A stretch of DNA of 64,000 bases, from assembly GCA_023151185.1 (NCBI GenBank), contig JAKLJL010000012.1:1-64000 (forward strand), written 5' to 3'. Below, piece by piece: positions 1 through 64,000 of the stretch. Source of the stretch: Bacteroidota bacterium. GTDB lineage: Bacteria; Bacteroidota; JABWAT01. The notes under the pieces are model-generated. The model ran no database searches and was not told the origin of the DNA. It was given only the letters and a program-made list of their open reading frames with translations. The position numbers and the translations under genes were made by a program. How positions within the stretch are numbered: position 1 is the first letter of the stretch; every line of letters begins with the position of its first letter.

Positions 1-1213
1 TGGTCAGGATCGTCTGGGTGTCACCCGGTGCCATATCAAACGGTTCGGTGCTTAAAAGTTGTCTTCGATCGCCGCCATTTGAGTCACGCCAGCCTGTACT
101 CAATTCCGGGTAGCCGGGAAACAGAATCAATGGATTATCATTTAGGGTTGAACCGTTTCCATAATTTAACGGATTTCTTACTCGGATGAATATAAATTCA
201 CCGGTTTGATGCTGCCTTGCTTCCTCGAAATCAAATGGCCGACCATTCCCGGCTCCATGGTGATAGTGAATATGTGCCTTGATCTTTCCAGCTTTGTAAT
301 GATCCTGCAACCGCCGGTTGACCCAGGTTTTAGCTCCCGGAACCAAACTGGGGAGTGCAGGTCCTGCCAGCAACCCAATACCAACAGCCGGTGGTTTGGC
401 TCCATAAAGTCCATCTTGGTTGTTTTCATTATAAGTATAGGTCATACGCCGAAGGGTATCGCATCCAACCAGGTCGTCCTCTGAACTACCGTTATCCGAA
501 TCCATAAAAACAGAAAAAATGAACTCTTTGATTGGTTCCGGGTTTTTATTGATCAGTTGATACTCTACAAACACGGAAGTTCCGAAGGCGTCATTCCGGT
601 CATAAATGAACGCCTTGATCCGGCATTCCAGGTTCATCGGCTTGCTGCCGGGCAGTCTTTTGTCAGGTACCACACCGTCGTTGATCACCATCCAGAGCAT
701 CTGATCCCCGGTCAGGTCCGGATAGTCGCCCAGTTCCGGCTGGTAAACCCCGTCTCCGTTCCGGTCAATCCAGGGTGCACCCAGATCCACCGGCCACTTC
801 CGGATGTCCTCACTGGTCCGCCAGTCGTCACCCCGGTTGATTTTATAAATGCGGAACCGGTTAGAGGCGGGTGCCGGTCCGGCTTCAATAAGATTTCCCG
901 GTTGCCATTCCTCAATTCTTTCGCACGATGCTTGCCAGGCGGTTCTGAGTTCATCCTCAATGTAGCCTGAAATACCGATTCCCGTTCCATAAATAACACC
1001 CAGTCCGGACCGGGCAGGAAATTCAAATCCTTTGTAACTATAGTCGCCGGGAACGATAACGTTCCCTCTGGTATTAAACCATACCCTGATTTGGTTATTT
1101 TCAAGAGAGGAATAAACCTCAGAGGATGCCGCCTGCTGGTTAAGGAGAGGTTGGTCTTTTGTTTGACCCAGAAGGGTTGCCGGCAGAAGCAGAAAGGGCA
1201 AAAGAAGTTTCAT
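1..1213 (-). CDS. Secreted protein, N-terminal part (gene runs off the left edge)
   Basis: The reading frame starts at an ATG (complement of 1211-1213) and stays open to base 1, so about 404 codons are visible and the C-terminus is missing. The first 16 residues (MKLLLPFLLLPATLLG, then QTKD) are a clear signal peptide. The segment FPARSGLGVIYGTGIGISGY near residue 65 resembles the N-terminal region of large extracellular proteins of FCB bacteria that usually end in a T9SS sorting domain. A DRNGDGVYQPELGDYPD stretch near residue 150 is rich in acidic residues and could bind calcium. Export is well supported. The substrate or role is unknown, and the predicted sorting domain lies outside the window. 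Confidence 0.85.
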   Translation of the reverse strand, partial: MKLLLPFLLLPATLLGQTKDQPLLNQQAASSEVYSSLENNQIRVWFNTRGNVIVPGDYSYKGFEFPARSGLGVIYGTGIGISGYIEDELRTAWQASCERIEEWQPGNLIEAGPAPASNRFRIYKINRGDDWRTSEDIRKWPVDLGAPWIDRNGDGVYQPELGDYPDLTGDQMLWMVINDGVVPDKRLPGSKPMNLECRIKAFIYDRNDAFGTSVFVEYQLINKNPEPIKEFIFSVFMDSDNGSSEDDLVGCDTLRRMTYTYNENNQDGLYGAKPPAVGIGLLAGPALPSLVPGAKTWVNRRLQDHYKAGKIKAHIHYHHGAGNGRPFDFEEARQHQTGEFIFIRVRNPLNYGNGSTLNDNPLILFPGYPELSTGWRDSNGGDRRQLLSTEPFDMAPGDTQTILT

Positions 1214-1270
1214 AGAAGTTCAGTCCGGAATGGAAGAATCTTCACTGATACGGCTAAACAATAAGGGAAC

Positions 1271-1291
1271 CCTTAACCAATCCGGTTAAGG
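1271..1291 (-). terminator. Hairpin just after the yceH-like gene
   Basis: CCTTAACC (1271-1278) and GGTTAAGG (1284-1291) form a perfect 8-bp stem with a 5-base loop, starting three bases beyond the stop codon of the upstream minus-strand gene. Only a weak T-rich run follows on the minus strand, so it may be a weak terminator or an mRNA-stabilising hairpin between this gene and the secreted protein downstream. Confidence 0.45.
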
Positions 1292-1293
1292 AA

Positions 1294-1926
1294 TCAGCCA
1301 AAACTGGCCCTGAACCGGTCGAATTCTTCACGGAGGGCTGCAAGTTCAGCTTCCAGTTTCTGAATCCGTTCTTCGGTCTGATCCTGGATTTTGAGTTTTG
1401 CAGGTTCGGGAAGGTGGTAGCTTTCCGGATCGACGGGACCGCACAGCAGATGCATCCACCGGGTTTCTTTTTGTCCGGGCTGTTTGGGAAGCCGGATGAC
1501 CAGCGGATCTTCTCTTTCCGAGAAGCTGACCAATACAGTTTCGGCGGTTTCAAGGGAGTCAATCAGGGTCATACTGGCCGACCGGGTTTTCAGTTCGCCC
1601 GTGGTTTGCGGGCCTCTGAGCAGAAGTAATCCCAGCAGCACCAGTTCCGGGCCGTCAAGCTGAAACGCCTTTCCTGCTACATGACGCCATTTTTCAACCC
1701 GGCTGCCACCACCCAGAACCCGCCCGGCATAACCGGCAACCATCAATCCGTCAAGCGCCCGGTTGACAGTAGCTTCATCCAGTTCCATTACCGGATCCCG
1801 GTTCGATTTCTGATTGCAGGCTGTAACCAGACTGTTGACCGTCAGGGGGTAATAGTCGGGGGTGGCCATGGATTTTTCAATCAGGGCTCCCAGAACGCGG
1901 GCTTCGATCAGAGATAAAGTCGTCAT
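1294..1926 (-). CDS. YceH-like protein (DUF480/UPF0502)
   Basis: The 210-residue product matches the UPF0502/DUF480 family in length and layout. It opens with LSLIEARVLGALIEKSMATPDYYPLT, the conserved first winged-helix region, followed by a second helical/winged domain around residues 85-135 and a C-terminal coiled-coil tail (residues 180-205, EERIQKLEAELAALREEF). The biochemical role of the family is not established; it has a tandem winged-helix fold. The ATG at 1926 is preferred over a GTG one codon upstream because a CAGGAT ribosome-binding site lies about 8 bases before it. It starts 15 bases after the receiver-domain gene, so the two are probably co-transcribed. Confidence 0.85.
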   Translation of the reverse strand: MTTLSLIEARVLGALIEKSMATPDYYPLTVNSLVTACNQKSNRDPVMELDEATVNRALDGLMVAGYAGRVLGGGSRVEKWRHVAGKAFQLDGPELVLLGLLLLRGPQTTGELKTRSASMTLIDSLETAETVLVSFSEREDPLVIRLPKQPGQKETRWMHLLCGPVDPESYHLPEPAKLKIQDQTEERIQKLEAELAALREEFDRFRASFG

Positions 1927-1941
1927 CACCGGATCCTGTGG

Positions 1942-2328
1942 TTAGTAAAGGGGCAGATACTGCTGCAGGACTGAATAGATCTGGGTTTTATCGAAGGGTT
2001 TACTCAGCATCCCGTTCATCCCGGCATCCATCAGGGCAAGCTGGGCTTCAGCCGAGGTATCGGCGGTGAGAGCCAGAATCGGGATTTCCCGGTTGGTTTT
2101 CCGGATTTCGGCAGCGGTTTCAGCCCCGTTCATAACCGGCATGTGCAGATCCAGAAAAATCAGATCGGGCTGTTCTTCTGAAAGGACTTTCAGTGCCAGT
2201 TCGCCATTGGTTGCAGTTAAAATACCCGCACCGGTTGTTTTAAGAAGATGGCTCAGAATCTGCAGATTCAGGTCACTGTCGTCTACCACTAAAAATTTTC
2301 TGCCTGTGTAGTCAGGTTTCTTATACAA
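1942..2328 (-). CDS. Single-domain response regulator (CheY-like receiver)
   Basis: The 128-residue protein consists only of a receiver domain. The acidic pair is D16-D17 (VVDDSD), the phospho-acceptor is D60 (LIFLDLHMP), the switch threonine is T88 (ALTAD) and the conserved lysine is K110 (SKPF), so all catalytic positions are intact. There is no output domain, as in CheY or phosphorelay intermediates. The start is a TTG with an AGGAAG ribosome-binding site six bases upstream; no in-frame ATG occurs before the domain. No histidine kinase lies nearby, so the partner kinase is unknown. It is the first gene of a likely pair with yceH. Confidence 0.9.
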   Translation of the reverse strand: MYKKPDYTGRKFLVVDDSDLNLQILSHLLKTTGAGILTATNGELALKVLSEEQPDLIFLDLHMPVMNGAETAAEIRKTNREIPILALTADTSAEAQLALMDAGMNGMLSKPFDKTQIYSVLQQYLPLY

Positions 2329-2443
2329 TTTACGCTTCCTGATTTTTTATCCCCGGTCAAAATGGGAAATATCCGGATTCCGGCTGAAAAAGGCAATTCA
2401 GCGGGTTTTTCAAAAACAGACGACTGGAGTATCGGGCAGGAAA

Positions 2444-3418
2444 TCAGACTTTTCCGGCATTTTTCCGGAAGCGGGCATCGTGAAGAACGAGAGTCTTTTC
2501 CATGTGGCGGTCCGCCCAGTACCAGGTGTGTTCGGCACGGGAATCCAGCATCCAGGAATGAAGGCCGTTTTCATAACCGGCCAGATTCAGCATGTCGAGC
2601 AAATGAAGGCAGCGGTCCCGGTTTCCGTCAGGCTCCCGGTTTACACACGAAATAAAAAACGCCAGATCCGGCCGGGGTAGCTGATCTTCGGCAATGGCAT
2701 GGAGCAGGTTTGACGGGTTGTATCCGGCAGCATGGTTCAGGTTGGCCGGTTTTCCCAGTGCCGGGATGAACATGGGGTTCTGAATCCAGACTTTATCTGT
2801 GCCATCAGCCGACCGGGGATCCCTGAAATCGAGCCACATGTGGGTTCCGTCGAAAGATCCGGCAGCCGTGAAGAGTTCAGGGTGCCGAAGTGCCAGCATA
2901 ACTGCCGTGTACCCGCCGATTGAAAATCCGTCTGTTGACCGGAAAAGCGGACTTGCCAGTGTCCGGAACCGGGTGTCCACATATGGGATCAGTTCCTGGA
3001 CCAGGTAATCTTCAAAAAGTCCGGTTCCGATTCCCTCAAGGCTCCGGGCAAACTGGGGAAATTCGAAGTTGATTCCGAGACCCGGTATGGTGTTATCATC
3101 CGAACCCAGACCTGGCATGACCACCACCATCGGGCTGATTTCATGATCCCGGATCATCCGGTCCAGCACATCCTTGATGTTATTCCCTTTCCGTGAGGCA
3201 TCCTGATGACGGTTGATCCATTCATCTTCATGGTTCCGGAAGAGATAAAGAACCGGAAACCGGCGGCTCAGATTTTCATATCCGACCGGGAAATAAATAT
3301 TAAATGCCTTCCTTACCCCAAGAACCTGGCTGTTCAGGGTGATCCGTTTCACAATGGACCGCTGAAAAACCTGCTGGAACAGGCGGTCAGGATCTGCTGC
3401 TTTGAAAAATGAAGGCAT
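2444..3418 (-). CDS. Alpha/beta-hydrolase, esterase D/putative esterase family
   Basis: A 324-residue hydrolase with the nucleophile elbow GFSIG (S166) and a likely catalytic histidine H297 in EHTWYWADRH, matching the putative esterase (Pfam PF00756) family that includes enterochelin esterases, esterase D and mycolyltransferase relatives. Preceding strands (RRFPVLYLF, ISPMVVVMPG) fit the alpha/beta fold. No signal peptide is seen, so it is probably cytoplasmic. The start at 3418 is chosen because the TTG further out at 3478 has no ribosome-binding site and would run into the divergent lipoprotein gene. Substrate is not predictable from sequence. Confidence 0.8.
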   Translation of the reverse strand: MPSFFKAADPDRLFQQVFQRSIVKRITLNSQVLGVRKAFNIYFPVGYENLSRRFPVLYLFRNHEDEWINRHQDASRKGNNIKDVLDRMIRDHEISPMVVVMPGLGSDDNTIPGLGINFEFPQFARSLEGIGTGLFEDYLVQELIPYVDTRFRTLASPLFRSTDGFSIGGYTAVMLALRHPELFTAAGSFDGTHMWLDFRDPRSADGTDKVWIQNPMFIPALGKPANLNHAAGYNPSNLLHAIAEDQLPRPDLAFFISCVNREPDGNRDRCLHLLDMLNLAGYENGLHSWMLDSRAEHTWYWADRHMEKTLVLHDARFRKNAGKV

Positions 3419-3509
3419 ACGTGAAAAAGGTGAAATCAAACCGGATCTTTGACCCGGGGTGGATGGTTTTGCATCCAATAAGGATAAAAATACACTAAGG
3501 ATTCCGGAA

Positions 3510-3941
3510 ATGAAAAAAACAGGGATGCTTTTCGGGGTGATGCTGATTCTTGGCGCCTGCTCGTCCGGAAACGATAAAACCCAGGATGAACTGAATCTGC
3601 AGAACTATGGCTATCTGATCAGAACTTCCGCACAGATGGTTCCGTTTCTCAGAGATACGGCCTATGTGTTTCTGGATACCCGTCATTTCTCGGATTATGA
3701 GGAAGCCCGGATTGCGGGTGCATTCCCGGCCGATGAACGGGGCGGAACGGCCCGGCTGACCCTCAAGCTGCTGGATACAACCAAAACTGTGGTTATTTAC
3801 TGTTCTTCTGCCGTTTGTGAAACGAAGATTTTTCCGCTTCTGAAGGAACTGGGATTCAGAAAGCTGATTTACCTGTCGGATGGATTCGGCGGGTGGGTAT
3901 ATCACGGTTACCCGGTGGATCGGGGCGGGATTGAGCCATAA
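3510..3941 (+). CDS. Rhodanese-domain lipoprotein
   Basis: The product has 143 residues. A lipoprotein signal peptide ends in LILGAC with C17 as the lipidated cysteine, so the protein is probably periplasmic and membrane-anchored. The rest is one rhodanese-like domain: VFLDTRHFSDYEEARIAGA is the substrate-side CH2A motif, and VVIYCSSAVC carries the catalytic cysteine C98 with a full active-site loop. The start at 3510 places the signal peptide correctly; an upstream GTG frame (3459) would put 17 polar residues before it. It is divergently transcribed from the esterase gene. It may carry sulfur or act as a redox protein; the partner is unknown. Confidence 0.85.
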   Translation: MKKTGMLFGVMLILGACSSGNDKTQDELNLQNYGYLIRTSAQMVPFLRDTAYVFLDTRHFSDYEEARIAGAFPADERGGTARLTLKLLDTTKTVVIYCSSAVCETKIFPLLKELGFRKLIYLSDGFGGWVYHGYPVDRGGIEP

Positions 3942-3950
3942 ACCGGCCGG

Positions 3951-5513
3951 TCAATTGGCCCCGAGGCTTTTTTCGTAATCTTCCTTGTACCTCACAATCG
4001 CCTTAAATACAGCTTCGGCGATTTTCTGCTGCCCTTTCTCTGAAGACAGATATTTTTCTTCATCCGGGTTCGAGAGAAATCCGGTTTCGATCAGGATGGA
4101 AGGCATACTCGGAGTCCAGAGAACCATGAATCCGGCTTGCTTGACTCCCCGGTTTTCCCGGCTGGCATGATCCGAAACGTACCGGCTGACCTGGGTGGCG
4201 ATTTTTTCGGACTGATCCAGAAAAGCGGACTGTGCCATGGTGAGCAGAATCAGATTTTCGTCGGTAAAATCCTTGTACTTTTCCTGATAATCTTCCTCAT
4301 CGAGAACAACTGCATTTTCCCGTTTCGAGACTTCAAGGGCTTCATCCGATTTGTGAAGTCCCAGAAAAAAAGTCTCGACGCCGTTGATATCCTTTTTCTT
4401 GTTGGCATTGCAATGAACCGAAACGAACAGCTTTCCTTTGGCCTGGTTGGCTATTTTCCCCCGTTTATCAAGCGGAATGAAAACGTCGTCATCCCGGGTG
4501 TACACCACTTTGATATCCGGATATTCCGTCTGGATTTTTTTCCCCAGTTTTTTGATAATGCTCAGGGCAACGTCTTTTTCACGGGTTCCTTTTTTTCCCA
4601 GCGTTCCCGGGTCCTTTCCGCCGTGACCGGCATCGAGAACAATAACGTCAAGTGCCCATTTTTCACGCAGATGCGGGTCTGACCGGACGGGTGCGGCCGT
4701 CACCGCCGGCTGCCCGGGAAGTGCCGGTGTACTGCCCTTCCGGATGTTCATAAGCAGTTCCCGGCCGCTTTCAGAATAGTCAAAATCGACACCGGAGACC
4801 ATTTCCGGATTGACCTTGATGATCATCTGAAGCGATCCGTTGGGCAGGGTTTTGGCCTGAATGGATTCGACAAGGCCCTGCGGTTTGACCGCATTCAGAG
4901 CATCAGTATCTGCTTTGACCTCGACCAGTGTCAGATAATTTTTCCCGGTTTCATCCTTCCGGTTTTCAAAATCTTTCAGAGGTTTCCAGAACGGGAACCG
5001 GACGAGAGTTCCGTTGGACTTTTCTTCGATGACCAGAGTATCCAGGTCGAAAGCCCGGTACCGGAGGGTAATATCCTGAGAGGTGGTATCCTGATCCACC
5101 TGGCCGTCAACAACCAGAGCCAGTAGCCGCCGGATTCCGGGCAGATCCATCCAGAGATCACCCGGTGCAGGAGAAACAACTGCTGCAACCTGAAGCGTTG
5201 TGGGTTTTCCTTTTCCCGTCAGCGGTTCTACTGTGATGAACGGGTTGCCGTCGGTGAGTTTGACCTGATGGGTTCTGAAATACAATTGCAGCAGGCGGGT
5301 TGACGGGTTGTAATTGGTCCGGATTCCCAGAATGGAGGCGGCCTCCCTCAATCGGACACTGGGAGCAACCGGAAGGTCAGAGGTTTCCATGGGAACCCGT
5401 TGGATTTTCCCGCCTCTGATCTGAACCAGATTCACGGATCCGGGACCGGTTTCAGCTTCAACCGGGAAAACTGACAGGATTAAAAAAACTCCGGGGAGGA
5501 AGAGTTTCAGCAT
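3951..5513 (-). CDS. N-acetylmuramoyl-L-alanine amidase (Amidase_3)
   Basis: This 520-residue exported enzyme cleaves the amide bond between MurNAc and the stem peptide of peptidoglycan. An N-terminal signal peptide (about residues 1-20) is followed by a copper-amine-oxidase-N-like segment (residues 50-95, VRLREAASILG) and a beta-rich AMIN-like region, then the zinc amidase domain from about residue 288. Its ligands and catalytic residues are visible: H297 (LDAGHGG), E312 (REKD), H367 (SVHCNA) and E476 (LIETGFLSN). A roughly 60-residue insertion rich in charged residues between H367 and the last motif (about residues 385-440) is typical of autoinhibited AmiA/B/C enzymes. It follows the yajQ-like gene by five bases and is probably its operon partner. 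Confidence 0.93.
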   Translation of the reverse strand: MLKLFLPGVFLILSVFPVEAETGPGSVNLVQIRGGKIQRVPMETSDLPVAPSVRLREAASILGIRTNYNPSTRLLQLYFRTHQVKLTDGNPFITVEPLTGKGKPTTLQVAAVVSPAPGDLWMDLPGIRRLLALVVDGQVDQDTTSQDITLRYRAFDLDTLVIEEKSNGTLVRFPFWKPLKDFENRKDETGKNYLTLVEVKADTDALNAVKPQGLVESIQAKTLPNGSLQMIIKVNPEMVSGVDFDYSESGRELLMNIRKGSTPALPGQPAVTAAPVRSDPHLREKWALDVIVLDAGHGGKDPGTLGKKGTREKDVALSIIKKLGKKIQTEYPDIKVVYTRDDDVFIPLDKRGKIANQAKGKLFVSVHCNANKKKDINGVETFFLGLHKSDEALEVSKRENAVVLDEEDYQEKYKDFTDENLILLTMAQSAFLDQSEKIATQVSRYVSDHASRENRGVKQAGFMVLWTPSMPSILIETGFLSNPDEEKYLSSEKGQQKIAEAVFKAIVRYKEDYEKSLGAN

Positions 5514-5518
5514 CCGGG

Positions 5519-6016
5519 TTACCTGTAATTCACAAACTGAACCGGAAAGGCCAGATCTTTTTCCTTGAGAAGTTTAATAACATCCTGAAGATCATCCCGG
5601 CTTTTCCCGGTGACTCTGACCAGGTCGTCATTGATCTGGGCCTGAACTTTGACCCCCGAATCCTTGATGACTTTGGTGACTTCCTTGGCCTGTTCCTTGT
5701 CGAGCCCCGAAATCAGGCTGAAGGTCTGCCGGGCTGATCCCATAGTCGCCTGTTCAATCTTGCCGGCAACCATACACTTGATCGAAATACCCCGTTTGAT
5801 CATTCTGGATTGAAGGATGTCGACGACGGCTTTCAGTTTGAATTCGTCATCTGAATGGATCGTCAGTTTTTTGTCCTTCTTGTTCAGGGAAAGTTCGGTT
5901 TTTGATCCTTTGAAATCATATCGTGTCTGAATTTCCTTTTCTGTCTGGTTGATGGCGTTGTCCATTTCCATAAAGTCAAGAATAGAAACGATATCGAAAG
6001 AATTGGTGGCTGCCAT
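5519..6016 (-). CDS. yajQ: YajQ family nucleotide-binding protein (DUF520/UPF0234)
   Basis: The 165 residues match the YajQ family over their full length: [19 protein letters not shown] at the N-terminus, [13 protein letters not shown] in the middle and [15 protein letters not shown] near the C-terminus. Family members have two RNA-recognition-motif-like domains, bind nucleotides and in some species act as cyclic di-GMP receptors; which ligand is bound here is unknown. The gene starts with ATG and ends five bases before the amidase start, so the two genes are probably in one transcript. The protein is predicted to be cytosolic. Confidence 0.93.
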
Positions 6017-6163
6017 ACCGGTCTCCGGAGTCTTAAAAAGTGAAGTTTTATCCCGGATTTTGAAATAATCGGGGAAAAGTCAGATATTTTGCAAAATTAC
6101 GGGTTTACAGAGACAATTCAAACCAATTGCCGGCCTTCTGCCGGTACCAATCTGCTCACCACC

Positions 6164-7204
6164 ATGGCCCAACCGCCCCGAAAAATTCTGGTTATCCGGT
6201 TGTCTTCTCTCGGGGATGTTCTGCTGACGTCGCCGGCTTTGTCTTCCCTTCATGCTGCCTGGCCCGGTTCAGAAATCCATTTCTTAACCCGGAAGCCCAT
6301 GCTGCCGCTGATCCAGTTTCATCCGGCAGTTTCAAAAACCTGGGTTTATCCTGCCGGTAAAAAAGAACTGGCCCGCCTGAAAAAGGACCTGAGGTCAGAA
6401 CAGTTCGATCTGGTTGCTGACTGGCAGGGAAATTTCAGAAGTTTTCCCTTCAGAAGACTGGGAAAAGAGTCGGTCAGTTTTAAAAAATACCGGTTTCGCC
6501 GGTGGCTGTATCTGAAATTCAACCGGCCGTTCACCCCGTCGCCGGTTCCCGTCAGGTATCTTGAGACGCTGGCACCGTATGAGGTTCCAGATTCGGGTGC
6601 ACCGGTAAGCTGGGTTTTGCCAGAACCGACCCGTCAGGAAATGACCCGGCGGTTTCTGGCCTGGAAAACAACCGACGGTCCGGTCTACTTTGTTGCTGCC
6701 GGGGCCCGGCATGAAACCAAACGGTATCCGGCAATCTACTTTATCCAGATTATGAAAATGCTGGCGGAACTCCAGCCTGCTGCCCGGTTTATTCTTCTTG
6801 GCGGACCGGATGAACTGGAGACCGCCAGCCGGATTAAAAAAGAGTTCAGCAGCGATGACCGGGTCTGGAATGCCGCAGGCGGGTTTTCTCTGGCTGAGTC
6901 GGCTGTGATTCTGAAAAACTGTGACGGCGGACTGACGAATGATTCGTTTCTCATGCATGCTGCAACGGCGTTTCAGGTTCCCGTTGTTGCTTTCTTCGGG
7001 GGAACAACGCCCCAGCTCGGTTTTGCACCCTTCCGGTCGCCGGCTCTGATTGCAGAAGATGAAAAAGTCACCTGCCGCCCCTGCTCGCATATTGGCAGGG
7101 AATCCTGCCCGAAAGGTCATTTCGATTGTATGAACCGGCTGCATCCCGAGGCCTGGTTTCCCAAAATATATCATTTTCTGATTTCTGAACAGGTGAAACC
7201 ATGA
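6164..7204 (+). CDS. Glycosyltransferase family 9 (LPS heptosyltransferase-like)
   Basis: The 346-residue product starts with KILVIRLSSLGDVLLTSPAL, the signature N-terminal strand and helix of ADP-heptose:LPS heptosyltransferases (GT9, GT-B fold). The C-terminal half has the donor-binding features FILLGGPDE and the loop ending GLTNDSFLMHAATAF, followed by VPVVAFFGGT. A cysteine-rich CRPCSHIGRESCPKGH motif near the end is common in this family. The ATG at 6164 is chosen because the domain begins immediately after it; a TTG at 6089 would add an unconserved leader. It overlaps waaA by four bases, which supports a role in LPS inner-core synthesis. The exact sugar donor is not proven. Confidence 0.9.
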   Translation: MAQPPRKILVIRLSSLGDVLLTSPALSSLHAAWPGSEIHFLTRKPMLPLIQFHPAVSKTWVYPAGKKELARLKKDLRSEQFDLVADWQGNFRSFPFRRLGKESVSFKKYRFRRWLYLKFNRPFTPSPVPVRYLETLAPYEVPDSGAPVSWVLPEPTRQEMTRRFLAWKTTDGPVYFVAAGARHETKRYPAIYFIQIMKMLAELQPAARFILLGGPDELETASRIKKEFSSDDRVWNAAGGFSLAESAVILKNCDGGLTNDSFLMHAATAFQVPVVAFFGGTTPQLGFAPFRSPALIAEDEKVTCRPCSHIGRESCPKGHFDCMNRLHPEAWFPKIYHFLISEQVKP

Positions 7205-8490
7205 TCCGGTGGCTGGTTCTCGGAATTTACAATCTGGCCGTGATCGTGCTGTTCCTGCCTGCGGTCCTGATTCTGCTTGCGGCTGACCCGAAATTCAGGC
7301 AGTCTCTGCCGGTACGGTTCCGGAGAAACCGGGATCTGGACAGACTGAAATCCCGCCTGAAACCCGGCGACCGGCTGATCTGGATTCATTCGGCTTCGAT
7401 GGGTGAGTTTGAACAGGCCCGTCCCCTCATCACCAGCCTGAAAAAACAATCGCCTGCGGTCAAAATTCTGGCCACCTTCATGAGTCCGTCGGGGTATGAA
7501 GCCAGGAAAAATTATCCGGATGCTGATCTGGTTCAGTACATCCCTCTGGATACGCCCTGGGGAGTCTGGAATTTTTACCGGAAGGTCAGGCCCGAAAAAG
7601 GGATTTTGATCCGGTACGAATTCTGGCCCGATCTGATTTTATTCGCCCGGTTTTTCAACATTCCCCTTTTGCTGATCAACGCCAGCCTGAAACCCGATCC
7701 TGTTTATGCCCGGCCGGGAGTCAGGTGGTTTTTCCGCCCGCTGTTTTTATCCTACTCCGGCATTTTTACCGTCAGTGACCTGCACACCGGCCGGTTTAAC
7801 CGTCTGGTTCCCGGGCATCCCGACATCCGGACACTGGGGGATTCCCGGTTTGATCAGGTCATTTTACGGTCGGCTGATTCGGATGATCTGGTGCAGAAAC
7901 TTTCTGATCCGTCAAGAATAACGGTAATTCTGGGTTCATCCTGGCCCGAAGATGAGAAACGGTTGTTCCCGGCCCTTTTATCTGCCATGACCCGGAATCC
8001 GGCTTTTCGCCTCATTGTGGTTCCGCATGAAATCCACCCGGAACAGTTTCCGGATATCCAGGCCCGGTTTCCGGGGAAACGGGTCATCCGGTTCAGTGAC
8101 TGGCAGGGAGAGCCGTTCGATGTTCTCTGGGTGGATCTTATGGGGCGGCTGATGAAAATTTACCAGGCCGGTTCGGCTGCCTGGGTGGGCGGCGGCTTCG
8201 GATTCAATATTCACAACATACTCGAGCCGGCAGTATACGGAATACCGGTTGCGCACGGGCCGAACTATCACCGGAGTCCGGAAGCCTGGGATCTGCTGTC
8301 CGAAAAAATTACCACCGTAATTTCTGACGGGAATGAGGCAGCCCGGTGGCTTTCTGAAATCGTGGAGCCAGAATCCGTCAGGAATGAAACCGGGGCCAGA
8401 ACCCGGGAATTTGTCTTCAGGTACCAGGGCGTTACCGGGAAACTGACCGGCTTTATTCTGCCCGAAAATCAGTCAACCAACCAGTCATGA
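7201..8490 (+). CDS. waaA: 3-deoxy-D-manno-octulosonic acid (Kdo) transferase
   Basis: This 429-residue inner-membrane-associated enzyme adds Kdo to lipid A precursor (GT30, GT-B fold). An N-terminal membrane anchor (about residues 5-28) is followed by LIWIHSASMGEFEQARPLI, which contains the conserved catalytic glutamate of the WaaA family, and by the GIPVAHGPNYHRSPEAWDLL donor-binding motif near residue 360. The length is normal for WaaA. ATGA overlap with the upstream heptosyltransferase and a 13-base gap to the next gene indicate an LPS operon. The number of Kdo residues added cannot be told from sequence. Confidence 0.95.
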   Translation: MIRWLVLGIYNLAVIVLFLPAVLILLAADPKFRQSLPVRFRRNRDLDRLKSRLKPGDRLIWIHSASMGEFEQARPLITSLKKQSPAVKILATFMSPSGYEARKNYPDADLVQYIPLDTPWGVWNFYRKVRPEKGILIRYEFWPDLILFARFFNIPLLLINASLKPDPVYARPGVRWFFRPLFLSYSGIFTVSDLHTGRFNRLVPGHPDIRTLGDSRFDQVILRSADSDDLVQKLSDPSRITVILGSSWPEDEKRLFPALLSAMTRNPAFRLIVVPHEIHPEQFPDIQARFPGKRVIRFSDWQGEPFDVLWVDLMGRLMKIYQAGSAAWVGGGFGFNIHNILEPAVYGIPVAHGPNYHRSPEAWDLLSEKITTVISDGNEAARWLSEIVEPESVRNETGARTREFVFRYQGVTGKLTGFILPENQSTNQS

Positions 8491-8503
8491 CCAGAGAAAA
8501 ACC

Positions 8504-9493
8504 ATGAAAACTGCCGTTATCGGGGTGGGCCACCTCGGGAAACTTCATTCGAAAATGTATGCCCGGCTTCCTGAGTCTGACTTTGCCGGGGTGTACGATG
8601 TGAATCAGGAGGCAGCCCGCCAGGTCGCTGCCGATTTTAACATCCGTGCGTTTACCAGTCTGGATGAAGCCATCGCCTCGGCCGATGCGTTCAGTGTCGT
8701 AACGTCGACACCCTATCATTTTGCTGTCGCCCGCCAGATTATTTCGGCAGGGAAACCGGTATTCATTGAAAAGCCGATTACAACCACTCCTGATGAAGCC
8801 AGGCAACTGATTGCCCTTGCCCGTGAGAAAAAGGTGGCCCTGCAGGTGGGGCATATCGAACGGTTCAATCCGGCGATTCTCTCCGTCGAAAAATACGACC
8901 TCCGTCCGATGTTTATTGAATCTCACCGGCTGGCCCAGTTCAAGCTGCGGGGGGCAGATGTGGCGGTGGTTCTCGATCTGATGATTCATGATATCGACAT
9001 TATCCTGCATCTTGTCGGGTCGCCGGTTAAACGGGTGGATGCCAACGGGGTCGGGATCGTTTCGGGCACGATTGATATTGCCAATGCCCGGCTTCAGTTC
9101 GAAAACGGCTGTGTCGCCAATGTGACCGCCTCACGGATTTCGCAGCATCCCATGAGAAAAATGAGAATCTTCCAGAAAAACGCCTATCTGGCGGTAGATT
9201 TTTCTGCCGGAAGCTGTGATGTTTTCCGCATTGCCGATCCGGATGAACCCGAAACAACGCCGGCTCTCATGCTCGGGCAGATCGATGTGGGCCCGGTCAG
9301 CCGGAATATTGTCTACGAGCAGCCCGAAGTTAAAGAGGTAAATGCCCTCGAATATGAACTGTCTCTTTTCCTGAATTCCATCCTGACCGGTTCTGAGCCG
9401 CCGGTTACCGGTGAAGACGGACTCAGGGCCCTTGAAATTGCCCAGGAAATTATCTCCCAGATCGAAAATAACCTGAAATCACTCACCGATTAA
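8504..9493 (+). CDS. Gfo/Idh/MocA family NAD(P)-dependent oxidoreductase
   Basis: The 329 residues show an N-terminal Rossmann fold (AVIGVGHLGKLHSKMYA, residues 3-19) and the family signature GKPVFIEKPITTT with the conserved EKP lysine near residue 90, then the C-terminal alpha/beta dimerisation domain including DLMIHDIDIILHLVG. Family members oxidise or reduce sugar hydroxyls. Position third in an LPS operon and the motif GHIERFNPA recall the UDP-GlcNAc 3-dehydrogenase GnnA used for amide-linked (GlcN3N) lipid A in some bacteria, but no GnnB aminotransferase is present here, so this is only a suggestion. A good terminator follows. Confidence 0.85.
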   Translation: MKTAVIGVGHLGKLHSKMYARLPESDFAGVYDVNQEAARQVAADFNIRAFTSLDEAIASADAFSVVTSTPYHFAVARQIISAGKPVFIEKPITTTPDEARQLIALAREKKVALQVGHIERFNPAILSVEKYDLRPMFIESHRLAQFKLRGADVAVVLDLMIHDIDIILHLVGSPVKRVDANGVGIVSGTIDIANARLQFENGCVANVTASRISQHPMRKMRIFQKNAYLAVDFSAGSCDVFRIADPDEPETTPALMLGQIDVGPVSRNIVYEQPEVKEVNALEYELSLFLNSILTGSEPPVTGEDGLRALEIAQEIISQIENNLKSLTD

Positions 9494-9506
9494 CCCTCCG
9501 GAACTC

Positions 9507-9543
9507 AAAAAACAGGGAATTCTGCTCCGGAATCCCTGTTTTT
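9507..9543 (+). terminator. Rho-independent terminator of the LPS operon
   Basis: AAAAAACAGGG (9507-9517) pairs with CCCTGTTTTT (9534-9543), with an inner ATTC/GAAT extension and one bulged base, ending in a T run. It separates the LPS genes from the ligase cluster. Confidence 0.8.
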
Positions 9544-9554
9544 CAGCAGGAATC

Positions 9555-9585
9555 TTGAATTATTCCTTATGAACTGATAATATTC
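9555..9585 (+). promoter_or_regulatory. Candidate promoter of the ligase cluster (TTG-N20-TAATATTC)
   Basis: TTG at 9555-9557 is followed after exactly 20 bases by TAATATTC (9578-9585). This keeps the Bacteroidetes -33/-7 spacing seen at better matches elsewhere in the window, although the second half of the -7 element is imperfect (4 of 6 fixed positions). It lies 31 bases before the start codon at 9617 and just after a terminator. Confidence 0.5.
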
Positions 9586-9616
9586 CCGCTGTTTTTTCAC
9601 CTTCCGGAGACCATCC

Positions 9617-10573
9617 ATGAAAACAGTCGGAATTCTTTTCGGCATGGAAAATTCCTTTCCTTATGCCCTTGCGGATCATATCAATAAACTGAACCGGAAA
9701 GACCTCAGGGCAGAACTGGTCCGGGTGGGCCACCAGACCATGAGTACCGGACTTCCCTATGACATCATCATTGACCGGATTTCGCATGATGTCCCGTTTT
9801 ACCGGTCCATGCTTAAAAATGCAGCACTGACCGGATCTTATGTGATCAATAATCCGTTCTGGTGGAGTGCAGATGATAAGTTTATTGATTGTACTCTGGC
9901 AGAAAAAGTAGGTGTGGCGGTTCCAAGAACCGTCCTGATTCCCAGTAAAGAAAGACCCTGGAACACACAGGAAAGTTCTTTCCGGAATCTGACCTATCCG
10001 CTCGACTGGGAATCTGTTTTTTCCTGGATCGGCTTCCCGATGTACATGAAACCGTACGATGGCGGCGGTTGGCGTGATGTATTTAAAATCAATGACCGGG
10101 ATGAGTTTTGGCGGATTTATGAAACAACCGGTCAGACGGTCATGATGCTTCAGGAAAACATTGAATTCGATTCCTATTACCGGTGTTACGGCGTAGGAAG
10201 AAAGTATGTTCACATCATGCCCTATGAGCCCAGAAATCCGCACCACCTGAGGTACCAGACCGGTGATGATGCCCTGACCCCGAAACTTCAGAAGCGGATT
10301 GAGGGGGATGTCCTGAAGCTGTGCCGGGTGCTGGGGTATGACCTGAATACGGTTGAATTTGCGGTCAGGGACGGGATTCCCTATGCCATTGATTTTATGA
10401 ATCCGGCCCCGGATGCAGACATCAAATCAGTTACAGTTCCCAATTTCGAGTGGATCATTAAAACCATGACCGATTTCCTGATTGAGTTGGTTGAAACAGA
10501 TGCCAAACCGGACTATCCGGCACCGTTTCAGAACTGGTTTGATCAGAACCGGCCGGTGAAAAAGAAAAAATAA
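9617..10573 (+). CDS. ATP-grasp ligase (RimK/glutathione-synthase-like)
   Basis: A 318-residue protein with ATP-grasp architecture: a pre-ATP-grasp domain (residues 1-95, starting TVGILFGMENSFPYALADHIN), the nucleotide-binding core with the conserved lysine strand FPMYMKPYDGGGWRDVFKI near residue 140, the hinge segment MMLQENIEF, and the metal-binding end VEFAVRDGIPYAIDFMNPAPD. Such enzymes activate a carboxylate as acyl phosphate and join it to an amine. It is the first gene of a cluster with a GCS2-type amidoligase and a permuted ATP-grasp protein, so it probably makes a peptide-like metabolite or tag. The substrates are unknown. The start follows from the ATG at 9617, at the beginning of the conserved region. 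Confidence 0.8.
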   Translation: MKTVGILFGMENSFPYALADHINKLNRKDLRAELVRVGHQTMSTGLPYDIIIDRISHDVPFYRSMLKNAALTGSYVINNPFWWSADDKFIDCTLAEKVGVAVPRTVLIPSKERPWNTQESSFRNLTYPLDWESVFSWIGFPMYMKPYDGGGWRDVFKINDRDEFWRIYETTGQTVMMLQENIEFDSYYRCYGVGRKYVHIMPYEPRNPHHLRYQTGDDALTPKLQKRIEGDVLKLCRVLGYDLNTVEFAVRDGIPYAIDFMNPAPDADIKSVTVPNFEWIIKTMTDFLIELVETDAKPDYPAPFQNWFDQNRPVKKKK

Positions 10574-10612
10574 CAGTCTGTGCAGAAGCGGTGAACAGAA
10601 GGAGGACATTTT

Positions 10613-11752
10613 ATGTCAGGAACTTTTCCACAACGGCCTGATTTTACACTGGGAATTGAAGAAGAGTTTATGATTGTCGACCGGCAGACCGGCGATTTGA
10701 AGTCGAGTATTTCAGAGATTTTTGAAGACGGCAGAATGATTCTTCAGGAAAAAATAAAGCCCGAAATGCACATGTCGGTGGTCGAGGTTGGCACCCATAT
10801 CTGCAAAACCACCGCCGAAGCCCGTCAGGAAATACTCACTTTACGCTCAGAAATTGCCAAACTTGCCAAAAAACAGGGTCTGGAAATTGCTGCATCGGGA
10901 ACACATCCGTTCTCTCACTGGAAAGATCAGGAAATCCATCCGGATATCCGGTATCTCAAAATTGTGGAGGATATGCAGATCATCGCCCGGTCGAATCTGA
11001 TCTTTGGCCTTCATGTCCATGTCGGGATTTCGGATAAACAGACGGCCATTGAGATTATGAATGAAGTCCGGTATTTCCTGCCTCATATTCTGGCCCTGTC
11101 TTCGAACAGTCCGTTCTGGATCGGGAGAAAAACCGGCCTGATGAGTTACCGCACGAAGGTGTTCGACAAATTCCCCAGGACCGGTATCCCCGATTACTTC
11201 CCGACTCATTTCGATTTTTCGAACTATATCGACACTCTGATCAAGGTAAACTCGATTGATAATGCAAAAAAAATCTGGTGGGACGTCCGTCCGCACCCGT
11301 TTTTCCCGACCCTGGAATTTCGAATCGCCGATGTTCAGATGCGGGTGGATGAAACCATTGCACTTGCTGCCCTTATTCAGTCCATCTGCCTGACCCTGTG
11401 GAAAATGCGGACGAAAAACACCGGCTGGCGGTTGTACCGGCGCGATCTGATCATGGAAAACAAATGGCGTGCTGCCCGGTACGGCATCCGGGGGAATATG
11501 ATCGACTTCGGTAAGAACATGGAAGTTCCCACGATTGAACTTTTGTATGAACTGATTGAACTGGTTGCCGACTCGGCAGATGAACTGGGCTGCCGCCGGG
11601 ATCTCATGTACATCCATAAAATGATTTCGAACGGAACCGGAGCAGAACGGCAGATCCGGGTATTTGAAGATTCTGGCGGAAATTTCGAAAAACTGGTCAG
11701 TTATATCGTGGATGAAACCCATCTTGGCCTCGACCTGGGGGCTGGTGCATGA
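10613..11752 (+). CDS. Carboxylate-amine ligase, GCS2/YbdK family
   Basis: The 379-residue product begins FTLGIEEEFMIVDRQTGDL, the conserved metal/ATP-binding start of the GCS2 (glutamate-cysteine ligase type 2, COG2170) amidoligase family, and has TAEARQEILTLR, GTHPFSHWKDQEI, LIFGLHVHVG and FRIADVQMRVDE motifs in the expected order. YbdK itself has weak gamma-glutamyl-cysteine ligase activity in vitro; in gene clusters with ATP-grasp proteins this family is thought to make peptide-like metabolites. The start is set by an excellent ribosome-binding site (AAGGAGGA ending eight bases before ATG), the strongest in this operon. It overlaps the next gene by four bases (ATGA). Confidence 0.92.
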   Translation: MSGTFPQRPDFTLGIEEEFMIVDRQTGDLKSSISEIFEDGRMILQEKIKPEMHMSVVEVGTHICKTTAEARQEILTLRSEIAKLAKKQGLEIAASGTHPFSHWKDQEIHPDIRYLKIVEDMQIIARSNLIFGLHVHVGISDKQTAIEIMNEVRYFLPHILALSSNSPFWIGRKTGLMSYRTKVFDKFPRTGIPDYFPTHFDFSNYIDTLIKVNSIDNAKKIWWDVRPHPFFPTLEFRIADVQMRVDETIALAALIQSICLTLWKMRTKNTGWRLYRRDLIMENKWRAARYGIRGNMIDFGKNMEVPTIELLYELIELVADSADELGCRRDLMYIHKMISNGTGAERQIRVFEDSGGNFEKLVSYIVDETHLGLDLGAGA

Positions 11753-12939
11753 TTCCCGGAAATCGGAAGGAATTCAATCAGTTCTGGACGGATCACCGGT
11801 ATCAGCAGTTTCTGCACCGGCTCGAGGTCTCACTCGGACTGATGCCCGGGTTTCACATCTGTGAAACTCCGCTGTTCTTTCCCGCAGGCCTGACTGCCAG
11901 GCTCAGGCAGGCAGGCGAAGAATTAGTCAGCCAGGCGCTGTCACAGGAAGTTCACTCCCGAACCGGAAGGTCTGTCCCTGAAAACTGGCGGGTCCCCGGT
12001 GACGAGGGAATTCCCCATTTTATTCAGGTAGATTTTGCACTGACCGGCGATCCGGCTGACCCGGAGCCCCGCCTGATTGAATTGCAGGGGTTCCCGACAG
12101 TCTATGCCTTTCAGACAGAACTGGCCCGTCAGTATCGCCAGTTTGCCGGGTTCCCGGGTCTTCATTACCTGCCCGATCCTGAAACCGATGATCAGGATTA
12201 TTTTGCTCTCCTGCGGCAGGTGATCGTTGGTAAGGAAGATCCGGCCGAAACCATTTTACTCGAAATTGATCCGCTTCAGCAAAAAACCTATATCGACTTT
12301 TACCTGACCCAAAAACACACGGGAATTTCAATCGTGAACGTCCGGGATCTGATCCGGCGGGGAAATAAGTATTTTTACCGTCGTGACGGCCGGGAAACCG
12401 GAATTAAACGGATTTACAACCGGCTGATTTTTGACGAGTATGAACGGAAGCAGGTGATCAGCCAGGCCGACTTCAGAACGATGGATTCGGTTGACTGGGT
12501 GACCCATCCGAACTGGTATTACCGGATTTCAAAATTTATACTTCCGTTTCTGAACCACCCGTCCGTTCCGGGTGCCTGGTTTCTGCATGAGGCACCGGCT
12601 GATCTCGATTACCGGAATTATGTCCTTAAACCCCTGTTTTCCTTTGCGGGAACCGGTGTCCTGGTGGATGTGACCCGTCAGGATATTGACAGAATTCCGC
12701 CAGATCTGAGACAGGATTTTATTCTTCAGGAAAAGGTGACCTATGCCCCGGTTCTGCAGACGCCGGATGAGCCTGCCCGGGCTGAAATCCGGGTAATGTT
12801 TCTCTGGGACGGAACCCGGCACCGGTGTGTGAATATGCTGGCCCGGATCAGCAAGGGGAAAATGATGGGGGTCGATTTCAACAAAAATAAAACCTGGGTG
12901 GGTTCTTCGGCCATCCTGTTTGAAACCGGGAGTCACTGA
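11749..12939 (+). CDS. Circularly permuted ATP-grasp-like ligase, uncharacterised
   Basis: I recognise the fold rather than a named gene. Near residue 85 the frame reads HFIQVDFALTGD then RLIELQGFPT, which corresponds to the D...G..LIE-N strand that comes early in circularly permuted ATP-grasp proteins such as glutathionylspermidine-synthase relatives. A Rossmann-like part follows (TILLEIDPLQQKTYIDFYL; GIKRIYNRLIFDEY). The nucleotide-binding half comes last: NYVLKPLFSFAGTGVLV with a lysine strand and glycine loop, DFILQEKV, and EIRVMFLWDG. The 396-residue length fits. It overlaps the GCS2 ligase (4 bases) and the next gene (1 base), so it very likely works in the same pathway. No signal peptide is seen. 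Substrate unknown. Confidence 0.65.
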   Translation: MIPGNRKEFNQFWTDHRYQQFLHRLEVSLGLMPGFHICETPLFFPAGLTARLRQAGEELVSQALSQEVHSRTGRSVPENWRVPGDEGIPHFIQVDFALTGDPADPEPRLIELQGFPTVYAFQTELARQYRQFAGFPGLHYLPDPETDDQDYFALLRQVIVGKEDPAETILLEIDPLQQKTYIDFYLTQKHTGISIVNVRDLIRRGNKYFYRRDGRETGIKRIYNRLIFDEYERKQVISQADFRTMDSVDWVTHPNWYYRISKFILPFLNHPSVPGAWFLHEAPADLDYRNYVLKPLFSFAGTGVLVDVTRQDIDRIPPDLRQDFILQEKVTYAPVLQTPDEPARAEIRVMFLWDGTRHRCVNMLARISKGKMMGVDFNKNKTWVGSSAILFETGSH

Positions 12940-13355
12940 TGCCTTCACCTGTCCGGCTTTTTTTCTGGTCCCTGTGGGAATTTCCGCATGTTCTGGCCGG
13001 TGCCGTTCTGTATTTGGTTTACCGGAAATCAGACCGGAAAGTCTGGCAGAATAACCGGCTCTTCATCCGGGCAACGGGTTTTTCGGTTTCTCTCGGGTGG
13101 TTTATTTTCTGGACTGATGAGACACCGCTGGATGGGTCTGCCTCCCCAACCGTTCTGCATCATGAATTTGGGCATTCAGTCCAGTCAAGGAGGCTGGGTC
13201 CGGGGTATTTGGTTGTGGTCGGGATTCCCTCTGCCCTCCGGAATTTTTACGGCCGGATGTACTGGAGAAAATACCGCCGGAGCTGGGGTTCGTATTACGC
13301 CGGATTCCCAGAAAACCAGGCTGACCGGCTGGGAAAAACTTTCCCCGGAATCTGA
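12939..13355 (+). CDS. Small membrane protein with HExxH metalloprotease motif
   Basis: A 138-residue protein with two N-terminal hydrophobic segments (about residues 5-25 and 42-60), then TVLHHEFGHSVQSRRLGP, where HEFGH fits the zinc-binding HExxH pattern, a hydrophobic stretch YLVVVGIPSALRNF, and a C-terminal FPENQADRLG motif whose glutamate could be a third zinc ligand. Similar short proteins with the same HEFGH...QSRxLGP...ADRLG layout occur in Bacteroidetes, without an established function as far as I know. The start codon shares one base with the stop of the permuted ATP-grasp gene, so it is translationally coupled to the ligase cluster. A peptidase role is inference. Confidence 0.65.
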   Translation: MPSPVRLFFWSLWEFPHVLAGAVLYLVYRKSDRKVWQNNRLFIRATGFSVSLGWFIFWTDETPLDGSASPTVLHHEFGHSVQSRRLGPGYLVVVGIPSALRNFYGRMYWRKYRRSWGSYYAGFPENQADRLGKTFPGI

Positions 13356-13414
13356 CTTGCCGGCTTGTTCGGTCTGCTAACCTAATCCTAATACAAAAAT
13401 CCCTGCCAATTCCT

Positions 13415-13422
13415 TACCTTTA
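13415..13422 (+). promoter_or_regulatory. Candidate -7 promoter element TACCTTTA
   Basis: TACCTTTA fits TAnnTTTR and lies 28 bases before the ATG at 13451. No TTG is found at the expected -33 distance, so the call is weaker than at the full promoters. The same octamer appears before two other genes in this window (23891 and 62312). Confidence 0.4.
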
Positions 13423-13450
13423 GGTTTCCTTATCCGCAAGCAGGTGATTT

Positions 13451-15511
13451 ATGCTCGAATCCTTTTTCAAACCCAAAGGTGTGGCTGTTGTCGGGGCTTC
13501 CCGTGATCCCCATAAACTGGGATACGGCGTTGTCAGAAATCTTTCTGAATACCGGTATAAAGGGGCTGTTTACCCGGTTAACGCCTCAGCTACAGAAATT
13601 TTGGGGTTTCCCTGTTTCGCTTCCGTCAGCCTGGTACCCGATCCGGTAGATCTGGCCATCCTTGTAGTTCCGGCAGATCAGGTTCCGGCGATGGTTGAGC
13701 AGTGCGGTAAACGGGGAATCCGTCATATAATTGTGACTTCCGGCGGGTTTTCTGAAACCGGTCCGGAGGGTAAACTTCGGGAACAGCAGCTTAAACAGGT
13801 AGCCGACCGGTATGGAATCCGGCTGGTGGGGCCAAATTGTGTCGGGTCGATCGACACCCATACCCCGCTGAACACCACCTTTGTGGTCGGGATGCCGGCA
13901 CAGGGGGATATTGGGCTGACTTCACAGTCGGGAGCTATGGTTGCTGCCGTCATAGACTGGGCACGGGGAACCGGAATCGGTTTTTCCAGGCTGATCAGTC
14001 TCGGGAATCAATCAGATGTAACTGAACGGGAAATGATTGCCTCAATGATTTCGGATCCGCATACGAAAGTGATTACGGCCTATGTGGAAGGCGTTTCTGA
14101 CGGACGGGAATTTATGGCAGTGGCCGAAGAAGCTGCCCGGAAAAAGCCACTGATCGTCCTGAAAGGCGGAACCGGAGAAGGAGGAGCCCGGGCCGTTGCC
14201 TCTCATACCGGATCACTTGCCGGAAGTGCTGAAGCCTATCAGGCTGCCTTTGCCCGGTCGGGAGTTCTGACGGCTTCGACAATGGAAGAAATGTTCGACT
14301 GGGCCCGGGCTCTGGCCTGGCAGCCCCTTCCGAAAGGAAACCGGATCGGTGTTCTGACCAATGCCGGCGGACCTGCCATCCTGGCGGTTGATGCACTTGA
14401 AGCCGCCGGACTCCGTCTGGCCCAACTGACAGACGAAACCAAATCCCACCTCCGTCCAAGAATTCCGGCAGCAGGAAGTGTGAATAACCCGGTAGATGTT
14501 CTGGCCGGATCAGGGCCTGCAACTTATGCACTGGCTCTTGATGCTCTGCTTTCGGATCCGACTGTGGATGCTGCGGTGGTAATTCAAGCGCCGCAGGACT
14601 GGTTTCTGGCTGAATCTCTGGCCGAAGTGATCGGTGAAGTTGCCGCCAATCATAAAAAACCGGTTCTGGCTGCCATTATGGGAATGGCAACTGTTCAGAA
14701 GGCACTCGAAATTCTCCACCGGAAAAAAGTCCCCAATTTCTCTTTCCCTGAAAGAATGGCCTCAACCCTTAAGGCAATGCTGACCAGAAGGAACTGGCTC
14801 GACGGGCACCAGGACCCACCTGCAGTCATTACCGGTGTTGATCACCTTGAAGCCCAGCAGGCACTTCAAAATCAGGACTTCAGCCGCCTTCTGGCTGCTT
14901 ATGGCATCCGGTTTCCGAAAACAAAGCCGGTGGCTGATGCAAAAACCGCAGCCCTGATGGCAGCCGAAATCGGGTTCCCGGTTGTCATGAAACTGGATTC
15001 CCCCGATTTCAGCCACAAATCGGATGTCGGCGGGGTTCTGCTGAATCTGAAGTCGGCAGAGGAGGTGACCCAGGCTTTTGAAACCATTACCCAAATGGCC
15101 CGCATGATAAAACCCGATGCCCGGATTTCAGGAGTTCTGATTCAAAAAATGATGCCGAAAGGCCATGAAATTTTAGTTGGGATGAAACAGGATGCCCAGT
15201 TTGGTCCGCTGGTTGTTGCCGGGACAGGCGGAGTTGAAGTTGAACTGATCCGGGATGTGGCTTCGGCGATAGCTCCGTTATCTCATCAGCAGGCGGCTGA
15301 ACTGCTCAGTAAAACCATTGCCGGCCGGCGTCTGAACGGCTGGCGGAACATTCAGCCCGGCGACTGGAATGCTGTTACCGAGGTGATTGTCCGGCTGGCC
15401 CAGATCGGGGTCGATTTTCCGGAAATCCGGGAACTGGAAATTAATCCGGTATTGGTTCTGGACCCCGGAAACGGAGCCTGGGCGCTGGACGTCAGGGGAG
15501 TGGTTCAGTGA
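13451..15511 (+). CDS. Acetate/acyl-CoA ligase, ADP-forming (alpha-beta fusion)
   Basis: The 686-residue protein contains both subunits of ADP-forming acetyl-CoA synthetase. Residues 1-130 are a CoA-binding Rossmann domain (GVAVVGASRDPHKLGYGVVRNL), residues 140-455 are succinyl-CoA-synthetase-like domains with the catalytic histidine in ASHTGSLAGS, and residues 475-686 are an ATP-grasp domain (ETI..., MMPKGHEILVGMKQD, ELEINPVLVL). It reversibly makes ATP, acetate or another acid and CoA from acyl-CoA, ADP and phosphate, useful for energy conservation from amino acids or pyruvate. There is no GNAT domain, so it is not the Pat type. The gene stands alone and overlaps the convergent gene by seven bases. 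Confidence 0.92.
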   Translation: MLESFFKPKGVAVVGASRDPHKLGYGVVRNLSEYRYKGAVYPVNASATEILGFPCFASVSLVPDPVDLAILVVPADQVPAMVEQCGKRGIRHIIVTSGGFSETGPEGKLREQQLKQVADRYGIRLVGPNCVGSIDTHTPLNTTFVVGMPAQGDIGLTSQSGAMVAAVIDWARGTGIGFSRLISLGNQSDVTEREMIASMISDPHTKVITAYVEGVSDGREFMAVAEEAARKKPLIVLKGGTGEGGARAVASHTGSLAGSAEAYQAAFARSGVLTASTMEEMFDWARALAWQPLPKGNRIGVLTNAGGPAILAVDALEAAGLRLAQLTDETKSHLRPRIPAAGSVNNPVDVLAGSGPATYALALDALLSDPTVDAAVVIQAPQDWFLAESLAEVIGEVAANHKKPVLAAIMGMATVQKALEILHRKKVPNFSFPERMASTLKAMLTRRNWLDGHQDPPAVITGVDHLEAQQALQNQDFSRLLAAYGIRFPKTKPVADAKTAALMAAEIGFPVVMKLDSPDFSHKSDVGGVLLNLKSAEEVTQAFETITQMARMIKPDARISGVLIQKMMPKGHEILVGMKQDAQFGPLVVAGTGGVEVELIRDVASAIAPLSHQQAAELLSKTIAGRRLNGWRNIQPGDWNAVTEVIVRLAQIGVDFPEIRELEINPVLVLDPGNGAWALDVRGVVQ

Positions 15512-15891
15512 GCAGTTGACAAGGTGAAGGTAGCCAGAATCTGTGACACATGGACGGGTTTAACCAGCAGGGTGATTCTGGGGTGAATCAATCCCTGATT
15601 CCTTGCATCCTGAAGGTCTTCCTTCGAAATAAAAAGTCCGATTTTAGCCTTGGAGTTTGAAATCAGGATTTCGGTTATCAGTGATTTGATAATGGACTTT
15701 TCAAACGAGTAATCCATCAGGGCAACATCGACCCAGCCGGCATAATCCCCCAAAAATCCGATCTCTGTTCCCGAAACACCCAGGTTGATCAGTGCAAACT
15801 CTGAATCCAGCTTTTTTACCAGATCCCGGGTTTCTTTTTCAGAATGTCCGACCAGAAAAAGAGTCGGCTTATGTGGCTTGATTGCATTCAT
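15505..15891 (-). CDS. Degenerate receiver-like protein (CheY fold)
   Basis: The 128-residue product has the alternating pattern of a CheY-like fold. PTLFLVGHSEKET takes the place of the first strand and acidic pocket, VDVALMDYSFE carries an aspartate at the phosphorylation position, AKIGLFISKEDL is the fourth strand, and ITLLVKPVHVSQILATF ends with the conserved KP motif. The acidic pair of the first loop is missing (GHS), so metal-dependent phosphorylation is doubtful; it may be a pseudo-receiver. The ATG at 15891 is chosen over the TTG at 15909 because GGAGGG lies four bases before it. Function and partner are unknown. Confidence 0.7.
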   Translation of the reverse strand: MNAIKPHKPTLFLVGHSEKETRDLVKKLDSEFALINLGVSGTEIGFLGDYAGWVDVALMDYSFEKSIIKSLITEILISNSKAKIGLFISKEDLQDARNQGLIHPRITLLVKPVHVSQILATFTLSTAH

Positions 15892-16104
15892 GCCCTCCAA
15901 AAGATTCAAATAATATGCCGGAATTGGATGGATTCAGGGGAATAAATCGGAATTTGGATGTAAAACCGCCCTTAAGAAATAAAAACTGCGGTATTCCTTC
16001 TGAAAAACAGACAATTTTTTTTCAACGAGTTTTTCCCGCTTGGCCGTATCAGTCCAGAGACGGTAAGAAATCCGGAAAAGATTACTTACTTTTTAACCGG
16101 ATTG
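15892..16104. other. Intergenic region, no gene seen
   Basis: About 210 bases between two minus-strand genes. I see no convincing gene and no strong terminator. AT-rich runs, including a T8 at 16017-16024, suggest the promoter of the receiver-like gene lies here, but no element with correct spacing was found. Confidence 0.4.
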
Positions 16105-17544
16105 TTACTTTTTTTCCTGAGAAACCCGGCTGGCAAGGATTTGTCCTGAAATCTGACGGATCAGGTCCAGAACTTCCCGTAAATACGGTTCAGTCAGAGT
16201 TGTCTGCCCGGTTACCAGTCTGAGTGTCAGTTTCCCGTTCAGGGTTGTGTGGCTCAGATAGACTTTGCCTGACTGGTTCAGGGTCTGAAGAATTTCATCA
16301 TTCAGGTCATTTTCTTCGGGAACCGAAAGTCCGGGCTGGGTGAACCGGAAACACAGCAGATTCAAAGTCCGCGGTGCCATCCAGTCAACCGAAGGCCAGG
16401 TTTTCAGCTCAGACTCGGCCAGTTCGGCCAGCCGGATATGATTCCGGATGATGTCCCGCAACCCGTTAACCCCGAATGACCGGATAACCCACCACAGTTT
16501 CAGGGCCCGGAACCGCCTTCCAAGCTGAATGCTCCAGTCAGAATAATTATTTACCCTGCCGTGCGATTTGGTTCTGAGGTAATCGGGCAGAACCGACATG
16601 ACATTAACCAGATGGTCCGGATCCCGGACAAAAAAAGCTGAGCAGTCAAAATGGGTGAGCATCCATTTGTGCGGATTGAACACATAACTGTCTGCCAGAT
16701 CAAGTCCGGCCGCAAGCGGTCTGAACTCGGGTAAAAGAAAGGCAGTCCCGGCATAAGCTGCATCCACATGGAGCCAGAGGCCGTAAGTTTTGCAGATCCG
16801 GCCAATCTCCGGCAGCGGGTCAAATGCCGTTGTCCCGGTCGTCCCCAGAGTTGCAATGACCGCACAGGGCAAAAACCCCTTTTCAAGATCTTCACGGATC
16901 GCCGCTTCAAGTTCAGCAGGATCCAGAGAAAAATCCGCACGTACAGAAATTTTCCGGAAACCGGTTTTCCCAAGCCCGGCAATCCGGACAGCCTTTTCTG
17001 CTGAAGAATGGGTTTGGGTTGAGGCGTAAACCATCAGCTTTTTGGCGGAGCCACCGGTTTCGGCAACCTGAAAACCGGATGCTTTTTCCCGGGCACATAA
17101 AACTGCCATCAGTGTGGCAGATGAGGCACTGTCCTGAATAACCCCCTGAAAGTCACCGGGAAGCCCGGTCATATCCCGAAGCCATCCCATAACTGCCTGT
17201 TCAAGCTCAGTTGCAGCAGGCGAGGTTTCCCAGAGCATGCACTGGGCACCCAGCGCAGAGGTTACCATTTCGGCAAGAACCGACGGGTAACTGGTATTGG
17301 CCGGGAAATAGGCCATGAAACCCGGATGCTGCCAATGTGTGATCCCGGGCAGCAGGATGGATCCGAAATCCCTGAAAATGGTTTCGCTGTCTGTACCAGA
17401 TTCTGGTGGCAGACCGGGAAGTGCAGACAGGATTTCACCCGGCTGAACCCGGGCTTTTACCGGGAAGTCTGTTACCTGTTCGAAATAATCGGCCATCCAG
17501 TCGGCGGTCTGGTGGGCCATTTTTCTGAATTCCTGTGGCGTCAT
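16105..17544 (-). CDS. Aromatic-L-amino-acid/group II PLP decarboxylase
   Basis: A 479-residue pyridoxal-phosphate decarboxylase. Family markers in order are HWQHPGFMAYFPAN (substrate pocket), THSSAEKA with the cofactor-stacking histidine near 179, LWLHVDAAYAG with D261 that pairs with the PLP ring nitrogen, and VFNPHKWMLTHFDCS with the Schiff-base lysine K293. These fit the aromatic amino acid decarboxylase group (DOPA, tryptophan or tyrosine decarboxylases). Substrate choice cannot be fixed from sequence. The ATG at 17544 is used; the TTG 33 bases upstream lacks support. It is monocistronic, and a divergent SRPBCC-MarR pair lies upstream. Confidence 0.9.
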   Translation of the reverse strand: MTPQEFRKMAHQTADWMADYFEQVTDFPVKARVQPGEILSALPGLPPESGTDSETIFRDFGSILLPGITHWQHPGFMAYFPANTSYPSVLAEMVTSALGAQCMLWETSPAATELEQAVMGWLRDMTGLPGDFQGVIQDSASSATLMAVLCAREKASGFQVAETGGSAKKLMVYASTQTHSSAEKAVRIAGLGKTGFRKISVRADFSLDPAELEAAIREDLEKGFLPCAVIATLGTTGTTAFDPLPEIGRICKTYGLWLHVDAAYAGTAFLLPEFRPLAAGLDLADSYVFNPHKWMLTHFDCSAFFVRDPDHLVNVMSVLPDYLRTKSHGRVNNYSDWSIQLGRRFRALKLWWVIRSFGVNGLRDIIRNHIRLAELAESELKTWPSVDWMAPRTLNLLCFRFTQPGLSVPEENDLNDEILQTLNQSGKVYLSHTTLNGKLTLRLVTGQTTLTEPYLREVLDLIRQISGQILASRVSQEKK

Positions 17545-17642
17545 GGCGGGTCCTGATCTGTCTGATTGGGTCTGCAATAATATCCGGCTGGTTCATCTGA
17601 TGCAAAACAAGTCGGCAAAAACGGGCAGAAAATATAATATAA

Positions 17643-17673
17643 TTGCATATAATAAGTACACATAGTATATTTG
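17643..17673 (+). promoter_or_regulatory. Bacteroidetes-type promoter (TTG-N20-TATATTTG)
   Basis: TTG at 17643-17645, a 20-base spacer, then TATATTTG (17666-17673), an exact match to the TAnnTTTG -7 consensus known for Bacteroidetes sigma factors. It lies 25 bases before the ATG at 17699. A loose inverted repeat (ATATAAT and AGTATAT, 10 bases apart) overlaps the -7 element and could be a MarR operator, since the second gene of the operon is a MarR regulator. Confidence 0.7.
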
Positions 17674-17698
17674 ATAAACCAACTGAAAGGAGCTGTTT

Positions 17699-18118
17699 AT
17701 GTGGAGTCAGTCATTTACCGTTTCAACAACCGAAGTTAATGCCGGTCAGGTCTGGAAAGTGCTTGCTGATGTTTCCCGCTGGCATGAGTGGGATTCTGAA
17801 ATTGAGTGGACCCGGATCGACGGCCTGCCCGGACTGAATCAGGATTTTTACCTGAAACCGAAAGGCGGTCCCAAAACGAGAATTACCATCTCCGGGTTTG
17901 AGGAGCCGGGATTTTTTGCAGATATATCCCACCTGCTTCTTGGTAAAATGTATACATCCCATACCCTTACCCAAAACGGGCCGGAACTGACGATCCGGGT
18001 TGAAATCCGGATTACCGGTTTGCTGACGTTTCTGTGGAAAAAAGTGATCGGGGAAAACCAGATTTCCGGCGGGCCGGAACAAACCCGGCGGCTGATTGAA
18101 AAGGCCAAATTAAAATGA
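17699..18118 (+). CDS. SRPBCC (START-like) ligand-binding protein
   Basis: The 139 residues fit the SRPBCC/polyketide cyclase-like fold: FTVSTTEVNAGQVWKVLADVSRWHEWDSEIEW is the characteristic first strand, helix and W-x-x-W loop, followed by a run of beta strands and a long C-terminal helix (GGPEQTRRLIEKAKLK). The fold makes a hydrophobic cavity for lipids or aromatic molecules; no catalytic function can be claimed. An AAAGGAG ribosome-binding site lies eight bases before the ATG. It overlaps the MarR regulator gene by four bases, so the pair is one operon, probably responding to a hydrophobic compound. Confidence 0.8.
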   Translation: MWSQSFTVSTTEVNAGQVWKVLADVSRWHEWDSEIEWTRIDGLPGLNQDFYLKPKGGPKTRITISGFEEPGFFADISHLLLGKMYTSHTLTQNGPELTIRVEIRITGLLTFLWKKVIGENQISGGPEQTRRLIEKAKLK

Positions 18119-18576
18119 GTGATCAAAAGGATGTGTTCAGCTATCAGAAGGCCGAAGAAAGTTCAGGATTCCTTCTCTGGCAGGTGACCAATCTCTGGCA
18201 GCGGGAAATCAGGAAAACACTGGAGCCGTTCGGGCTGACTCATTCCCAGTTTGTTCTGATGGCCAGTATCCACTGGCTGTCTCTTCACCAGCAGGATGTA
18301 ACCCAGATTTTGCTCTCGGGCCACACCCGGATCGACCCGATGACGACTTCGACCGTTCTTCGGTCGCTTCAGGCCAAAGGTCTGGTTATCCGCACTGAAC
18401 ATCCGGTTGATACCCGGGCTAAAACAGTTGGATTGACTGAGGAAGGGATCCGGATTACCCGGCTGGCTGTGGTTGCTGTTGAAAAATTCGACCGTGAGTT
18501 TTTCTCGGTGCTTGAACCGGAACTCGAAAATTTCCATTCCGGAATCAAACAACTGATGAAGGGAAGAGGGGGATAA
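18115..18576 (+). CDS. MarR family transcriptional regulator
   Basis: The 153-residue protein has a MarR winged-helix core: LTHSQFVLMASIHWL (helix 2), then TRIDPMTTSTVLRSLQAKGLVIR (recognition helix) and the wing HPVDTRAKTVGLTEEGIRITR, whose DxRxKxVxLTxxG pattern is diagnostic. Flanking helices at both ends form the dimer. It overlaps the SRPBCC gene by four bases (ATGA) and probably controls its own operon from the AT-rich promoter at 17643-17673. The effector is unknown. Confidence 0.92.
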   Translation: MSDQKDVFSYQKAEESSGFLLWQVTNLWQREIRKTLEPFGLTHSQFVLMASIHWLSLHQQDVTQILLSGHTRIDPMTTSTVLRSLQAKGLVIRTEHPVDTRAKTVGLTEEGIRITRLAVVAVEKFDREFFSVLEPELENFHSGIKQLMKGRGG

Positions 18577-18608
18577 AAAAAATCCGGCTTTTTAAGGGCC
18601 GGATCTTT
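18575..18608. terminator. Bidirectional terminator between marR and the sigma factor gene
   Basis: ATCCGGC (18582-18588) pairs with GCCGGAT (18598-18604) around a 9-base loop. On the minus strand it is followed by T8 (18575-18582), a strong terminator for the sigma factor gene; on the plus strand a short CTTTC follows, giving weaker termination for marR. Confidence 0.85.
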
Positions 18609-18635
18609 CATCGCAATCGAACCTGTGGAACTTAG

Positions 18636-19232
18636 TTAATAGACATCGACTTCATATCCCCGTGAGGCGGCGTAGGACTTGAGGCTGTCATGAAGCATTT
18701 TTCTTCCCCGATGCAGACGGCTTCTGACGGTCCCCACCGGGCACCCGACAATGTCTGCAATTTCTTCGTAAGTCTGCCCCTGCAGGTCACACAGAATCAC
18801 AACCGTTCTGAAATCGGCAGGTAACCGCTGAAGGGCAATGGTAATATCATCATCCAGGAGATCCCCGAAAAGCTGGGTTTCAAGATCATTCGGATCAACC
18901 GAGTCATCCTTGATCGTGTTGTAAAAATCCTTGACCTCGTCATAGTCAATTTTATTCGGCTCTTTGGCATTTTTCCGGTATTTATTGATGAACGAGTTCT
19001 TGACAATCCGGTACAGCCAGGCTTTGATGTTGGTGCCTTTTTCAAAACTGTCCCAGAACCGGTATGCTTTCAGCATCGATTCCTGAACCAGATCCTGAGC
19101 ATCTTCTTCGTTGGCAGTCAGCCGGAGGGAAAAGTTATACATGGCTGACAAATGCGGCAGGGCAGTTGTCTCAAAATCCACCTGGCGGGCACGTTCATTT
19201 TCCGAAAGCAAACTTCCGATAACCGGAGCCAT
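18636..19232 (-). CDS. ECF (RpoE-like) RNA polymerase sigma factor
   Basis: A 198-residue sigma factor with region 2 (residues 25-95: LSAMYNFSLRLTANEEDAQDLVQESMLKAYRFWDSF in family order, then IKAWLYRIVKNSFINKYRK) and region 4 (residues 130-185: LPADFRTVVILCDLQGQTYEEIADIVGCPVGTVRSRLHRGRKML). Regions 1.1 and 3 are absent, as in extracytoplasmic-function sigma factors of the RpoE-like group. No anti-sigma gene follows; the next gene on either side is unrelated. A GGAACTT-N15-GTCAAA sequence upstream suggests autoregulation. Confidence 0.95.
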   Translation of the reverse strand: MAPVIGSLLSENERARQVDFETTALPHLSAMYNFSLRLTANEEDAQDLVQESMLKAYRFWDSFEKGTNIKAWLYRIVKNSFINKYRKNAKEPNKIDYDEVKDFYNTIKDDSVDPNDLETQLFGDLLDDDITIALQRLPADFRTVVILCDLQGQTYEEIADIVGCPVGTVRSRLHRGRKMLHDSLKSYAASRGYEVDVY

Positions 19233-19276
19233 AACGACCTCTTTTTTCTTTAATCAGTCAAAACGTTCACAAGATG

Positions 19277-19306
19277 ATGAATCTGTACATTATTGTCAAG
19301 ATTCAT
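19277..19306. repeat. Inverted repeat in the sigma factor leader
   Basis: ATGAATCT (19277-19284) and AGATTCAT (19299-19306) are a perfect 8-base inverted repeat separated by 14 bases. It sits just downstream of the candidate -10 element of the ECF promoter and encloses a TTGACA on the minus strand. It may be an operator or form a 5'-UTR hairpin. Confidence 0.45.
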
Positions 19307-19333
19307 TTGACCGGCAGTTTCAGGAAAAGTTCC
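19306..19333 (-). promoter_or_regulatory. Candidate ECF-type promoter (GGAACTT-N15-GTCAAA)
   Basis: On the minus strand GGAACTT (19333-19327) is followed after 15 bases by GTCAAA (19311-19306). This is the classical form of RpoE/ECF02-type promoters and lies 73 bases upstream of an RpoE-like sigma factor gene, as expected for autoregulation. It is known that many such sigma factors control themselves; that this one does is inference. Confidence 0.55.
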
Positions 19334-19504
19334 CCGAAGCCCGAAGCTGACGGTTGGGGGAAAACACGCAAAGAGGAAGTCAAAGACGGAGAAACCCAAC
19401 CAAACAGCAAGAAAACACCGGTTTTTGTGAAGAGTGGCAGCCGGTCGGAAGTCCGGGATAGAATTTATTGATGGGGGGTATTGAGAAAGTCGATGAAAGC
19501 CGGG

Positions 19505-20923
19505 TTACTTCCGGCCTTCCTGATCGATCAGCATCACCATAACAGCCATGGCGGCAGCACCGAGTTTCAATTCCCTGGGATTTACCGCCCCGATGACATC
19601 GGTGGCGGCATGATGATGGTCGAAATACCGCTGCGAGTCGGGGGTGTAGCCCATCAGATGGGTTCCGGTTTTCTCGAGCGGAGAAATATCCACACCGCCG
19701 CCGCCTCTGACGAGTTTATCGGCATCAAAGAAGGAAAAATAAGGTACCCAGTCCTGATACTTTTTAACGGTAGAATCCGGAAGCTGAATAGAATGACCCC
19801 GGGGAGTGAATCCACCACGGTCCGATTCAATTGCTGCGATATGGTTTTCGCCCGACTGCTCTGCAATCCGGCCATATTCTTTTCCCCCGATTCCGCCAAC
19901 TTCTTCCGACATAAATAATACGGCACGAAGGGTTCGTCTGGGTTTGTACCCGACCGATTTAAGTACTCTCAGGACTTCGATGGACTGGACGCAGCCAGCC
20001 CCGTCATCATGGGCGCCGGTACCCAGATCCCAGCTGTCCAGATGCCCGCCGGTCAGGATTATCTCGTCCGGAAACTCAGTTCCCCTGATTTCGCCAATAA
20101 CATTCCAGGATGTCACAGGAGCCTCATTCCGGCAATCAAGGGTTAACCGGACCCGGGTATCCGGGTTGGTTTTTAACTGGCTGCTGAGCAGATCAGCCGA
20201 CCGGGTAGAAAGTGCTGCTGCCGGAATTTCGGGAAGATTTTTCTGGTAGTTGACCATTCCGGTATGGGGGATGTCATCCGTCCGGTTGGTCATAGACCGC
20301 ACCAGAACTGCAACAGCACCATGCTTTCCGGCAATTGACGGTCCGGCACTCCGCTGATCTGCAGCGCCGCCATAACAGGCAAAGGTACTGATCAGGCTTT
20401 CGTCAAACGGCCGGTTGAAAAAGACAATTTTTCCCTGAAGACGGCCGCCAAGCGAATCTGCTTCTTTGAGAGACTGAACTTCGATGACTCCGGCTTCAAG
20501 TCCTTTGGCGGGTGTTCCCGGGCTGAGTCCGAGTGCACAGACTGTCAGTGGAACCGGTTTCCTTCCTTTTTGAATCAGATTGGCTTTTTCAGGTTTTCCC
20601 CGGGTCCATTTGGGAACCGTAACCGGCTGAAGCCAGACCCGGTCAAAGCCGTAAGCCTTCATTTTAGCTTCACCCCAGGCAACCGCCTTCTGAGCCTGAT
20701 CCGATCCGGTCAGCCGGCTGCCAAGGCGGCAGAGTTCTTCCAGATCCGAAAAGCACATGCCTTTGGTCAGTTCTTCTTTCACCAGCCGGTGGGCCAGATC
20801 CAGTTTGACCGGATCGGGAGATTGGGCAGTACCAGCTGTGGTCAGGAGGAAAACAACCGGCAGGGCAAGGAGGCGGTGTTTCCCTGAAAAAGGGGAAAAC
20901 AGATCCATCATCTGCCGCTTCAT
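19505..20923 (-). CDS. M28 family zinc aminopeptidase, exported
   Basis: The 472-residue protein has a signal peptide (hydrophobic run LLALPVVFLLTTAGTAQ, residues 18-34), a PA-like insert (residues 135-255) and an M28 catalytic domain from about residue 275. Di-zinc ligands and catalytic acids are visible: GGHLDSWDLG (His and Asp), GAHDDGAG (bridging Asp), MSEEVGG (general base and ligand Glu), ESDRGG (Asp), and YFDHHHAATD (last His). This pattern is that of M28 exopeptidases related to carboxypeptidase Q. It overlaps the MFS gene upstream by four bases (ATGA), so a peptide or amino-acid use pathway is plausible. Confidence 0.92.
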   Translation of the reverse strand: MKRQMMDLFSPFSGKHRLLALPVVFLLTTAGTAQSPDPVKLDLAHRLVKEELTKGMCFSDLEELCRLGSRLTGSDQAQKAVAWGEAKMKAYGFDRVWLQPVTVPKWTRGKPEKANLIQKGRKPVPLTVCALGLSPGTPAKGLEAGVIEVQSLKEADSLGGRLQGKIVFFNRPFDESLISTFACYGGAADQRSAGPSIAGKHGAVAVLVRSMTNRTDDIPHTGMVNYQKNLPEIPAAALSTRSADLLSSQLKTNPDTRVRLTLDCRNEAPVTSWNVIGEIRGTEFPDEIILTGGHLDSWDLGTGAHDDGAGCVQSIEVLRVLKSVGYKPRRTLRAVLFMSEEVGGIGGKEYGRIAEQSGENHIAAIESDRGGFTPRGHSIQLPDSTVKKYQDWVPYFSFFDADKLVRGGGGVDISPLEKTGTHLMGYTPDSQRYFDHHHAATDVIGAVNPRELKLGAAAMAVMVMLIDQEGRK

Positions 20924-22227
20924 GGTTTTTCCAGAATTCCACCGGTGCGGGCATCGGCACGTTTCAGGAGCAGACTGAAAATCAGCCCGATGACGCCAAG
21001 GCTGGCAAACATGATCATACTGGCGGTATAATCACCGGTTGAATCACGAAGTAAGCCATTTAAAAAGGGAAAAGCGGCCAGGCCGATGTTCTGAATAAAG
21101 GTGGTGATCCCAAAGGCGGTTCCGTTATGTTTTTCATCCACAATCATGGCAATCGCCGGCCAGAGGGCTGCCGGGACCAGAACAAAAGCGGCACCGAGCA
21201 GAATCATCGGGAAAACCGGATTCATCTGGGTAAGACCCATGAGCAGGTGGGCCGGAATCAGCAGCAGAGATCCGGCAATCATGATGGTTGTTCTTTTCCC
21301 AACCTTATCGAGAAGCTGGCCGGCAAACGGTGCCAGGACCATCGAGGCAAAAATGATAATTGAGGAAATGCCGCCGGCAGTGTTGAACATATTCAGAAAA
21401 GATCCGAAAACCTGCATCATAAAAGATCCATCGGTTTCTGCCACTCTCGGGAAGCCCCATTTATCCACAAAAAAATCGGTTGAAAGAGCCGTGAACGGGA
21501 AAACGGCCGAGTAAAACAGAACACAGAGAATGGCAATATACCAGAACCGGGGTCCGAAATAGGCCAGGTCCGACAGTCGGATTTTATCACCGGCAGATTC
21601 CTCTTTAAGTCCGACCGCTTTTTCAGCCTTCCGGTCCATCAGAATGTAGACCAGATTCGAGAGAAGTGAAAATCCGCAGAAAATGGCGGCGGCATACAGG
21701 GCAAACCGGGCTCCGCCGAATTCACTGGCAATCAGTTCACCGGTGTTGAAGGCAAACATGGTCCCAAGGCGGCTGATGGTCAGGGCAACGCCGAAAGCAA
21801 GGGCCAGTTCCTTTCCTTTAAACCACCGGGCCAGCATGGCACTCTGCACGACCGCCAGAGGTTCTGCCCCGGCTCCAAAGACAAACCGGCCGATCATAAG
21901 TGTCGGGATGTTGGGTGCGAAGGCAATAATCACCCCGCCGGCAACGACAATCAGAGAAAAAATCAGACTGGCTTTCCGGGTGCCCAGCCAGTCGATGACA
22001 AATCCGGAGGCCAAAACAAAAATGATGGCGGCAATGCTGTACGCTGTGTAGAAAAACCCGACGGTTCCCCGTTCAGCACCCATTTCCTCGATCAGAGTCG
22101 GTGCAATCGCCCCGATGATGTCATAGGCAAAGTAACTGCCGAAAGTGATGGCAGAGATAAAGAGCAGTCCGATAAAGCGGAAAGATTTTACCGCCGGATC
22201 AAAAAGGGAGGATGTCTGGGTGCTCAT
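20920..22227 (-). CDS. Major facilitator superfamily transporter
   Basis: The 435-residue protein is very hydrophobic with about 12 membrane segments and the MFS layout of two six-helix halves joined by a charged loop (about residues 200-225, LMDRKAEKAVGLKEES). The motif A-like loop GFVIDWLGTRKASLIF lies between helices 2 and 3, and a second copy AGQLLDKVGKRTTIM lies in the second half. There is no signal for a specific substrate. Coupling with an exported peptidase downstream suggests uptake of peptides or degradation products, but this is inference. Confidence 0.9.
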   Translation of the reverse strand: MSTQTSSLFDPAVKSFRFIGLLFISAITFGSYFAYDIIGAIAPTLIEEMGAERGTVGFFYTAYSIAAIIFVLASGFVIDWLGTRKASLIFSLIVVAGGVIIAFAPNIPTLMIGRFVFGAGAEPLAVVQSAMLARWFKGKELALAFGVALTISRLGTMFAFNTGELIASEFGGARFALYAAAIFCGFSLLSNLVYILMDRKAEKAVGLKEESAGDKIRLSDLAYFGPRFWYIAILCVLFYSAVFPFTALSTDFFVDKWGFPRVAETDGSFMMQVFGSFLNMFNTAGGISSIIIFASMVLAPFAGQLLDKVGKRTTIMIAGSLLLIPAHLLMGLTQMNPVFPMILLGAAFVLVPAALWPAIAMIVDEKHNGTAFGITTFIQNIGLAAFPFLNGLLRDSTGDYTASMIMFASLGVIGLIFSLLLKRADARTGGILEKP

Positions 22228-22330
22228 GGCCGGTCCTTGATTGGAAAAGGGCTAAAAATAGGCAGTAACTGTTTCTATTGCCAGATTTCCTTTATTTTCG
22301 GACTTAGTTTTTCATTTTTTCCAGGTTTTT

Positions 22331-23866
22331 ATGACGTTTTCCCGGTATCTGAACCTCAAAGACCCCCGGATGTTAACCGGAATTCTGGTAACGTTTAAAT
22401 TACTGATTCACCTTGCCACGAACTCCATTTATGGATTTCACCGTGATGAACTGCTGTATATGGCACTGGGTGATCACCTCATGTGGGGGTTTCAGGAAGT
22501 GCCGCCCTCAATTGCTGTACTGGCAAAACTGGCCGGCACGGTATTGGGGGATTCGGTTTCGGCTTACCGGCTGTTCCCGGCGATGGCCGGTATGGCGACC
22601 CTGCTGCTGGCCTGTCTGGCTGTGATCCGGTTTGGCGGCGGCTACAGGGCTGTTCTTTTCACCGGAATTGCCCTTCTGATTTCACCTGCCTTTTTAAGGA
22701 TGAATACCCTTTTTCAGCCGGTTGCCTTCGATGTTCTGTACTGGACGGTTCTGTTTTATCTGGCTCCGGCAGTAGCCAAAAAGACACCGGTTCCCTCTGA
22801 CTGGCTGTTGCTGGGTCTGGCTCTGGGTCTCGGAATGCTGAACAAATATGCCATTGTCTTTGCCGGGATTCCGCTGGCAGCAGCGTTGCTGATTTTGCCT
22901 TCCAGAACGGTTTTCCTGACCCGGTGGCCCTGGATTTCTGCCGGACTTGCCCTGCTGATCTGGGCACCTAATCTTATCTGGCAGATCCGGAATCAGTTTC
23001 CGGTAGTGGATCACATGGCTGAACTTCGGGACAGCCAGTTGGTTCATGTTTCTGCTGCCGACTTTATTCTCGGGCAGTTTGAACTGAATCTGGTCGCCGG
23101 GCTTTTATTTATTCCGGGGATTTGGTTTCTGGTCCGGAATCCCGAAACACGGATTGTGGTCTGGATGTACGGACTGTCCTTTCTCCTGTTTCTGCTGCTC
23201 AGCGGCAAGTCCTATTATCTGGCCGGTGCCTACCCGGTGCTGATTGCGGCAGGCGGCGTCTGGCTGGAGGCTAAGATGGCCGGGCGGTTCGGTAAGTGGA
23301 TTCCGGGTGCATTTGCCCTGATGCTTTTACTGACCGTTCCGCTTGTTCCTTACGGCGCCCCGGTTCTGCCGGTCCAGACTATGAAACAATATGGCACCTG
23401 GATGGCGGATCATGCCGGTTTAAAGCCACCGCTGATTTGGGAGGATGACACTGTACATGACCTGCCGCAGGATTTTGCTGATATGTTCGGGTGGGAGGAA
23501 CAGGTTCAGTCGGTAGCCTCTGTTTGGTATAGCCTGCCCGATTCGGTACGGGAGAAGACGGTTATTTTCGCACAGAATTACGGTCAGGCCGGTGCACTTG
23601 CCCATTTCGGGAAGGCGTATCAGCTTCCCTGGCCGGTCAGTCTGGCCAGCAGTTTTTATTTTTTCGGACCGGGAGAAAAACCGGGAACCTATGTGCTTTC
23701 TGTCGGACTCAGCCGGGAAGATCTTGCCGGTTTCTTCTCATCGGTTTCCCTGAAAAGAATACATACATCTGATGTTGCCCGGGAAAAGCGTGTAGAGATT
23801 TTCCTTTCGGAAGGCAGCAAAGCAACCCTTCAGGAAGCCTGGCCGGGATTCAGAAACAGCCGGTGA
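22331..23866 (+). CDS. GT39 family membrane glycosyltransferase (PMT/ArnT-like)
   Basis: The 511-residue polytopic protein begins with a membrane segment followed by GFHRDELLYMALGDHL, the first periplasmic loop whose acidic DE pair is catalytic in GT39 enzymes, then GFQEVPPSIAVLAKL, a conserved PP loop. At least nine hydrophobic segments follow, and the C-terminal third (residues 355-511) is soluble and probably periplasmic. Members transfer sugars from polyprenyl phosphate carriers to lipids or proteins. A PAP2 phosphatase follows 36 bases downstream. The acceptor is unknown. Confidence 0.85.
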   Translation: MTFSRYLNLKDPRMLTGILVTFKLLIHLATNSIYGFHRDELLYMALGDHLMWGFQEVPPSIAVLAKLAGTVLGDSVSAYRLFPAMAGMATLLLACLAVIRFGGGYRAVLFTGIALLISPAFLRMNTLFQPVAFDVLYWTVLFYLAPAVAKKTPVPSDWLLLGLALGLGMLNKYAIVFAGIPLAAALLILPSRTVFLTRWPWISAGLALLIWAPNLIWQIRNQFPVVDHMAELRDSQLVHVSAADFILGQFELNLVAGLLFIPGIWFLVRNPETRIVVWMYGLSFLLFLLLSGKSYYLAGAYPVLIAAGGVWLEAKMAGRFGKWIPGAFALMLLLTVPLVPYGAPVLPVQTMKQYGTWMADHAGLKPPLIWEDDTVHDLPQDFADMFGWEEQVQSVASVWYSLPDSVREKTVIFAQNYGQAGALAHFGKAYQLPWPVSLASSFYFFGPGEKPGTYVLSVGLSREDLAGFFSSVSLKRIHTSDVAREKRVEIFLSEGSKATLQEAWPGFRNSR

Positions 23867-23890
23867 GTTTAATTTTCTGACAGGATTGCC

Positions 23891-23898
23891 TACCTTTA
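23891..23898 (+). promoter_or_regulatory. Candidate -7 element TACCTTTA directly before a start codon
   Basis: TACCTTTA ends four bases before the ATG of the PAP2 gene at 23903, with TTT rather than TTG at the -33 position 20 bases upstream. If used, transcription would start at or very near the ATG, giving a leaderless mRNA. Confidence 0.4.
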
Positions 23899-23902
23899 TA
23901 AA

Positions 23903-24487
23903 ATGACCGATTTTTTATATTCACTGGATAAAGCCGTTTTTTACTGGATCAATCACGGCTGGTCGAATCCGTTTTTTGACTGGCTGATGCCCTTTTTAAC
24001 TGAAAGGAAAAACTGGTTTCCGGTCTGGGTCATCCTTTTCGGATGGCTGATCTGGAAAGGTGGCCAAAAAGGCCGGCTGGTTGTGGCTATGGCGGTATTG
24101 ATTATTCTGATTACCGATCAGGTCTCCTCCGGACTGATCAAGCCCTGGGTAGACCGGGTCCGGCCGTCCAATGCCCTCCCCGATGTTCATCTTCTCGTCA
24201 AACGGACCTTTTCCAACTCGTTTCCGTCTTCACATGCTGCCAATTTTTTTGCCGGTGCGGTTCTGCTTTCCTGGTTTTACAGAAAATGGCTGGCGATCTG
24301 TTTTGGTCTGGCAGTTCTGGTTTCACTCTCACGGCCGTACGTCGGGGTACATTACCCGTCTGATATTCTCGGCGGGGCCGTTCTGGGTTCAGGTACTGCC
24401 CTGATGGTAATTTATTTGACCCGGTTTATTGCCGGAAAAACCGGAATATCCTGGCTTCAGGTATTCCCAGAAGGAGATAAAAAATGA
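23903..24487 (+). CDS. PAP2 family membrane phosphatase
   Basis: The 194-residue protein has five or six membrane segments and the three-part acid phosphatase signature: KPWVDRVRP (C1), FPSSHAANFFAG (C2, with the catalytic histidine), and SRPYVGVHYPSDILGG (C3, nucleophile histidine and aspartate). It probably removes a phosphate from undecaprenyl diphosphate or another lipid phosphate at the outer face of the inner membrane, which would suit the GT39 enzyme upstream that uses polyprenyl-linked sugars. It overlaps lgt by four bases. Confidence 0.92.
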   Translation: MTDFLYSLDKAVFYWINHGWSNPFFDWLMPFLTERKNWFPVWVILFGWLIWKGGQKGRLVVAMAVLIILITDQVSSGLIKPWVDRVRPSNALPDVHLLVKRTFSNSFPSSHAANFFAGAVLLSWFYRKWLAICFGLAVLVSLSRPYVGVHYPSDILGGAVLGSGTALMVIYLTRFIAGKTGISWLQVFPEGDKK

Positions 24488-25257
24488 CTGAATGGAGTGT
24501 TTCTCCCGAAATTTTTTCTGTAGGACCCCTGACCATCCGGTGGTACAGCCTGATGTTCGTTTTTTCGTTTTTATTCGGCTTTCTCCTGATAAAAACCTTT
24601 TTCAAGCGGGAAGGAAAACCCGACGAAGACCCAGACCGGGTTTTGTTGTATATGATGGTATCCACCATTGTCGGGGCACGGCTTGGCCACTGCCTGTTTT
24701 ATGACCCGGGTTTTTATCTGGGCAATCCGGTAGAAATCCTGAAAGTCTGGAAAGGCGGGCTGGCAAGCCACGGTGCAGCAATCGGGATTCTGACGGGCAT
24801 GTACCTGTATTCAAAGAAATCGAAGGGCCAGCCATTTCTCTGGGTAATGGACCGCATCGGGATCGTGGTTGCCCTATCCGGATTTTTTATCCGGCTTGGC
24901 AACCTGTTTAACTCAGAAATTCTGGGACTCCCGACAGACGGAACCTGGGGGGTTGTGTTTACTCTGGTGGATCAGGTTCCCCGGCACCCGGTCATGGTGT
25001 ATGAGTCAGCAGCCTATCTCGTCATTTTTCTCATTCTCATCCGGTTATACTTCAAAACGTCACTTCCCGCAGTTCATGGCAAACTTTTCGGATGGTTTCT
25101 TCTGCTGGTATTCGGGGTACGGATCCTGCTCGAATTTTTTAAAGAAGAACAGGCTGCCTTTCACATCGGCCTGCCGGTAACCATGGGTCAGATTTTGAGT
25201 ATCCCCCTTGTCCTTGCCGGAATTTATCTGCTGATGAAAAAAGAAATACGGAAGTAA
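24484..25257 (+). CDS. lgt: Prolipoprotein diacylglyceryl transferase
   Basis: The 257-residue inner-membrane enzyme transfers diacylglycerol to the lipobox cysteine of prolipoproteins. The family signatures are intact: RWYSLMFVFSF near the N-terminus, GGLASHGAAIGI near residue 98, and RLGNLFNSEILG near residue 140, plus VFGVRILLEFFKEEQ near the C-terminus with the conserved arginine. Seven membrane segments are expected. An AAGGAG ribosome-binding site precedes the ATG within the overlap with the PAP2 gene. The window contains at least four predicted lipoproteins that would need it. Confidence 0.97.
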   Translation: MTEWSVSPEIFSVGPLTIRWYSLMFVFSFLFGFLLIKTFFKREGKPDEDPDRVLLYMMVSTIVGARLGHCLFYDPGFYLGNPVEILKVWKGGLASHGAAIGILTGMYLYSKKSKGQPFLWVMDRIGIVVALSGFFIRLGNLFNSEILGLPTDGTWGVVFTLVDQVPRHPVMVYESAAYLVIFLILIRLYFKTSLPAVHGKLFGWFLLLVFGVRILLEFFKEEQAAFHIGLPVTMGQILSIPLVLAGIYLLMKKEIRK

Positions 25258-25361
25258 GTGTCATACCGGCTGGTGCCCGGCGTTTGGTTTTAAATGCCGG
25301 AACCGGTGACTTGTTTCGGGTCCTGGTCCGTCTTTGGTTTCCTTCTTGACCCGGGATCCCC

Positions 25362-25369
25362 TATTTTTG
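25362..25369 (+). promoter_or_regulatory. Candidate -7 element TATTTTTG directly before lptF
   Basis: TATTTTTG exactly matches TAnnTTTG and ends five bases before the lptF ATG at 25375. A TTTG lies upstream at 25333 (spacer 25, too long) and a TTGAC at 25346 (13, too short), so the -33 part is uncertain. It would give an almost leaderless lptF message. Confidence 0.45.
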
Positions 25370-25374
25370 CACCC

Positions 25375-26889
25375 ATGCTTAAAAAAGCCTATCTCCATAT
25401 TATCAAAAGTCTGGCCGGGCCGTTTTTCTTTTCAATCCTGACCATCATGTTTATCTTTTTACTTCAGTTTCTGATGAAGTATCTCGATAAACTGGCCGGG
25501 AAAGGACTTAGCCTGGGAGTGATCTCTGAGCTGATTGTTCTGAATCTGGCCTGGATGCTGGTCTTGGCTGTCCCGATGGGTGTTTTGATTTCTACCCTGA
25601 TGGTTTTCGGAAAGCTTTCCGGCGATCATGAAATTACCACTCTGAAAGCCGCCGGTGTAAGTCCGCTGAAGCTGATGATGCCGGTTATTTTCCTCGGAGC
25701 ACTGGTAGCCGGTGTCATGTTCTGGTTTAATGATTACATTTTGCCGGATGCAAATTACAAGGCGAAAACTCTATTCCGGGATATCCGGAATAAAAAACCA
25801 ACCTTTGAGATCGAAGCCGGCCGGTTCAGCGATCTGTTTTCGGGATATTCCATCCATGCCCGGGAAACAAATCAGGAAACCGGAATTCTGACCGGCGTAA
25901 CGATTTTCGATTATTCCAATTCGTCACGCCAGCAGGTGATAACTGCCCGGCATGCTCACTTTACCTATTCGCCCGATCTCAGATACATGATTATGACCCT
26001 GAACGATGGCGAGATCAATGAAATTGACTACCTGTCTTTCAGTGATTACCGGAAGATTACCTTTAAAACCCAGAAAGTTCTGTTTGATGCATCCGGATTT
26101 GGATTTGAGCGGTCTTCTGAAGGGTCTTTTGCCCGGGGTTACCGCGAAATGTCAATTGCAACCATGCGGCAGGTCAATGATTCCATCTTTTCGCTGATAT
26201 CCAAAAGCAGTTTGCGGGCTTCCGATTATTTTGAGCAAAGCCTGAGGTCGGCCGAGTCCTTCGAGCCAACCGGCGTAAGCGGGTCAGAAATTTCGGTCAG
26301 AAAAGATTCCTCCGGATTCCGGTACCGGATCCAATCGGCTTCAGACGGAACCTACCGCCTTCTCGAAGGAGATACCATGTCGGTGGTACTTTCCGGACTG
26401 TCACTTCAGGAAAAACGGGATGTCCTGTTTAATGCCCAGAATGACCAGGTCAGGCTCAGAAATTATCTGGAATCAGAAACGGCTTCCAGGTCTTCCCTGA
26501 TGGAAGATATCAATAATTACCTGGTCGAGATCCATAAAAAATTTGCTCTTCCGGTCGCCTGCCTCATGTTTGTTCTGGTCGGGGTTCCGCTCGGAATACA
26601 GTCAAAACGGGGAGGAATCGGTGCCGGTGCCGGTTTAAGCCTTGCCTTTTTCATGGTGTACTGGATTTTTCTTCTCGGCGGTGAAAAACTGGCTGACCGG
26701 GGGATTGTTCCGCCAGCTTTGGCAATGTGGTCAGCGAATGCAGTAGTCCTCATTCTGGGAATCTGGCTGACGGTTAAAATGATGCGGGAATCAGAATGGG
26801 CTGCTGTTCCTGCCTGGACCTGGCTGGTAGATAAAGCCGGGATCCTGAAGGAAAAACTGAAGAAAAAACCAGCCGGAGAGTCCCGATGA
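25375..26889 (+). CDS. lptF: LPS export permease LptF (YjgP/YjgQ family)
   Basis: The 504-residue protein has the LptF/LptG topology. Three N-terminal membrane helices (residues 10-130) begin LKKAYLHIIKSLAGPFFFS and include the conserved ELIVLNLAWMLVLAVPMGVLI. A large periplasmic beta-jellyroll domain (about 130-400) follows, then three C-terminal helices (HKKFALPVACLMFVLVGVPLGI). Together with LptG and the LptB ATPase it extracts LPS from the inner membrane. The periplasmic part is about 100 residues longer than in E. coli, typical of Bacteroidetes. The ATG at 25375 is chosen because the protein family starts there. It overlaps lptG by four bases. Confidence 0.93.
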   Translation: MLKKAYLHIIKSLAGPFFFSILTIMFIFLLQFLMKYLDKLAGKGLSLGVISELIVLNLAWMLVLAVPMGVLISTLMVFGKLSGDHEITTLKAAGVSPLKLMMPVIFLGALVAGVMFWFNDYILPDANYKAKTLFRDIRNKKPTFEIEAGRFSDLFSGYSIHARETNQETGILTGVTIFDYSNSSRQQVITARHAHFTYSPDLRYMIMTLNDGEINEIDYLSFSDYRKITFKTQKVLFDASGFGFERSSEGSFARGYREMSIATMRQVNDSIFSLISKSSLRASDYFEQSLRSAESFEPTGVSGSEISVRKDSSGFRYRIQSASDGTYRLLEGDTMSVVLSGLSLQEKRDVLFNAQNDQVRLRNYLESETASRSSLMEDINNYLVEIHKKFALPVACLMFVLVGVPLGIQSKRGGIGAGAGLSLAFFMVYWIFLLGGEKLADRGIVPPALAMWSANAVVLILGIWLTVKMMRESEWAAVPAWTWLVDKAGILKEKLKKKPAGESR

Positions 26890-27965
26890 CCATTATTGAC
26901 CGGTATCTTCTCCGCCAGTTTGTTGTCGCCGTTTTCTTTGCACTTCTGGCCTTTTCTCTGGTTTTTATCATTATTGATCTGATTGAAAACCTGGGGAATT
27001 TCGTGGATAACGGAATCGGCTTTGCAAAGGTAGCCCGGTACTATCTGTATTTCCTGCCCGATATTGTCAATCTGATGCTGCCTGTTGCCCTGCTTCTGGC
27101 TTCTCTGTTTACTGTTGGCCGGCTGACCAATCTGATGGAGGTGACCGCCATTAAAGTCGGCGGGATTTCAACCACCCGGATTTTGCTTCCCTTCCTGACC
27201 GTTGCGTTTTTACTGACCGGTTTTCAGATTTACTTCGCCGGATGGGTTGTTCCGAAAGCCAATAAACTGAAAGCGGCCTTTGAAACCACAGAAATGGGGA
27301 AATATTCCACTTCCGGTCAGTCCGCCAATCTGATCCGGCAGGATTCAGAACACCGCATGGTTTCCATTGGCTGGTACGATGGCTCTTCGCAGAGGGGATA
27401 CACGATTTCAGTGACCGATTTTAACGGAACAGTTCTTTCTGAACGGTGGGATGCCCGGAATCTGGTCTGGAATGATTCAGTGAAAACCTGGTCTCTTGAA
27501 AACGGGGTTCACAGAAAACCGGCGGTTTCACCCCGGATTCAGTCATTTGAAAAAATCGATTCCCTCAAGTTTAATTTCAAACCCCGTGATCTTCTGAACG
27601 ATTTCAGAAATCTGAACCAGATGACCTTTACAGACCTGAGTGATTATATTGACAGCCAGCGGATTGCCGGTTTTACCGAACTGGATAAATATCTGGTGAC
27701 ATATTATTCAAAACTCAGTTTCCCGTTTGCCTGTATGGTTGTGGTGTTATTTGGCGTTCCGCTGAGTTCGAAGAAAAAACGGGGAGGTCTTGCAGTTGAA
27801 TTCGGTTTGGCTCTGCTGATTTGTTTTGTCTATCTGGCCTTACAGAAAGTGGCCCAGACACTGGGATATGGCGGGGATCTCCATCCGCTTACCGCTGCCT
27901 GGTTTGCCAATGTGGTGTTTCTGCTGATCGGAATTTATATGCTTTGGGCCGTTGACCGGCGGTAA
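26886..27965 (+). CDS. lptG: LPS export permease LptG (YjgP/YjgQ family)
   Basis: The 359-residue product shares the LptF/LptG design: IIDRYLLRQFVVAVFFALLAF at the N-terminus, the conserved RYYLYFLPDIVNLMLPVALLLASLF region in helices 2 and 3, a periplasmic domain (about 100-265), and KLSFPFACMVVVLFGVPLSS before the last helices. It forms the inner-membrane LPS extractor with LptF. It overlaps lptF by four bases and ends 10 bases from the convergent barrel gene. lptB is not in this window. Confidence 0.93.
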   Translation: MTIIDRYLLRQFVVAVFFALLAFSLVFIIIDLIENLGNFVDNGIGFAKVARYYLYFLPDIVNLMLPVALLLASLFTVGRLTNLMEVTAIKVGGISTTRILLPFLTVAFLLTGFQIYFAGWVVPKANKLKAAFETTEMGKYSTSGQSANLIRQDSEHRMVSIGWYDGSSQRGYTISVTDFNGTVLSERWDARNLVWNDSVKTWSLENGVHRKPAVSPRIQSFEKIDSLKFNFKPRDLLNDFRNLNQMTFTDLSDYIDSQRIAGFTELDKYLVTYYSKLSFPFACMVVVLFGVPLSSKKKRGGLAVEFGLALLICFVYLALQKVAQTLGYGGDLHPLTAAWFANVVFLLIGIYMLWAVDRR

Positions 27966-27977
27966 CCTTGCCGGTCA
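27953..27977. terminator. Stem-loop between convergent genes
   Basis: TGACCGGC (27953-27960) and GCCGGTCA (27970-27977) form a perfect 8-bp stem with a 9-base loop that overlaps both stop regions. There is no T run, so it may slow or block transcription from both sides without being a classical terminator. Confidence 0.4.
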
Positions 27978-29426
27978 GGGAATCAGGAACTGAAGGGTCA
28001 TCGCCACACTGAGCCGGCGGGCATCCAACCCTGAGAAAAGATGGTGAAAATTTGCGGTTCCGATATCGAAGAGCACATATCTGGATTCAATCCCGGTTCC
28101 GAGTCCCCAACTGAACAGCTCCTCTCCGCCTCCCGAAAACCCCGTTCTCACATGCCAGAGATCAAACAGTTTCCAGTCACCTCCAACCGAAATCCGCGGG
28201 ATAAAAGAATTTCCCGGTGTTTCATTCAGTCCCTGCTGATAGGCCCCGAAAAAGACCAGGTCGCCGGGAATGTACAGATTTTTCAGAAACGGGACTGCTT
28301 TTGAATTCACACTGGCCCCGATGTTCAGAGAGGCCGGAAGGTAAGTCGTAAAAGTGGTCTTCTTTTTAACCGGGGTGTACTGTCCCTTGAGACTGTCCTG
28401 TTCAAACATAGCTAAAGTTGTTGTGTCTGCATCCCGTTCCCTGGGAGTGTAAGTGATCGTTCCTTTCCCCGAGATTTTCTGTGCATTTTGCTCCCAGGTA
28501 ATCCACCCCAGATCGGTAACAGAGGCAAATACCGGGATGACTCCGAACAGATTTCCCGAGAGTCCGAAATCAAAACCAACCCCGGTTCCGGCCGGCGACA
28601 TAAACCAGTCATCATGAGTTTTGATCAGTTCCTCTGACCGGAACCAGTTCCCCCAGACGTCATTACCGGCCATAAGAATTGAGTAGTCGAACTGGTGATG
28701 CTGAACCCGGTCTGCATCGACAGAAAAGGTATTTTTCTTTGTTTCGAGGTTGGCATAGGTAATTCCCTGTTCCAGTTTCAGGGAGGCGCCGGCTGCGGGT
28801 GAAGAGAGAACCTTTTCAATTGCCGGTAAGTACCCTTTCAGGGATCGGGAATAAGTGAGTGCCCACTCTGCCCGTAAAATCGCTTCGAGGTGCGAGTCAT
28901 CCAGATTATATGAACTGCCGGTCTCGGCTCCGTTCATCATAAACCGGAATAAATCCTGCGGGATGGTGGCCCGGCCTTCAGCTTTCAGGGAGTAAAGAAG
29001 GGAAAACGACCCGACCGAGGGCCATTCAAAACTAACGGCAAACGGCGTCACAGTTCCGGCGGCAGAACCGGTTTCATCCCCGTCGAACTGACTGATAAAA
29101 TCGGCTTTCCGGTTCTTTACATCCAGATCCAGCGGTTTTAATTTCCCATTTACCATTTCACCGGTAAAATAATCCTGGTAAAACTGGAAGGAAAGCCCGG
29201 TATTGACAACCATTGCTCCCGAAGAAATAACTCCGATCGAAAGTTTTGATTTTCCGGGCTGCCCGGTTGCGGCCGGATTTAATCCTGCTGCTTCCCACCC
29301 GGACAGTGAAACACCGGCGGAACCGGTCATGCTGAGGTTCCGGGCAGAAGAATGCTGCAGTCCGGCCTGCGGAAATGCCGTTACCGGCAGAAGGAAAGTC
29401 AGTAAAGAGAGTTTCAGGATTTTCAT
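27975..29426 (-). CDS. Outer-membrane beta-barrel protein (DUF5723-like)
   Basis: The 483-residue protein has a signal peptide (MKILKLSLLTFLLPVTAFPQ) followed by ARNLSMTGSAGVSLSGWEAAGLNPAATG, a segment typical of FadL/PorV-like and DUF5723 barrels of FCB bacteria, and then many alternating amphipathic strands to a terminal VAMTLQFLIP. This supports an outer-membrane location. It overlaps the large lipoprotein gene upstream by four bases, so the two proteins probably work together at the outer membrane. Function is not known. Confidence 0.7.
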   Translation of the reverse strand: MKILKLSLLTFLLPVTAFPQAGLQHSSARNLSMTGSAGVSLSGWEAAGLNPAATGQPGKSKLSIGVISSGAMVVNTGLSFQFYQDYFTGEMVNGKLKPLDLDVKNRKADFISQFDGDETGSAAGTVTPFAVSFEWPSVGSFSLLYSLKAEGRATIPQDLFRFMMNGAETGSSYNLDDSHLEAILRAEWALTYSRSLKGYLPAIEKVLSSPAAGASLKLEQGITYANLETKKNTFSVDADRVQHHQFDYSILMAGNDVWGNWFRSEELIKTHDDWFMSPAGTGVGFDFGLSGNLFGVIPVFASVTDLGWITWEQNAQKISGKGTITYTPRERDADTTTLAMFEQDSLKGQYTPVKKKTTFTTYLPASLNIGASVNSKAVPFLKNLYIPGDLVFFGAYQQGLNETPGNSFIPRISVGGDWKLFDLWHVRTGFSGGGEELFSWGLGTGIESRYVLFDIGTANFHHLFSGLDARRLSVAMTLQFLIP

Positions 29427-31456
29427 TCTGCGTTCACCTTGTACTGAAGTTCTGCACCGATGGAAAGTTTAAGGTCGTCTGTCGACATAATCTCACTGTA
29501 CCCCTTCGATGGCCCGCCAGAAGGTGCGGTGTCGATCCGGTAACGAAGAAAGATTCCGGTTGCTTTTTCAACCAAAGTCAGGTCGGCTTCCCTGAGTACA
29601 ATCTGAATCTGGGTTTGGGCATATCCGGTAGACCGGCCGTTGGTTCCAACCGGTGCTGCAGCAATTGAATACCAGTCATTGCCTGGCAGTGCCAGAACCG
29701 TTGTTCCCTGGTTATCTTTAAATTCAAGTGACAGGCTGACTTTGACGGGAAGCCGGTTTGAGCAATCTACGACTAATTTTGCCAGTTTAACCCCATCGAA
29801 GGTTCCCGGTTCAAACTCATACAAACTGTCTTTTTCATATCCCGAAGGACTTTTTAGCCGCATGGGGATTTTCAGTTCCAGGGTTCCCCTGACCTGGCTG
29901 GTGTCATACACAAACCCGTTGGAATACCCCCCTTTTGCAGCCGTGGCGGCTACATAATACCTCAGTTTTTCGGGCTTTTTATTCAGGATCGTATTAAATC
30001 CGTTCATCTGGCTGATGCTGATGACCCGTTCCTGTCTGAGATAAGGCGAGGCCTTGGTTGCTGCTGCCATCGACATCGGGAACACCCCGGCAGAAAACGT
30101 GAGGCTGTCATGGGTCTTATTTGGATAGTCGAACAGAATTCTGGGTGAAACTTCGGCCGGAATCCCCAGACTTGATGCCAATCTGGCTGTAATTGTTGCC
30201 TCATCGAATTCAAACGTGACATTTTTCAATTCATCCGGCCAGTCGATGACATCAGACGTATCCGGATCCGAATTCTTGGTCTGTTCTTTAATAGTGCCGG
30301 CAGCATACCGGTGACTGATGTTTTTAATCCCGGCAGTCCAGGAAATCTGGTCTGTTTTCTTAACGGTAACCCCGGTTGCTTTGTTAAGTTTAAAGTCAAC
30401 CTTGACTGTCAGAACAGCCGAGGTCCCGCCTTTGGAGGTTGGTTTGATAATCCCCCCGGCAATGTCCGGTTTGATTTCTACTGATGCGCCTCCAGGAAGG
30501 GTCAGGCTTGATTGATAAACTTTGCCGCCCAATGTTAGTTCAGGAATGGTGACATCAGCCACTCCGGTTAGTTGGGACGTATTCTTCAACTGATAAACCA
30601 GTTGCCCGGCCTTGATGATGATTTCAGAAGGAATGAAATCCTCCATACCTGCATCAATTTCCTCGGTGGAATTGTAGGATGAACCGGCAATATTTCCTTT
30701 CACCTCACTGGCGTAAAGTTCATCCGAAACCAATGCAAATGAAATTCCGGATGAGGAGGAAAGGGTGGTATTCGAAGCCCCGGTCGAGGATCCCTTGAAA
30801 GAAAGCTGCATCTGGTTGGTTATGGTTTTCCCGCCAAGACTGATTACCGAAGTTCCCTGCCCGCCGGCATCAACCGTTTTATTCAGGGTTTGGGTTGCCA
30901 GTGTTGAGCCGGATTTTTTATCCTTCAGTGTTATGGAAGTTAAAGTAACCGGGAAGGACAACTGGTTGGTGATGGTCAGGGTGATATTTTGGGGATGGTC
31001 GGTGGTCCCGGGTTCCAGAATAGCATATTCATATTCCGTTAAACCGGTAAAATCCTGATTGTTTACGGTGAAATTGAAGGCAGGAACCGGGCCGGAGTAA
31101 TTATCGGTCAGGGCTGAATTCAGGACACTCGGTTTGATCAGCAGCGGATCTGATTCGAACTGATCTGCCTTCAGGGAATCCAGAGTTTGGATACCTTCGA
31201 TAATTTTGTCCTCTATTTCGATCGAGTCCCCCGGATTAAAATCCTTCAGATCCACCGATTTCAAAAAGAACAGCCGGGTATTTTCATCAATGATGGCGCT
31301 GTCAGAATCCGAAACAATTTCAATGGCTGATAGGGTGGCTTTCAGCAGTGCCGTGCTTCCGTTAACCGTCCAGGAAGGAGCCACCGGACTGTCGAGGCAG
31401 GCCGGCAGAAAGATCAGCGGAACTAAAAGCGCGGTCGGGGACAATTTCTTTCGCAT
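29423..31456 (-). CDS. Large lipoprotein of unknown function
   Basis: The 677-residue product has a lipoprotein signal (ALLVPLIFLPAC, lipidated cysteine at position 20). The rest is rich in Ser, Thr, Gly and short beta strands, with segments such as NITLTITNQLSFPVTLTSITL resembling bacterial immunoglobulin-like or late-embryogenesis-type beta-sandwich domains. I recognise no enzyme motif. It is the first gene of a two-gene operon with a beta-barrel protein. A poly-beta surface lipoprotein that binds the barrel is a reasonable guess, but nothing in the sequence proves it. Confidence 0.75.
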   Translation of the reverse strand: MRKKLSPTALLVPLIFLPACLDSPVAPSWTVNGSTALLKATLSAIEIVSDSDSAIIDENTRLFFLKSVDLKDFNPGDSIEIEDKIIEGIQTLDSLKADQFESDPLLIKPSVLNSALTDNYSGPVPAFNFTVNNQDFTGLTEYEYAILEPGTTDHPQNITLTITNQLSFPVTLTSITLKDKKSGSTLATQTLNKTVDAGGQGTSVISLGGKTITNQMQLSFKGSSTGASNTTLSSSSGISFALVSDELYASEVKGNIAGSSYNSTEEIDAGMEDFIPSEIIIKAGQLVYQLKNTSQLTGVADVTIPELTLGGKVYQSSLTLPGGASVEIKPDIAGGIIKPTSKGGTSAVLTVKVDFKLNKATGVTVKKTDQISWTAGIKNISHRYAAGTIKEQTKNSDPDTSDVIDWPDELKNVTFEFDEATITARLASSLGIPAEVSPRILFDYPNKTHDSLTFSAGVFPMSMAAATKASPYLRQERVISISQMNGFNTILNKKPEKLRYYVAATAAKGGYSNGFVYDTSQVRGTLELKIPMRLKSPSGYEKDSLYEFEPGTFDGVKLAKLVVDCSNRLPVKVSLSLEFKDNQGTTVLALPGNDWYSIAAAPVGTNGRSTGYAQTQIQIVLREADLTLVEKATGIFLRYRIDTAPSGGPSKGYSEIMSTDDLKLSIGAELQYKVNAE

Positions 31457-31485
31457 TTTGCTGACGGTCCTGACTGGTAAAAAGT

Positions 31486-31510
31486 AAAAAAAAACCGGAC
31501 ATCCCCCGGC
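31486..31510 (-). terminator. Possible terminator hairpin with T9
   Basis: On the minus strand CCGG (31509-31506) and CCGG (31498-31495) flank a 7-base loop and are followed by T9 (31494-31486). The stem is short but GC-rich and the T run is perfect, so it probably ends transcription from the DUF3467 gene side. Confidence 0.5.
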
Positions 31511-31565
31511 TTGTTTAAATATAATCTGAACAACACCAGAATAAAAAACGGCCTGCAGATAAAAA

Positions 31566-31590
31566 ACTTCCGGTGTGACAGAGGTTACAC
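31566..31590 (-). terminator. Possible terminator after the DUF3467 gene
   Basis: On the minus strand GGTGT and ACACC pair across a 10-base loop, followed by GGAAG and T6. It lies directly at the stop codon of the gene and may work together with the second hairpin about 70 bases further on. Confidence 0.45.
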
Positions 31591-31591
31591 C

Positions 31592-31912
31592 TCAGGCCTC
31601 AAACTTCCCGGGATCATTGGTGATTCCCATCGAAGCTGGGTCAAATCCGGCCTGAATGACTTTAATTTCTCCGAATAGTTGCTCATACCGGGCAATGTTG
31701 TCTCTCATAGCCTGAAGAAACAGTTTGGCATGGCTGGGTGTCATGATAATGCGGGAGTACACTTTTGCCTTCGGAACGCCGGGAACAATCCGGGTGAAAT
31801 CAATCACGAACTCCTGGGCAGAGTGGCTGATAATAGCCAGGTTGGAATAAGTTCCTTCTGCTTCTTTTTCTCCCAGTTCAATGTTGAGCTGCTGGCTCTT
31901 GGGGTCACTCAT
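31592..31912 (-). CDS. DUF3467 domain protein
   Basis: The 106-residue protein matches DUF3467 over nearly its full length: YSNLAIISHSAQEFVIDFTRI, then KVYSRIIMTPSHAKLFLQAMRDNIARYEQLFGEI. The family is small, widespread in bacteria and archaea, and has no assigned function. There is no signal peptide or membrane segment. An AGGAAA ribosome-binding site lies upstream of the ATG. It stands alone, followed by two hairpins, and is divergent from the universal stress protein gene. Confidence 0.9.
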   Translation of the reverse strand: MSDPKSQQLNIELGEKEAEGTYSNLAIISHSAQEFVIDFTRIVPGVPKAKVYSRIIMTPSHAKLFLQAMRDNIARYEQLFGEIKVIQAGFDPASMGITNDPGKFEA

Positions 31913-32081
31913 GGGGGTTTCCTTCCGTCATTTCCGGCAAGATAGGAAACCCGGGAACAGGATTAAAGCCGAAAGCCGGATTCCGTGTACCGTCAGAAGA
32001 AAGAGGTGTGATTTTTTTGTTGACAGGCACTGAAATTTTTTGTTCATTGCCACCGCATTAACCCATTTCGGCGGAGGTCGT

Positions 32082-32945
32082 ATGAAAACTTTAAAAATTC
32101 TCGTTCCGGTCGATTTTTCGGAACAGTCCCTTTCTGTCATCCGGTATGCCCTGTCGGTTAACGGAAAAACAGGTGGGCCGGTAACGGTTCTGTATGTCAA
32201 CGAAATGACCAGTCTTCCGTTCGGAAGTTCTTCTTACCCGTTCGGGGTTGTTACCTTTCCTGAACTGGAAAATGAGATCAATGACTGGGCCCGGCAGGAG
32301 TTTTTAAAACTGCAGGACCACCTTTCTGCCGGGGAAAAAAAGCGGACTCAACTGCTGATTCTCAGCGGGAAAGCATCGGATGTGCTGGTTGCAAAAGCGG
32401 CAGAGGATGAGTATGACCTGATTGTCATGGCAACCCATTCGCACGGGGCTATGGAAAAATTTTTCCTTGGGTCTACAATGGAACGGGTGATCCGGATTTC
32501 TGAAACACCGGTTCTGGTCCTGCGGGATCCGTCTTCTGTTCCTGCCTTTCCTCCTGAGAAAATCCTGATTACAACCGATTACAGTCCGCAGTCTCTTGCC
32601 GTTGCTGAAGAAGCTGCCGATCTGCTTTCGCTGATAGCCTCGCCGGTAACCCTTTTAGCCGTTGAATCATTCGAAGCCGGTTTCCTGGACGGGATGACCG
32701 ATGTCAGAAAGGCAACTATCAATTCACGGCTGACAGAAACCGGCTGCAGGCCAGAGTGGGTTCAGATCAGATCGACGGATGCGGTTGAAGGAATTCTTGA
32801 TTTTATTCAGTCCTCGAAGCCGGGGCTGGTGGCCATGGCCACCCATGGCAGGTCCGGCCTCAGTAAAATTTTGTTGGGAAGTACGACCGAGTCTATAATC
32901 CGCCAGGTAAAGGTGCCGGTGCTGGTTATCCGGACGAAATCCTGA
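32082..32945 (+). CDS. Universal stress protein, two tandem UspA domains
   Basis: The 287-residue protein has two UspA domains (about residues 3-145 and 152-287). Each starts with a typical first strand (KILVPVDFSEQS; KILITTDYSPQS) and ends with the ATP-binding G-2x-G-9x-G-S/T pattern (ATHSHGAMEKFFLGSTMERV; ATHGRSGLSKILLGSTTESI). Both copies keep the nucleotide-binding loop, so both may bind ATP. The start at 32082 is supported by GGAGG seven bases upstream; the TTG at 32040 would add an unconserved leader. Stress conditions that induce it are not visible in the sequence. Confidence 0.93.
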   Translation: MKTLKILVPVDFSEQSLSVIRYALSVNGKTGGPVTVLYVNEMTSLPFGSSSYPFGVVTFPELENEINDWARQEFLKLQDHLSAGEKKRTQLLILSGKASDVLVAKAAEDEYDLIVMATHSHGAMEKFFLGSTMERVIRISETPVLVLRDPSSVPAFPPEKILITTDYSPQSLAVAEEAADLLSLIASPVTLLAVESFEAGFLDGMTDVRKATINSRLTETGCRPEWVQIRSTDAVEGILDFIQSSKPGLVAMATHGRSGLSKILLGSTTESIIRQVKVPVLVIRTKS

Positions 32946-32960
32946 ATGGCCCTAAAATAA

Positions 32961-32991
32961 AACAGCCCGCACATTGCATGCAGGCTGTTAA
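32961..32991. terminator. Hairpin between the stress protein and DUF2934 genes
   Basis: AACAGCC and GGCTGTT form a 7-bp stem with a 15-base loop. On the minus strand it is followed by a TTTTATTTT run, so it is mainly a terminator for the minus-strand DUF2934 gene and lies between two convergent genes. Confidence 0.6.
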
Positions 32992-33041
32992 TCGCAATCA
33001 AATGGAAGGAAGTATAAGAGGCAGGTTATTCGAGAAGATCG

Positions 33042-33299
33042 TTATTTTTTCTTTTTTGAGGATGCCCCCGTAAGGTCGGCTACGGCTTTCATCCAGTCAC
33101 TGGTTTCATCTCCGGCGTGCGGATCACGGCTGAGGTATATTTCATAGGCTTTTGCGGCAATCTGGTCGTGAGTCGGTTCAGACAGTTTCACAACGGGCGC
33201 TGCTTTGGTTTTCGCTTCTTTCTTACCGGCAGGTTTTTCTCCAGCCTTTTGAACAGGAGCCGACTTTTTTTCCGCAGTCTTTTTTTCTGTTTTGGCCAT
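33042..33299 (-). CDS. Lysine/alanine-rich DUF2934 protein
   Basis: The 85-residue protein has two parts. Residues 1-45 are a low-complexity Lys/Ala/Glu tail (AKTEKKTAEKKSAPVQKAGE), similar to histone-H1-like tails. Residues 48-80 (HDQIAAKAYEIYLSRDPHAGDETSDWMKAV) match the DUF2934 domain, a short helical motif of unknown function. It ends in KKKK. The charge suggests nucleic acid binding, but this is inference. The ATG at 33299 is chosen over an upstream frame because a full promoter and ACAGGAAC ribosome-binding site lie before it. Confidence 0.8.
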   Translation of the reverse strand: MAKTEKKTAEKKSAPVQKAGEKPAGKKEAKTKAAPVVKLSEPTHDQIAAKAYEIYLSRDPHAGDETSDWMKAVADLTGASSKKKK

Positions 33300-33344
33300 T
33301 GTTTTTGTTCCTGTGTTAAGCTTCTTATGGAAGCGATTGCAATG

Positions 33345-33375
33345 CAAAATTCCGGCGTTTATTTCACATTGTCAA
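33345..33375 (-). promoter_or_regulatory. Promoter of the DUF2934 gene (TTG-N20-GAATTTTG)
   Basis: On the minus strand CTTGACA contains TTG (33375-33373), followed after exactly 20 bases by GAATTTTG (33352-33345), which matches TAnnTTTG at five of six fixed positions. It lies 45 bases before the ATG at 33299. Confidence 0.6.
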
Positions 33376-33680
33376 GAAGTTTAAGCCGGGTTTTGTGGAA
33401 CAGGTTGAAAGCATTTCCACTACAATCTTCCATAAAAAGAGTCAATTACGTATAAAAATTGAGTATGCTGACTTAATCTTCCACTTCCACTCGATGCTTT
33501 CAGAGGCAAAACGGGTGCTCTGAAAAATTTTTACTTCCGCTTCCACTTTCTTCTTCCACCGAAAATTCAGATTTTTTTCCTTAAAATCTGGTGATAATTA
33601 AAGGATAAAAAACCGGTGACCTTAGAAAGTGCCGGGGGTGGGTTGGTGTACGAAAATAAGTGAGGTGGGTTTCAGCAGGG
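33376..33680. other. Intergenic region with repeated CTTCCAC words
   Basis: About 300 bases without a supported gene. Pyrimidine-rich words CTTCCAC recur (33480-33492 twice in a row, and 33541-33560), and short A/T runs lie between them. I see no strong hairpin or ribosome-binding site. It may hold an upstream activating region for the DUF2934 promoter. Confidence 0.4.
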
Positions 33681-35240
33681 TTAACGGGTGATGGCAGACA
33701 GAAAGGCTTCTGCGCACCGTTCACCGTCCATGGCAGCAGAAACAATGCCGCCGGCATAGCCTGCCCCTTCCCCACAGGGATACAGTCCGGAGCAGCCGGG
33801 GTGCTGCAGGGTAACCGGATCCCGGGGAATCCGGACGGGAGAACTGGTCCGGCTTTCAGTGGCGACCAGAACTGCTTCCCGGGTCAGATACCCACGGGTT
33901 GTTTTGCCGAACTGCCGCAGACCTTCCTTCAGATAGGGCACCAGTGAGTCCGGAAGGACCGCAGTCAGGTCAGCAGAGGTCAGTCCCGGGATGTAGCTTG
34001 ACTCCGGCAGGGTTGCCGAGAGTTTTCCGTCCAGAAAATCGGTCAACCGCTGTGCCGGGGCTTTCTGGGTGGATCCGGCTGCAAGAAAGGCTTTTCGTTC
34101 GACTGATTTCTGGAATTCCAGTCCGGCAAAGATACCCGAGGCAGAAAAGGCCTGCCAGTCCCGTTCATCGGTAGCTGTAACCAGTCCCGAATTGGCGAAA
34201 CGGGAATCCCGGCGGCTCATCGACATTCCGTTGACTACCAGTTCGCCGGGTTGTGTAGCAGCCGGGATAATAATGCCCCCCGGGCACATACAGAATGAAA
34301 AAATGCCCCTGCCCTGATGGTTGTGAACCAGGCTGTAACTGGCGGCGGGCAGGTTCGGGTCTCTGCGGACCGGGCAGTGATACTGAATCCGGTCAATGAG
34401 ATCCTGCGGGTGTTCTATCCTGACGCCAAGGGCAAACGGTTTCGCCTCCATCCGGAGTCCCTTCCGGTGAAGCAGGTCAAAAATATCCCGTGCAGAATGG
34501 CCTGTTGCCAGAATAACCGCATCGCCGGTAATTTCACTTCCATCCAGCGTCCTGACGCCGGAAATTTGGTTTCCCTGAAGAATCAGATCGGTTACCCGGG
34601 TGTTGAACCGGATGTCGCCGCCATGGGCCAGAATGGTTTCCCGGATCGACTGAACAACACCCGGCAGCTTGTTCGACCCGATGTGCGGATGGGCATCAAT
34701 CAGAATATCTTCACTTGCCCCGTGACCGGCAAGGACCGACAGGATTTTCTTTAAATTTCCCCGTTTATCGCTGCGGGTGTACAGCTTTCCGTCTGAATAG
34801 GCCCCGGCACCGCCTTCCCCGAAACAGTAATTGCTGTCGGGGTGGACTTCCCCCATTTGCTGAATGGCCCGTAAATCCTTCCGGCGTGATCTGACATCCT
34901 GACCCCGTTCCAGTACGACCGGCCGGATCCCGGCTTCCAGAAGTCTGAGGGCCGCAAACATCCCGGCAGGACCGAATCCCACAATAATCACCTGCTTTTT
35001 TCCTGCATCCCGGTAAACCGGTAGAAAATCCGGATTTGAAGGGACTGTCTCGCCCGAATATACCCGGAACCGGAGTCTGAATACCGGCGTCCGGCTTCTG
35101 GCATCGACGGATCTTTTAAGTAACTGATATCCGGAAAGCTGCCCGGGTTTTAATCCCGCAGCCGAAAGAAGGGCCTTTCTGATCACCGGTTCATTTTCTG
35201 CATCGGCAGGAAGGACTGCAATTTCAACTTCCCGTGTCAT
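33681..35240 (-). CDS. FAD-dependent dehydrogenase, COG2509 type
   Basis: The 519-residue flavoprotein has an extra N-terminal domain (residues 1-85), then the FAD-binding VIIVGFGPAGMFAALRLLEAG with a GxGxxG fingerprint, and the COG2509 hallmark SNYCFGEGGAGAYSDGKLYTR, followed by LPGVVQSIRETILAHGG and AVILATGHSARDIF. The family consists of uncharacterised NAD(P)/FAD-dependent oxidoreductases. No membrane segment is seen. Its start shares one base with the stop of the squalene/phytoene synthase-like gene, so they are co-translated. This suggests that it may oxidise or reduce an isoprenoid, as other flavoproteins do for phytoene or squalene, but COG2509 has no proven such activity. Confidence 0.88.
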   Translation of the reverse strand: MTREVEIAVLPADAENEPVIRKALLSAAGLKPGQLSGYQLLKRSVDARSRTPVFRLRFRVYSGETVPSNPDFLPVYRDAGKKQVIIVGFGPAGMFAALRLLEAGIRPVVLERGQDVRSRRKDLRAIQQMGEVHPDSNYCFGEGGAGAYSDGKLYTRSDKRGNLKKILSVLAGHGASEDILIDAHPHIGSNKLPGVVQSIRETILAHGGDIRFNTRVTDLILQGNQISGVRTLDGSEITGDAVILATGHSARDIFDLLHRKGLRMEAKPFALGVRIEHPQDLIDRIQYHCPVRRDPNLPAASYSLVHNHQGRGIFSFCMCPGGIIIPAATQPGELVVNGMSMSRRDSRFANSGLVTATDERDWQAFSASGIFAGLEFQKSVERKAFLAAGSTQKAPAQRLTDFLDGKLSATLPESSYIPGLTSADLTAVLPDSLVPYLKEGLRQFGKTTRGYLTREAVLVATESRTSSPVRIPRDPVTLQHPGCSGLYPCGEGAGYAGGIVSAAMDGERCAEAFLSAITR

Positions 35241-36268
35241 CAGGTCAGCCTGGAGTAGGTAAACTGATGAAAGAAGGATTCCTGACGCCGGTTGCTGAAC
35301 CAGTCGAGACGGGTTCTCAGAACCGTTTCACCAACCTGTTTTCTGGAAATTTTAACGGTTCCGCCAGAAAATAATCCGGAATTCAGGGTCATGGCTGCCA
35401 GAGTTTGGTTGGCCATGTGAAGCGGCCAGAGGCAAAACAGACGGATCTGGCGTTCAGTTCTCGGGATGGCAAAAGTGTACCGGAGGGCATTCAGCAAATG
35501 GAGTCTTGCCCGGCTGCGGAGGGTTTCGATCACCTTTTTCAGGCCAGGATGACCGGGGTTGTCCCTGACAAGTTCCGGCGTCAGGCCATGACTGAGCAGA
35601 AGATCGGCCGGCAGGTAGCACCATCCCCGTTTCAGATCTTCATTAAAATCTTTAAGAATGTTCGTCAACTGAAGGCCGGTTCCGAAAGAAACAGCAAAAT
35701 CATCCATAACTTTCCGGCCCTGATCCGGAATCCGGGGTGAATAATGAAGGAAAAGGGCGGTAAGCATCCGGCCCACTGTTCCGGCAACATAATAGCAATA
35801 TTCTTCGAGTTCTTCGGCCGACTGAACCGGAGTGATGGTAGCAGAAGGTGTGCTGAAGGCCTGGAATTTTTTCATCCCGGTGATCATTTCATTCACCCAG
35901 GGAATGATGCAGGATCTGACGCCGGCAGGAAGTCCGGCGAATTCTGACAAAACCCGGTTACACTGTGCCGTCAGATCATGGTCAGCATCTACTGAAGAAA
36001 AGGGTCTGAATGCCGTTTCAACTGTGTCTGCCGGTGTTCCGGTTTTCAGGGAAATCAGGAAATCATCGAGCAGCTGATATTTTTTATCTGCCGGGAATTC
36101 ATGGTTGTCCTCGATGGTATCGGCAATCCGGCAAATCAGGTATGCCAGCAAAACACCGCGGTATTTTTCACCGCTCAGGACTGAAATCACCAGCGCAAAG
36201 GTTCTTGAAACCTGTGGAAGCATGGACCGGCACCAGGCCAGGTCAGAAGAAGGAGTGACTGTTACCAT
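35240..36268 (-). CDS. Squalene/phytoene synthase family enzyme
   Basis: The 342-residue enzyme condenses two prenyl diphosphates head to head. Its two aspartate-rich motifs are ADTIEDN (D50-D54) and LTNILKDFNED (D207-D211), which bind magnesium diphosphate. The N-terminal CRSMLPQVSRTFALVISVL and the EEYCYYVAGTVG segment near residue 156 look more like squalene synthase than CrtB, but sequence alone does not decide between squalene, dehydrosqualene and phytoene. There is no C-terminal membrane anchor. The ATG at 36268 lies seven bases after a TATCTTTG promoter element. It is co-transcribed with the COG2509 flavoprotein and divergent from a prenyl diphosphate synthase. Confidence 0.88.
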   Translation of the reverse strand: MVTVTPSSDLAWCRSMLPQVSRTFALVISVLSGEKYRGVLLAYLICRIADTIEDNHEFPADKKYQLLDDFLISLKTGTPADTVETAFRPFSSVDADHDLTAQCNRVLSEFAGLPAGVRSCIIPWVNEMITGMKKFQAFSTPSATITPVQSAEELEEYCYYVAGTVGRMLTALFLHYSPRIPDQGRKVMDDFAVSFGTGLQLTNILKDFNEDLKRGWCYLPADLLLSHGLTPELVRDNPGHPGLKKVIETLRSRARLHLLNALRYTFAIPRTERQIRLFCLWPLHMANQTLAAMTLNSGLFSGGTVKISRKQVGETVLRTRLDWFSNRRQESFFHQFTYSRLT

Positions 36269-36275
36269 AGTGGTG

Positions 36276-36283
36276 CAAAGATA
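36276..36283 (-). promoter_or_regulatory. -7 element TATCTTTG just before the squalene/phytoene synthase gene
   Basis: On the minus strand TATCTTTG (36283-36276) is an exact TAnnTTTG match and ends seven bases before the ATG at 36268. No TTG is found 20 bases upstream. The message would have no or almost no leader. Confidence 0.45.
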
Positions 36284-36463
36284 AGTTTTTCGGGTCACAT
36301 TTTCTCCGGTCCGGGAAAATGCCTGAATCAGGTAATTTCCGGGGTGAATTTTTCGGAATCCGGGCTTTTAATTTCGGATAAATCTTCGTAAACTCTGAAA
36401 AATCCCGGCTGTAGCCTTAATCTGGGCAGGCCGGAATATCTTGTCACTTTCAGTCAGGAAATT

Positions 36464-37438
36464 ATGACTCCGGATCAGCAGCTTCAGCACCTCAGGACCA
36501 CTGTCGATGTCTACCTGAAAAGTCTGGCCAATTCCCATGAACCCGAAACTCTGTATGAACCGATCCGGTATGTTCTTCATGCACCCGGGAAGCGGATCCG
36601 GCCGGTACTGACCCTGATTTCCGGACTGATGGCTGGGGGTAAAGAAGCCTCTCTGATGCCCCTTGCAGCCGCAGTCGAGGTTTTTCACAATTTTACACTG
36701 GTTCATGACGATATTATGGACCATGCTGCTACCCGCCGTGGGAATCCGACCGTGCATACCCGTTGGGATGAAAATGTTGCCATTTTATCCGGTGATATGA
36801 TGGTGGGGATGGCCTACCGCCTTCTGATCGAATCCGACACGCCTCACCTGCGGTCCGTCCTGTCGGTTTTTCAGGATTCGGTGGATGCAGTCTGTGAAGG
36901 GCAGGCACTGGATAAAGAATTTGAGGTCAGACCGGTCGTTTCCATTCCGGAATACCTGACCATGATTGAAAAGAAAACGGCCTGGCTGATTTCGACTGCC
37001 CTCCGGATGGGCTGGGTTTCGGTTAACGGAAATGACGGAACCGACAAAAAACTGCATCAGCTTGCCATTTTGCTGGGCAGGGGATTTCAGATTCAGGACG
37101 ATTATCTGGATCTGATGGGAGATCAGGCCTCGTTCGGGAAAACGATCGGCGGAGATATTGTTGAAGGAAAACGGACCTATCTGGTTCTGACAGCCCTGGA
37201 ACGGGCACAGGGAGAAGACCGGGCTCTGGTTGACCGGATTCTGGCTCACGAGGCTGGGTTACAGGATATTAACCGGGTCAGGGATCTTTTTGGCCGGTTG
37301 GGAGTACTCTCCGAAACTGAAACGGTAATCAACCAGATTTTTGAAGATATCTGGCGGATGCTGCGTGATTTTGAGTCCTTCCCGGCCTTTCCGCTTTTAA
37401 AACATCAGACTGAACAGATTTTAAACCGGAAATTCTGA
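36464..37438 (+). CDS. Polyprenyl diphosphate synthase
   Basis: The 324-residue enzyme adds isopentenyl units to make a linear all-trans prenyl diphosphate. Its first aspartate-rich motif is DDIMD (residues 82-86) and the second lies in FQIQDDYLDLMGD near residue 216; GKRIRPVLTL (residues 42-51) binds diphosphate. F77, five residues before the first motif, together with the short DDxxD form, resembles C20 (geranylgeranyl) synthases in which an aromatic residue here limits chain length. A C15 product is also possible. It is followed 11 bases later by the HPr gene and is divergent from the squalene/phytoene synthase-like gene, so substrate supply to that enzyme is plausible. Confidence 0.92.
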   Translation: MTPDQQLQHLRTTVDVYLKSLANSHEPETLYEPIRYVLHAPGKRIRPVLTLISGLMAGGKEASLMPLAAAVEVFHNFTLVHDDIMDHAATRRGNPTVHTRWDENVAILSGDMMVGMAYRLLIESDTPHLRSVLSVFQDSVDAVCEGQALDKEFEVRPVVSIPEYLTMIEKKTAWLISTALRMGWVSVNGNDGTDKKLHQLAILLGRGFQIQDDYLDLMGDQASFGKTIGGDIVEGKRTYLVLTALERAQGEDRALVDRILAHEAGLQDINRVRDLFGRLGVLSETETVINQIFEDIWRMLRDFESFPAFPLLKHQTEQILNRKF

Positions 37439-37449
37439 CCCAACGCGCC

Positions 37450-37716
37450 ATGACAGAAGCAGAAGTTGAAATAAAAAACAATGCGGGACTCCATACCCGC
37501 CCGGCGGCAGCAATTGTTAAACTGGCCTCCCGGTTTAAAAGTGAATTTTACATTACGAAAGACGGAATTGAAATCAACGGGAAATCCATTATCGGGGTCA
37601 TGACTCTGGCTGCTGAAAAAGGATCAACGCTGAAGCTGACTTTTGACGGGGGAGATGAGGAGCAGGCCCTTGCGGCAATGAGAGAACTGTTCGACAACGG
37701 ATTCGGAGAATTGTAA
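37450..37716 (+). CDS. ptsH: Phosphocarrier protein HPr
   Basis: The 88-residue protein is a canonical HPr. The phosphorylated histidine is H15 in NAGLHTRPAA, and S46 in NGKSIIGVM is the serine that HPr kinase/phosphorylase modifies in many bacteria, with the correct numbering. It receives phosphate from Enzyme I, encoded one base after its stop. No PTS permease (EII) gene lies in this window, so the pair may serve a regulatory role or a distant EII. Confidence 0.95.
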   Translation: MTEAEVEIKNNAGLHTRPAAAIVKLASRFKSEFYITKDGIEINGKSIIGVMTLAAEKGSTLKLTFDGGDEEQALAAMRELFDNGFGEL

Positions 37717-37717
37717 C

Positions 37718-39508
37718 ATGCAACCCGACAGGCCCGGACTCCATCCGGGCAAGGAAAACGACCTGACTGCAGAACTGAGACTGAAAGGGGCTCCGGCATC
37801 GAGAGGCTATGCCATCGGTCCGGCTTTTCTGTTCAAGCGGGATATTATTTCGATTGATGACCGCAAAATAGAACCTTCAGAAACTGAAGAGCAAAAGGAT
37901 AAATTCAAAAAATCGATTGAGCAGTCCAATAAGGAACTGATCAAAATATCCACCATCACCAATCAGAAACTCGGCGAGGAATTTTCTGCCATTTTCGATG
38001 CGCAGGTCATGATGCTTTTCGACCCGGAAGTTACCCGGCTGATCCACCGTGAAATTGACCAGAACCTGCTGACCGCCGAAGCCGCCACAGAAAAAGCCTA
38101 TAACCTGCAGATCGACCTGCTCAGGGCTGCTGCAACCGATCCCTACCTGGCCCAGAGAATGGCCGACCTGGAAGACGTCAAATTCAGAATCCTGCGGAAC
38201 CTGCAGCGGGGAAAACTGCTGTCGCACGTCGAAGATTCAAGTGTGATTGTTTCGGATAACCTGACCCCGGCCGATATGATTCTGTTTTCCAGACAGAATA
38301 TTGTGGGAATTGCACTGGATTTCGGCGGCTTGACCTCTCATGTGGCCCTGATTGCCAGGTCCCTTAACATTCCGCTGGTGATTGGTCTTCATAAAATTTC
38401 TGCTTCCGTCAAAAACGGAGATGAAATAATTCTGGATGGAATCGATGGCAACGTCATCGCACGGCCCACCCAGCCCGTTCTCGAAAAATACCTGAAAAAG
38501 AAGGAAAAGTTCAGAAAATTCATTGCCATTTTCGAAACCGGTATTTCTGAACCGGCAGTTACCCTTGACGGCAAAAAAATCAACGTCCTGGCCAATATCG
38601 AGTTCAGGGATGAAATCAACGATATGCAGACCTGCGGGGCTGAAGGGATCGGGCTGTACCGCACCGAGCATCTGTTTCTGAGCCGGGGGTACTTTCCGTC
38701 AGAAGACCATCAGTTCAAATATTACTCCAGTTTGTTTTCCCAGGCAAAAGACTGGCCGGTTACCATCCGGGCATTTGATGTAGGGGGGGATAAAGTGCTG
38801 GAGTCCTCTTTCCATGAAATGAACCCGTTTCTGGGCTGGCGGGGAATCCGGATTATGCTGGACCGCCCGGATATTTTCAAAAACCAGATCCGGGCGATTC
38901 TCAGAGCCTCAGTTGGCAGACAGGTAAAACTCATGTTTCCGATGGTGCATAATCTGACTCAGGTCCACCAGATCAAAGACCTGATGGAAGAAGTGTATCT
39001 GGAACTGGACCGGAAGGAAATTCCCTATCAGAAAGTACCGGTCGGTGTGATGATTGAAGTGCCGAGTGCCGTCATCATGTCTGAAGAAATTGCCAGGGAA
39101 GTCGAGTTTTTTTCTCTGGGAACCAACGACCTCACCCAGTATACCCTGGCTGTTGACCGGGGAAATGATATTATCTCTTCCCTTTACCGGGAACTGGAGC
39201 CTGCCGTTCTGAGGCTGATCAACCGGACGGTACTCTCTGGCCATCAGGCCGGAATTCCGGTTTCACTCTGCGGGGAACTGGGGTCGAATATTCTGGCCAC
39301 ACCCCTGCTGATCGGGATGGGGATGGATGATATTTCAGTCGTGATCCGGCGGGTTCCTGAAGTGAAGTATCTTGTAAAAAACCTCCGGATGGAGGATTGC
39401 ATCCGCCTGAAGGATGAAATTCTTGCTCTGGGAACAGTTGGGGAAGTCGAAGCCCGGCTTAAATCCTGGCTGACCGAGCACCTGCCTCAGTTTGCCGGAT
39501 ATATCTGA
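37718..39508 (+). CDS. ptsI: PTS Enzyme I (phosphoenolpyruvate-protein phosphotransferase)
   Basis: The 596-residue enzyme transfers phosphate from phosphoenolpyruvate to HPr. The N-terminal HPr-binding domain and swivelling domain carry the active histidine H208 in GGLTSHVALIARS, and the C-terminal TIM barrel has EGIGLYRTEHLFL, a GVMIEVPSAV strand, SLGTNDLTQYTLAVDR and the catalytic cysteine in VSLCGELGSN. About 20 extra N-terminal residues precede the usual start (GAPASRGYAIG), compared with E. coli PtsI, and no better start is seen. It starts one base after ptsH. Confidence 0.96.
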   Translation: MQPDRPGLHPGKENDLTAELRLKGAPASRGYAIGPAFLFKRDIISIDDRKIEPSETEEQKDKFKKSIEQSNKELIKISTITNQKLGEEFSAIFDAQVMMLFDPEVTRLIHREIDQNLLTAEAATEKAYNLQIDLLRAAATDPYLAQRMADLEDVKFRILRNLQRGKLLSHVEDSSVIVSDNLTPADMILFSRQNIVGIALDFGGLTSHVALIARSLNIPLVIGLHKISASVKNGDEIILDGIDGNVIARPTQPVLEKYLKKKEKFRKFIAIFETGISEPAVTLDGKKINVLANIEFRDEINDMQTCGAEGIGLYRTEHLFLSRGYFPSEDHQFKYYSSLFSQAKDWPVTIRAFDVGGDKVLESSFHEMNPFLGWRGIRIMLDRPDIFKNQIRAILRASVGRQVKLMFPMVHNLTQVHQIKDLMEEVYLELDRKEIPYQKVPVGVMIEVPSAVIMSEEIAREVEFFSLGTNDLTQYTLAVDRGNDIISSLYRELEPAVLRLINRTVLSGHQAGIPVSLCGELGSNILATPLLIGMGMDDISVVIRRVPEVKYLVKNLRMEDCIRLKDEILALGTVGEVEARLKSWLTEHLPQFAGYI

Positions 39509-39516
39509 GGTACACC

Positions 39517-40923
39517 ATGATTTTAATTGCCGTTACCGGACCGGTTGCCTCAGGCAAATCCTCTTTCCTGCTCGAAACTGCCCGATGGGCATTGGCATCG
39601 GGCTTAAAAACCGACGGATTTATTGCTGTTGCCGGATACCGGGAATCAGCAGGGCAGGGCGCCTCTTCCTATGACCTTTTCCGGATTGGACAGAATGACT
39701 ATCTGCCGTTTGCCGTCAGGGATCCCGGTCAAAGTCCGCCCTACCGGTTCAATGCGGAAACAATTGAAACGCAGGTTTCCTGGGCAGACTCCCTTGCGGA
39801 CCGCAAGCCGGAGCTGATCATTCTCGACGAATTCGGAAATCTGGAGCTTCAGGGTAAAGGGCACTTTCCGGTGTGGGAAAAAATCAGGGACCTGGACCCG
39901 CCGGTGGTAATTATGGCGGTTTCCGAACGGGCTTCCGGACAGATTGAAGAAAAACTTGGCGTAACCTTCGACCTCAGAATTTCACCGCAGATTCCCGATG
40001 CAGGTGAGAAAATCAGACAAGTTCTGAATCACCATCAGGACTGGACAACTGTCGGGACCTGGGGAAGTCTTTCGGGTGCCATAGAAAGCACCGTAGGTGC
40101 AGCCCTCCATACCGCCCAGATTCCATTCCGCGGGCATTTGCTTTCCACCACCCAGTCAGTCGTTTTAATGAAAGCCGGTGAACGCCTTTCGGTCAGATCA
40201 CGGGTTGCCTGGATTTCCTTCATATCAGCCATTCTGAAATCCTTTTCCCCTTCCGGTCAAAGACTGCGGCCAATGATTGCCATTTCGGTTCAGGGACTTT
40301 TGTTCAGCCTGGGTGTTACTCTGACCGGCTGGAATCTTGCAGGATTGTTCACCGGTGCTTTTCTCATTGGATCCTGGGCAGCACTGCAGGGAATTCTGCT
40401 TCAGCTTCTCCTGGTTGGTACTGATCTTCTGACGGCCATCGATAAAAGTGTTATCTGGATTTCAGATCAGCTTGGGCTGACCTCTCATCCCGGGGTTTTC
40501 GGGATTTTAGCTGTCTGGGTTATTTTCTCAGGGCTGATGACCGGAAGTATTACTCTCTGGCTCTGGATCCGGCCGCAAACCGGTCTCGTCCGGCTGATGC
40601 GGAAACTTGAAAAATTCAGAATTCCGGGTAAAAACCGGCCGGGTGAACCAGTTTCACGCCCCGCCTGGCTGCAGGTTTTATCCGAACTGGCAAGACCGGC
40701 ATTCTGGGCTCCGGTTTTAATTATTGCGGTAATCCTGTTTCTATTTGACTCCGACTGGGGGAAATTAACCGGAACGCTGGTCAGGGCCTTTGTGGCCGGG
40801 TTGGTCATTTTTTCTCTTTTCCGTTTGGTTAAACCGCTTCGGTTTCTGTCCTGGCTTGAGAAAAAGGGTCATTGGGGTCCGGTTATTGCCGTGAATAAAG
40901 CCCTGAAGGACAGAAAAAGGTAA
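39517..40923 (+). CDS. THEP1-like NTPase fused to a polytopic membrane domain
   Basis: The 468-residue protein has two parts. Residues 1-175 form a P-loop NTPase of the THEP1/DUF2478 type, with Walker A GPVASGKSS (K14) and Walker B LIILDEFGNLE (D104, E105). Residues 180-468 hold six or seven hydrophobic segments, including a GAALHTAQIPFRGHLL segment, SPSGQRLRPMIAISVQGLLF and FLIGSWAALQGILLQLLLVG. The second part resembles an uncharacterised membrane family of FCB bacteria that I recall occurring near THEP1-like proteins; it has a loose likeness to transporter S components. The single frame with no internal start or stop shows a true fusion. It starts eight bases after ptsI. Function unknown. 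Confidence 0.75.
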   Translation: MILIAVTGPVASGKSSFLLETARWALASGLKTDGFIAVAGYRESAGQGASSYDLFRIGQNDYLPFAVRDPGQSPPYRFNAETIETQVSWADSLADRKPELIILDEFGNLELQGKGHFPVWEKIRDLDPPVVIMAVSERASGQIEEKLGVTFDLRISPQIPDAGEKIRQVLNHHQDWTTVGTWGSLSGAIESTVGAALHTAQIPFRGHLLSTTQSVVLMKAGERLSVRSRVAWISFISAILKSFSPSGQRLRPMIAISVQGLLFSLGVTLTGWNLAGLFTGAFLIGSWAALQGILLQLLLVGTDLLTAIDKSVIWISDQLGLTSHPGVFGILAVWVIFSGLMTGSITLWLWIRPQTGLVRLMRKLEKFRIPGKNRPGEPVSRPAWLQVLSELARPAFWAPVLIIAVILFLFDSDWGKLTGTLVRAFVAGLVIFSLFRLVKPLRFLSWLEKKGHWGPVIAVNKALKDRKR

Positions 40924-40981
40924 TCCGGTGCCATCAGTTGCCCCGGGTAGGGTTCCCGGTTTTTTCTTTCGTAATTGGCGG

Positions 40982-43867
40982 ATGATGGTCTTTTTGCGGT
41001 TAAGCCTCCTCTGGTTTTTTTTTCTGATTCTTCCCGGGTTGTCTCAGGCCCAATATTCCTTTGGCCGGAACAAGGTCCAGTATTCCGGATTTACCTGGCA
41101 AGTCCTGAAAACGTCGCATTTTGATATTTATTACGACGGGAAAATGCAGGAACTGGCCGAACTCGGTGCCGGGTATGCCGAGGAAGCTTACGACCGGCTG
41201 AAAATCCGGTTTGGTCTGACCCTTTCCCGACGGATTCCTCTGATTTTCTACAGTACTCCCTCCCGGTTCGAAGAAACCAATGTCCTTAACGGATTGATTC
41301 CGCCGGGCGTTGGTGGCTTTTTTGAATTCTTAAAAGGCCGGGTGGTGATCCCTTCAGACGGAAATATGTTCCGGTTCAGGCATGTCATCCGGCATGAACT
41401 CGTCCATGTTTTTACCCACGCCCGGTTTTCAGAAATCCAGAAAACCTATAAAATCAAACCCGAAAACTTTTTTCCGCTCTGGTTTACCGAGGGAATCGCT
41501 GAACACTGGAGTGGCGACCCTCCGGACGTTCAGGCCGATATGGTCATCCGGGATGCTGTTTTCACCGGGCAGGTTGTTCCCGTTTCACAATTTTACCGGA
41601 TCAATGGATCTTATCTGATGTACAAACTGGGAGAAAACCTTCTGGGTTACATCAGCCGGACTTATGGGGATGAGGCCATTGCACAATTGTTCGACAATGT
41701 CTGGCGCACAACCGATTTCGAGGAAAACCTCCATATGACTATCGGGAAAACTTACGCCGATCTGGACCGGGACTGGATTTACGATTTAAAAAAGCAGTAC
41801 CTGCCTCAGTTGAAGGACCATGACTTTCCGTCTGCCGTCAGCCAGCCGGTTCAATCGAAGGGATTTAATCACCACCCCGTATTTTGGCGGGATCCTGAAA
41901 GCGGTATTCTGTGGTGCTATTTCATCGGGAATCATCAGGGATACACGTCACTTTACCGCTCCCGTCCAGACCTGCAGGAGGATGGAACTGAACCGGAGGC
42001 CGTCCTGGTTCTTTCCGCCGAAGACAAACCGGGATGGGAGGTCATCCGGGCACTTGAAGCCGGACTGGATATTTCTGCCGGCGGGAAACTGGCGGTTGCC
42101 GCCAGGAGTGGGGAATCGGATGTTATTCATGTGCTGGACGCAGTGACTCTGAAAGAACTTGCTGCCATCCGCCCGGGAAAAATTCAGGAAACCGGAAGTC
42201 TGAACTGGGACCGGGCCGGGACCCGGCTGGTATTTTCAGGACTTGATCAGGACGGGAAAAGTGACCTGTTTCTGCTGGATACCCGGACACTGGCCGTCCG
42301 CCGGCTGACGGCAGATTTTTACGATGACCAGACACCGGTTTTTCTTCCCGGCGATTCCCTGATCGCTTTTTCCTCTGACCGGATACCGGACGGGATCAAT
42401 GGCAGTTCCGGACTTTTTGCCCTGTCGCTGAAAACCGGCCGGTTGTGCCAGCTTTCCCGCCCGGTTAAGGCGTCCGAAATGGTCAGTTCGGTTGACAGTG
42501 CCGGAAAGTGGCTTTACTGCACGTCTTCCCTGGGCGGAACCCGGAATGCAGTCCGGCTGCCGGTGGATCAGATTGTGGCCCGGTTTCAAAATCCTGCTTC
42601 CGTGCTGACAGCAGAAAAACTGACCCGGGTGACCACACCGGTCTTTTATCCGTCAGAAAGAAACGGACTTTTATTTTTTTCTGCTTTTGAAGACTTTTCC
42701 TTCCGGATCCGGTCTGTTCCCCTCTCCGGTCTGCCGGAACCTGAAAAAATTCAGCTTCTGCCCGCAGAGTATGCACCCTTTGCTCTTTCTGCCCCCGCCG
42801 GATTTGAAAAAAAGCAGGAACCCCTGAAATACGAAAAGGAGTACACCCTTGATTTCGCACAGGGGGTTGTGGCCACTGAGCCTCTTCTGGGGACCATTGG
42901 CGGAGTTTCCCTTGCCTACGGTGAAATGCTGGGCGACGATCAGTTTTTCCTGACGGTGTACAATACAGCAGAAACACCGTCTGAACTGCTTCAGAACCTG
43001 AATTTTTCGGTTTCCAGATTGGTCAGGGGAAACCGGGTGAACCATGCTTACGGCCTGTATCATTTCAGAGGCCGCCGGTACGACTACTCAGATCCGGACG
43101 TGTTTTTCAATGAACGTCTGATCGGCGGATTTTTCACCCTGCTGTATCCTCTATCCCGGTTCGACCGGTTCGAAACCTCTTCGTCCCTGGCCTGGTCAGA
43201 AAAAAAATCGCTTGGGTATCCCGGGTTGTACGGCGGCGACGTTTATCTGAAATCGGGCGGAACCGAACGGAATGCTTTCCTGATTTCAAATTCAGTTTCC
43301 TACGTTTTTGACAACACGCTGTGGGCTTATACCGGCCCGCTTGACGGAAGGCGGTATAGTTTTTCCCTGGGGTACACCACTGATTTCAGGTACCATCAGG
43401 TGAGTTATTATACAGTAATGGCCGATTACCGCCAGTATTTCCGGCTGACTGATAGATCGGCCTGGGCCTTCAGGGTTCAAACCCGGATGAATGAAGGTGC
43501 CGAAGCACGCCGGTTTTACATGATCGGCGCCTGGGACATCCGTGGATACGGCAATTTTAATCTCAGGGGAAATAAACTCTGGATGATGAATCAGGAAATC
43601 CGGTTCCCGGTTCTGGATAATTTAGGAATCTGGTTTCCCAGGGCACGGATCAATCTGCCGATGGTTCGGGGGGCAGCCTTTTTTGATATGGGGAACGCCT
43701 GGGATGGCAACTACCCCGGACATCTTGGGAGTTTCGGTGCCGGAATCCGGTACAACTTTATGGGAGCTCTGGTCCTTCGGTACGATGTCGGAAGAACCTG
43801 GACGGGATCACCTGACCGTTTTTCGGACACCTCCTTTCACCGGTTTTTCTTTGGGTGGGATTTCTGA
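40982..43867 (+). CDS. Outer-membrane protein: peptidase, beta-propeller and Omp85-like barrel
   Basis: The 961-residue product starts with a signal peptide (hydrophobic run LRLSLLWFFFLILPG). Residues 30-290 resemble a gluzincin peptidase MA domain: VIRHELVHVFTH has the zinc motif HELVH and LWFTEGIAEHWSG the third ligand. Residues 310-610 hold TolB/PD40-like propeller repeats (LVFSGLDQDGKSDLFLLDT; LIAFSSDRIPDGI). The last 340 residues are an Omp85/BamA-like barrel ending with an aromatic strand (FHRFFFGWDF). The barrel part has WDIRGYGNFNLRGNKLWMMNQEIRFP, similar to the RGY/F motif of BamA/TamA proteins. The ATG at 40982 (or 40985) gives the right signal peptide. Similar fusions exist in FCB genomes; function is unproven. 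Confidence 0.8.
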   Translation: MMVFLRLSLLWFFFLILPGLSQAQYSFGRNKVQYSGFTWQVLKTSHFDIYYDGKMQELAELGAGYAEEAYDRLKIRFGLTLSRRIPLIFYSTPSRFEETNVLNGLIPPGVGGFFEFLKGRVVIPSDGNMFRFRHVIRHELVHVFTHARFSEIQKTYKIKPENFFPLWFTEGIAEHWSGDPPDVQADMVIRDAVFTGQVVPVSQFYRINGSYLMYKLGENLLGYISRTYGDEAIAQLFDNVWRTTDFEENLHMTIGKTYADLDRDWIYDLKKQYLPQLKDHDFPSAVSQPVQSKGFNHHPVFWRDPESGILWCYFIGNHQGYTSLYRSRPDLQEDGTEPEAVLVLSAEDKPGWEVIRALEAGLDISAGGKLAVAARSGESDVIHVLDAVTLKELAAIRPGKIQETGSLNWDRAGTRLVFSGLDQDGKSDLFLLDTRTLAVRRLTADFYDDQTPVFLPGDSLIAFSSDRIPDGINGSSGLFALSLKTGRLCQLSRPVKASEMVSSVDSAGKWLYCTSSLGGTRNAVRLPVDQIVARFQNPASVLTAEKLTRVTTPVFYPSERNGLLFFSAFEDFSFRIRSVPLSGLPEPEKIQLLPAEYAPFALSAPAGFEKKQEPLKYEKEYTLDFAQGVVATEPLLGTIGGVSLAYGEMLGDDQFFLTVYNTAETPSELLQNLNFSVSRLVRGNRVNHAYGLYHFRGRRYDYSDPDVFFNERLIGGFFTLLYPLSRFDRFETSSSLAWSEKKSLGYPGLYGGDVYLKSGGTERNAFLISNSVSYVFDNTLWAYTGPLDGRRYSFSLGYTTDFRYHQVSYYTVMADYRQYFRLTDRSAWAFRVQTRMNEGAEARRFYMIGAWDIRGYGNFNLRGNKLWMMNQEIRFPVLDNLGIWFPRARINLPMVRGAAFFDMGNAWDGNYPGHLGSFGAGIRYNFMGALVLRYDVGRTWTGSPDRFSDTSFHRFFFGWDF

Positions 43868-44979
43868 TGCTGAAAGGTGCCAAATTCATCCTGATCATTT
43901 TTCTGGCCGGATGCGGTTCGGTTCAGATTCCCGGGCCAGGTCCTGTCCGGCCGGTGGTTTCACCCGATTCCGGTCCGGTTTTCTCATTCTCACCGGCGGG
44001 TCCGGAATTTTCCTCCGAAAAATCCCTGGATCTGGGTGCTGCCGGTTTTTCTTCCGGGGCCGGTGTTTCCTCCGGAAAATTTCTCTTCGGAACCCGCCAG
44101 GGAAAACTCTGGGGTGTGGATCTGACTACGTTTAACCACGGCGAATTTGATGCCGGTAAAGGGAATCCCGGTGTTCTGCTGATCACCGGAATCACCGCCC
44201 TGACGGCTGCAGGAACCGGAAAAAAAGGGCAGCTTTCTGCTGTAAATCTCCTGACCGGAAAGGTGCTCTGGACGCTGCCGGGTGAACCCTGGCTGTCGCC
44301 GGTAGTTTCGGGAGATACAGTCGTGATACCCTGGTATACCGGCCGGGTCGATCTGGTGTCGCTTTCAGACGGGAAAAAACTGAAATCTCTGGCCCTGGTT
44401 TCACCTGCAAAACTCCATGACCGGCTGCTCCCGGAAGGACGGTTTCTCTCAGCAGTGGATCAGAGAGGCGTTATCCGTAAACTGAATGCGGTTACCGGGC
44501 AGGAAGTGTTCCGCCTGGAAACTCAGGCAATTCCTGTCGGGCCGGTCAGAAAATGGCGGAATGAACCGGTATGGTGTACGGCAGATTCAGCCGTCATCCG
44601 GGTTAAGGAAGATGGGTCTGCTTTCCGGAAATTCAGACTGCCCGGTGTTTCTCTCTCGGGTCTGACTCTCGATCAGGATGCCGGTTTTACCATTACAACC
44701 TCGGGCAATCTGCTTCAGGTAGATCTTTCATCGGGTCATGTTAACTCACTGGCCCGGCTTCCTGAGGGCAGCTTTCAGCCGGTTACCGTAACGCCTGAGT
44801 ACCTGATCTGTGCCGGTTCTGACGGACTTGAATACTGGGTTGACCGGATATCCGGAGTTGTTTCACAGGTAGATTCCGGCAGAAAAAAATTCCAGTCCCC
44901 GGTTCTGTTTCTGTCTGCAGGCAACCGGGTTTATTTTGCTGACCGGGAGTTCATTCTCAGGGAAGGAGCTGAAAAATGA
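43867..44979 (+). CDS. BamB-like beta-propeller lipoprotein
   Basis: The 370-residue protein has a lipoprotein signal (ILIIFLAGC) and repeated blades of a PQQ-type propeller: LSAVNLLTGKVLWTLPGEPW, then VVIPWYTGRVDLVSLSDGK and IRKLNAVTGQEVFRLET. BamB, a lipoprotein partner of BamA, has this architecture, and here the gene starts one base inside the stop codon of a protein with a BamA-like barrel. A role in assembly or surface delivery with that partner is an inference from context. The start at 43867 is chosen because it follows the overlap and precedes the signal peptide. Confidence 0.78.
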   Translation: MLKGAKFILIIFLAGCGSVQIPGPGPVRPVVSPDSGPVFSFSPAGPEFSSEKSLDLGAAGFSSGAGVSSGKFLFGTRQGKLWGVDLTTFNHGEFDAGKGNPGVLLITGITALTAAGTGKKGQLSAVNLLTGKVLWTLPGEPWLSPVVSGDTVVIPWYTGRVDLVSLSDGKKLKSLALVSPAKLHDRLLPEGRFLSAVDQRGVIRKLNAVTGQEVFRLETQAIPVGPVRKWRNEPVWCTADSAVIRVKEDGSAFRKFRLPGVSLSGLTLDQDAGFTITTSGNLLQVDLSSGHVNSLARLPEGSFQPVTVTPEYLICAGSDGLEYWVDRISGVVSQVDSGRKKFQSPVLFLSAGNRVYFADREFILREGAEK

Positions 44980-45353
44980 CGGCCGTTTTAGTGGCTTTTC
45001 TGGTTCTGGGCGCGCAAAGTGATTCTCTCTCTGCCGGTGAGCCTGTTTACGCACCTGTCCCGTCTGACTCCGTTTTTATGGCAACGGATGAGGCTGGAAG
45101 AAACCGGTTTTTTACTGCCGGAACGGCACGTCCGGTGCTGGCATTGTCCGGATTTTTGGTTACCGGTACAGCCTCGGTTCTTCTGACCCGTGAGGCTGAC
45201 AGCCGGTATAACGCCTATTCCCGGACGCTGAACCGGAAGGACTATACCCAAACCCGCAAGTTAGACCGAGCTGCCGGAGCTTTCCTGATTGCTTCAGAAC
45301 TGTTTCTCGGGTGGCTGGTCTGGGAGTTATTTTCACCGCCGCAGGAACCCTGA
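44976..45353 (+). CDS. Small exported or membrane protein, unknown
   Basis: I do not recognise this 125-residue product. It has an N-terminal hydrophobic segment (TAVLVAFLVLGAQS) that could be a signal peptide, a second near ALSGFLVTGTASVLLT and a third at AAGAFLIASELFLGWLVWELF, with a charged loop between them (SRYNAYSRTLNRKDY). It overlaps the BamB-like gene by four bases and ends the envelope cluster, so it probably belongs to the same complex or pathway. Confidence 0.7.
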   Translation: MTAVLVAFLVLGAQSDSLSAGEPVYAPVPSDSVFMATDEAGRNRFFTAGTARPVLALSGFLVTGTASVLLTREADSRYNAYSRTLNRKDYTQTRKLDRAAGAFLIASELFLGWLVWELFSPPQEP

Positions 45354-45391
45354 TTTGTGCCCGGATAAGTTCTGTAAACTGGTTTTCAGGG

Positions 45392-45426
45392 TTTGTTGAT
45401 TCTGTCATCATCAAATAGTATATTAC
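45392..45426 (+). promoter_or_regulatory. Promoter and dyad operator of the Crp/Fnr gene
   Basis: TTG (45396-45398) is followed after 20 bases by TATATTAC (45419-45426), a partial -7 match. Between them lies the dyad TTTGTTGAT-N6-ATCATCAAA (45392-45415; 8 of 9 positions complementary). Its place between -33 and -7 is right for repression, and a Crp/Fnr dimer could bind such a site, so self-control is likely. Confidence 0.55.
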
Positions 45427-45456
45427 TGGACACCACTTTTTAGGCAAGAGGAATTG

Positions 45457-46137
45457 ATGATAACAGTTGATCAACTCCGCAATTTTTCCCTCTTTTCTGA
45501 CCTCAAGGATGAGGACCTGAAGTACATTCTTAACTTGATGACCATCAAGCAGTTCAAGAAAGACAGTGTGCTCGTGATTGAGGAAGAAGAGGCAACCGTT
45601 GTCTTCTTTATCATCAACGGCAAGGTCAAAATTTCAAGACTCAGCGAAGACGGACGTGAAGTCATTCTTTCTATTCTTGGTGATTTTGATTTCTTTGGTG
45701 AAATGGCAGTTATTGACGGATTTGCACGTTCAGCCAATGCCGTCTGCATTAACGATACCGAACTGATGGTGATCGATGCCCGTGATTTCATGGACATCCT
45801 TTACAAATATCCTGACGTTCCCATTGCCCTGCTCAGAGAGCTGGCCGTCCGCCTCAGAAAATCGGACAGCCAGATAAAATCACTGTCCCTCGGTGATGCG
45901 ACCGGCCGGGTCGGCAATACCCTGCTCCGTCTGGCCGATGATATCGGGATTATGGTTCAGGGCCGGGTTGAGCTTCAGAACGTCCCGCTTCAGCAGGATC
46001 TTGCCAATATGGCCGGAACTTCACGGGAAACCATTTCCAGAGTCCTGCACATGTTTATTGAAGAAGGCCTGGTCGCCCGTGACGGGAATAAAATCTACAT
46101 CCTCGATTATAATAAGTTCAGAGAGCTTTTCGGTTAA
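45457..46137 (+). CDS. Crp/Fnr family transcriptional regulator
   Basis: A 226-residue regulator with a cyclic-nucleotide-binding-like domain (residues 10-130; GDFDFFGEMAVIDGFARSANAVC is the phosphate-binding cassette region) and a C-terminal winged helix (residues 160-225; LQQDLANMAGTSRETISRVLHMF). The cassette keeps a GE and a later R-S-A, so cAMP or a related ligand is possible. No cluster of cysteines for an iron-sulfur centre is seen, so it is not a classical FNR. AGAGG lies before the ATG at 45457; a TTG one codon earlier is less likely. It overlaps the PHP gene by one base. Confidence 0.93.
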   Translation: MITVDQLRNFSLFSDLKDEDLKYILNLMTIKQFKKDSVLVIEEEEATVVFFIINGKVKISRLSEDGREVILSILGDFDFFGEMAVIDGFARSANAVCINDTELMVIDARDFMDILYKYPDVPIALLRELAVRLRKSDSQIKSLSLGDATGRVGNTLLRLADDIGIMVQGRVELQNVPLQQDLANMAGTSRETISRVLHMFIEEGLVARDGNKIYILDYNKFRELFG

Positions 46138-46964
46138 TGATCAGAGGGAGTTTTCACAACCATACCCGCTTTTCGGATGGGAAATACTCCCCTGAACAGG
46201 TTCTGAAAAAGTACAAATCACGCCGGTTTACCCACCTGTCCATCACCGACCATGATAATGCCGGAAGTTATCCTGAAACGCTGGAACTGGCTTCTGCACT
46301 CGGCCTGACAGTTTTTCCCGGGCTTGAATTCTCGACTCAGTTTCTTAATTTTTCAGAGTGCCATATCATCGGCCTCAATATCCGGTATGACCACCAGAGC
46401 CTCCGGGAATACGAAGACCAGATTCTGGGCGGAAGGCGGCGCCGGGCAGCCGAGATTCTGAACCGGATGAAAGACCTGAACGTTGAGCCAGAGGCAGATG
46501 TTGTCGCCGAACTTTACACAAATCCCAGTGTCGGCAGGCCCCACATTGCCCAGATCCTGATCCGGTACGGCGCAGTGAAATCCGTCCAGGAAGGCTTTCA
46601 GAAGTATTTAATGCCTGGAAAACCGCTGTATGTGAAAAAGGAACAGTGGGAAGCCTCGAGAGTCATCGGGTTCATTCACTCACTCGGCGGGAAATCCATC
46701 CTGGCCCATCCGACCGACCAGTATTCAGAAGACCAGGTCAGGGAACTGATCGGCTTCGGACTTGATGGTGTCGAGGTCATTCATCCCCTGAATAAACTTA
46801 AACACAGCAAAGCCTGGCGGTTATTTGCCCAGAAAAATAACCTGATTATTTCAGGCGGAGCAGATTATCACGGACTTGAGAAATCTGAAGACCGTCATCT
46901 GAACCGGTATTATCTCGAAGGGGATGATATGGTCAGATTGATCCGGGCAGTAGAAAGAAACTGA
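46137..46964 (+). CDS. PHP-domain phosphoesterase
   Basis: The 275-residue protein starts with RGSFHNHTRFSDGKYSPEQ and HLSITDHDN, the first two metal-binding PHP motifs, and later has FPGLEFST and ILAHPTDQ and GGADYHGLEK, matching the third and fourth. This layout is that of 3',5'-nucleoside bisphosphate phosphatases and RNase AM (YciV/TrpH-like). It probably uses a trinuclear metal site to remove phosphate from small nucleotides or RNA ends. The start codon shares its first base with the stop of the Crp/Fnr gene, so the two are coupled. Confidence 0.88.
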   Translation: MIRGSFHNHTRFSDGKYSPEQVLKKYKSRRFTHLSITDHDNAGSYPETLELASALGLTVFPGLEFSTQFLNFSECHIIGLNIRYDHQSLREYEDQILGGRRRRAAEILNRMKDLNVEPEADVVAELYTNPSVGRPHIAQILIRYGAVKSVQEGFQKYLMPGKPLYVKKEQWEASRVIGFIHSLGGKSILAHPTDQYSEDQVRELIGFGLDGVEVIHPLNKLKHSKAWRLFAQKNNLIISGGADYHGLEKSEDRHLNRYYLEGDDMVRLIRAVERN

Positions 46965-46989
46965 ACACAGGCAGATCAGGAGATAAATT

Positions 46990-47475
46990 TTGGAAACACC
47001 AGGTGAAATCCGGCAGATTGAAGGTCAGTTTTCGGGTAAAGGGAAAAAATTTGCCATTGTAGTTGCCCGGTTTAATGAAGTACTTTGCGAAAGATTGCTG
47101 AAAGGAGCAGTTCAGGGATTCCTCAGGCACCAGACTGACCCGGCAGATATCGAAATTTTCCGGGTTCCCGGCGCCTTTGAAATACCCGCAACTGCCAAAA
47201 AAATAGCCCTGACTGCCCGGTTTGATGCTGTTGTCTGTCTTGGTGCGGTTGTCAGGGGAGATACGCCACATTTTGACTTTGTTGCCGGAGAATGTGCGTC
47301 CGGGCTTCGCCAGGCGGGAATGGAAACCGGAATTCCGGTTATTTTTGGAGTCCTGACTACCGATACACTGGAACAGGCCTGGCAGCGGGCCGGGGTTGGC
47401 GGCGGAAACAAAGGGTATGATGCAGCTCTGACGGCAATGGAAATGGCATCGCTGTTCACCCAAATTGATCAATGA
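46990..47475 (+). CDS. ribH: 6,7-dimethyl-8-ribityllumazine synthase
   Basis: The 161-residue enzyme performs the penultimate step of riboflavin synthesis. Landmarks are FAIVVARFNEVLCERLLKGA (substrate-binding N-terminus), FRVPGAFEIPATAKKIA, AVVCLGAVVRGDTPHFDFVAGE with the catalytic histidine, and VIFGVLTTDTLEQAWQRAG. The start is a TTG (46990) with an AGGAG ribosome-binding site eight bases upstream and no in-frame ATG that would keep the domain intact. No other rib gene or FMN riboswitch is seen here. Confidence 0.95.
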   Translation: METPGEIRQIEGQFSGKGKKFAIVVARFNEVLCERLLKGAVQGFLRHQTDPADIEIFRVPGAFEIPATAKKIALTARFDAVVCLGAVVRGDTPHFDFVAGECASGLRQAGMETGIPVIFGVLTTDTLEQAWQRAGVGGGNKGYDAALTAMEMASLFTQIDQ

Positions 47476-47481
47476 GTTTTC

Positions 47482-49734
47482 ATGAAATTTTTCTGGATCC
47501 CTCTTTTTACTCTGGCTCTTGCCGCATCTGATGTGTATGCCCAGTTTCTGACCTGGGAAAGCCGGTACAGCCCGTATGCGGTAAATGACGCCGTACAGAT
47601 GGACGGCGTCTGGTATGCCGGTACCAAATCCGGGCTGGTCACCTTCCCCGCAACGAACCCCGAAAACCTGACCTTTCTTTCCAGGGAAACCGGACTTTCA
47701 TCGGTGAATATCACGGCCGTCGCGGCAGATTCACTTTCAGGACGGATTATTCTGGGATACCAGAACGGCGACCTTCAGTTCTTTTCTCCTGCTGATGGAT
47801 CATTTGTCACGCATGCAGATATCCGGATCAGTCCGAATTACACCAATAAACAGATTAACTGCCTGATCCTTGCAGGAAATCGTCTCTGGATCGGGACTGA
47901 GTTTGGTGTTGTCGTTTTTAATCTGAAATCCGGAAAATTTGAAACTGACTTTTCACGGGTCGCCGATCTGTCGGATATGAAGGTGAATGACATTCTCGTA
48001 ACCGGGACGGATATTTATCTGGCCACCTCACAGGGTGTTTATGCCGCTCCGGTCTCGTCGGTGAACTTTAAAAACCCCGATAGCTGGGTTGCCGTTCAGG
48101 GGCTGCCCGAAAAAACAGCCACTTCTTTTTTTGAAGACGGAACCGGACTGTATATCGGTTTTTCTTCCGGATTTTACCGGATGACATCGGGTACAGCCGA
48201 AAACATTTCGTCGTGGATCGGAGAATCTGTTCTGGATGTTACAGCTCTTGCGGGTGATACACTGGCCGTCTTGTCATCACCCTCTGCATCCGTATTCAAC
48301 CTCCGGAAAATATCCAAAGCCGGTTCCACGTTTCAAAAAACCGGAATTCCTGCCGCCTCCCGTCTCTCAGGAACTGGAAGTTCCGCCTTTTGCCTGTCCC
48401 AAACGGACGGGTTTTTCAGAGTAACCGCCTCACAATGGCTTCCTCTGAAAGGAATGCCGTTTAATTCCATTGGAGGAATGGCGTTTGAGGGGGAAAACTA
48501 TATCGCCGCCTCCGGAAATAGTTACGGTGGGTTTGTTGTAAGAAAGGACGGCCGGGAATTTTTCTATAACCGGAGAACGGTTCCTTCAATCGGAAGTACA
48601 TCCGGGTTTTATGGCACCTTGTATTTGGAGGGTTCCCCAATGGTTTCGACCTGGGGAGGCGGTGTTATTCAGGTAACCGGTGACCAGTCGGTACAGATTT
48701 TTAACAATTTAAACTCAGGTCTTAAAGGCATACCAAACGACACCAATTTCGTTGTGGTTCCGGATATTGATCTTGATGCCAACGGTGATCTCTGGATGGT
48801 GAATTATTACTGCACCGATTTTAAAACCCTGAAGGTAAAACGAAAAGGCAAGGCCTGGAACCGACTGGATGGATTTTCCTACCCGGAAAACCCTGGAAAT
48901 ATCTTCCGGAAACACTGGATTGATCCGCAGGGAAATCACTGGCTCGAAGTGTACGATTCACAGGGTTACCCAACGGTCGGGCTCCTGGTTTATTCAGAAA
49001 ACGGAACTGCAGCCTCACAGGCTGACGATAAATACAAACTCCTGTCAACCAAATCCGGTTCAGGCTCCCTGCCTTCTGCAGAAATCAACGACGTAGCCTT
49101 TGATGGGACCGGTGCTGCCTGGATTGCAACCCCTTCCGGGCTGTCTGTACTTTACAATGCCTATTATGTGCTCGATCAGACCGGTACGGTAAATGCCCAG
49201 CCGGTGTATGCCATTCAGAATCAGGCAGTCAGTTCGGTGGTGATTGATGTTTCGGGAAGGAAGTGGGTTGGACTCCCGGGTGGATTGGTCGTTCTCTCGG
49301 CTGAAGGCGACCAGGTTGAAGCACAGTTCACCACCCGGAATTCGGGATTAATGGCAGATCAGGTCAGGGGGTTGAAGTACAATCCTGCTTCCGGCGAAAT
49401 TTTCGCCCTTACCGACTTTGGAATCAGTGTGTTCAGGTCTTCTTCAGTGGCGCCGGCATCCGATCCGGAAACGCCTGAGGTCTTTCCAAACCCCTTCCTG
49501 CCGGCAGAGCATGATCAGGTCTGGTTCCGCGGGCTGTCGAAAGAAAGTGATGTTCTTATCTTCTCGATGAACGGGCGCCTGATCAGAAAACTTTCGGGAT
49601 TAACGAGTCAGGTCAGATCCTGGGATGGACTCGATGAAAACGGAAAGCCGGTCCCCACAGGAATTTACGTGTTTTCCTTCCGGGATTCCGGCAAGGGAAA
49701 GTCAACAACCGGGAAAGTGGCTGTTATCCGATGA
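47482..49734 (+). CDS. PorZ-like propeller protein with C-terminal FlgD-like domain
   Basis: The 750-residue protein has a signal peptide (MKFFWIPLFTLALAASDVYA) and two-component-regulator propeller repeats from about residue 30: GVWYAGTKSGLVTF, RETGLSSVNITAVAADS, IILGYQNGDLQFFSP and DVYLATSQGVYAA fit the repeat and the PorZ start. The last 85 residues (EVFPNPFLPAEHDQ through GKPVPTGIYVFSF) form an Ig-like FlgD/T9SS sorting domain. PorZ is a T9SS component that binds A-LPS in Porphyromonas; equivalence here is likely but not proven. It lies six bases after ribH and overlaps the aldo/keto reductase by four bases. Confidence 0.8.
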   Translation: MKFFWIPLFTLALAASDVYAQFLTWESRYSPYAVNDAVQMDGVWYAGTKSGLVTFPATNPENLTFLSRETGLSSVNITAVAADSLSGRIILGYQNGDLQFFSPADGSFVTHADIRISPNYTNKQINCLILAGNRLWIGTEFGVVVFNLKSGKFETDFSRVADLSDMKVNDILVTGTDIYLATSQGVYAAPVSSVNFKNPDSWVAVQGLPEKTATSFFEDGTGLYIGFSSGFYRMTSGTAENISSWIGESVLDVTALAGDTLAVLSSPSASVFNLRKISKAGSTFQKTGIPAASRLSGTGSSAFCLSQTDGFFRVTASQWLPLKGMPFNSIGGMAFEGENYIAASGNSYGGFVVRKDGREFFYNRRTVPSIGSTSGFYGTLYLEGSPMVSTWGGGVIQVTGDQSVQIFNNLNSGLKGIPNDTNFVVVPDIDLDANGDLWMVNYYCTDFKTLKVKRKGKAWNRLDGFSYPENPGNIFRKHWIDPQGNHWLEVYDSQGYPTVGLLVYSENGTAASQADDKYKLLSTKSGSGSLPSAEINDVAFDGTGAAWIATPSGLSVLYNAYYVLDQTGTVNAQPVYAIQNQAVSSVVIDVSGRKWVGLPGGLVVLSAEGDQVEAQFTTRNSGLMADQVRGLKYNPASGEIFALTDFGISVFRSSSVAPASDPETPEVFPNPFLPAEHDQVWFRGLSKESDVLIFSMNGRLIRKLSGLTSQVRSWDGLDENGKPVPTGIYVFSFRDSGKGKSTTGKVAVIR

Positions 49735-50609
49735 AGCAAAATCCATATGGAAACCAGGGTTTTTCTGTTTCTGTCCTGGGATTCGGGGCCGGAGAGATCG
49801 GTGACGGTACGCTTTCGGAAGATCTTGCCGGGACCCTGTTAAACCGGGCAGTTGACCTTGGGGTTACTTTGGTTGATACTGCCCGCGGATACGGACTTTC
49901 AGAAGAACGGATCGGCCGGCATCTGTCCTGGCGGCGACATGATTTTATTCTGTCCACAAAGGTAGGATACAGCATTCCCGGGCATGCAGACTGGTCTTTT
50001 GGGTGTATTACTGAGGGGATTGAAACAGCACTCAGGTTAATGAAAACCGATGTGATTGACATTGTTCATCTTCATTCCTGTCCGGTCGAGACCCTGATGC
50101 AGAATGAAGTGATTCCGGCACTTGAAAAAGCCAGAGAGGCCGGTAAACTCCGGGTGGCAGCTTACTCAGGGGATAACACTCCGCTTGACTGGAGTCTGGA
50201 TTCCGGGCGATTTGGCGGACTGATGTCGTCGGTCAGTTGTTTTGATCAGGGGGTTATTGACCGGGTAATCCCGGTTGCAGCCGGCCGGGGGATTGGCTAC
50301 ATTGCCAAGCGGCCCATCGGAAATGCGCCCTGGCGGTATCCTGACCAACCTTTCGGACATTACTGCGAGGAATACTGGAAACGGATGAAGACTATGGGGC
50401 TGGATTTTGGAAGTGACTGGCAATCGGTTTCGCTTCGGTTTACAGCGTTTCACACTGGGGTGTCTTCCTGCATTGCGGGAACAACCAGTCTTCTGCACCT
50501 TGAAGAAAATATCAGACTGATTGAAAAAGGGCCTCTTCCCGAAGAAACCGTTCACCGGATCCGGTCTGCCTGGAACGTCTCCGGGCTGCAGTGGGAAAGT
50601 CAGGTTTAA
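49731..50609 (+). CDS. Aldo/keto reductase
   Basis: The 292-residue protein has the AKR TIM barrel and its catalytic tetrad: D and Y in LVDTARGYGLSEERIG, K in ILSTKVGY, and H in DIVHLHSC. The NADPH-binding end has SSCIAGTTSLLHLEENIRLI. Near residue 180 the sequence (SYIAKRPIGNAPWRYP) is like the AKR7/AKR-type sugar or aldehyde reductases. No signal peptide is visible. Physiological substrate is unknown. Its overlap with the PorZ-like gene is probably just compact gene packing. Confidence 0.9.
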   Translation: MKQNPYGNQGFSVSVLGFGAGEIGDGTLSEDLAGTLLNRAVDLGVTLVDTARGYGLSEERIGRHLSWRRHDFILSTKVGYSIPGHADWSFGCITEGIETALRLMKTDVIDIVHLHSCPVETLMQNEVIPALEKAREAGKLRVAAYSGDNTPLDWSLDSGRFGGLMSSVSCFDQGVIDRVIPVAAGRGIGYIAKRPIGNAPWRYPDQPFGHYCEEYWKRMKTMGLDFGSDWQSVSLRFTAFHTGVSSCIAGTTSLLHLEENIRLIEKGPLPEETVHRIRSAWNVSGLQWESQV

Positions 50610-50612
50610 GGA

Positions 50613-51395
50613 TCAGGGATCAATTTCCCGGACTTTGTCCCCTTCCGCAATTCCCCGCAGCAACACCCGGTTGTTTTTCAGTTCAACCTCAATAACCCCG
50701 CCACGTTCTGAAGCCTGGTATCCCGTCAGCCTGAGTTTCCCTGTTCTTTTGGCCCAGAAAGGAGCCAGAACACAATGGGCCGAACCGGTAACCGGATCTT
50801 CGTTCACCCCAACTGCCGGTGCAAAAAACCGGGAAACAAAATCAAACTCCGGCTGGTCTGAAGGAGCTGTTACAATGATTCCACGGGCAGGAAATCTGGA
50901 AATTGCATCGAAATCGGGCTGAAGGGTTCTGACCTGGTCTGCCTGTTCAAAAACAACCAGCAGATCAAACTCACTTTTTCCGGTCCATTCCGGACGGATG
51001 CCAAAAAGGTCGTTCATTTCCCCGGTCAGGTCAAGTTCAACAGCCGGTTTGGCCGGGAAGTCCAGTTCAATTTTGTTTTGAATTCGCTGTGCCGTCAGTT
51101 TCCCCGAAAGGGTCTGGAAGGAAAGCAGGTTACGGGTATCCCGTCCGGAGTCCCAAAGGTAAAAGGCACTGGCGAGTGTGGCATGGCCGCATAATTTTAC
51201 CTCAGCCTCAGGGGTAAACCACCGTAACAGGTACCCTTCATCTGAAGGCACCAGAAATGCAGTTTCCGAAAGTCCCATCTGCCGGGCTGCTGATTGCATA
51301 TCCGGCTCAGATACCGGCAGTTCAGAAAGGAAGACCCCAGCCGGATTACCCTTAAATTTGCCGCCGGTAAAGGCATTGATGACCGAAACTTTCAC
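50613..51395 (-). CDS. PhzF family isomerase-like protein
   Basis: The 260-residue protein has the PhzF fold of two related halves. INAFTGGKFKGNPAGVFL is the conserved start, MGLSETAFLVP carries the catalytic glutamate, VKLCGHATLASAFYL is the glycine-rich loop, and VNEDPVTGSAHCVLAPF is the second conserved segment. Apart from PhzF of phenazine synthesis, the reactions of the family are mostly unknown. No other phenazine gene is present, so phenazine production is not indicated. It overlaps the methyltransferase gene by four bases. Confidence 0.92.
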   Translation of the reverse strand: MKVSVINAFTGGKFKGNPAGVFLSELPVSEPDMQSAARQMGLSETAFLVPSDEGYLLRWFTPEAEVKLCGHATLASAFYLWDSGRDTRNLLSFQTLSGKLTAQRIQNKIELDFPAKPAVELDLTGEMNDLFGIRPEWTGKSEFDLLVVFEQADQVRTLQPDFDAISRFPARGIIVTAPSDQPEFDFVSRFFAPAVGVNEDPVTGSAHCVLAPFWAKRTGKLRLTGYQASERGGVIEVELKNNRVLLRGIAEGDKVREIDP

Positions 51396-52189
51396 AGTTT
51401 TGCTCTCTTTTTAGGTGTTACAATCCAGATTTTCTGGCTTCCGGCAAGCTGCAGATGCTCGCCTTCCCGGTCAGAAACCAAGTCAAAGAACGGGTCAATC
51501 AGGCTCCGAACATAGGAGTCGGGATGGTAGGACGTGAATAAACGGCTTGTGTTGGCTACGTCTCCACGATAAACCGGTTTACCTGATTTAAATATGTCGA
51601 GTTCCCTTCCAACCAATTTTTTTTCTGAGTAAAAGGATCCGATTGTGGTAAAAAGAAAAAGTCCTCCCGGGGCTAATATGCGGTTTACTTCCCCGAAAAA
51701 ATGAGAAATACTCTGTTCGTTAAGATGAGTGACTACAGACAGGGAAAAAACAAAGTCCGCTTCAGAATCCCCGATAGGAAAGGGGTGGTCAGGTTTATTC
51801 ACTAACCAGGTGACAGTTGGAAAGTGCGCCTGATTAAACCGGATCATCCGGTCATTAACATCACAGCCAATCAGTTTTGCTTCCGGAAAGTGGGGAGAAA
51901 TCCGGTTGGTGATCCGGCCAAGTCCGCATCCTGCATCTACTATTACTTTGGGTGAGATTAACGGTGAAATCAGGCCGGAAAGATTCCTGGCAGCCACTTT
52001 CCCGCTTTCATCGAACCGATAAAAGTCAACCTTACCAAAGCATTCAAAAAGCAGTGGGGCAGGATAGGGAAAAGGAAAAAATCTGAAATTGTGACCGGCG
52101 TGCCGGATTAAAGACAGGTAAGGAGCCACCTTTTCAAGATAAGGAAGCATCTTTAGTTTTCTTAAAACGAGCAGAATCTGATTTTTCAT
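51392..52189 (-). CDS. SAM-dependent methyltransferase, class I
   Basis: The 265-residue protein has motif I VIVDAGCGLGRITNRISPHF near residue 95, motif II LIGCDVNDRMIRFNQ, and VFSLSVVTHLNEQSISHFF, a methyltransferase type 11/12-like block that also occurs in lipid and small-molecule enzymes. About 80 residues precede motif I. It shares four bases with the PhzF-like gene. The methyl acceptor cannot be told. Confidence 0.85.
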   Translation of the reverse strand: MKNQILLVLRKLKMLPYLEKVAPYLSLIRHAGHNFRFFPFPYPAPLLFECFGKVDFYRFDESGKVAARNLSGLISPLISPKVIVDAGCGLGRITNRISPHFPEAKLIGCDVNDRMIRFNQAHFPTVTWLVNKPDHPFPIGDSEADFVFSLSVVTHLNEQSISHFFGEVNRILAPGGLFLFTTIGSFYSEKKLVGRELDIFKSGKPVYRGDVANTSRLFTSYHPDSYVRSLIDPFFDLVSDREGEHLQLAGSQKIWIVTPKKRAKL

Positions 52190-52254
52190 ATGGTTCCTTA
52201 AAACAATTTATAAAGATACAATTACCCCGAATATCATTCAGAATCCGGGAAGCT

Positions 52255-52262
52255 TATTTTTG
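52255..52262 (+). promoter_or_regulatory. -7 element TATTTTTG before the EamA transporter
   Basis: TATTTTTG is an exact TAnnTTTG match 24 bases before the TTG start codon at 52287. No TTG is found 20 bases upstream, so only the -7 part is supported. Confidence 0.4.
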
Positions 52263-52286
52263 TGCCGGACTTGATACAGGTGTCTC

Positions 52287-53177
52287 TTGCTGAAAATCAC
52301 GCTGGGCTTCCTTGCCATTTGTACCATCTGGGGAACCACCTGGCTGGCGATAACCTGGGGGTACGAAACCTTCCCGCCTTTGCTTGGCTCTTCAGTCCGG
52401 TTTTTGCTGGCCTCCCTGATCTACCTTCCCTGGGTAACTTACCGCCGGGAACGGTTTCCCGAAAACCGACGGGAATGGCAGGTGGTTCTGGTTCTCGGTA
52501 TTCTGGGCTTCGGACTGGCCTACGGGCTGGTTTACATTGGCCAGCAATACATTCCAAGTGCCTTATCTTCCATTCTGTTTTCAACCTACCCGTTTTGGGT
52601 AGCAATCGGCAGTTATGCCGTCCTGAAGGAAACCCGGTTCACTGTGGTAAAAGTTGCCGGTATAATTATCGGATTTATCGGAATTCTGCTCATTTTCGGT
52701 CATCAGCTCACCGGTTTTGACCCGGGTTACTTTGCCGGAATGGTATTAATAGTGGTAAGTGCTGCTGTCCAGGCTCTGAACCTGATCCTGATCAGGAAAT
52801 GGGGAATCAATCTGTCTGCCTCGGTTCTGAATTTTCTGGGGATGGGGTTTGGCGGACTGTTTCTTCTGGTCTGGAGCTTTTTAACCGAAACCTGGCAGGT
52901 TAACCTGACGGCAGCCGGTCTGCTCAGTACTTTTTACCTGACTGTAGTCGGAAGTGTCATTGTCTTCGGGATTTACTGGTGGCTTCTTTCACAGGTTCAG
53001 GCAGTTACCCTGTCGCTTTCAGCTTTTCTGACACCGGTAGTGGCGGTTGTTGCCGGCTACCTGTTTGCCGGTGAAGTACTCAGCTTTTGGGTTTACCTGG
53101 GCGGACTGGTGGCCATTTCGGGGGTTTTGCTTTATAATTTAGGGGATCTGCTCACCGGTATCCAAAAAAGGAAGTGA
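52287..53177 (+). CDS. EamA/DMT family transporter
   Basis: The 296-residue membrane protein has ten predicted helices in two EamA repeats. The first begins LGFLAICTIWGTTWLAITWG and includes VLVLGILGFGLAYGLVYIGQQYIPSALSSILF, a signature of the family; the second covers residues 150-290 (VVSAAVQALNLILIRKWG; LSLSAFLTPVVAVVAGYLF). EamA proteins export metabolites such as amino acids. The start is TTG with a partial AGGTG ribosome-binding site and a TATTTTTG -7 element upstream. The substrate is unknown. Confidence 0.9.
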   Translation: MLKITLGFLAICTIWGTTWLAITWGYETFPPLLGSSVRFLLASLIYLPWVTYRRERFPENRREWQVVLVLGILGFGLAYGLVYIGQQYIPSALSSILFSTYPFWVAIGSYAVLKETRFTVVKVAGIIIGFIGILLIFGHQLTGFDPGYFAGMVLIVVSAAVQALNLILIRKWGINLSASVLNFLGMGFGGLFLLVWSFLTETWQVNLTAAGLLSTFYLTVVGSVIVFGIYWWLLSQVQAVTLSLSAFLTPVVAVVAGYLFAGEVLSFWVYLGGLVAISGVLLYNLGDLLTGIQKRK

Positions 53178-53398
53178 GGTTTCTCTGTCTGCCAATAAAA
53201 CCGGATCGGACCCAGAAAATCAGGTGACCGGGAGCACTTTTTGGAACCGGTTTCCCTTTCAGTAAATTAAATAATCCAAATAAACCTTCACTTTTTTGTT
53301 TCCAATCCAATTTTAATCTAGAGCCTAAGTCGTTAAAAATCACGGATGTCATTAAATGTCACGTGTTTATTTCCTGAAAAGCCCTTCCACCTGATGTC
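53178..53398. other. Intergenic region before the amylase promoter
   Basis: About 220 bases with no gene. It holds an imperfect palindrome GGAACCGGTTTCC near 53242 and the direct repeat ATGTCA-N4-ATGTCA near 53346, possible protein-binding sites for the amylase gene downstream. No terminator for the EamA gene is clear. Confidence 0.35.
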
Positions 53399-53429
53399 TT
53401 GACAAAAAAAATAAATCCGCCTACCTTCA
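53399..53429 (+). promoter_or_regulatory. Amylase promoter (TTG-N20-TACCTTCA)
   Basis: TTG (53399-53401, within TTGACA) is followed after exactly 20 bases by TACCTTCA (53422-53429), matching four of the six fixed -7 positions. It lies about 115 bases before the amylase ATG. Confidence 0.55.
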
Positions 53430-53445
53430 TTCCACGCAATCACAT

Positions 53446-53457
53446 GGAAGCGCTTCC
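53446..53457. promoter_or_regulatory. LacI-type palindromic operator GGAAGCGCTTCC
   Basis: A perfect 12-base palindrome with a central CG lies 16 bases beyond the -7 element, where a bound LacI-family protein would block transcription. The form GGAAGCGCTTCC is close to catabolite and maltose-type LacI operators. The regulator gene is not in this window. Confidence 0.55.
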
Positions 53458-53546
53458 GGATTCGGATCCCTTCCCTGAAAAAGTCTGACGTTCACTCTCC
53501 AACATATCCGTTTTTTCCTGACACTTGAAGAAAGGTGCGTTTTTTT

Positions 53547-55955
53547 ATGAAGAAGTTGGTACTGGTTTTATCACTCGTTCTGATCAGTTTGCTTTCGTTT
53601 GGTCAGAATCCCTGGAACGGAAAAGTAGTTCTGCAGGGGTTCTGGTGGGATTACTGGAATAATAATTACTCCAATGCTTATGCTGATTACCTCACAGAAC
53701 TGGCACCGAGGCTCCGGGATATGGGAATTGATATGGTCTGGATTCCGCCGACCTCTAAAAATGCCGGAACAAATAAAGTAGGATACTCCCCCTTTGATCA
53801 TTATGATCTGGGAGATAAGTTCCAGAAAGGGTCCACCACAACCCGGTTTGGAAATAAAGACCAGTATCTTCGGATGGTGGCAGTTATGAAAGCAAACGGG
53901 CTGGGTGTTGTTCAGGACGTTGTTTTGAACCACGTCAGTGATGCCGGGTCTGCCAACGGCCAGGGCGGTCAGGATCCGGAACCAACCTATTCAATGAGAA
54001 ATGAAAACGGGTATAAAACCTTCCGGAATGCCAGTTATTCCACACCGGTACCCGCAGCCTCCGTTCCAGGCAATGTGAATGCCGAAAATGCCACAGAATA
54101 CTGGGCAAGAAACGGCCGCTGGTCGAAAAATTACACCAACTTCCATCCGAATATGTGGACCAATACAACCTCTGGCAATTGGGCACAAGGCGGCTGGGGA
54201 CCTGATATTTCTTACGAAGACGGACGTTCCTACGGTCCTTCGAGCAATGCCACGACCAACCCGGCTCAGTATCAGGATTATATGAGAACTGAAGCCCGCA
54301 ACTGGATTGTCTGGCTGAAAAAACAAACCGGTGTCGATGGTTTCCGCTGGGATGCTGTTAAACACTTCCCCCATTACATCCTGCAGGATCTCAGCTACAA
54401 TGTAAAATACAATGCAGGCTGGGCCAATGGCGGATCCAATATGTTCAACGTGGGAGAATATGTTGGTTCAGCCGGTGAACTGGATACCTACATCAATGAT
54501 GTAAAATACTCCAACGGCGGCTCTGAGGACATGGTCGGAACTTTTGACTTTGCCCTGCGGGGTGCGATTTACGGAATGATTACCGGAAACGGATATTTTG
54601 ACATGGGTTCTATTCCCGGCCAGCAGCAAAGCAACCGGTACAGAACGGTTCCGTTTGTCAACAATCACGATTCCTTCCGGCCGAACGGATTTAATGCCAC
54701 CACCGGCGAATACACAAGCTGGGATACCGGAAATGAACTCGTTGCCCACATCCACCCGGATGATGGACGGATTCAGGCTGCCTATGCTGTTGCAATGGCT
54801 GTTGACGGATCACCCCAGATCTTCTTTGAAGATTTATTCAAAATGAACACCACCACCCGGTTCAGCCACCGCCCGACCAGCACCACCAACCTTCAGGTTC
54901 GGGATTATCTGGCCAACCTGATCTGGTGCCATCAAAAACTCAATTTCAAAGCCGGTTCCTACCTCGTCCGCTGGCAGGCTCAGGATGCCCTGGTAATTGA
55001 ACGGTCCGGCCGTGCACTCATTGGTGTCACAGATAACTGGACAACCGGCCAAACCGTTACCGTTCAAACCAACTTTGGCGCCAATGTTCAGCTTCATGAT
55101 TACTCAGGTGCCAATTCAAATGACATCTGGACGAACGGATCGGGTCAGGCAACTTTCTGGATTCCGCCCTGTAACGGAACCAACGTCCGCCGCGGTTATA
55201 CCGTTTGGGCACCAGCCGGCGTTACCGGCGGATTTGCCCCGCCGACCAATGTGACCACCCAGGAATGGGAAATGGCCAATGACCTTGGCGACAGCCATGC
55301 CTCTTCCCTGAAACAGGGTGGTGCTCTGCCTGCCAGTTCACAGGCACTCAGAACAGTCGGCCGGGTTTTCTCTGAAGGCGGAAAAACCATTACCGTTACC
55401 GTTTATCAGCAATTGTCGTCAACACCGAAAAGCATTGCCATCCAGATCTATAATTCATCCGGATCTTCCATTCTGAAGACCACAACCGGTTCGACGGCAA
55501 CTCTGACTACAACCTATACACCTGCATCTACCGGTTACTATATGATCAAGGTCAGGAACAACAACTCGACCAACCCGACACAGAAGGTTTGGGTTAAAGT
55601 CAGCTATACTGCCCCCCGGTCAGTTACCGTTGCCAACTACACCAAAACCGACGGAGATGAACTCGAAGCGGCTGATGAGACTGAAATTCCGGAATCCATT
55701 GAACTGAATCCGAATTATCCGAATCCGTTCAATCCGTCAACCAACATCGCCTTCAGTCTTCCTGCCGAAATGCATGTTAAGCTGACGGTTTACAATTTAC
55801 TTGGCCAGGAAATCAAAGTCCTGGTTAATGAAACCCTGCCGAAAGGCGGCCACATCAGGCCGTTTGATGCAAGTGGTCTGGCATCCGGTGTCTATATTTA
55901 CAAGCTGGATACCGAAGCTGGCAGCAAGAGTGCCCGGATGGTTCTGACCAGATAA
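53547..55955 (+). CDS. T9SS-exported GH13 alpha-amylase
   Basis: The 802-residue secreted enzyme hydrolyses alpha-1,4-glucans. A signal peptide (KKLVLVLSLVLISLLSFG) is followed by the GH13 TIM barrel with nucleophile D269 (GFRWDAVKHF), acid/base E304 (NVGEYVG) and D375 (FVNNHDSF), plus VVQDVVLNH. Residues about 570-700 contain a beta-sandwich (QALRTVGRVFSEGGKTITVTVY), perhaps carbohydrate-binding. The last 85 residues carry the T9SS sorting domain, with NYPNPFNPSTNIAFSLPAEM and GLASGVYIYKL. The ATG at 53547 is chosen over a GTG four codons upstream. A strong terminator follows, and a LacI-type operator suggests control by sugar supply. Confidence 0.94.
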   Translation: MKKLVLVLSLVLISLLSFGQNPWNGKVVLQGFWWDYWNNNYSNAYADYLTELAPRLRDMGIDMVWIPPTSKNAGTNKVGYSPFDHYDLGDKFQKGSTTTRFGNKDQYLRMVAVMKANGLGVVQDVVLNHVSDAGSANGQGGQDPEPTYSMRNENGYKTFRNASYSTPVPAASVPGNVNAENATEYWARNGRWSKNYTNFHPNMWTNTTSGNWAQGGWGPDISYEDGRSYGPSSNATTNPAQYQDYMRTEARNWIVWLKKQTGVDGFRWDAVKHFPHYILQDLSYNVKYNAGWANGGSNMFNVGEYVGSAGELDTYINDVKYSNGGSEDMVGTFDFALRGAIYGMITGNGYFDMGSIPGQQQSNRYRTVPFVNNHDSFRPNGFNATTGEYTSWDTGNELVAHIHPDDGRIQAAYAVAMAVDGSPQIFFEDLFKMNTTTRFSHRPTSTTNLQVRDYLANLIWCHQKLNFKAGSYLVRWQAQDALVIERSGRALIGVTDNWTTGQTVTVQTNFGANVQLHDYSGANSNDIWTNGSGQATFWIPPCNGTNVRRGYTVWAPAGVTGGFAPPTNVTTQEWEMANDLGDSHASSLKQGGALPASSQALRTVGRVFSEGGKTITVTVYQQLSSTPKSIAIQIYNSSGSSILKTTTGSTATLTTTYTPASTGYYMIKVRNNNSTNPTQKVWVKVSYTAPRSVTVANYTKTDGDELEAADETEIPESIELNPNYPNPFNPSTNIAFSLPAEMHVKLTVYNLLGQEIKVLVNETLPKGGHIRPFDASGLASGVYIYKLDTEAGSKSARMVLTR

Positions 55956-55979
55956 CCCTCGGTTAATCATGAAAATGAA

Positions 55980-56017
55980 AAGGGCTGGTTCCGCTTTGGG
56001 GCCGGCCCTTTTTTTTA
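55980..56017 (+). terminator. Strong terminator after the amylase gene
   Basis: AAGGGCTGG (55980-55988) pairs with CCGGCCCTT (56002-56010), nine base pairs including one G-U, followed by T8. It is the best terminator in the window and makes the amylase gene monocistronic. Confidence 0.92.
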
Positions 56018-56093
56018 TCCCGGAAGTGATATTTTTCTCCGGATATGAATTTTTTGGTGGTTTTCCTATGTTTGCAGAATAAAAAGGGAATTT

Positions 56094-56543
56094 ATGATCT
56101 GGATTTTCCTGTCTGCCGGCAGTCTGGTTCTGCTGCTCATTTACAGCCTGGTTATCAGGCCGGCTTACCTGATCCGGAAAAGCGGCATTGATCTGACCTT
56201 ATCCCGTTTTTTTCAGTTGCAGAGCCAGGGATTCCCCACCGTACGTCTCCTTGAAATTACCGCCCGGTTCCGTGCGGCCGGAATTCAGTTGACCTGGGAG
56301 GATATTGATTTGTTTTTCGGAACGGTGCGGGCCGAAATGCTGGGTTCCGGGACTCCCTATAAAAAACCGCCGGTTGAATTATTCAGCGATGTACTGACTG
56401 CAATTGACCTTGTCAAAGGAGAAGGATACGTACTTAGCTTTCAGAATGCCATGATGCAGGTGCTGGCAGGGAAAAATCCCAGGGAAATTGCGGCGTCCTT
56501 TGTTCACCTAATGTGGTCCGGAGAGCAAAAAACCAAACCATGA
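56094..56543 (+). CDS. Small single-pass membrane protein, unknown
   Basis: I do not recognise this 149-residue protein. One strong N-terminal membrane segment (WIFLSAGSLVLLLIYSLVIRP) is followed by a cytoplasmic helical part (SGIDLTLSRFFQLQSQGF; GIQLTWEDIDLFF; GEGYVLSFQNAMMQVLAG). A comparison with the N-terminal half of flotillin-like FloA fails on conserved positions. The gene shares four bases with mobA and is probably the first of three coupled genes. Confidence 0.65.
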   Translation: MIWIFLSAGSLVLLLIYSLVIRPAYLIRKSGIDLTLSRFFQLQSQGFPTVRLLEITARFRAAGIQLTWEDIDLFFGTVRAEMLGSGTPYKKPPVELFSDVLTAIDLVKGEGYVLSFQNAMMQVLAGKNPREIAASFVHLMWSGEQKTKP

Positions 56544-57097
56544 AAACGTATATTCTGACCGGCGGAAAATCCAGCCGGTTCGGGTCTGATAAACTTCTTG
56601 CGGATGCTGGCGGGAAGCCGGTTCTTCAGCGGATGCTGGATGTCCTTCTTCCGGTATCCCGGGACCTGGTTCTGTGCGGAAATCCTGCCTTGCAGTCGCG
56701 GTTTGATCATAAGGTTCTGCCGGATACAACCACCCTGAACGGTCCGCTGAACGGAATCTTTTCCTGCTTGACTGACCGGTATGACGGAAGCCGGTTCCTG
56801 ATTGCCGGGGATATGCCCGGTATTACTTCGGCCGGACTTTCCTGGTACCTTGATGCAGCCGGGAGCAAACCGGACGGTCTTGTACTCCCGGTAACACCCG
56901 ATGGCAAAAAGCACTTTCTTCACCTGCTGATTTCGCCTGGTCTGGCCGGTCCTGCGGTTTCTGCACTTGAGCCTCCGGTCCCACAGTCTGTTTTTCAATG
57001 GCTTTCCCGGCTGCCGGTTCAGGAAATTCAGGTTCCTCATGAGGTTGCCGGGCACTTTAAAAATGTCAATTTCCGCTCGGATCTTTCCCATGACTAA
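56540..57097 (+). CDS. mobA: Molybdenum cofactor guanylyltransferase-like protein
   Basis: The 185-residue protein is a MobA-like nucleotidyltransferase. TYILTGGKSSRFGSDKLLADAGG is the GTP-binding start with the conserved GxSxRxG-DK pattern, and RFLIAGDMPGI is the metal-binding aspartate motif. It would attach GMP to molybdopterin to make the bis-MGD cofactor. No other molybdenum gene is in this window, so a use for other NTP-sugar substrates cannot be excluded. The ATG at 56540 overlaps the upstream gene by four bases. Confidence 0.82.
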   Translation: MKTYILTGGKSSRFGSDKLLADAGGKPVLQRMLDVLLPVSRDLVLCGNPALQSRFDHKVLPDTTTLNGPLNGIFSCLTDRYDGSRFLIAGDMPGITSAGLSWYLDAAGSKPDGLVLPVTPDGKKHFLHLLISPGLAGPAVSALEPPVPQSVFQWLSRLPVQEIQVPHEVAGHFKNVNFRSDLSHD

Positions 57098-57593
57098 GGG
57101 AATTCTGATTCTGCTGGTTCTGGGTGCAGCTTCCTGCCATAATCCGTTTGCTCCACGCCTTGCAGATGATGCTGAGATTGAGAAACTGAACTCGGCGGGG
57201 GCGGTAACCATTGACGGATTTTTTGAGACCTTTAAATCGGCATATCAGTTCAGGGATACGACTCTGTACGGATCACTGCTCGACCCATCCTTTACCTTTG
57301 TCTATTATGATTATGACCGGGGAACTGATCAGTTCTGGGGCCGTGAGCAGGATATGCGGACTACCTACGGACTTTTCATGAATGCAAGCCAGCTTGAACT
57401 GGATTGGAATTTTTACCGGGAATACCAGATTGATTCTCTTTCTGCCACGGTTTCGAGAGCCTTTTCCCTGCGGGTGGTTTTTTCTTCGGTGGATATTCTG
57501 CAGGGGGAAGGAAATGCCCGTTTCGAACTCATCCGGGAACATGCCACTGAACCCTGGCGGTTAAAACGCTGGACGGATGAGTCTGATTTCTGA
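57090..57593 (+). CDS. Small lipoprotein, unknown
   Basis: The 167-residue product starts MTKGILILLVLGAASC, a lipoprotein signal with lipidated cysteine at position 16. The mature part has a helix and beta pattern (AVTIDGFFETFKSAYQF; FTFVYYDYDRGTDQF; VSRAFSLRVVFS) similar to the cystatin/SnoaL-like fold, but this is not certain. The ATG at 57090 lies inside the last codons of mobA (8-base overlap), so the two are coupled. Confidence 0.7.
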   Translation: MTKGILILLVLGAASCHNPFAPRLADDAEIEKLNSAGAVTIDGFFETFKSAYQFRDTTLYGSLLDPSFTFVYYDYDRGTDQFWGREQDMRTTYGLFMNASQLELDWNFYREYQIDSLSATVSRAFSLRVVFSSVDILQGEGNARFELIREHATEPWRLKRWTDESDF

Positions 57594-57632
57594 CACGGGA
57601 GGGGATTCTGACGGATTCCGTTCCGTGACAGC

Positions 57633-57663
57633 TTGCTTTCATGGTTCCGATCGCCTATTTTTG
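57633..57663 (+). promoter_or_regulatory. tRNA promoter (TTG-N20-TATTTTTG)
   Basis: TTG (57633-57635), exactly 20 bases, then TATTTTTG (57656-57663), a perfect match to the TAnnTTTG form. It ends 20 bases before the first tRNA. It is one of the two full matches in the window. Confidence 0.75.
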
Positions 57664-57683
57664 CATTCCTTGTTTGTGACGAC

Positions 57684-57757
57684 GGGCCCTTAGCTCAGTC
57701 GGTTAGAGCAGTGGACTCATAATCCATTGGTCGTAGGTTCGAGCCCTACAGGGCCCA
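57684..57757 (+). tRNA. tRNA with CAT anticodon (Ile2-type or elongator Met)
   Basis: A 74-base cloverleaf. The acceptor stem is GGGCCCT/AGGGCCC with discriminator A, the D stem is GCTC/GAGC, the anticodon stem is GTGGA/TCCAT with loop CTCATAA (anticodon CAT), and the T stem is GTAGG/CCTAC. Acceptor pairing excludes an initiator tRNA. The sequence around the anticodon (ACTCATAATC...TTGGTC) is very close to E. coli tRNA-Ile2 (CAT, modified by TilS to read AUA), so Ile2 is favoured over elongator Met. CCA is not encoded. Confidence 0.93.
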
Positions 57758-57803
57758 CAAAATACTGATCTTATTGGACTTACGGCTAAGTTGGTCCGAT
57801 CCC

Positions 57804-57889
57804 GGAGGAGTCGCATAGTTGGTCTAGTGCGCACGCCTGGAAAGTGTGTATACCGAAAGGTATCGAGAGTTCGAATCTCTCCTCCTCCG
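57804..57889 (+). tRNA. tRNA-Ser (GGA anticodon)
   Basis: An 86-base cloverleaf. Acceptor GGAGGAG pairs with CTCCTCC (57882-57888) with discriminator G; D stem GCAT/GTGC; anticodon stem CACGC/GTGTG with loop CTGGAAA (GGA, Ser); long variable arm ATACC-GAAA-GGTAT typical of tRNA-Ser; T stem GAGAG/CTCTC with T-loop TTCGAAT. CCA is not encoded. It lies 46 bases after the CAT tRNA. Its 3' half is repeated, with an insertion, about 396 bases downstream. Confidence 0.95.
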
Positions 57890-57890
57890 C

Positions 57891-57918
57891 AAAAAGCCAG
57901 TCCCCCGACTGGCTTTTT
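57891..57918 (+). terminator. Terminator after tRNA-Ser (first copy)
   Basis: AAAAAGCCAGTC (57891-57902) and GACTGGCTTTTT (57907-57918) form a perfect 12-bp stem with a T5 tail. The same sequence is repeated at 58287-58314 in the second unit. Confidence 0.92.
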
Positions 57919-57936
57919 AGTTTATCCCGGGGAAAA

Positions 57937-58185
57937 ATGATGGTTTATGCGTATGTTTTAAAAAGTCAGGAAACCGGCCGGTATTATTATGGCAGTTCTG
58001 AGTCGCCTGAAGTGCGTTTGGAAACTGAACATAATAAGGGAAAAGTTAAGGCAACAAAGGCAGGCCTCCCCTGGACTTTAATTTACAGGGAAGAGTTCCT
58101 TACCCGGAGTGAAGCTTACCGGCGTGAACAGTATTTTAAAAGCTGGGCAGGGCGAAGTTGGCTGAAATCAAAAGGTATCACCTAG
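57937..58185 (+). CDS. Small GIY-YIG endonuclease-like protein
   Basis: The 82-residue protein has a compact GIY-YIG nuclease fold. VYAYVLKS and RYYYGSSES supply the tyrosines and the GIY-YIG-like strand pair, PEVRLETEHNKGK carries the conserved arginine and the next helix, LPWTLIYREEF the third strand, and SEAYRREQYFKSWAGRSWLK the final helix with the glutamate that binds metal. It starts at ATGATG after the tRNA terminator. A frame that begins upstream would read through the tRNA and is rejected. Its C-terminus (AAAGGTATCACC, then TAG) ends at a copy of the tRNA variable arm. DNA target is not proven. Confidence 0.85.
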   Translation: MMVYAYVLKSQETGRYYYGSSESPEVRLETEHNKGKVKATKAGLPWTLIYREEFLTRSEAYRREQYFKSWAGRSWLKSKGIT

Positions 58186-58208
58186 ACCGAAAGGTATCGA
58201 AAGAGTTC
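58186..58208 (+). repeat. Copy of the tRNA-Ser variable arm and T-stem start
   Basis: ACCGAAAGGTATCGA (58186-58200) repeats 57852-57866 exactly, followed by two extra A bases and GAGTTC (58203-58208), as in the tRNA. This shows that a second tRNA-Ser 3' half existed or was carried by the element. Confidence 0.85.
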
Positions 58209-58270
58209 TCCAGGGCTCCCGCTTTGCGGGGCCCACGGACCCGTCGTCCCGGTTTTCCGGGACTTGGGGA
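58206..58270. mobile_element. 60-base Y-shaped palindromic insert in a tRNA T-loop copy
   Basis: The insert occupies 58209-58268. It contains two hairpins: GGGC(T)CCCGC-TTT-GCGGGGCCC (58213-58234) and GTCCCGG-TTTT-CCGGGAC (58246-58263). Its ends and flank (TTCTCCAG with CTTGGGGAA) can pair to close a Y-shaped junction. It lies exactly between GTTC and GAAT of the T-loop. No coding potential. Confidence 0.7.
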
Positions 58271-58428
58271 ATCTCTCCTCCTCCGCAAAAAGCCAGTCCC
58301 CCGACTGGCTTTTTAGTTTATCCCGGGGAAAAATGATGGTTTATGCGTATGTTTTAAAAAGCCAGAAAACCGGCCGGTATTAATATGGCAGTTCTGAGTC
58401 GCCTGAAGTGCGTTTGGAAACTGAACAT
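58269..58428 (+). repeat. Second, partial copy of the unit (160 bases)
   Basis: It repeats 57873-58032 with 157 of 160 bases identical: tRNA-Ser T-loop and acceptor end, terminator, and the first 96 bases of the GIY-YIG gene. It breaks off at 58428, before the 3' end of the convergent ApbE gene. Confidence 0.92.
58333..58428 (+). pseudogene. Truncated GIY-YIG pseudogene
   Basis: This is the start of the second GIY-YIG copy. The codons match the first copy except for one T-to-A change that turns the second tyrosine codon of the YYYG motif into TAA (58381-58383), plus two other base changes. The C-terminal 50 codons are missing, so it is non-functional. Confidence 0.9.
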
Positions 58429-58446
58429 CACATTACCCCGGGGAAA

Positions 58447-59430
58447 TCAGGTCAAAACCCTGAAATCAGAAAGAAGGCGTTCAGACTTCCATTCAGGAAG
58501 AAGATCGGGCCTTAAGAACCCGGCAGTTGAAAGTCCGTCTGCAAGGCAGGCCGTTTTTGCCACAACCGATACTGACTTCACCGGTTCGGATGGTTTTCTG
58601 TGTTCAGGATTCATAATATGTCCCCAACTGATCCTGCCGTTGCTCCGTCTGTTTTCGTAGGCACCGGAAGTTGACAGGGCCAGATTGGTTAGCAGGAGGG
58701 TTTCATTTGCTTCTGGCTGGTCCGGGTTTACAATTTCAACGGGCCAGCCATTCTCTTCCGGACCTGAACCCAGCGCATAAACATCCCCGCTGAAATTCAG
58801 AAAAGCCTGATCGTATCCGGCTGAGCGGAGGAAGGAGACCGTATCATCCAGCGCCAGTCCACATCCGATTCCACCCGGATCCAAACCTGATAAGCGGTGA
58901 TTTAAAGTAACGGTGTTTCCTTTGAGAATCAGGTTTTTTATTCCGATGGCAGAGTCCAGCACGGCAAGTTCCCGGTCAGAGGGGAAACTAATCACAGATT
59001 CCGGATCGGACCGGAATCCGAATGCACGCATCACCGGCTCAATGGTGGGATCAAACAGCCCGCCGGTAAGGGTATTCAGCTTTTGGGATTCCTGCAGAAG
59101 GTGAAGAGTCAACGGGTTCACCTGAACAGCTCCGGTTCCGGCCGCAGTATTTATCTTTGACAGGTCTGAACCCGGCAGGAAAACTGACCATAAATTTTCA
59201 AGTGCCCTTAACCTCGCGGAGATTTTCCTTAAGTCCTGCCAGGCGGCAGTTTCATCCGGAGTAAACAGATATATTTGAAAAACTGAGCCCATTGCAAAAA
59301 CACTTCTGGAAATGAGAGTTTTCCGTTCCCCCCCACTGCGGAAATCGGGCACCCAGGCAGAGGCTGACCTGGTAAAGGGGAGCAGCAGCCCTGCCAGTGA
59401 GAGAATCCGGATAAATTCCCGCCGGTTCAT
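58447..59430 (-). CDS. apbE: FAD:protein FMN transferase (ApbE family)
   Basis: The 327-residue exported enzyme attaches FMN to a threonine or serine of target proteins. A Tat-like signal (NRREFIRILSLAGLLLPF) precedes the ApbE domain. Motifs are LSGLDPGGIGCGLALDD, AFLNFSGDVYALG, ALSTSGAYEN, WGHIMNPEHRKP and ADGLSTAGFL (Mg-binding). The lysine that is common in the GGIxKG motif is a cysteine here, which is unusual but may still work. The last gene of a four-gene operon, it overlaps the membrane protein by four bases, and its likely target is the FMN-binding protein two genes upstream. Confidence 0.9.
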   Translation of the reverse strand: MNRREFIRILSLAGLLLPFTRSASAWVPDFRSGGERKTLISRSVFAMGSVFQIYLFTPDETAAWQDLRKISARLRALENLWSVFLPGSDLSKINTAAGTGAVQVNPLTLHLLQESQKLNTLTGGLFDPTIEPVMRAFGFRSDPESVISFPSDRELAVLDSAIGIKNLILKGNTVTLNHRLSGLDPGGIGCGLALDDTVSFLRSAGYDQAFLNFSGDVYALGSGPEENGWPVEIVNPDQPEANETLLLTNLALSTSGAYENRRSNGRISWGHIMNPEHRKPSEPVKSVSVVAKTACLADGLSTAGFLRPDLLPEWKSERLLSDFRVLT

Positions 59431-59927
59431 TTTTTATCCACGGAACGGATAGACTCAACCAGTATGACCACTGCCATCAGTCCGAAAAAAAGAAACATTG
59501 ACATTCCGCTCAGTGCAGTGAGCCAAACAATCCAGTCCATTCCGGGGATGAACCGGAGCAGCCAGACGGATCCAAATGTTGTGATCAGGGCAATCAGTGG
59601 CTCAGTCATAATTACCAGCCTGATCCGGTCAGAAAACCAGCCGGTAAACCAGAACAAACCACCGGTTATAAAAAAGACCGAACTCAGGCCCAGGATATGA
59701 TTATGGGTTGTCAATAAAAGGTCTTCAGCAGATTTTTCAAATTTGATTTCAGAAGACAAATCCTGATTGGGATCCGTTCCTTTGTAGTGATCCCGTATTC
59801 CTGAGGGGGCCAGTTTGGTTTCAACATTCAGAAATGCCAGACCAGTCATAAAGCCTGCTGTTATAATCACTGTATAAATAAAAACAAAACGGCGCACCTG
59901 TTGGGGCCACAGTCTGAGGGTAGTCAT
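59427..59927 (-). CDS. Polytopic membrane protein of the flavinylated electron-transfer operon
   Basis: I do not recognise a named family. The 166-residue protein has four or five membrane segments (VFIYTVIITAGFMTGLAFL; LGLSSVFFITGGLFWFTGWF; LIALITTFGSVWLLRF; ALSGMSMFLFFGLMAVVILV) and a conserved-looking THNHILGLSS motif at the start of helix 2, where two histidines could bind heme or metal. It shares four bases with both neighbours (FMN-binding protein and ApbE), so it is probably the membrane partner that passes electrons to the flavoprotein. This role is inferred from the operon. Confidence 0.75.
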   Translation of the reverse strand: MTTLRLWPQQVRRFVFIYTVIITAGFMTGLAFLNVETKLAPSGIRDHYKGTDPNQDLSSEIKFEKSAEDLLLTTHNHILGLSSVFFITGGLFWFTGWFSDRIRLVIMTEPLIALITTFGSVWLLRFIPGMDWIVWLTALSGMSMFLFFGLMAVVILVESIRSVDKK

Positions 59928-60460
59928 CTGGAATCCTGTAGTGTGTGATAAAACCTGAGAAGTTGTGCAACACCCGCCGTCAGGCTCCGGCAGGAAATGG
60001 TGGCACCGCTGATGTTTCTGATGTTTTTGTTGAGAACCGGGAGATCCCGGGCAGATTTTCCTTCAAATTGAGCTTTGAACACCGGGTAGTCAATTTCCCC
60101 GCCATACGATTCACGGTAGACCAGGACGTCGATGGCCACAATCACTCCGGCAGGGTCTAGAATCAGCAAATAGGTAATTCTGTTTGTTTTTCCCTTCACT
60201 TCATCGATAAAGGCGGTGTAAGCAATACCCTCAGATTGCACCCGGATAAAGGGAATTGCCGCTGAAGAATCAATTTGCCAGGCCGATATCCGGCCGGTTA
60301 TTTGGGCAACCGCTTTCCGGGCCAGAGATTCATATTCAAGTGTAACTTTCGTCCCGGCATGTAAAGCAGGGGACCCTAACAAAAAAGCTACAAGGACACT
60401 GAAGGCTTTCCCTGACCTCGCCCGGAAAAAGGAGGAGGCTGGTAAGAAACTCCAACTCAT
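59924..60460 (-). CDS. FMN-binding domain protein (likely flavinylated)
   Basis: The 178-residue protein has an N-terminal signal (KAFSVLVAFLLGSPALHA) and an FMN-binding domain like RnfG/NqrC. IPFIRVQSEGIAYTAFIDE and the central strands VYRESYGGEIDYPVF are followed by the flavinylation motif NISGATISCRSLTAG, whose threonine is the expected FMN attachment site. The ATG at 60460 is chosen because the porin gene ends at 60465; an upstream start at 60487 would overlap it. ApbE is encoded two genes later. It should carry electrons outside the cytoplasm. Confidence 0.9.
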   Translation of the reverse strand: MSWSFLPASSFFRARSGKAFSVLVAFLLGSPALHAGTKVTLEYESLARKAVAQITGRISAWQIDSSAAIPFIRVQSEGIAYTAFIDEVKGKTNRITYLLILDPAGVIVAIDVLVYRESYGGEIDYPVFKAQFEGKSARDLPVLNKNIRNISGATISCRSLTAGVAQLLRFYHTLQDSR

Positions 60461-60464
60461 AGAT

Positions 60465-61586
60465 TCAGTAAAAATAATAACCTGCACCTAAATTGAGTTT
60501 CTGTTGAAAGGTGGAAATCCCGTTGGAATCAATCCATTGGTAATCAGCCTTCAGGGCCACATTCTCATGGGGCAGCCAGGTGATACCGGCAGTGAATTCC
60601 GTGACTTTTGTTCCTGCAGCCCGGATGGTGGAGGAAGAAAGCGTTTGCTGGGTATTGTAGTGCTCGACCCGTCCGAATAACAGGGCAGACTGCTCACTCT
60701 CGGGGAAAAAGGCTGGGAGCAGGTTGTATCCTGCTTCTATTCCGGTTCCAAACTGGGATTTCCCGGTATTGTTTTTAAACCGATGGGCAAGTTTGTCTGA
60801 GTTGGATATCTGGGAATAAACGCCGGTTATTTTTAAGGAAAGGTCAAATACCTGATACCGGATATCAGCTTCAACCAGATTGAACCGGACACCCGAAAGT
60901 GTATCCCCAAAAAGAGAATTCTGCTCCATTGAGCCGGTATAAAATGAAGCACCGGTCTTTAAGCCGGGAAGGGGAAGCCACTCCAGCCTTCCGGTAAAGG
61001 CCATGTCATCCGATTTTGAATAATATCCGCTTTGCCTGGCATCACGGATACCTTTTTCACTTACCTTCTGGGGGTTCAGTCCCGCAACAGTATAGAACCG
61101 GTAAGTCACTCCCTCGACCGGCTCCCCATATATCCCGATTCCGGCTTCCCGCCAGGTAGTTGGAATCAGGACACGGTCGATTGACGGCCTTTCCACCCCG
61201 TTAAACGTAGGCGGTTCATGGAACTCATTCACAAAACCAACTGGGATCAGCACCAATCCGGTCCGCAGCCCGATTGCCCTTGAAAATTTCAGGTCGATAT
61301 ATGCCTGCTCAAGACTGACCTCAGATTGGGAATTTGAAGATTTGACCTGTGCATGTTCAAGTTCAAATTCTGACTTGAAACTGACCCAGTCATTAAAATC
61401 ATGTCCGGCAAACAACACAAAGCGGTGGAAATCAAACTGACCGGTCCGGTCACTGGCAGGCTTCCCCGGGGAAACTGTGTTTTTATTATAATGAAGCTCA
61501 CCATAGCCCCCAAAAGTAGTTGTACCCTGAGCGTAAACAAGAACCTGGAGCCCGGTAAGAAAAAGAAACGTGGAGAAAACTCTCAT
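60465..61586 (-). CDS. Outer-membrane beta-barrel (porin-like) protein
   Basis: The 373-residue protein has a signal peptide (RVFSTFLFLTGLQVLVYAQ) and a run of amphipathic strands typical of 16-strand porins (FGGYGELHYNK; FHRFVLFAGHDF; TFNGVERPSIDR; AALKADYQW), ending in YYFY with an aromatic last residue. It resembles the porin-like barrels found in FCB bacteria beside redox genes. It is the first gene of the flavin operon and its promoter holds a PerR/Fur-like dyad. It could pass a metal, electron shuttle or flavin substrate. Confidence 0.8.
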   Translation of the reverse strand: MRVFSTFLFLTGLQVLVYAQGTTTFGGYGELHYNKNTVSPGKPASDRTGQFDFHRFVLFAGHDFNDWVSFKSEFELEHAQVKSSNSQSEVSLEQAYIDLKFSRAIGLRTGLVLIPVGFVNEFHEPPTFNGVERPSIDRVLIPTTWREAGIGIYGEPVEGVTYRFYTVAGLNPQKVSEKGIRDARQSGYYSKSDDMAFTGRLEWLPLPGLKTGASFYTGSMEQNSLFGDTLSGVRFNLVEADIRYQVFDLSLKITGVYSQISNSDKLAHRFKNNTGKSQFGTGIEAGYNLLPAFFPESEQSALLFGRVEHYNTQQTLSSSTIRAAGTKVTEFTAGITWLPHENVALKADYQWIDSNGISTFQQKLNLGAGYYFY

Positions 61587-61599
61587 CTTGATACCTTTG

Positions 61600-61616
61600 T
61601 TTAGAATAATTCTAAA
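61600..61616. promoter_or_regulatory. PerR/Fur-like operator (TTTAGAATAATTCTAAA)
   Basis: A perfect 8-1-8 dyad. Its inner 7-1-7 part (TTAGAAT-A-ATTCTAA) differs from the PerR box TTATAATNATTATAA at only one position per half. It overlaps the -7 element and ends 14 bases from the start codon, so binding would repress. Family is inferred from the form; DtxR-type binding is also possible. Confidence 0.6.
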
Positions 61617-61643
61617 TTAAACAGACGGGTTTTTAAAATCAAA
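61612..61643 (-). promoter_or_regulatory. Promoter of the flavin electron-transfer operon (TTTG-N20-TAATTTAG)
   Basis: On the minus strand TTTG (61643-61640), exactly 20 bases, then TAATTTAG (61619-61612), five of six fixed -7 positions. It is overlapped by the dyad at 61600-61616. Confidence 0.65.
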
Positions 61644-61646
61644 TAA

Positions 61647-61663
61647 AATAGAATAAATCTAAA
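61647..61663. promoter_or_regulatory. Second, imperfect copy of the dyad operator
   Basis: TAGAATAAATCTA (61649-61661) is a 6-1-6 inverted repeat with one mismatch per half, very like the first dyad. Its centre lies 47 bases upstream, just before the -33 element, as for cooperative repressor binding. Confidence 0.45.
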
Positions 61664-61821
61664 TAACCATCAGCAATTTGGATTGGATACCCTGATTTTT
61701 GCAGGACTGGGAGTGAACAGACAGATTAAATTTGAATCATTTTCGGCGATTCTGCAGAACCCGGTTGAATTTCATCCTGATGAGGTGAATTTTACCTGAG
61801 TTATCAGAAAGCGGGCCAGCC

Positions 61822-62229
61822 ATGAAGTACTCTGAACTTACCCTCGGGCAGCAGGCCCGGCTAACCAAAGTCTTTACCCGTGAAATGGTACTTGCCTTTG
61901 CAGAATTGAGCGGTGACCACAACCTGATTCATACTTCAGAAGACTATGCTGCCGGAACCCTGTTTAAAAAACCACTTGTTCACGGGATGCTGGTAGCCTC
62001 CCTTATTTCCCGGACTATCGCCGAAAAACTGCCCGGTGTGGGGTCGATCTATATGAACCAGACCCTCTCTTTCAAACTGCCGGTTTTTTTTCAGGATGAA
62101 ATTACCTGCCAGATTGAAGTGACCGGGCTAAATCCGGCCAAAAAAATGGTGACCCTTTCCACTTTATGCCTGAACCAGAACGGGCAGATCGTCATTGAAG
62201 GAACGGCTTTGATAAAAAAAATGGAGTAG
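61822..62229 (+). CDS. MaoC-like (R)-specific enoyl-CoA hydratase
   Basis: The 135-residue protein is a hot-dog-fold hydratase. AFAELSGDHNLIHTSEDYA contains the catalytic Asp and His (SGDHNLIH) with the typical spacing, followed by FKKPLVHGMLVASLISRT, the overhang and acyl pocket, and a long strand LSFKLPVFFQDEITCQIEV. These enzymes hydrate (2E)-enoyl-CoA to (R)-3-hydroxyacyl-CoA, often linking beta-oxidation to polyhydroxyalkanoate synthesis. There is no ribosome-binding site of note. Confidence 0.92.
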   Translation: MKYSELTLGQQARLTKVFTREMVLAFAELSGDHNLIHTSEDYAAGTLFKKPLVHGMLVASLISRTIAEKLPGVGSIYMNQTLSFKLPVFFQDEITCQIEVTGLNPAKKMVTLSTLCLNQNGQIVIEGTALIKKME

Positions 62230-62260
62230 GGAACCGGCAGCTTGCTGGTTCTCACGGGCT
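62230..62260 (+). terminator. Weak hairpin after the MaoC gene
   Basis: GAACC and GGTTC (62231-62251) with an inner CAG/CTG pair form a bulged hairpin, followed by CACGGGC and a T5 run. It may end transcription of the MaoC gene, but the distance to the T run is long. Confidence 0.35.
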
Positions 62261-62311
62261 TTTTCCTCTTCTTTTTACCCGAAAATCACACCAGAATTCC
62301 AAATTCTTTCT

Positions 62312-62319
62312 TACCTTTA
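62312..62319 (+). promoter_or_regulatory. Candidate -7 element TACCTTTA
   Basis: TACCTTTA lies 24 bases before the ATG at 62344, the same octamer as before two other genes here. No TTG occurs 20 bases upstream. Confidence 0.4.
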
Positions 62320-62343
62320 CAGTCCCTCAAAATTTGGAAATCC

Positions 62344-64000
62344 ATGAAAAAACTGACTCTTTCTTTCCTGGTGATACTATGCACTTTTTCGCTTTTCGCC
62401 CAGGGAACCGAAACCTTTACCAAAATTGCTGCAGGCAGCAGCAGCTATTCTGCCCAGGCCTGGACCGGTGATAACGGTCTGCCATGGACTGCCTCAAAAG
62501 CCAGAACAGACCTGACCATTACGGGACCGGCTATTACCATTGATGGCCGGACTGCCCCGGAGAAACTGGAATGCGCCGGCATTCCCGGCGGAATCGGGAA
62601 TCTGACCTTTAATCACCGGCAGGAATTTACCGGATCTGGCGGAACCATAACCGTTAAAATCAACGGGAATGCTGTCGGTACCGAAATACCGGTTTCTGCA
62701 ACCCTGTCGTCTGCAGAACTGAAAGATATCAATATTACCGGCAGTTTTACTCTGACTTTGGAAATCAAAGCAGTGCGGGTATCCATTGATGATATTGTCT
62801 GGACTGCACCCGGCAGTTCGGAGCCAAAGCCGGAACCCACAGAGCACCCGTTGGCTTTTTCATCATCCTCTTTATTTGCTACCGGTTTTACCCTGACCTG
62901 GCAGGATGCCGGAGGTACGACACCTCCCGACGGTTATCTGATCAAGGGAAGTTCCCAAAGTCTGGAATCTATTCTGGATCCGGTTGATGGCGATTCAGAA
63001 CCGGTTTCCGGCTTAAATAAGGTGGTTTCGCAGGGAACCGGCCTGGCCCCTTATTCGGGCCTCAATCCTGTAACCACTTATTACTTCAGGATTTATCCGT
63101 TTACCAACACGGGAGCTGCCATTGACTATAAAACCGATGGAGGCGTTCAGCAGATTTCGGTGACTACTCCTGAGGGCTCAGCCGCCAGGCCAGAGCCCAG
63201 TGCCTACCCAACCACCTTTTCCGCACCCGATCCCTCCCAAACCAGTATTTCTCTGTTGTGGGTGGATGCTGCCGGTGATGTACTGCCAGATGGGTATCTG
63301 GTTAAGGGAAGCCCGGTCGGGTTCGGTGCCATAACCAGCCCCGTTGACGGCATGCCCGAAGAGGATTCAGGGTGGATCCAGAATATAACATCCGGGGTTG
63401 AAACTGCCGTTTACAATGGTCTGACGGCCTCCACGACCTATTATTTTAAAATTTTCCCGTACACCAATTCCGGTGCCGAGATCAATTTCAAAACGGACGG
63501 ATCCATCCCGCAGATCAGTGTAATTACTGCCGCCGGCGGCGGAGGTCAGGGGATTCCGGATGGCTATTATTTGACTGCAACCGGTACGGGTGCAACTCTG
63601 AAAACCAATCTTTACACCATTATCAAGGGCCACACTTCCGTCAGTTACAATTCCCTGTACTCTCACTTCGTTTCAACAGACAGCCGTCCGGATGGGTCGG
63701 TCTGGGATATGTACTCGAATATCAAATGGAAACACGGTTCCAAAACCTGCGGAAGCTATTCGGGTGAAGGTGACTGTTACAACCGGGAACACTCCTTTCC
63801 GGCCTCCTGGTTTAATGACGCCTCACCCATGTACTCAGAACTATTTCATTTGTATCCCACCGACGGATATGTGAACAACCGCAGAAGCAACTATCCGTTT
63901 GGTGAAGTCGGGAATGCAACCTACACCTCACAAAACGGATCAAAACTGGGGCAAAACAAACTTTCGGGATACTCGGGTACAGTTTTTGAACCGTTAGATG
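62344..64000 (+). CDS. Secreted endonuclease I family protein with fibronectin-like repeats (partial)
   Basis: The frame starts at ATG 62344 and stays open to the right edge, so 552 codons are seen and the C-terminus is missing. A signal peptide (KKLTLSFLVILCTFSLFA) is followed by a beta-rich region and two repeats of about 100 residues (PDGYLIKGSSQSLE...; PDGYLVKGSPVGFG..., each ending TTYYF(R/K)I(Y/F)P) that look like fibronectin III-type modules. From about residue 405 it is an endonuclease I (PF04231) domain, with CYNREHSFPASWF, ELFHLYPTDGYVNNRRSNYPFG and GSKLGQNKLSGYSG. T9SS export is likely given the family and lineage. It cleaves DNA outside the cell, probably for nutrients. Confidence 0.9.
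   Translation, partial: MKKLTLSFLVILCTFSLFAQGTETFTKIAAGSSSYSAQAWTGDNGLPWTASKARTDLTITGPAITIDGRTAPEKLECAGIPGGIGNLTFNHRQEFTGSGGTITVKINGNAVGTEIPVSATLSSAELKDINITGSFTLTLEIKAVRVSIDDIVWTAPGSSEPKPEPTEHPLAFSSSSLFATGFTLTWQDAGGTTPPDGYLIKGSSQSLESILDPVDGDSEPVSGLNKVVSQGTGLAPYSGLNPVTTYYFRIYPFTNTGAAIDYKTDGGVQQISVTTPEGSAARPEPSAYPTTFSAPDPSQTSISLLWVDAAGDVLPDGYLVKGSPVGFGAITSPVDGMPEEDSGWIQNITSGVETAVYNGLTASTTYYFKIFPYTNSGAEINFKTDGSIPQISVITAAGGGGQGIPDGYYLTATGTGATLKTNLYTIIKGHTSVSYNSLYSHFVSTDSRPDGSVWDMYSNIKWKHGSKTCGSYSGEGDCYNREHSFPASWFNDASPMYSELFHLYPTDGYVNNRRSNYPFGEVGNATYTSQNGSKLGQNKLSGYSGTVFEPLD

Follow-up and report, generated by a model that had tools for sequence, protein, structure and literature searches.

Do three different amide-bond ligases encoded in a row act in one pathway, and does the small membrane protein encoded behind them belong to it? 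The question is raised by a locus in a Bacteroidota bacterium (assembly GCA_023151185.1, contig JAKLJL010000012.1, positions 1-64,000); this whole stretch of 64,000 nt is the window analysed here, and all coordinates are window positions. The four open reading frames claimed in a first-pass annotation are all present, and all lie on the + strand. The features are as follows.

9508-9548, + strand: terminator-like hairpin with a T run (RNA fold, -17.3 kcal/mol, z -4.4 against shuffles)
9617-10573, + strand: gene 1, putative ATP-grasp amide ligase, 318 aa (weak HMM match and predicted structure)
10613-11752, + strand: gene 2, predicted GCS2/YbdK carboxylate-amine ligase, 379 aa (profile and structure-sequence matches)
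11749-12939, + strand: gene 3, predicted circularly permuted ATP-grasp ligase with the YgiC/GspS/eukaryotic glutathione-synthetase fold, 396 aa (predicted structure)
12939-13355, + strand: gene 4, small HEFGH membrane protein, 138 aa (open reading frame; 1-bp overlap with the gene 3 stop)

A 39-bp gap separates genes 1 and 2, genes 2 and 3 overlap by 4 bp, and genes 3 and 4 by 1 bp. The operon starts where it had been claimed to start, with the hairpin setting the trio of ligase genes apart from upstream sugar/LPS-type genes, namely a Gfo/Idh/MocA-type oxidoreductase, a KDO-transferase-like gene, and a heptosyltransferase-like gene. On the other side, a CoA ligase gene (13451-15511) begins 95 bp downstream of the HEFGH gene. 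Matches in a promoter scan were no more numerous than in shuffles. We rejected a defence system, as PADLOC returned no match among the window proteins.

Fold assignment of the three ligases

By a weak HMM match combined with structure prediction, the product of gene 1 is an ATP-grasp protein. It falls under the cut-off of the RimK family TIGR00768 (E 1.5e-7, 31.1 bits against a cut-off of 143.4), and the closest fold to its AlphaFold model (pLDDT 84) is RimK (7qyr, Z 22.5), with LysX/ArgX at Z 20.8-20.9. Mean column identity is 66% over 18 sampled relatives. Gene 2, judged by its sequence matches, is a clear member of the GCS2/YbdK ligases, with a hit to Pfam PF04107 over the whole domain (E 5.4e-64, 217 bits against a cut-off of 21), a match to the YbdK structure 1r8g (9.8e-49) and, in likeness to YbdK-type GCS2 ligases, a score above the NF010039 cut-off (521 against 371 bits). 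The acidic metal-binding motif E16-E17-E18 as well as H134 and H136 are present in 68 of 68 aligned members. E. coli YbdK is not known to be part of any three-ligase operon.

For gene 3, profile searches against Pfam and NCBIfam gave nothing above cut-off (best, CP_ATPgrasp_1 with E 0.15; no GSP_synth match). Its AlphaFold model (pLDDT 90) matches YgiC (7uk8) with Z 28.4 and an rmsd of 3.2 over 340 of 396 residues, and further full-length matches are YjfC (Z 28.4), the GspS (Gss) synthetase domain (Z 26.9), and eukaryotic glutathione synthetases (Z about 24), while ordinary ATP-grasps match the second part alone, with Z near 8. Alignment to YgiC by hhalign (E 5.6e-5) covers a stretch holding both ATP-site lysines. 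The structure thereby upholds the permuted ATP-grasp fold that had been claimed for this protein and places it in the GspS/YgiC fold class. No plasmid copies of gene 3 were found.

The likeness of gene 3 to YgiC/YjfC and the GspS synthetase domain extends over the whole-length fold and the ATP/Mg-site Asp, Glu, and both Lys. The R-x-D...E-x-N motif is retained only in part: D95, E111, K262, and K294 are kept, as mapped via the motif and hhalign and not via superposed coordinates, and together with Q113 they occur in 91 of 91 aligned members. However, identity to YgiC/GspS is about 14%, the metal-binding Asn of these enzymes is an invariant Gln (Q113) in the gene 3 family, and the Arg that precedes the metal-binding, catalytic Asp in YgiC, Gss, and fungal Cp1B is replaced at position 93 by Q, A, V, T, or I. 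Because this Arg is absent and the Asn is exchanged for Gln, the substrate of gene 3 is likely different from that of YgiC/GspS.

YgiC and YjfC are peptide-spermidine ligases according to Pederick et al. 2023, as cited in PMC12568646, and the RefSeq product name of YgiC, peptide-spermidine ligase, agrees. Gene 3 lacks the amidase domain of GspS, and its partner genes differ from that of YgiC (ygiB in E. coli). Cp1B, which joins epoxysuccinate to an amino acid in fungal E-64 biosynthesis (PMC12568646), is of the same fold class (Z 22.0) and is likewise a standalone ATP-grasp; it is one of several ligases that act step by step, and it yields a pseudo-dipeptide, but it is partnered by an oxygenase and an adenylating amide synthetase instead of a GCS2 and a RimK-like ligase. 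The use of a permuted ATP-grasp is shared with the COG2307/COG2308 system, in which it accompanies alpha-E and transglutaminase/NTN-peptidase proteins. The permuted family there is a different one, however, and neither alpha-E nor transglutaminase is among the identified recurrent partners of the trio; the flanking genes in the window encode an oxidoreductase and a CoA ligase.

Recurrence of the trio and the place of the HEFGH gene

In a sample of 60 genomes (the window's own, congeners, and others of the same phylum), gene 3 is present in 15, once as a fragment, and gene 1 in 19. Gene 1 is carried by 18 of the 59 relatives, and all 13 relatives that carry a full gene 3 are among them (Fisher p 2e-9, with relatedness ignored). 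A contig scan of GTDB species yielded gene 3 relatives in number at least 596; the 80 best matches, the 13 loci of the relatives, and the window itself make up a set of 94 loci, with at least one duplicate among them (L027 and L061 are one contig). In 60 of the 94, genes 1, 2, and 3 share a strand and fit into 6.5 kb, and their order is 1-2-3 throughout; this count is not an unbiased rate, because the 80 loci were picked by likeness to gene 3, close relatives included. The hosts belong to Bacteroidota, Ignavibacteriota/Chlorobiota, and Acidobacteriota, with Chitinophaga, Pedobacter, Mucilaginibacter, and Rufibacter among those named. Gene distances are correlated, most closely between the GCS2 gene and gene 3 (r 0.90) and at about 0.7 between gene 1 and the others. 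With 60 of 94 loci and one invariant order, the three-gene set recurs far beyond chance, and the earlier description of three different amide ligases in one operon is borne out.

The HEFGH gene behaves differently. It adjoins the trio in 1 of the 60 trio loci, which is this window alone. Its orthologs in the three nearest genomes (G001, G002, and G003; 51-55% identity) retain the HEFGH motif, none stands beside a trio, and two of these genomes are without genes 1 and 3. Finding the genes together nowhere else was to count against the first-pass annotation: this does not apply to the trio, which recurs in 60 loci, but it does apply to the four-gene set, seen in this one. Searches against Pfam and NCBIfam gave nothing above cut-off for gene 4, the best Pfam match being M36 (E 0.027, under cut-off).

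In the congener G002, both flanking blocks, one to the left of the trio and one beyond the HEFGH gene on the right, show synteny with the window, yet about 330 kb separates them (L155 and L156), so the neighbourhood seen here is peculiar to the window's genome. The segment holding the trio and the HEFGH gene, with window edges at 9493-9617 and 13355-13451, has the appearance of a rearrangement breakpoint or an insertion. Given the single adjacency in 60 loci and the unlinked orthologs in the three nearest relatives, the HEFGH protein is probably an accidental neighbour outside the conserved system, though its gene may be co-transcribed with the trio in this strain.

That all four genes form one functional unit, as had been supposed, would draw on the fourth start codon overlapping the third stop codon by 1 bp in this genome; set against the solitary adjacency, the unlinked orthologs, two of them in genomes devoid of genes 1 and 3, and the separated flanking blocks of the congener, we regard it as highly improbable. 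The role of exporter, trimmer, or sensor proposed for the HEFGH protein is likewise not borne out, with the conserved accessories being an esterase and either of two hydrolases, all absent here. Elsewhere in the same genome, an RHS-repeat-type protein (L024, G000:C6:34319-37462) carries near its end a metallopeptidase-like stretch (HEYGHYIQS...VGIPS) that resembles gene 4 and is possibly a toxin-type tip.

An exchangeable hydrolase slot

An alpha/beta esterase precedes gene 1 on the same strand in 49 of the 60 trio loci, and a divergent EstD-like esterase is also found in about a third of them (esterase profile PF00756). Between genes 2 and 3 lies a slot that is occupied by a class-I-GATase-like protein (PF00117) in 33 loci, by an M29-aminopeptidase-like protein (PF02073) in 15, and by neither in 12; the two hydrolases never occur together in the slot. 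On a tree of the concatenated ligases, these three states need at least five changes, and the sister Ignavibacteria loci L058 and L081 have different occupants; the slot has been switched several times. The GATase-I-like catalytic triad is intact (C105, H208, and E210 in 52 of 52), and the candidate metal residues of the M29-like family (H-x-D) are present in 15 of 15. The linked amidoligase clusters surveyed by Iyer, Aravind and colleagues in 2009 reportedly include peptidases of unrelated folds. The window's operon lacks both the upstream esterase and the slot hydrolase, and single-query searches, which distant relatives could escape, found no relative of either hydrolase in its own genome.

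A hydrolase of either type thus stands beside the ligases in 48 of 60 loci, an arrangement that would suit protein or peptide tagging, in which the ligases add amino acids to protein side chains or termini and the slot hydrolase removes the tag. RimK acts in this way on ribosomal protein S6, and RimK/ArgX, which modify proteins or carrier proteins, are closest in fold to gene 1. Nevertheless, gene 1 scores 31 bits where membership in the RimK family requires 143, the cluster holds no conserved gene for a small carrier, a tag, or a target, and esterases are more typical of small-molecule metabolism, all of which makes tagging unlikely.

The intact GATase-I-like triad would also fit a catabolic role. 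PuuD is a gamma-glutamyl hydrolase with the class-I-GATase fold, and, by analogy with the PuuA-PuuD route for putrescine, an amine or amino acid could be gamma-glutamylated by the GCS2 enzyme and then processed, with the GATase-I-like protein as the gamma-glutamyl hydrolase; in a few genomes the permuted ligase is also found beside an amidohydrolase. We hold this to be very unlikely, since three ATP-consuming ligases are costly for a catabolic route, no recurrent dehydrogenase, aminotransferase, or transporter was recognised in the cluster, and 12 of the 60 loci, the window among them, are without the slot hydrolase. A RiPP reading was rejected, as most of the intergenic gaps leave no room for a precursor-peptide gene and none that is conserved was seen in the cluster.

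Several loci depart from the usual layout. In L146 (G013), gene 1 is followed by a permuted ATP-grasp of another family (CP_ATPgrasp_2, 37 bits with a cut-off at 32) and then by genes for a GATase-I-like protein, an esterase, and a protein of the ATP-grasp_4 type. L150 (G021) is arranged in much the same way, judging from the lengths of its ORFs and from how their sequences begin. Here gene 1, the GATase-I-like protein, and the esterase are common while the other ligases are exchanged, so the set behaves as a modular biosynthetic cassette. A second family context is seen in L035, L036, L037, L101, L103, and L121, where the permuted ligase has no GCS2 partner and lies close to an Amidohydro_3-type protein; in L101, L103, and L121, a GATase-I-like protein is encoded between the two. 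In L147 (G026:C6, 7703-10185), the gene immediately after a lone gene-1-type ATP-grasp encodes an aromatic amino acid lyase (PF00221, E 2e-196).

A candidate pathway to an amide-linked metabolite

Over tagging and catabolism, we favour the reading that the three ligases form a pathway, independent of the ribosome and of NRPSs, to one small amide-linked (pseudo)peptide, and we consider this probable. Behind it stand a fold class for each ligase, assigned from sequence or predicted structure, conserved catalytic and metal residues, and a gene order held across phyla. The reading is favoured because the order is invariant in 60 loci of several phyla, because gene 3 occurs only with gene 1 in the 59 relatives, and because gene distances are correlated and gaps or overlaps between the genes are short. 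It is further supported by active-site residues that are invariant in the GCS2 protein, gene 3, the GATase-I triad, and the M29-like family, and by the characterised fold relatives of gene 3, which form amides. Joint action is less sure for all genomes, because genes 1 and 3 are far apart in several.

Precedent points the same way. Operonic linkage of distinct ATP-grasp ligases, or of these with COOH-NH2 ligases, had been seen earlier according to the CDC123/R2K ATP-grasp paper, which states that such linked ligases often perform successive ligations in the biosynthesis of peptide metabolites (PMC4431377). The tie to the amidoligase clusters of Iyer and Aravind that had been proposed for this locus holds in that adjacent ATP-grasp and COOH-NH2 ligases characterise both (Mol BioSyst 2009, as referred to in PMC4431377). 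At least two different amide ligases stand in a conserved operon with one order in 60 of the 94 loci. Keyword searches of the searchable literature, a scope outside which the Iyer et al. 2009 survey lies, returned no account of the three-ligase set. Linked ATP-grasp/COOH-NH2 ligase operons are already known, and the three-ligase combination is a widespread variant of them.

In the proposed pathway, each ligase would use ATP to activate a carboxylate as an acyl phosphate and then join an amine to form the amide. The RimK/ArgX-like and GCS2 enzymes might build a glutamyl-type di- or tripeptide, whose free carboxylate the YgiC/GspS-like enzyme of gene 3 could cap with an amine, an amino acid, or a polyamine. 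Against a YgiC/GspS-type substrate at this step stand the loss of the Arg before the Asp and the change of Asn to Gln. The cysteine (GATase-I-like) or metallo (M29-like) hydrolase of the relatives would trim the product or remove a protecting-group amino acid, and the alpha/beta esterase found in most relatives may have either a precursor or the final compound as its substrate; the window's organism would have only the minimal three-ligase version. With three ligases, as many as three kinds of bond are possible, but the number of bonds in the product does not follow from this, so the earlier proposal of an oligopeptide with at least three bonds was too strong.

A more specific product is a tentative and rather doubtful suggestion: the fixed three-ligase core would make an amine- or polyamine-capped glutamyl peptide, a functional analogue of glutathionylspermidine, and such peptides would be a widespread, uncharacterised class of metabolites in Bacteroidota, Ignavibacteriota/Chlorobiota, and Acidobacteriota. 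A protecting residue would be taken off by one or the other of two unrelated hydrolases that alternate in one gene slot. For this organism, we rejected spermidine as the amine, with no SpeE/spermidine-synthase family protein matched in its own genome and the carboxynorspermidine decarboxylase NspC under cut-off (40.6 against 409 bits). Rejected as an amine supplier was also the aromatic-amino-acid-type decarboxylase at 16105-17577, whose synteny with the CoA ligase is also seen in G002, a genome without genes 1 and 3. A glutathione-type thiol replacing bacillithiol was discarded as well, BshC being present in 60 of 60 relatives whether the trio is present or absent.

The permuted ligase has many relatives (at least 596 matches among species genomes), and most of the best-matching loci examined share the three-ligase core, which is present in culturable Chitinophaga, Pedobacter, and Mucilaginibacter and includes one enzyme that Pfam leaves unnamed. 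With GATase-I-like and M29-like proteins alternating in one slot, a common trimming step is predicted and the reaction order can be put to the test. Should the pathway lead to a single compound, this would be a common metabolite of major soil and sediment bacteria, and the enzymes of the trio would be new standalone amide-bond catalysts.

Follow-up and report, generated by a model that had tools for sequence, protein, structure and literature searches.

The window analysed here is a 64,000-nt stretch of contig JAKLJL010000012.1 from a Bacteroidota bacterium. At positions 57804-58446 it carries a complete tRNA-Ser(GGA) gene, a small GIY-YIG nuclease gene and a broken second copy of part of the tRNA, arranged as follows:

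57804-57890, plus strand: intact tRNA-Ser(GGA), whose 3' part from GAATC (57873) lies inside the repeated unit
57891-57918, plus strand: intrinsic terminator hairpin downstream of tRNA-Ser(GGA)
57937-58185, plus strand: small GIY-YIG nuclease gene (82 amino acids, UPF0213/SLX1-like)
~58183-58208, plus strand: partial tRNA-Ser copy with the variable arm and the 5' half of the T-arm, its last letters being GTTC
58209-58268, plus strand: 60-nt T-loop insert, whose two hairpins make up a three-way junction together with the T-stem
58269-58286, plus strand: 3' part of the far tRNA-Ser copy, from GAATC to the tRNA end
58287-58314, plus strand: second copy of the terminator
58333-58434, plus strand: remnant of a second GIY-YIG copy, truncated and containing an in-frame TAA

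An initial annotation of this DNA had already described the tRNA, the terminator, the intact nuclease gene and the broken tRNA copy, all of which were recovered at the same positions. Its nearly identical 396-base unit repeat was also confirmed as a direct repeat of 160 nt (57873-58032 and 58269-58428) with 98% identity and a spacing of 396, and so was its junction between GTTC and GAAT: the tRNA copy stops at 58208 and resumes at 58269, which places the break exactly between TTC and GA (TTC/GA). What it had called a 60-base palindrome is instead a pair of hairpins on an extended T-stem, which fold as a three-way junction on either DNA strand (DNA z of -3.3 and -2.6). The supposed start of another GIY-YIG gene is indeed a second copy, but a fragment which matches residues 1-34 alone and contains one in-frame TAA. 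Because this copy is a fragment, the locus is best described as one apparently intact unit plus a remnant. The GIY-YIG gene is the sole open reading frame of the unit, and a site-specific recombinase is absent. The unit terminator (GCCAGTC..GACTGGC) is also present at other genes of genome G000 (C2:5006, C1:84583 and C6:3726).

The 82-residue protein consists of a single GIY-YIG domain (PF01541, E = 1.6e-13), and residues Y6, Y17, G19, R27 and E64 are invariant in an alignment of 12 proteins. By sequence profile, its closest solved relatives are the UPF0213 proteins 1ywl and 1zg2, and SLX1. No family in NCBIfam or PHROGs was matched by the protein, and it had no match in the phage (1e-5), plasmid or viral contig collections searched. 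SLX1 structure-specific nucleases act on branched DNA, and we know of no description of UPF0213 or SLX1 proteins as tRNA-linked mobile genes.

Small UPF0213/SLX1-like GIY-YIG loci were compared in two collections, one from 80 related genomes (84 loci) and the other from a scan of ~85,000 species (76 loci). A tRNA gene lies within 500 bp at 135 of these 160 loci (65/84 and 70/76, respectively), always on the same strand, whereas the random expectation is ~1-2% by a rough estimate assuming ~45 tRNAs in 3.7 Mb. The ~85,000-species scan used a tRNA-Ser-linked query, so the excess of Ser in that set is partly by design; the adjacency to tRNAs is unaffected. Several of the loci without a nearby tRNA in these collections sit at contig ends. 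In a further GIY-YIG set a tRNA was nearby at 16 of 18 loci. The hosts include Bacteroidota, Balneolota, Ignavibacteriota, Calditrichota, Nitrospirota, Planctomycetota, Verrucomicrobiota, Elusimicrobiota and candidate phyla; carriers available in culture include Flagellimonas beolgyonensis, Pararhodonellum marinum and Litoribacter ruber. At most of the loci the tRNA is partly repeated on the opposite side of the gene, and 32/160 contain at least two GIY-YIG matches.

Several of the tandem arrays are present in single-contig genomes, which rules out assembly artefact as their source. One such genome (L282, 1100-1830) has near-identical tandem units of ~316 bp, each with a tRNA-Ser(TGA) 5' half, two hairpins and a GIY-YIG gene, and an intact tRNA-Ser(TGA) stands at the end of the array. 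At another, tRNA-Met-like locus (L068, 2083-5000), eight GIY-YIG copies occur in tandem and the 5' half is not recognisable.

Taken alone, the 396-nt repeat in the window could have arisen by plain tandem duplication of a tRNA locus in which the nuclease gene is a bystander and the remaining sequence is junk that has built up. This reading is very improbable in view of the same architecture, the loop-exact inserts and the isotype-structured nuclease tree (described below) across many phyla. The initial annotation had allowed for a plain duplication confined to this place; what we found is a unit that recurs at other tRNAs and relatives that have empty sites.

Hairpin-broken tRNA copies of the same kind are also present at tRNA-Ser(CGA) and tRNA-Asp(GTC) in the genome from which the window comes. 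Behind the former lie two nearly complete copies of tRNA-Ser(CGA), and in both a similar 56-nt insert interrupts the sequence at the same GTTC/GAATC point; this array has no GIY-YIG gene. Downstream of tRNA-Asp(GTC) come a GIY-YIG gene and 3' copies of tRNA-Asp that carry a hairpin in place of CGAGTTCG in the T-arm, and the array reaches past the contig end. The inserts shared within this genome are located in copies of the local tRNA, and insert-type hairpin repeats were not found in it outside tRNA loci. An excess of TCCCG..CGGGA hairpins (206 in the same genome vs 32 in the control) was set aside, as this motif is short and composition-biased.

Within the genus (genomes G000-G003), both occupied and empty orthologous sites were observed at three tRNAs, namely Ser(GGA), Ser(GCT) and Ala(GGC), although insertion and tandem duplication lead to an identical end state. 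At tRNA-Ser(GCT), G001 is occupied and G000 and G002 are empty, and the flanking genes are shared on either side; in G001 the native downstream flank directly follows the far 3' end, which is broken by a hairpin. The tRNA-Ser(GGA) site is occupied in the window and in G001 and empty in G002 and G003, the downstream flank being rearranged in G002. At tRNA-Ala(GGC), G001 and G002 are occupied and G000 is empty. Together with the copies at many other tRNAs and in many phyla, these empty sites support the earlier proposal of a mobile, tRNA-linked system without a transposase.

Two observations were made near these sites. In G003, a degenerate 5' copy with a D-arm hairpin lies upstream of the intact tRNA-Ser(GCT) and the GIY-YIG gene is absent (L253); it looks like the scar of a lost unit. 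The flank past tRNA-Ser(GGA) in G002 (L221) is 82-88% similar to flanks past tRNA-Ser(GCT) and near tmRNA in the window genome (L016, 1852-2001 and 3363-3498, minus strand), which perhaps represent old integrase attachment sites or exchange between loci.

The points at which the tRNA copies are broken are highly specific. Among 78 clean hairpin insertions in partial tRNA copies, 69 lie inside tRNA loops, as against 33% expected (binomial p = 5e-24). The commonest junctions are TTC/GA in the T-loop (32) and TTG/AA in the anticodon loop or D-loop (18), and 34 of 35 T-loop breaks fall directly after TTC. A second style, in which the hairpin replaces half of the T-arm or the whole anticodon arm, was found at Asp, Gly, Val, Lys and Gln tRNAs. 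The T-loop had been put forward as the break point; this is exact for the window, but other loci break in anticodon loops, in D-loops or by replacement of an arm. The position also depends on the side of the gene. When the tRNA lies upstream, the far copy is a 3' piece, with breaks in the T-loop (46), the anticodon loop (15) and the D-loop (0); when it lies downstream, the far copy is a 5' piece, with breaks in the D-loop (17), the anticodon loop (11) and the T-loop (3). An element that brings along the short stretch of tRNA required to restore the gene would be expected to give such a pattern, and the earlier suggestion of a carried tRNA end for repair is borne out in that this end keeps the tRNA intact.

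The precision of insertion at TTC/GA and TTG/AA, as well as the existence of empty sites, would fit a classical homing logic along the lines of the initial annotation, in which the loop word of intact tRNA genes would be the cleavage site of the enzyme, the hairpin insert would shield the element's own tRNA copy, and repair would copy the element into the cut tRNA. There is also a phage precedent, as the GIY-YIG enzyme SegB cuts tRNA-containing DNA and drives tandem amplification (PMC13096335). However, we consider this logic unlikely. The far tRNA copy is interrupted, yet at the loci scored the gene retains as its neighbor an intact cognate tRNA in which the same word is unbroken. Because the two coexist, it is less likely that the nuclease cuts the T-loop word of an intact tRNA, and free cutting of that word in duplex DNA would be hard to maintain. 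Moreover, pseudo-copies often retain another loop word intact (e.g., L189, L143 and L073), and the hairpin class follows the nuclease, as would be expected of a binding site.

The inserts themselves have a conserved design. The commonest one is 22 nt long and consists of two hairpins, each with 4 bp and a 3-nt loop. In 30 distinct inserts, 95% of the arm positions of these mini-hairpins are Watson-Crick paired, compared with 73% when arms were dealt anew (maximum 79% in 2000 shuffles). The first loop (A) is [AG]NA in 29/30 inserts, whereas the second (B) is of the complementary type in 26/30 and [AG]NA in none, so that one loop of the same type appears on each strand. C(GNA)G is an extraordinarily stable DNA mini-hairpin (Hirao 1994; Yoshizawa 1997; as cited in PMC11101458). 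These mirrored, covarying pairs point to DNA rather than RNA as the probable level of action.

A system acting on RNA might nevertheless be considered, in which transcripts of the hairpin-bearing tRNA copies would serve as decoys or antidotes, with the GIY-YIG protein acting as a toxin or as a partner in tRNA processing. Co-transcription is plausible, as gene and tRNA always share one orientation and some of the genes begin only a few bases past the end of the tRNA, and in some arrays several pseudo-tRNA units precede the gene (e.g., L086). On the other hand, RNA would have no need for complementary loops that give each strand the same loop type, similar double mini-hairpins also exist away from tRNAs, and GIY-YIG enzymes are known to act on DNA. 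An RNA-level explanation is thus improbable, even more so than cutting of the intact tRNA.

Phylogenetic analysis was based on a 72-column alignment of the nucleases, in which many forks are weak. On this tree, tRNA isotype changes 33 times, compared with a mean of 71.9 when shuffled (reached by 0/1000 shuffles); in the named set the numbers are 9 vs 25.9. Host phylum is hardly tracked in the named set (24 changes vs 26.2 shuffled, 43/1000 reaching) and likewise within Ser (13 vs 13.3, 514/1000), although many loci come from metagenome-assembled genomes, in which mis-binned contigs can look like transfer between phyla. Some signal remains for host class (21 vs 28.1, 0/1000), which counts against the explanation that we favor below. 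The location of the gene upstream or downstream of the tRNA has little signal (33 vs 37.5, 57/1000) and none within Ser. The class of hairpin tracks the nuclease even when shuffled only within isotype (19 vs 30.9, 0/1000). This inheritance of hairpin class with the nuclease lineage suggests that the nuclease may target the hairpins and not the intact tRNA.

Comparison of these sequences establishes that the unit recurs at many tRNAs, that orthologous sites can be occupied or empty, that interruptions are loop-exact and that units are amplified in tandem; it also shows nuclease lineages which are loyal to isotype and hairpin class while apparently crossing phyla. The putative element consists of a UPF0213/SLX1-like GIY-YIG gene, a piece of tRNA through which the host tRNA stays functional, and a further incomplete tRNA copy in which a loop is split by the hairpin pair that would be cognate to the nuclease. 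We think it probable that the locus in the window is a copy of a widespread, transposase-free selfish element of ~0.3-0.4 kb residing in tRNA genes, whose nuclease would cut its own hairpin and which would spread by homologous repair. The nuclease may recognize and cut the hairpin as a three-way junction in single-stranded DNA; the cut would expose tRNA sequence on both sides, and homologous repair with an intact same-isotype tRNA as partner could then amplify the unit locally or install it in a new genome. Such homology-driven repair would explain why the units are loyal to an isotype, always point the same way as the tRNA, leave a tRNA preserved and grow in tandem. Cutting of the own hairpin is favored because hairpin class follows the nuclease, its nearest structural relatives are UPF0213 and SLX1, and the inserts form branched DNA; the proposed substrate draws on this co-inheritance and on a likeness to the Ssn system.

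Two further observations count against this self-cutting element. At one locus (L012) tRNA copies broken by hairpins are present but a GIY-YIG gene is absent, and a sister clade of similar GIY-YIG proteins (L019, L123, L134, L136 and L138) has no tRNA nearby; this clade is perhaps a domesticated branch and a natural control group.

Several known systems resemble parts of this arrangement. REP sequences with RAYT genes are likewise dispersed short palindromes served by one gene which they flank, but the enzyme class differs and tRNA nesting is absent. Integrative elements of tyrosine recombinases also insert in tRNA genes and restore them with a carried tRNA end, whereas the element described here has no integrase, breaks in loops with hairpins, and uses 5' as well as 3' tRNA parts. 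Free-standing homing endonuclease genes share the homing-type nuclease domain (PF01541) and the presence or absence at orthologous sites. The Ssn proteins of Neisseria, attributed to Chenal and colleagues in 2025, are reportedly site-specific single-strand GIY-YIG nucleases with NTS repeats; they too are reported to combine a small single-domain protein with repeated short hairpins, and single-stranded DNA is the likely substrate. To our knowledge, tRNA nesting, an element-carried tRNA half and isotype loyalty are not part of the Ssn system.

SegB of T-even phages and free-standing phage GIY-YIG homing endonucleases are similar in that a nuclease gene lies beside tRNAs, and tRNA and nuclease are amplified in tandem by recombination (PMC13096335). 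Unlike the lineages described here, which are nested in tRNAs and loyal to isotype, SegB has no isotype preference, it is a phage system, and hairpin-interrupted tRNA copies are not mentioned in the accessible part of that source. The window protein also falls outside the phage nuclease families, as reflected by the PHROGs and phage contig searches. In the literature searched, whose coverage mostly excludes subscription papers, we found no description of tRNA copies interrupted by hairpins or of nucleases loyal to an isotype. SegB and Ssn are the nearest known systems, and there is a serious chance that the tRNA-nested units form a class of their own. In its most specific form, this would be a new class of minimal mobile element, in which a structure-specific nuclease of ~80 residues acts on its own paired mini-hairpins and partial tRNAs serve as portable homology arms for same-isotype homing in unrelated phyla without a transposase or integrase; we regard this as a real prospect, at slightly less than an even chance.

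Small GIY-YIG genes are usually annotated as mere members of a nuclease family, whereas those analyzed here are a tRNA-isotype-bound, apparently selfish family distributed over many phyla, which includes tandem arrays at tRNA genes, some of them at contig ends. If the proposed mechanism is true, a gene could move by homology to a universal gene alone, the paired nucleases and hairpin sites could be used for work on single-stranded DNA, and duplication and remodelling of bacterial tRNA genes would become directly testable.

Double mini-hairpins similar to those in the inserts were also detected in two Balneolota genomes, at 12-13 sites each compared with 0-1 in the control. These repeats are REP-like; the inspected sites (L230-L249) lie nearly all away from tRNAs, and several are located inside a longer outer stem.
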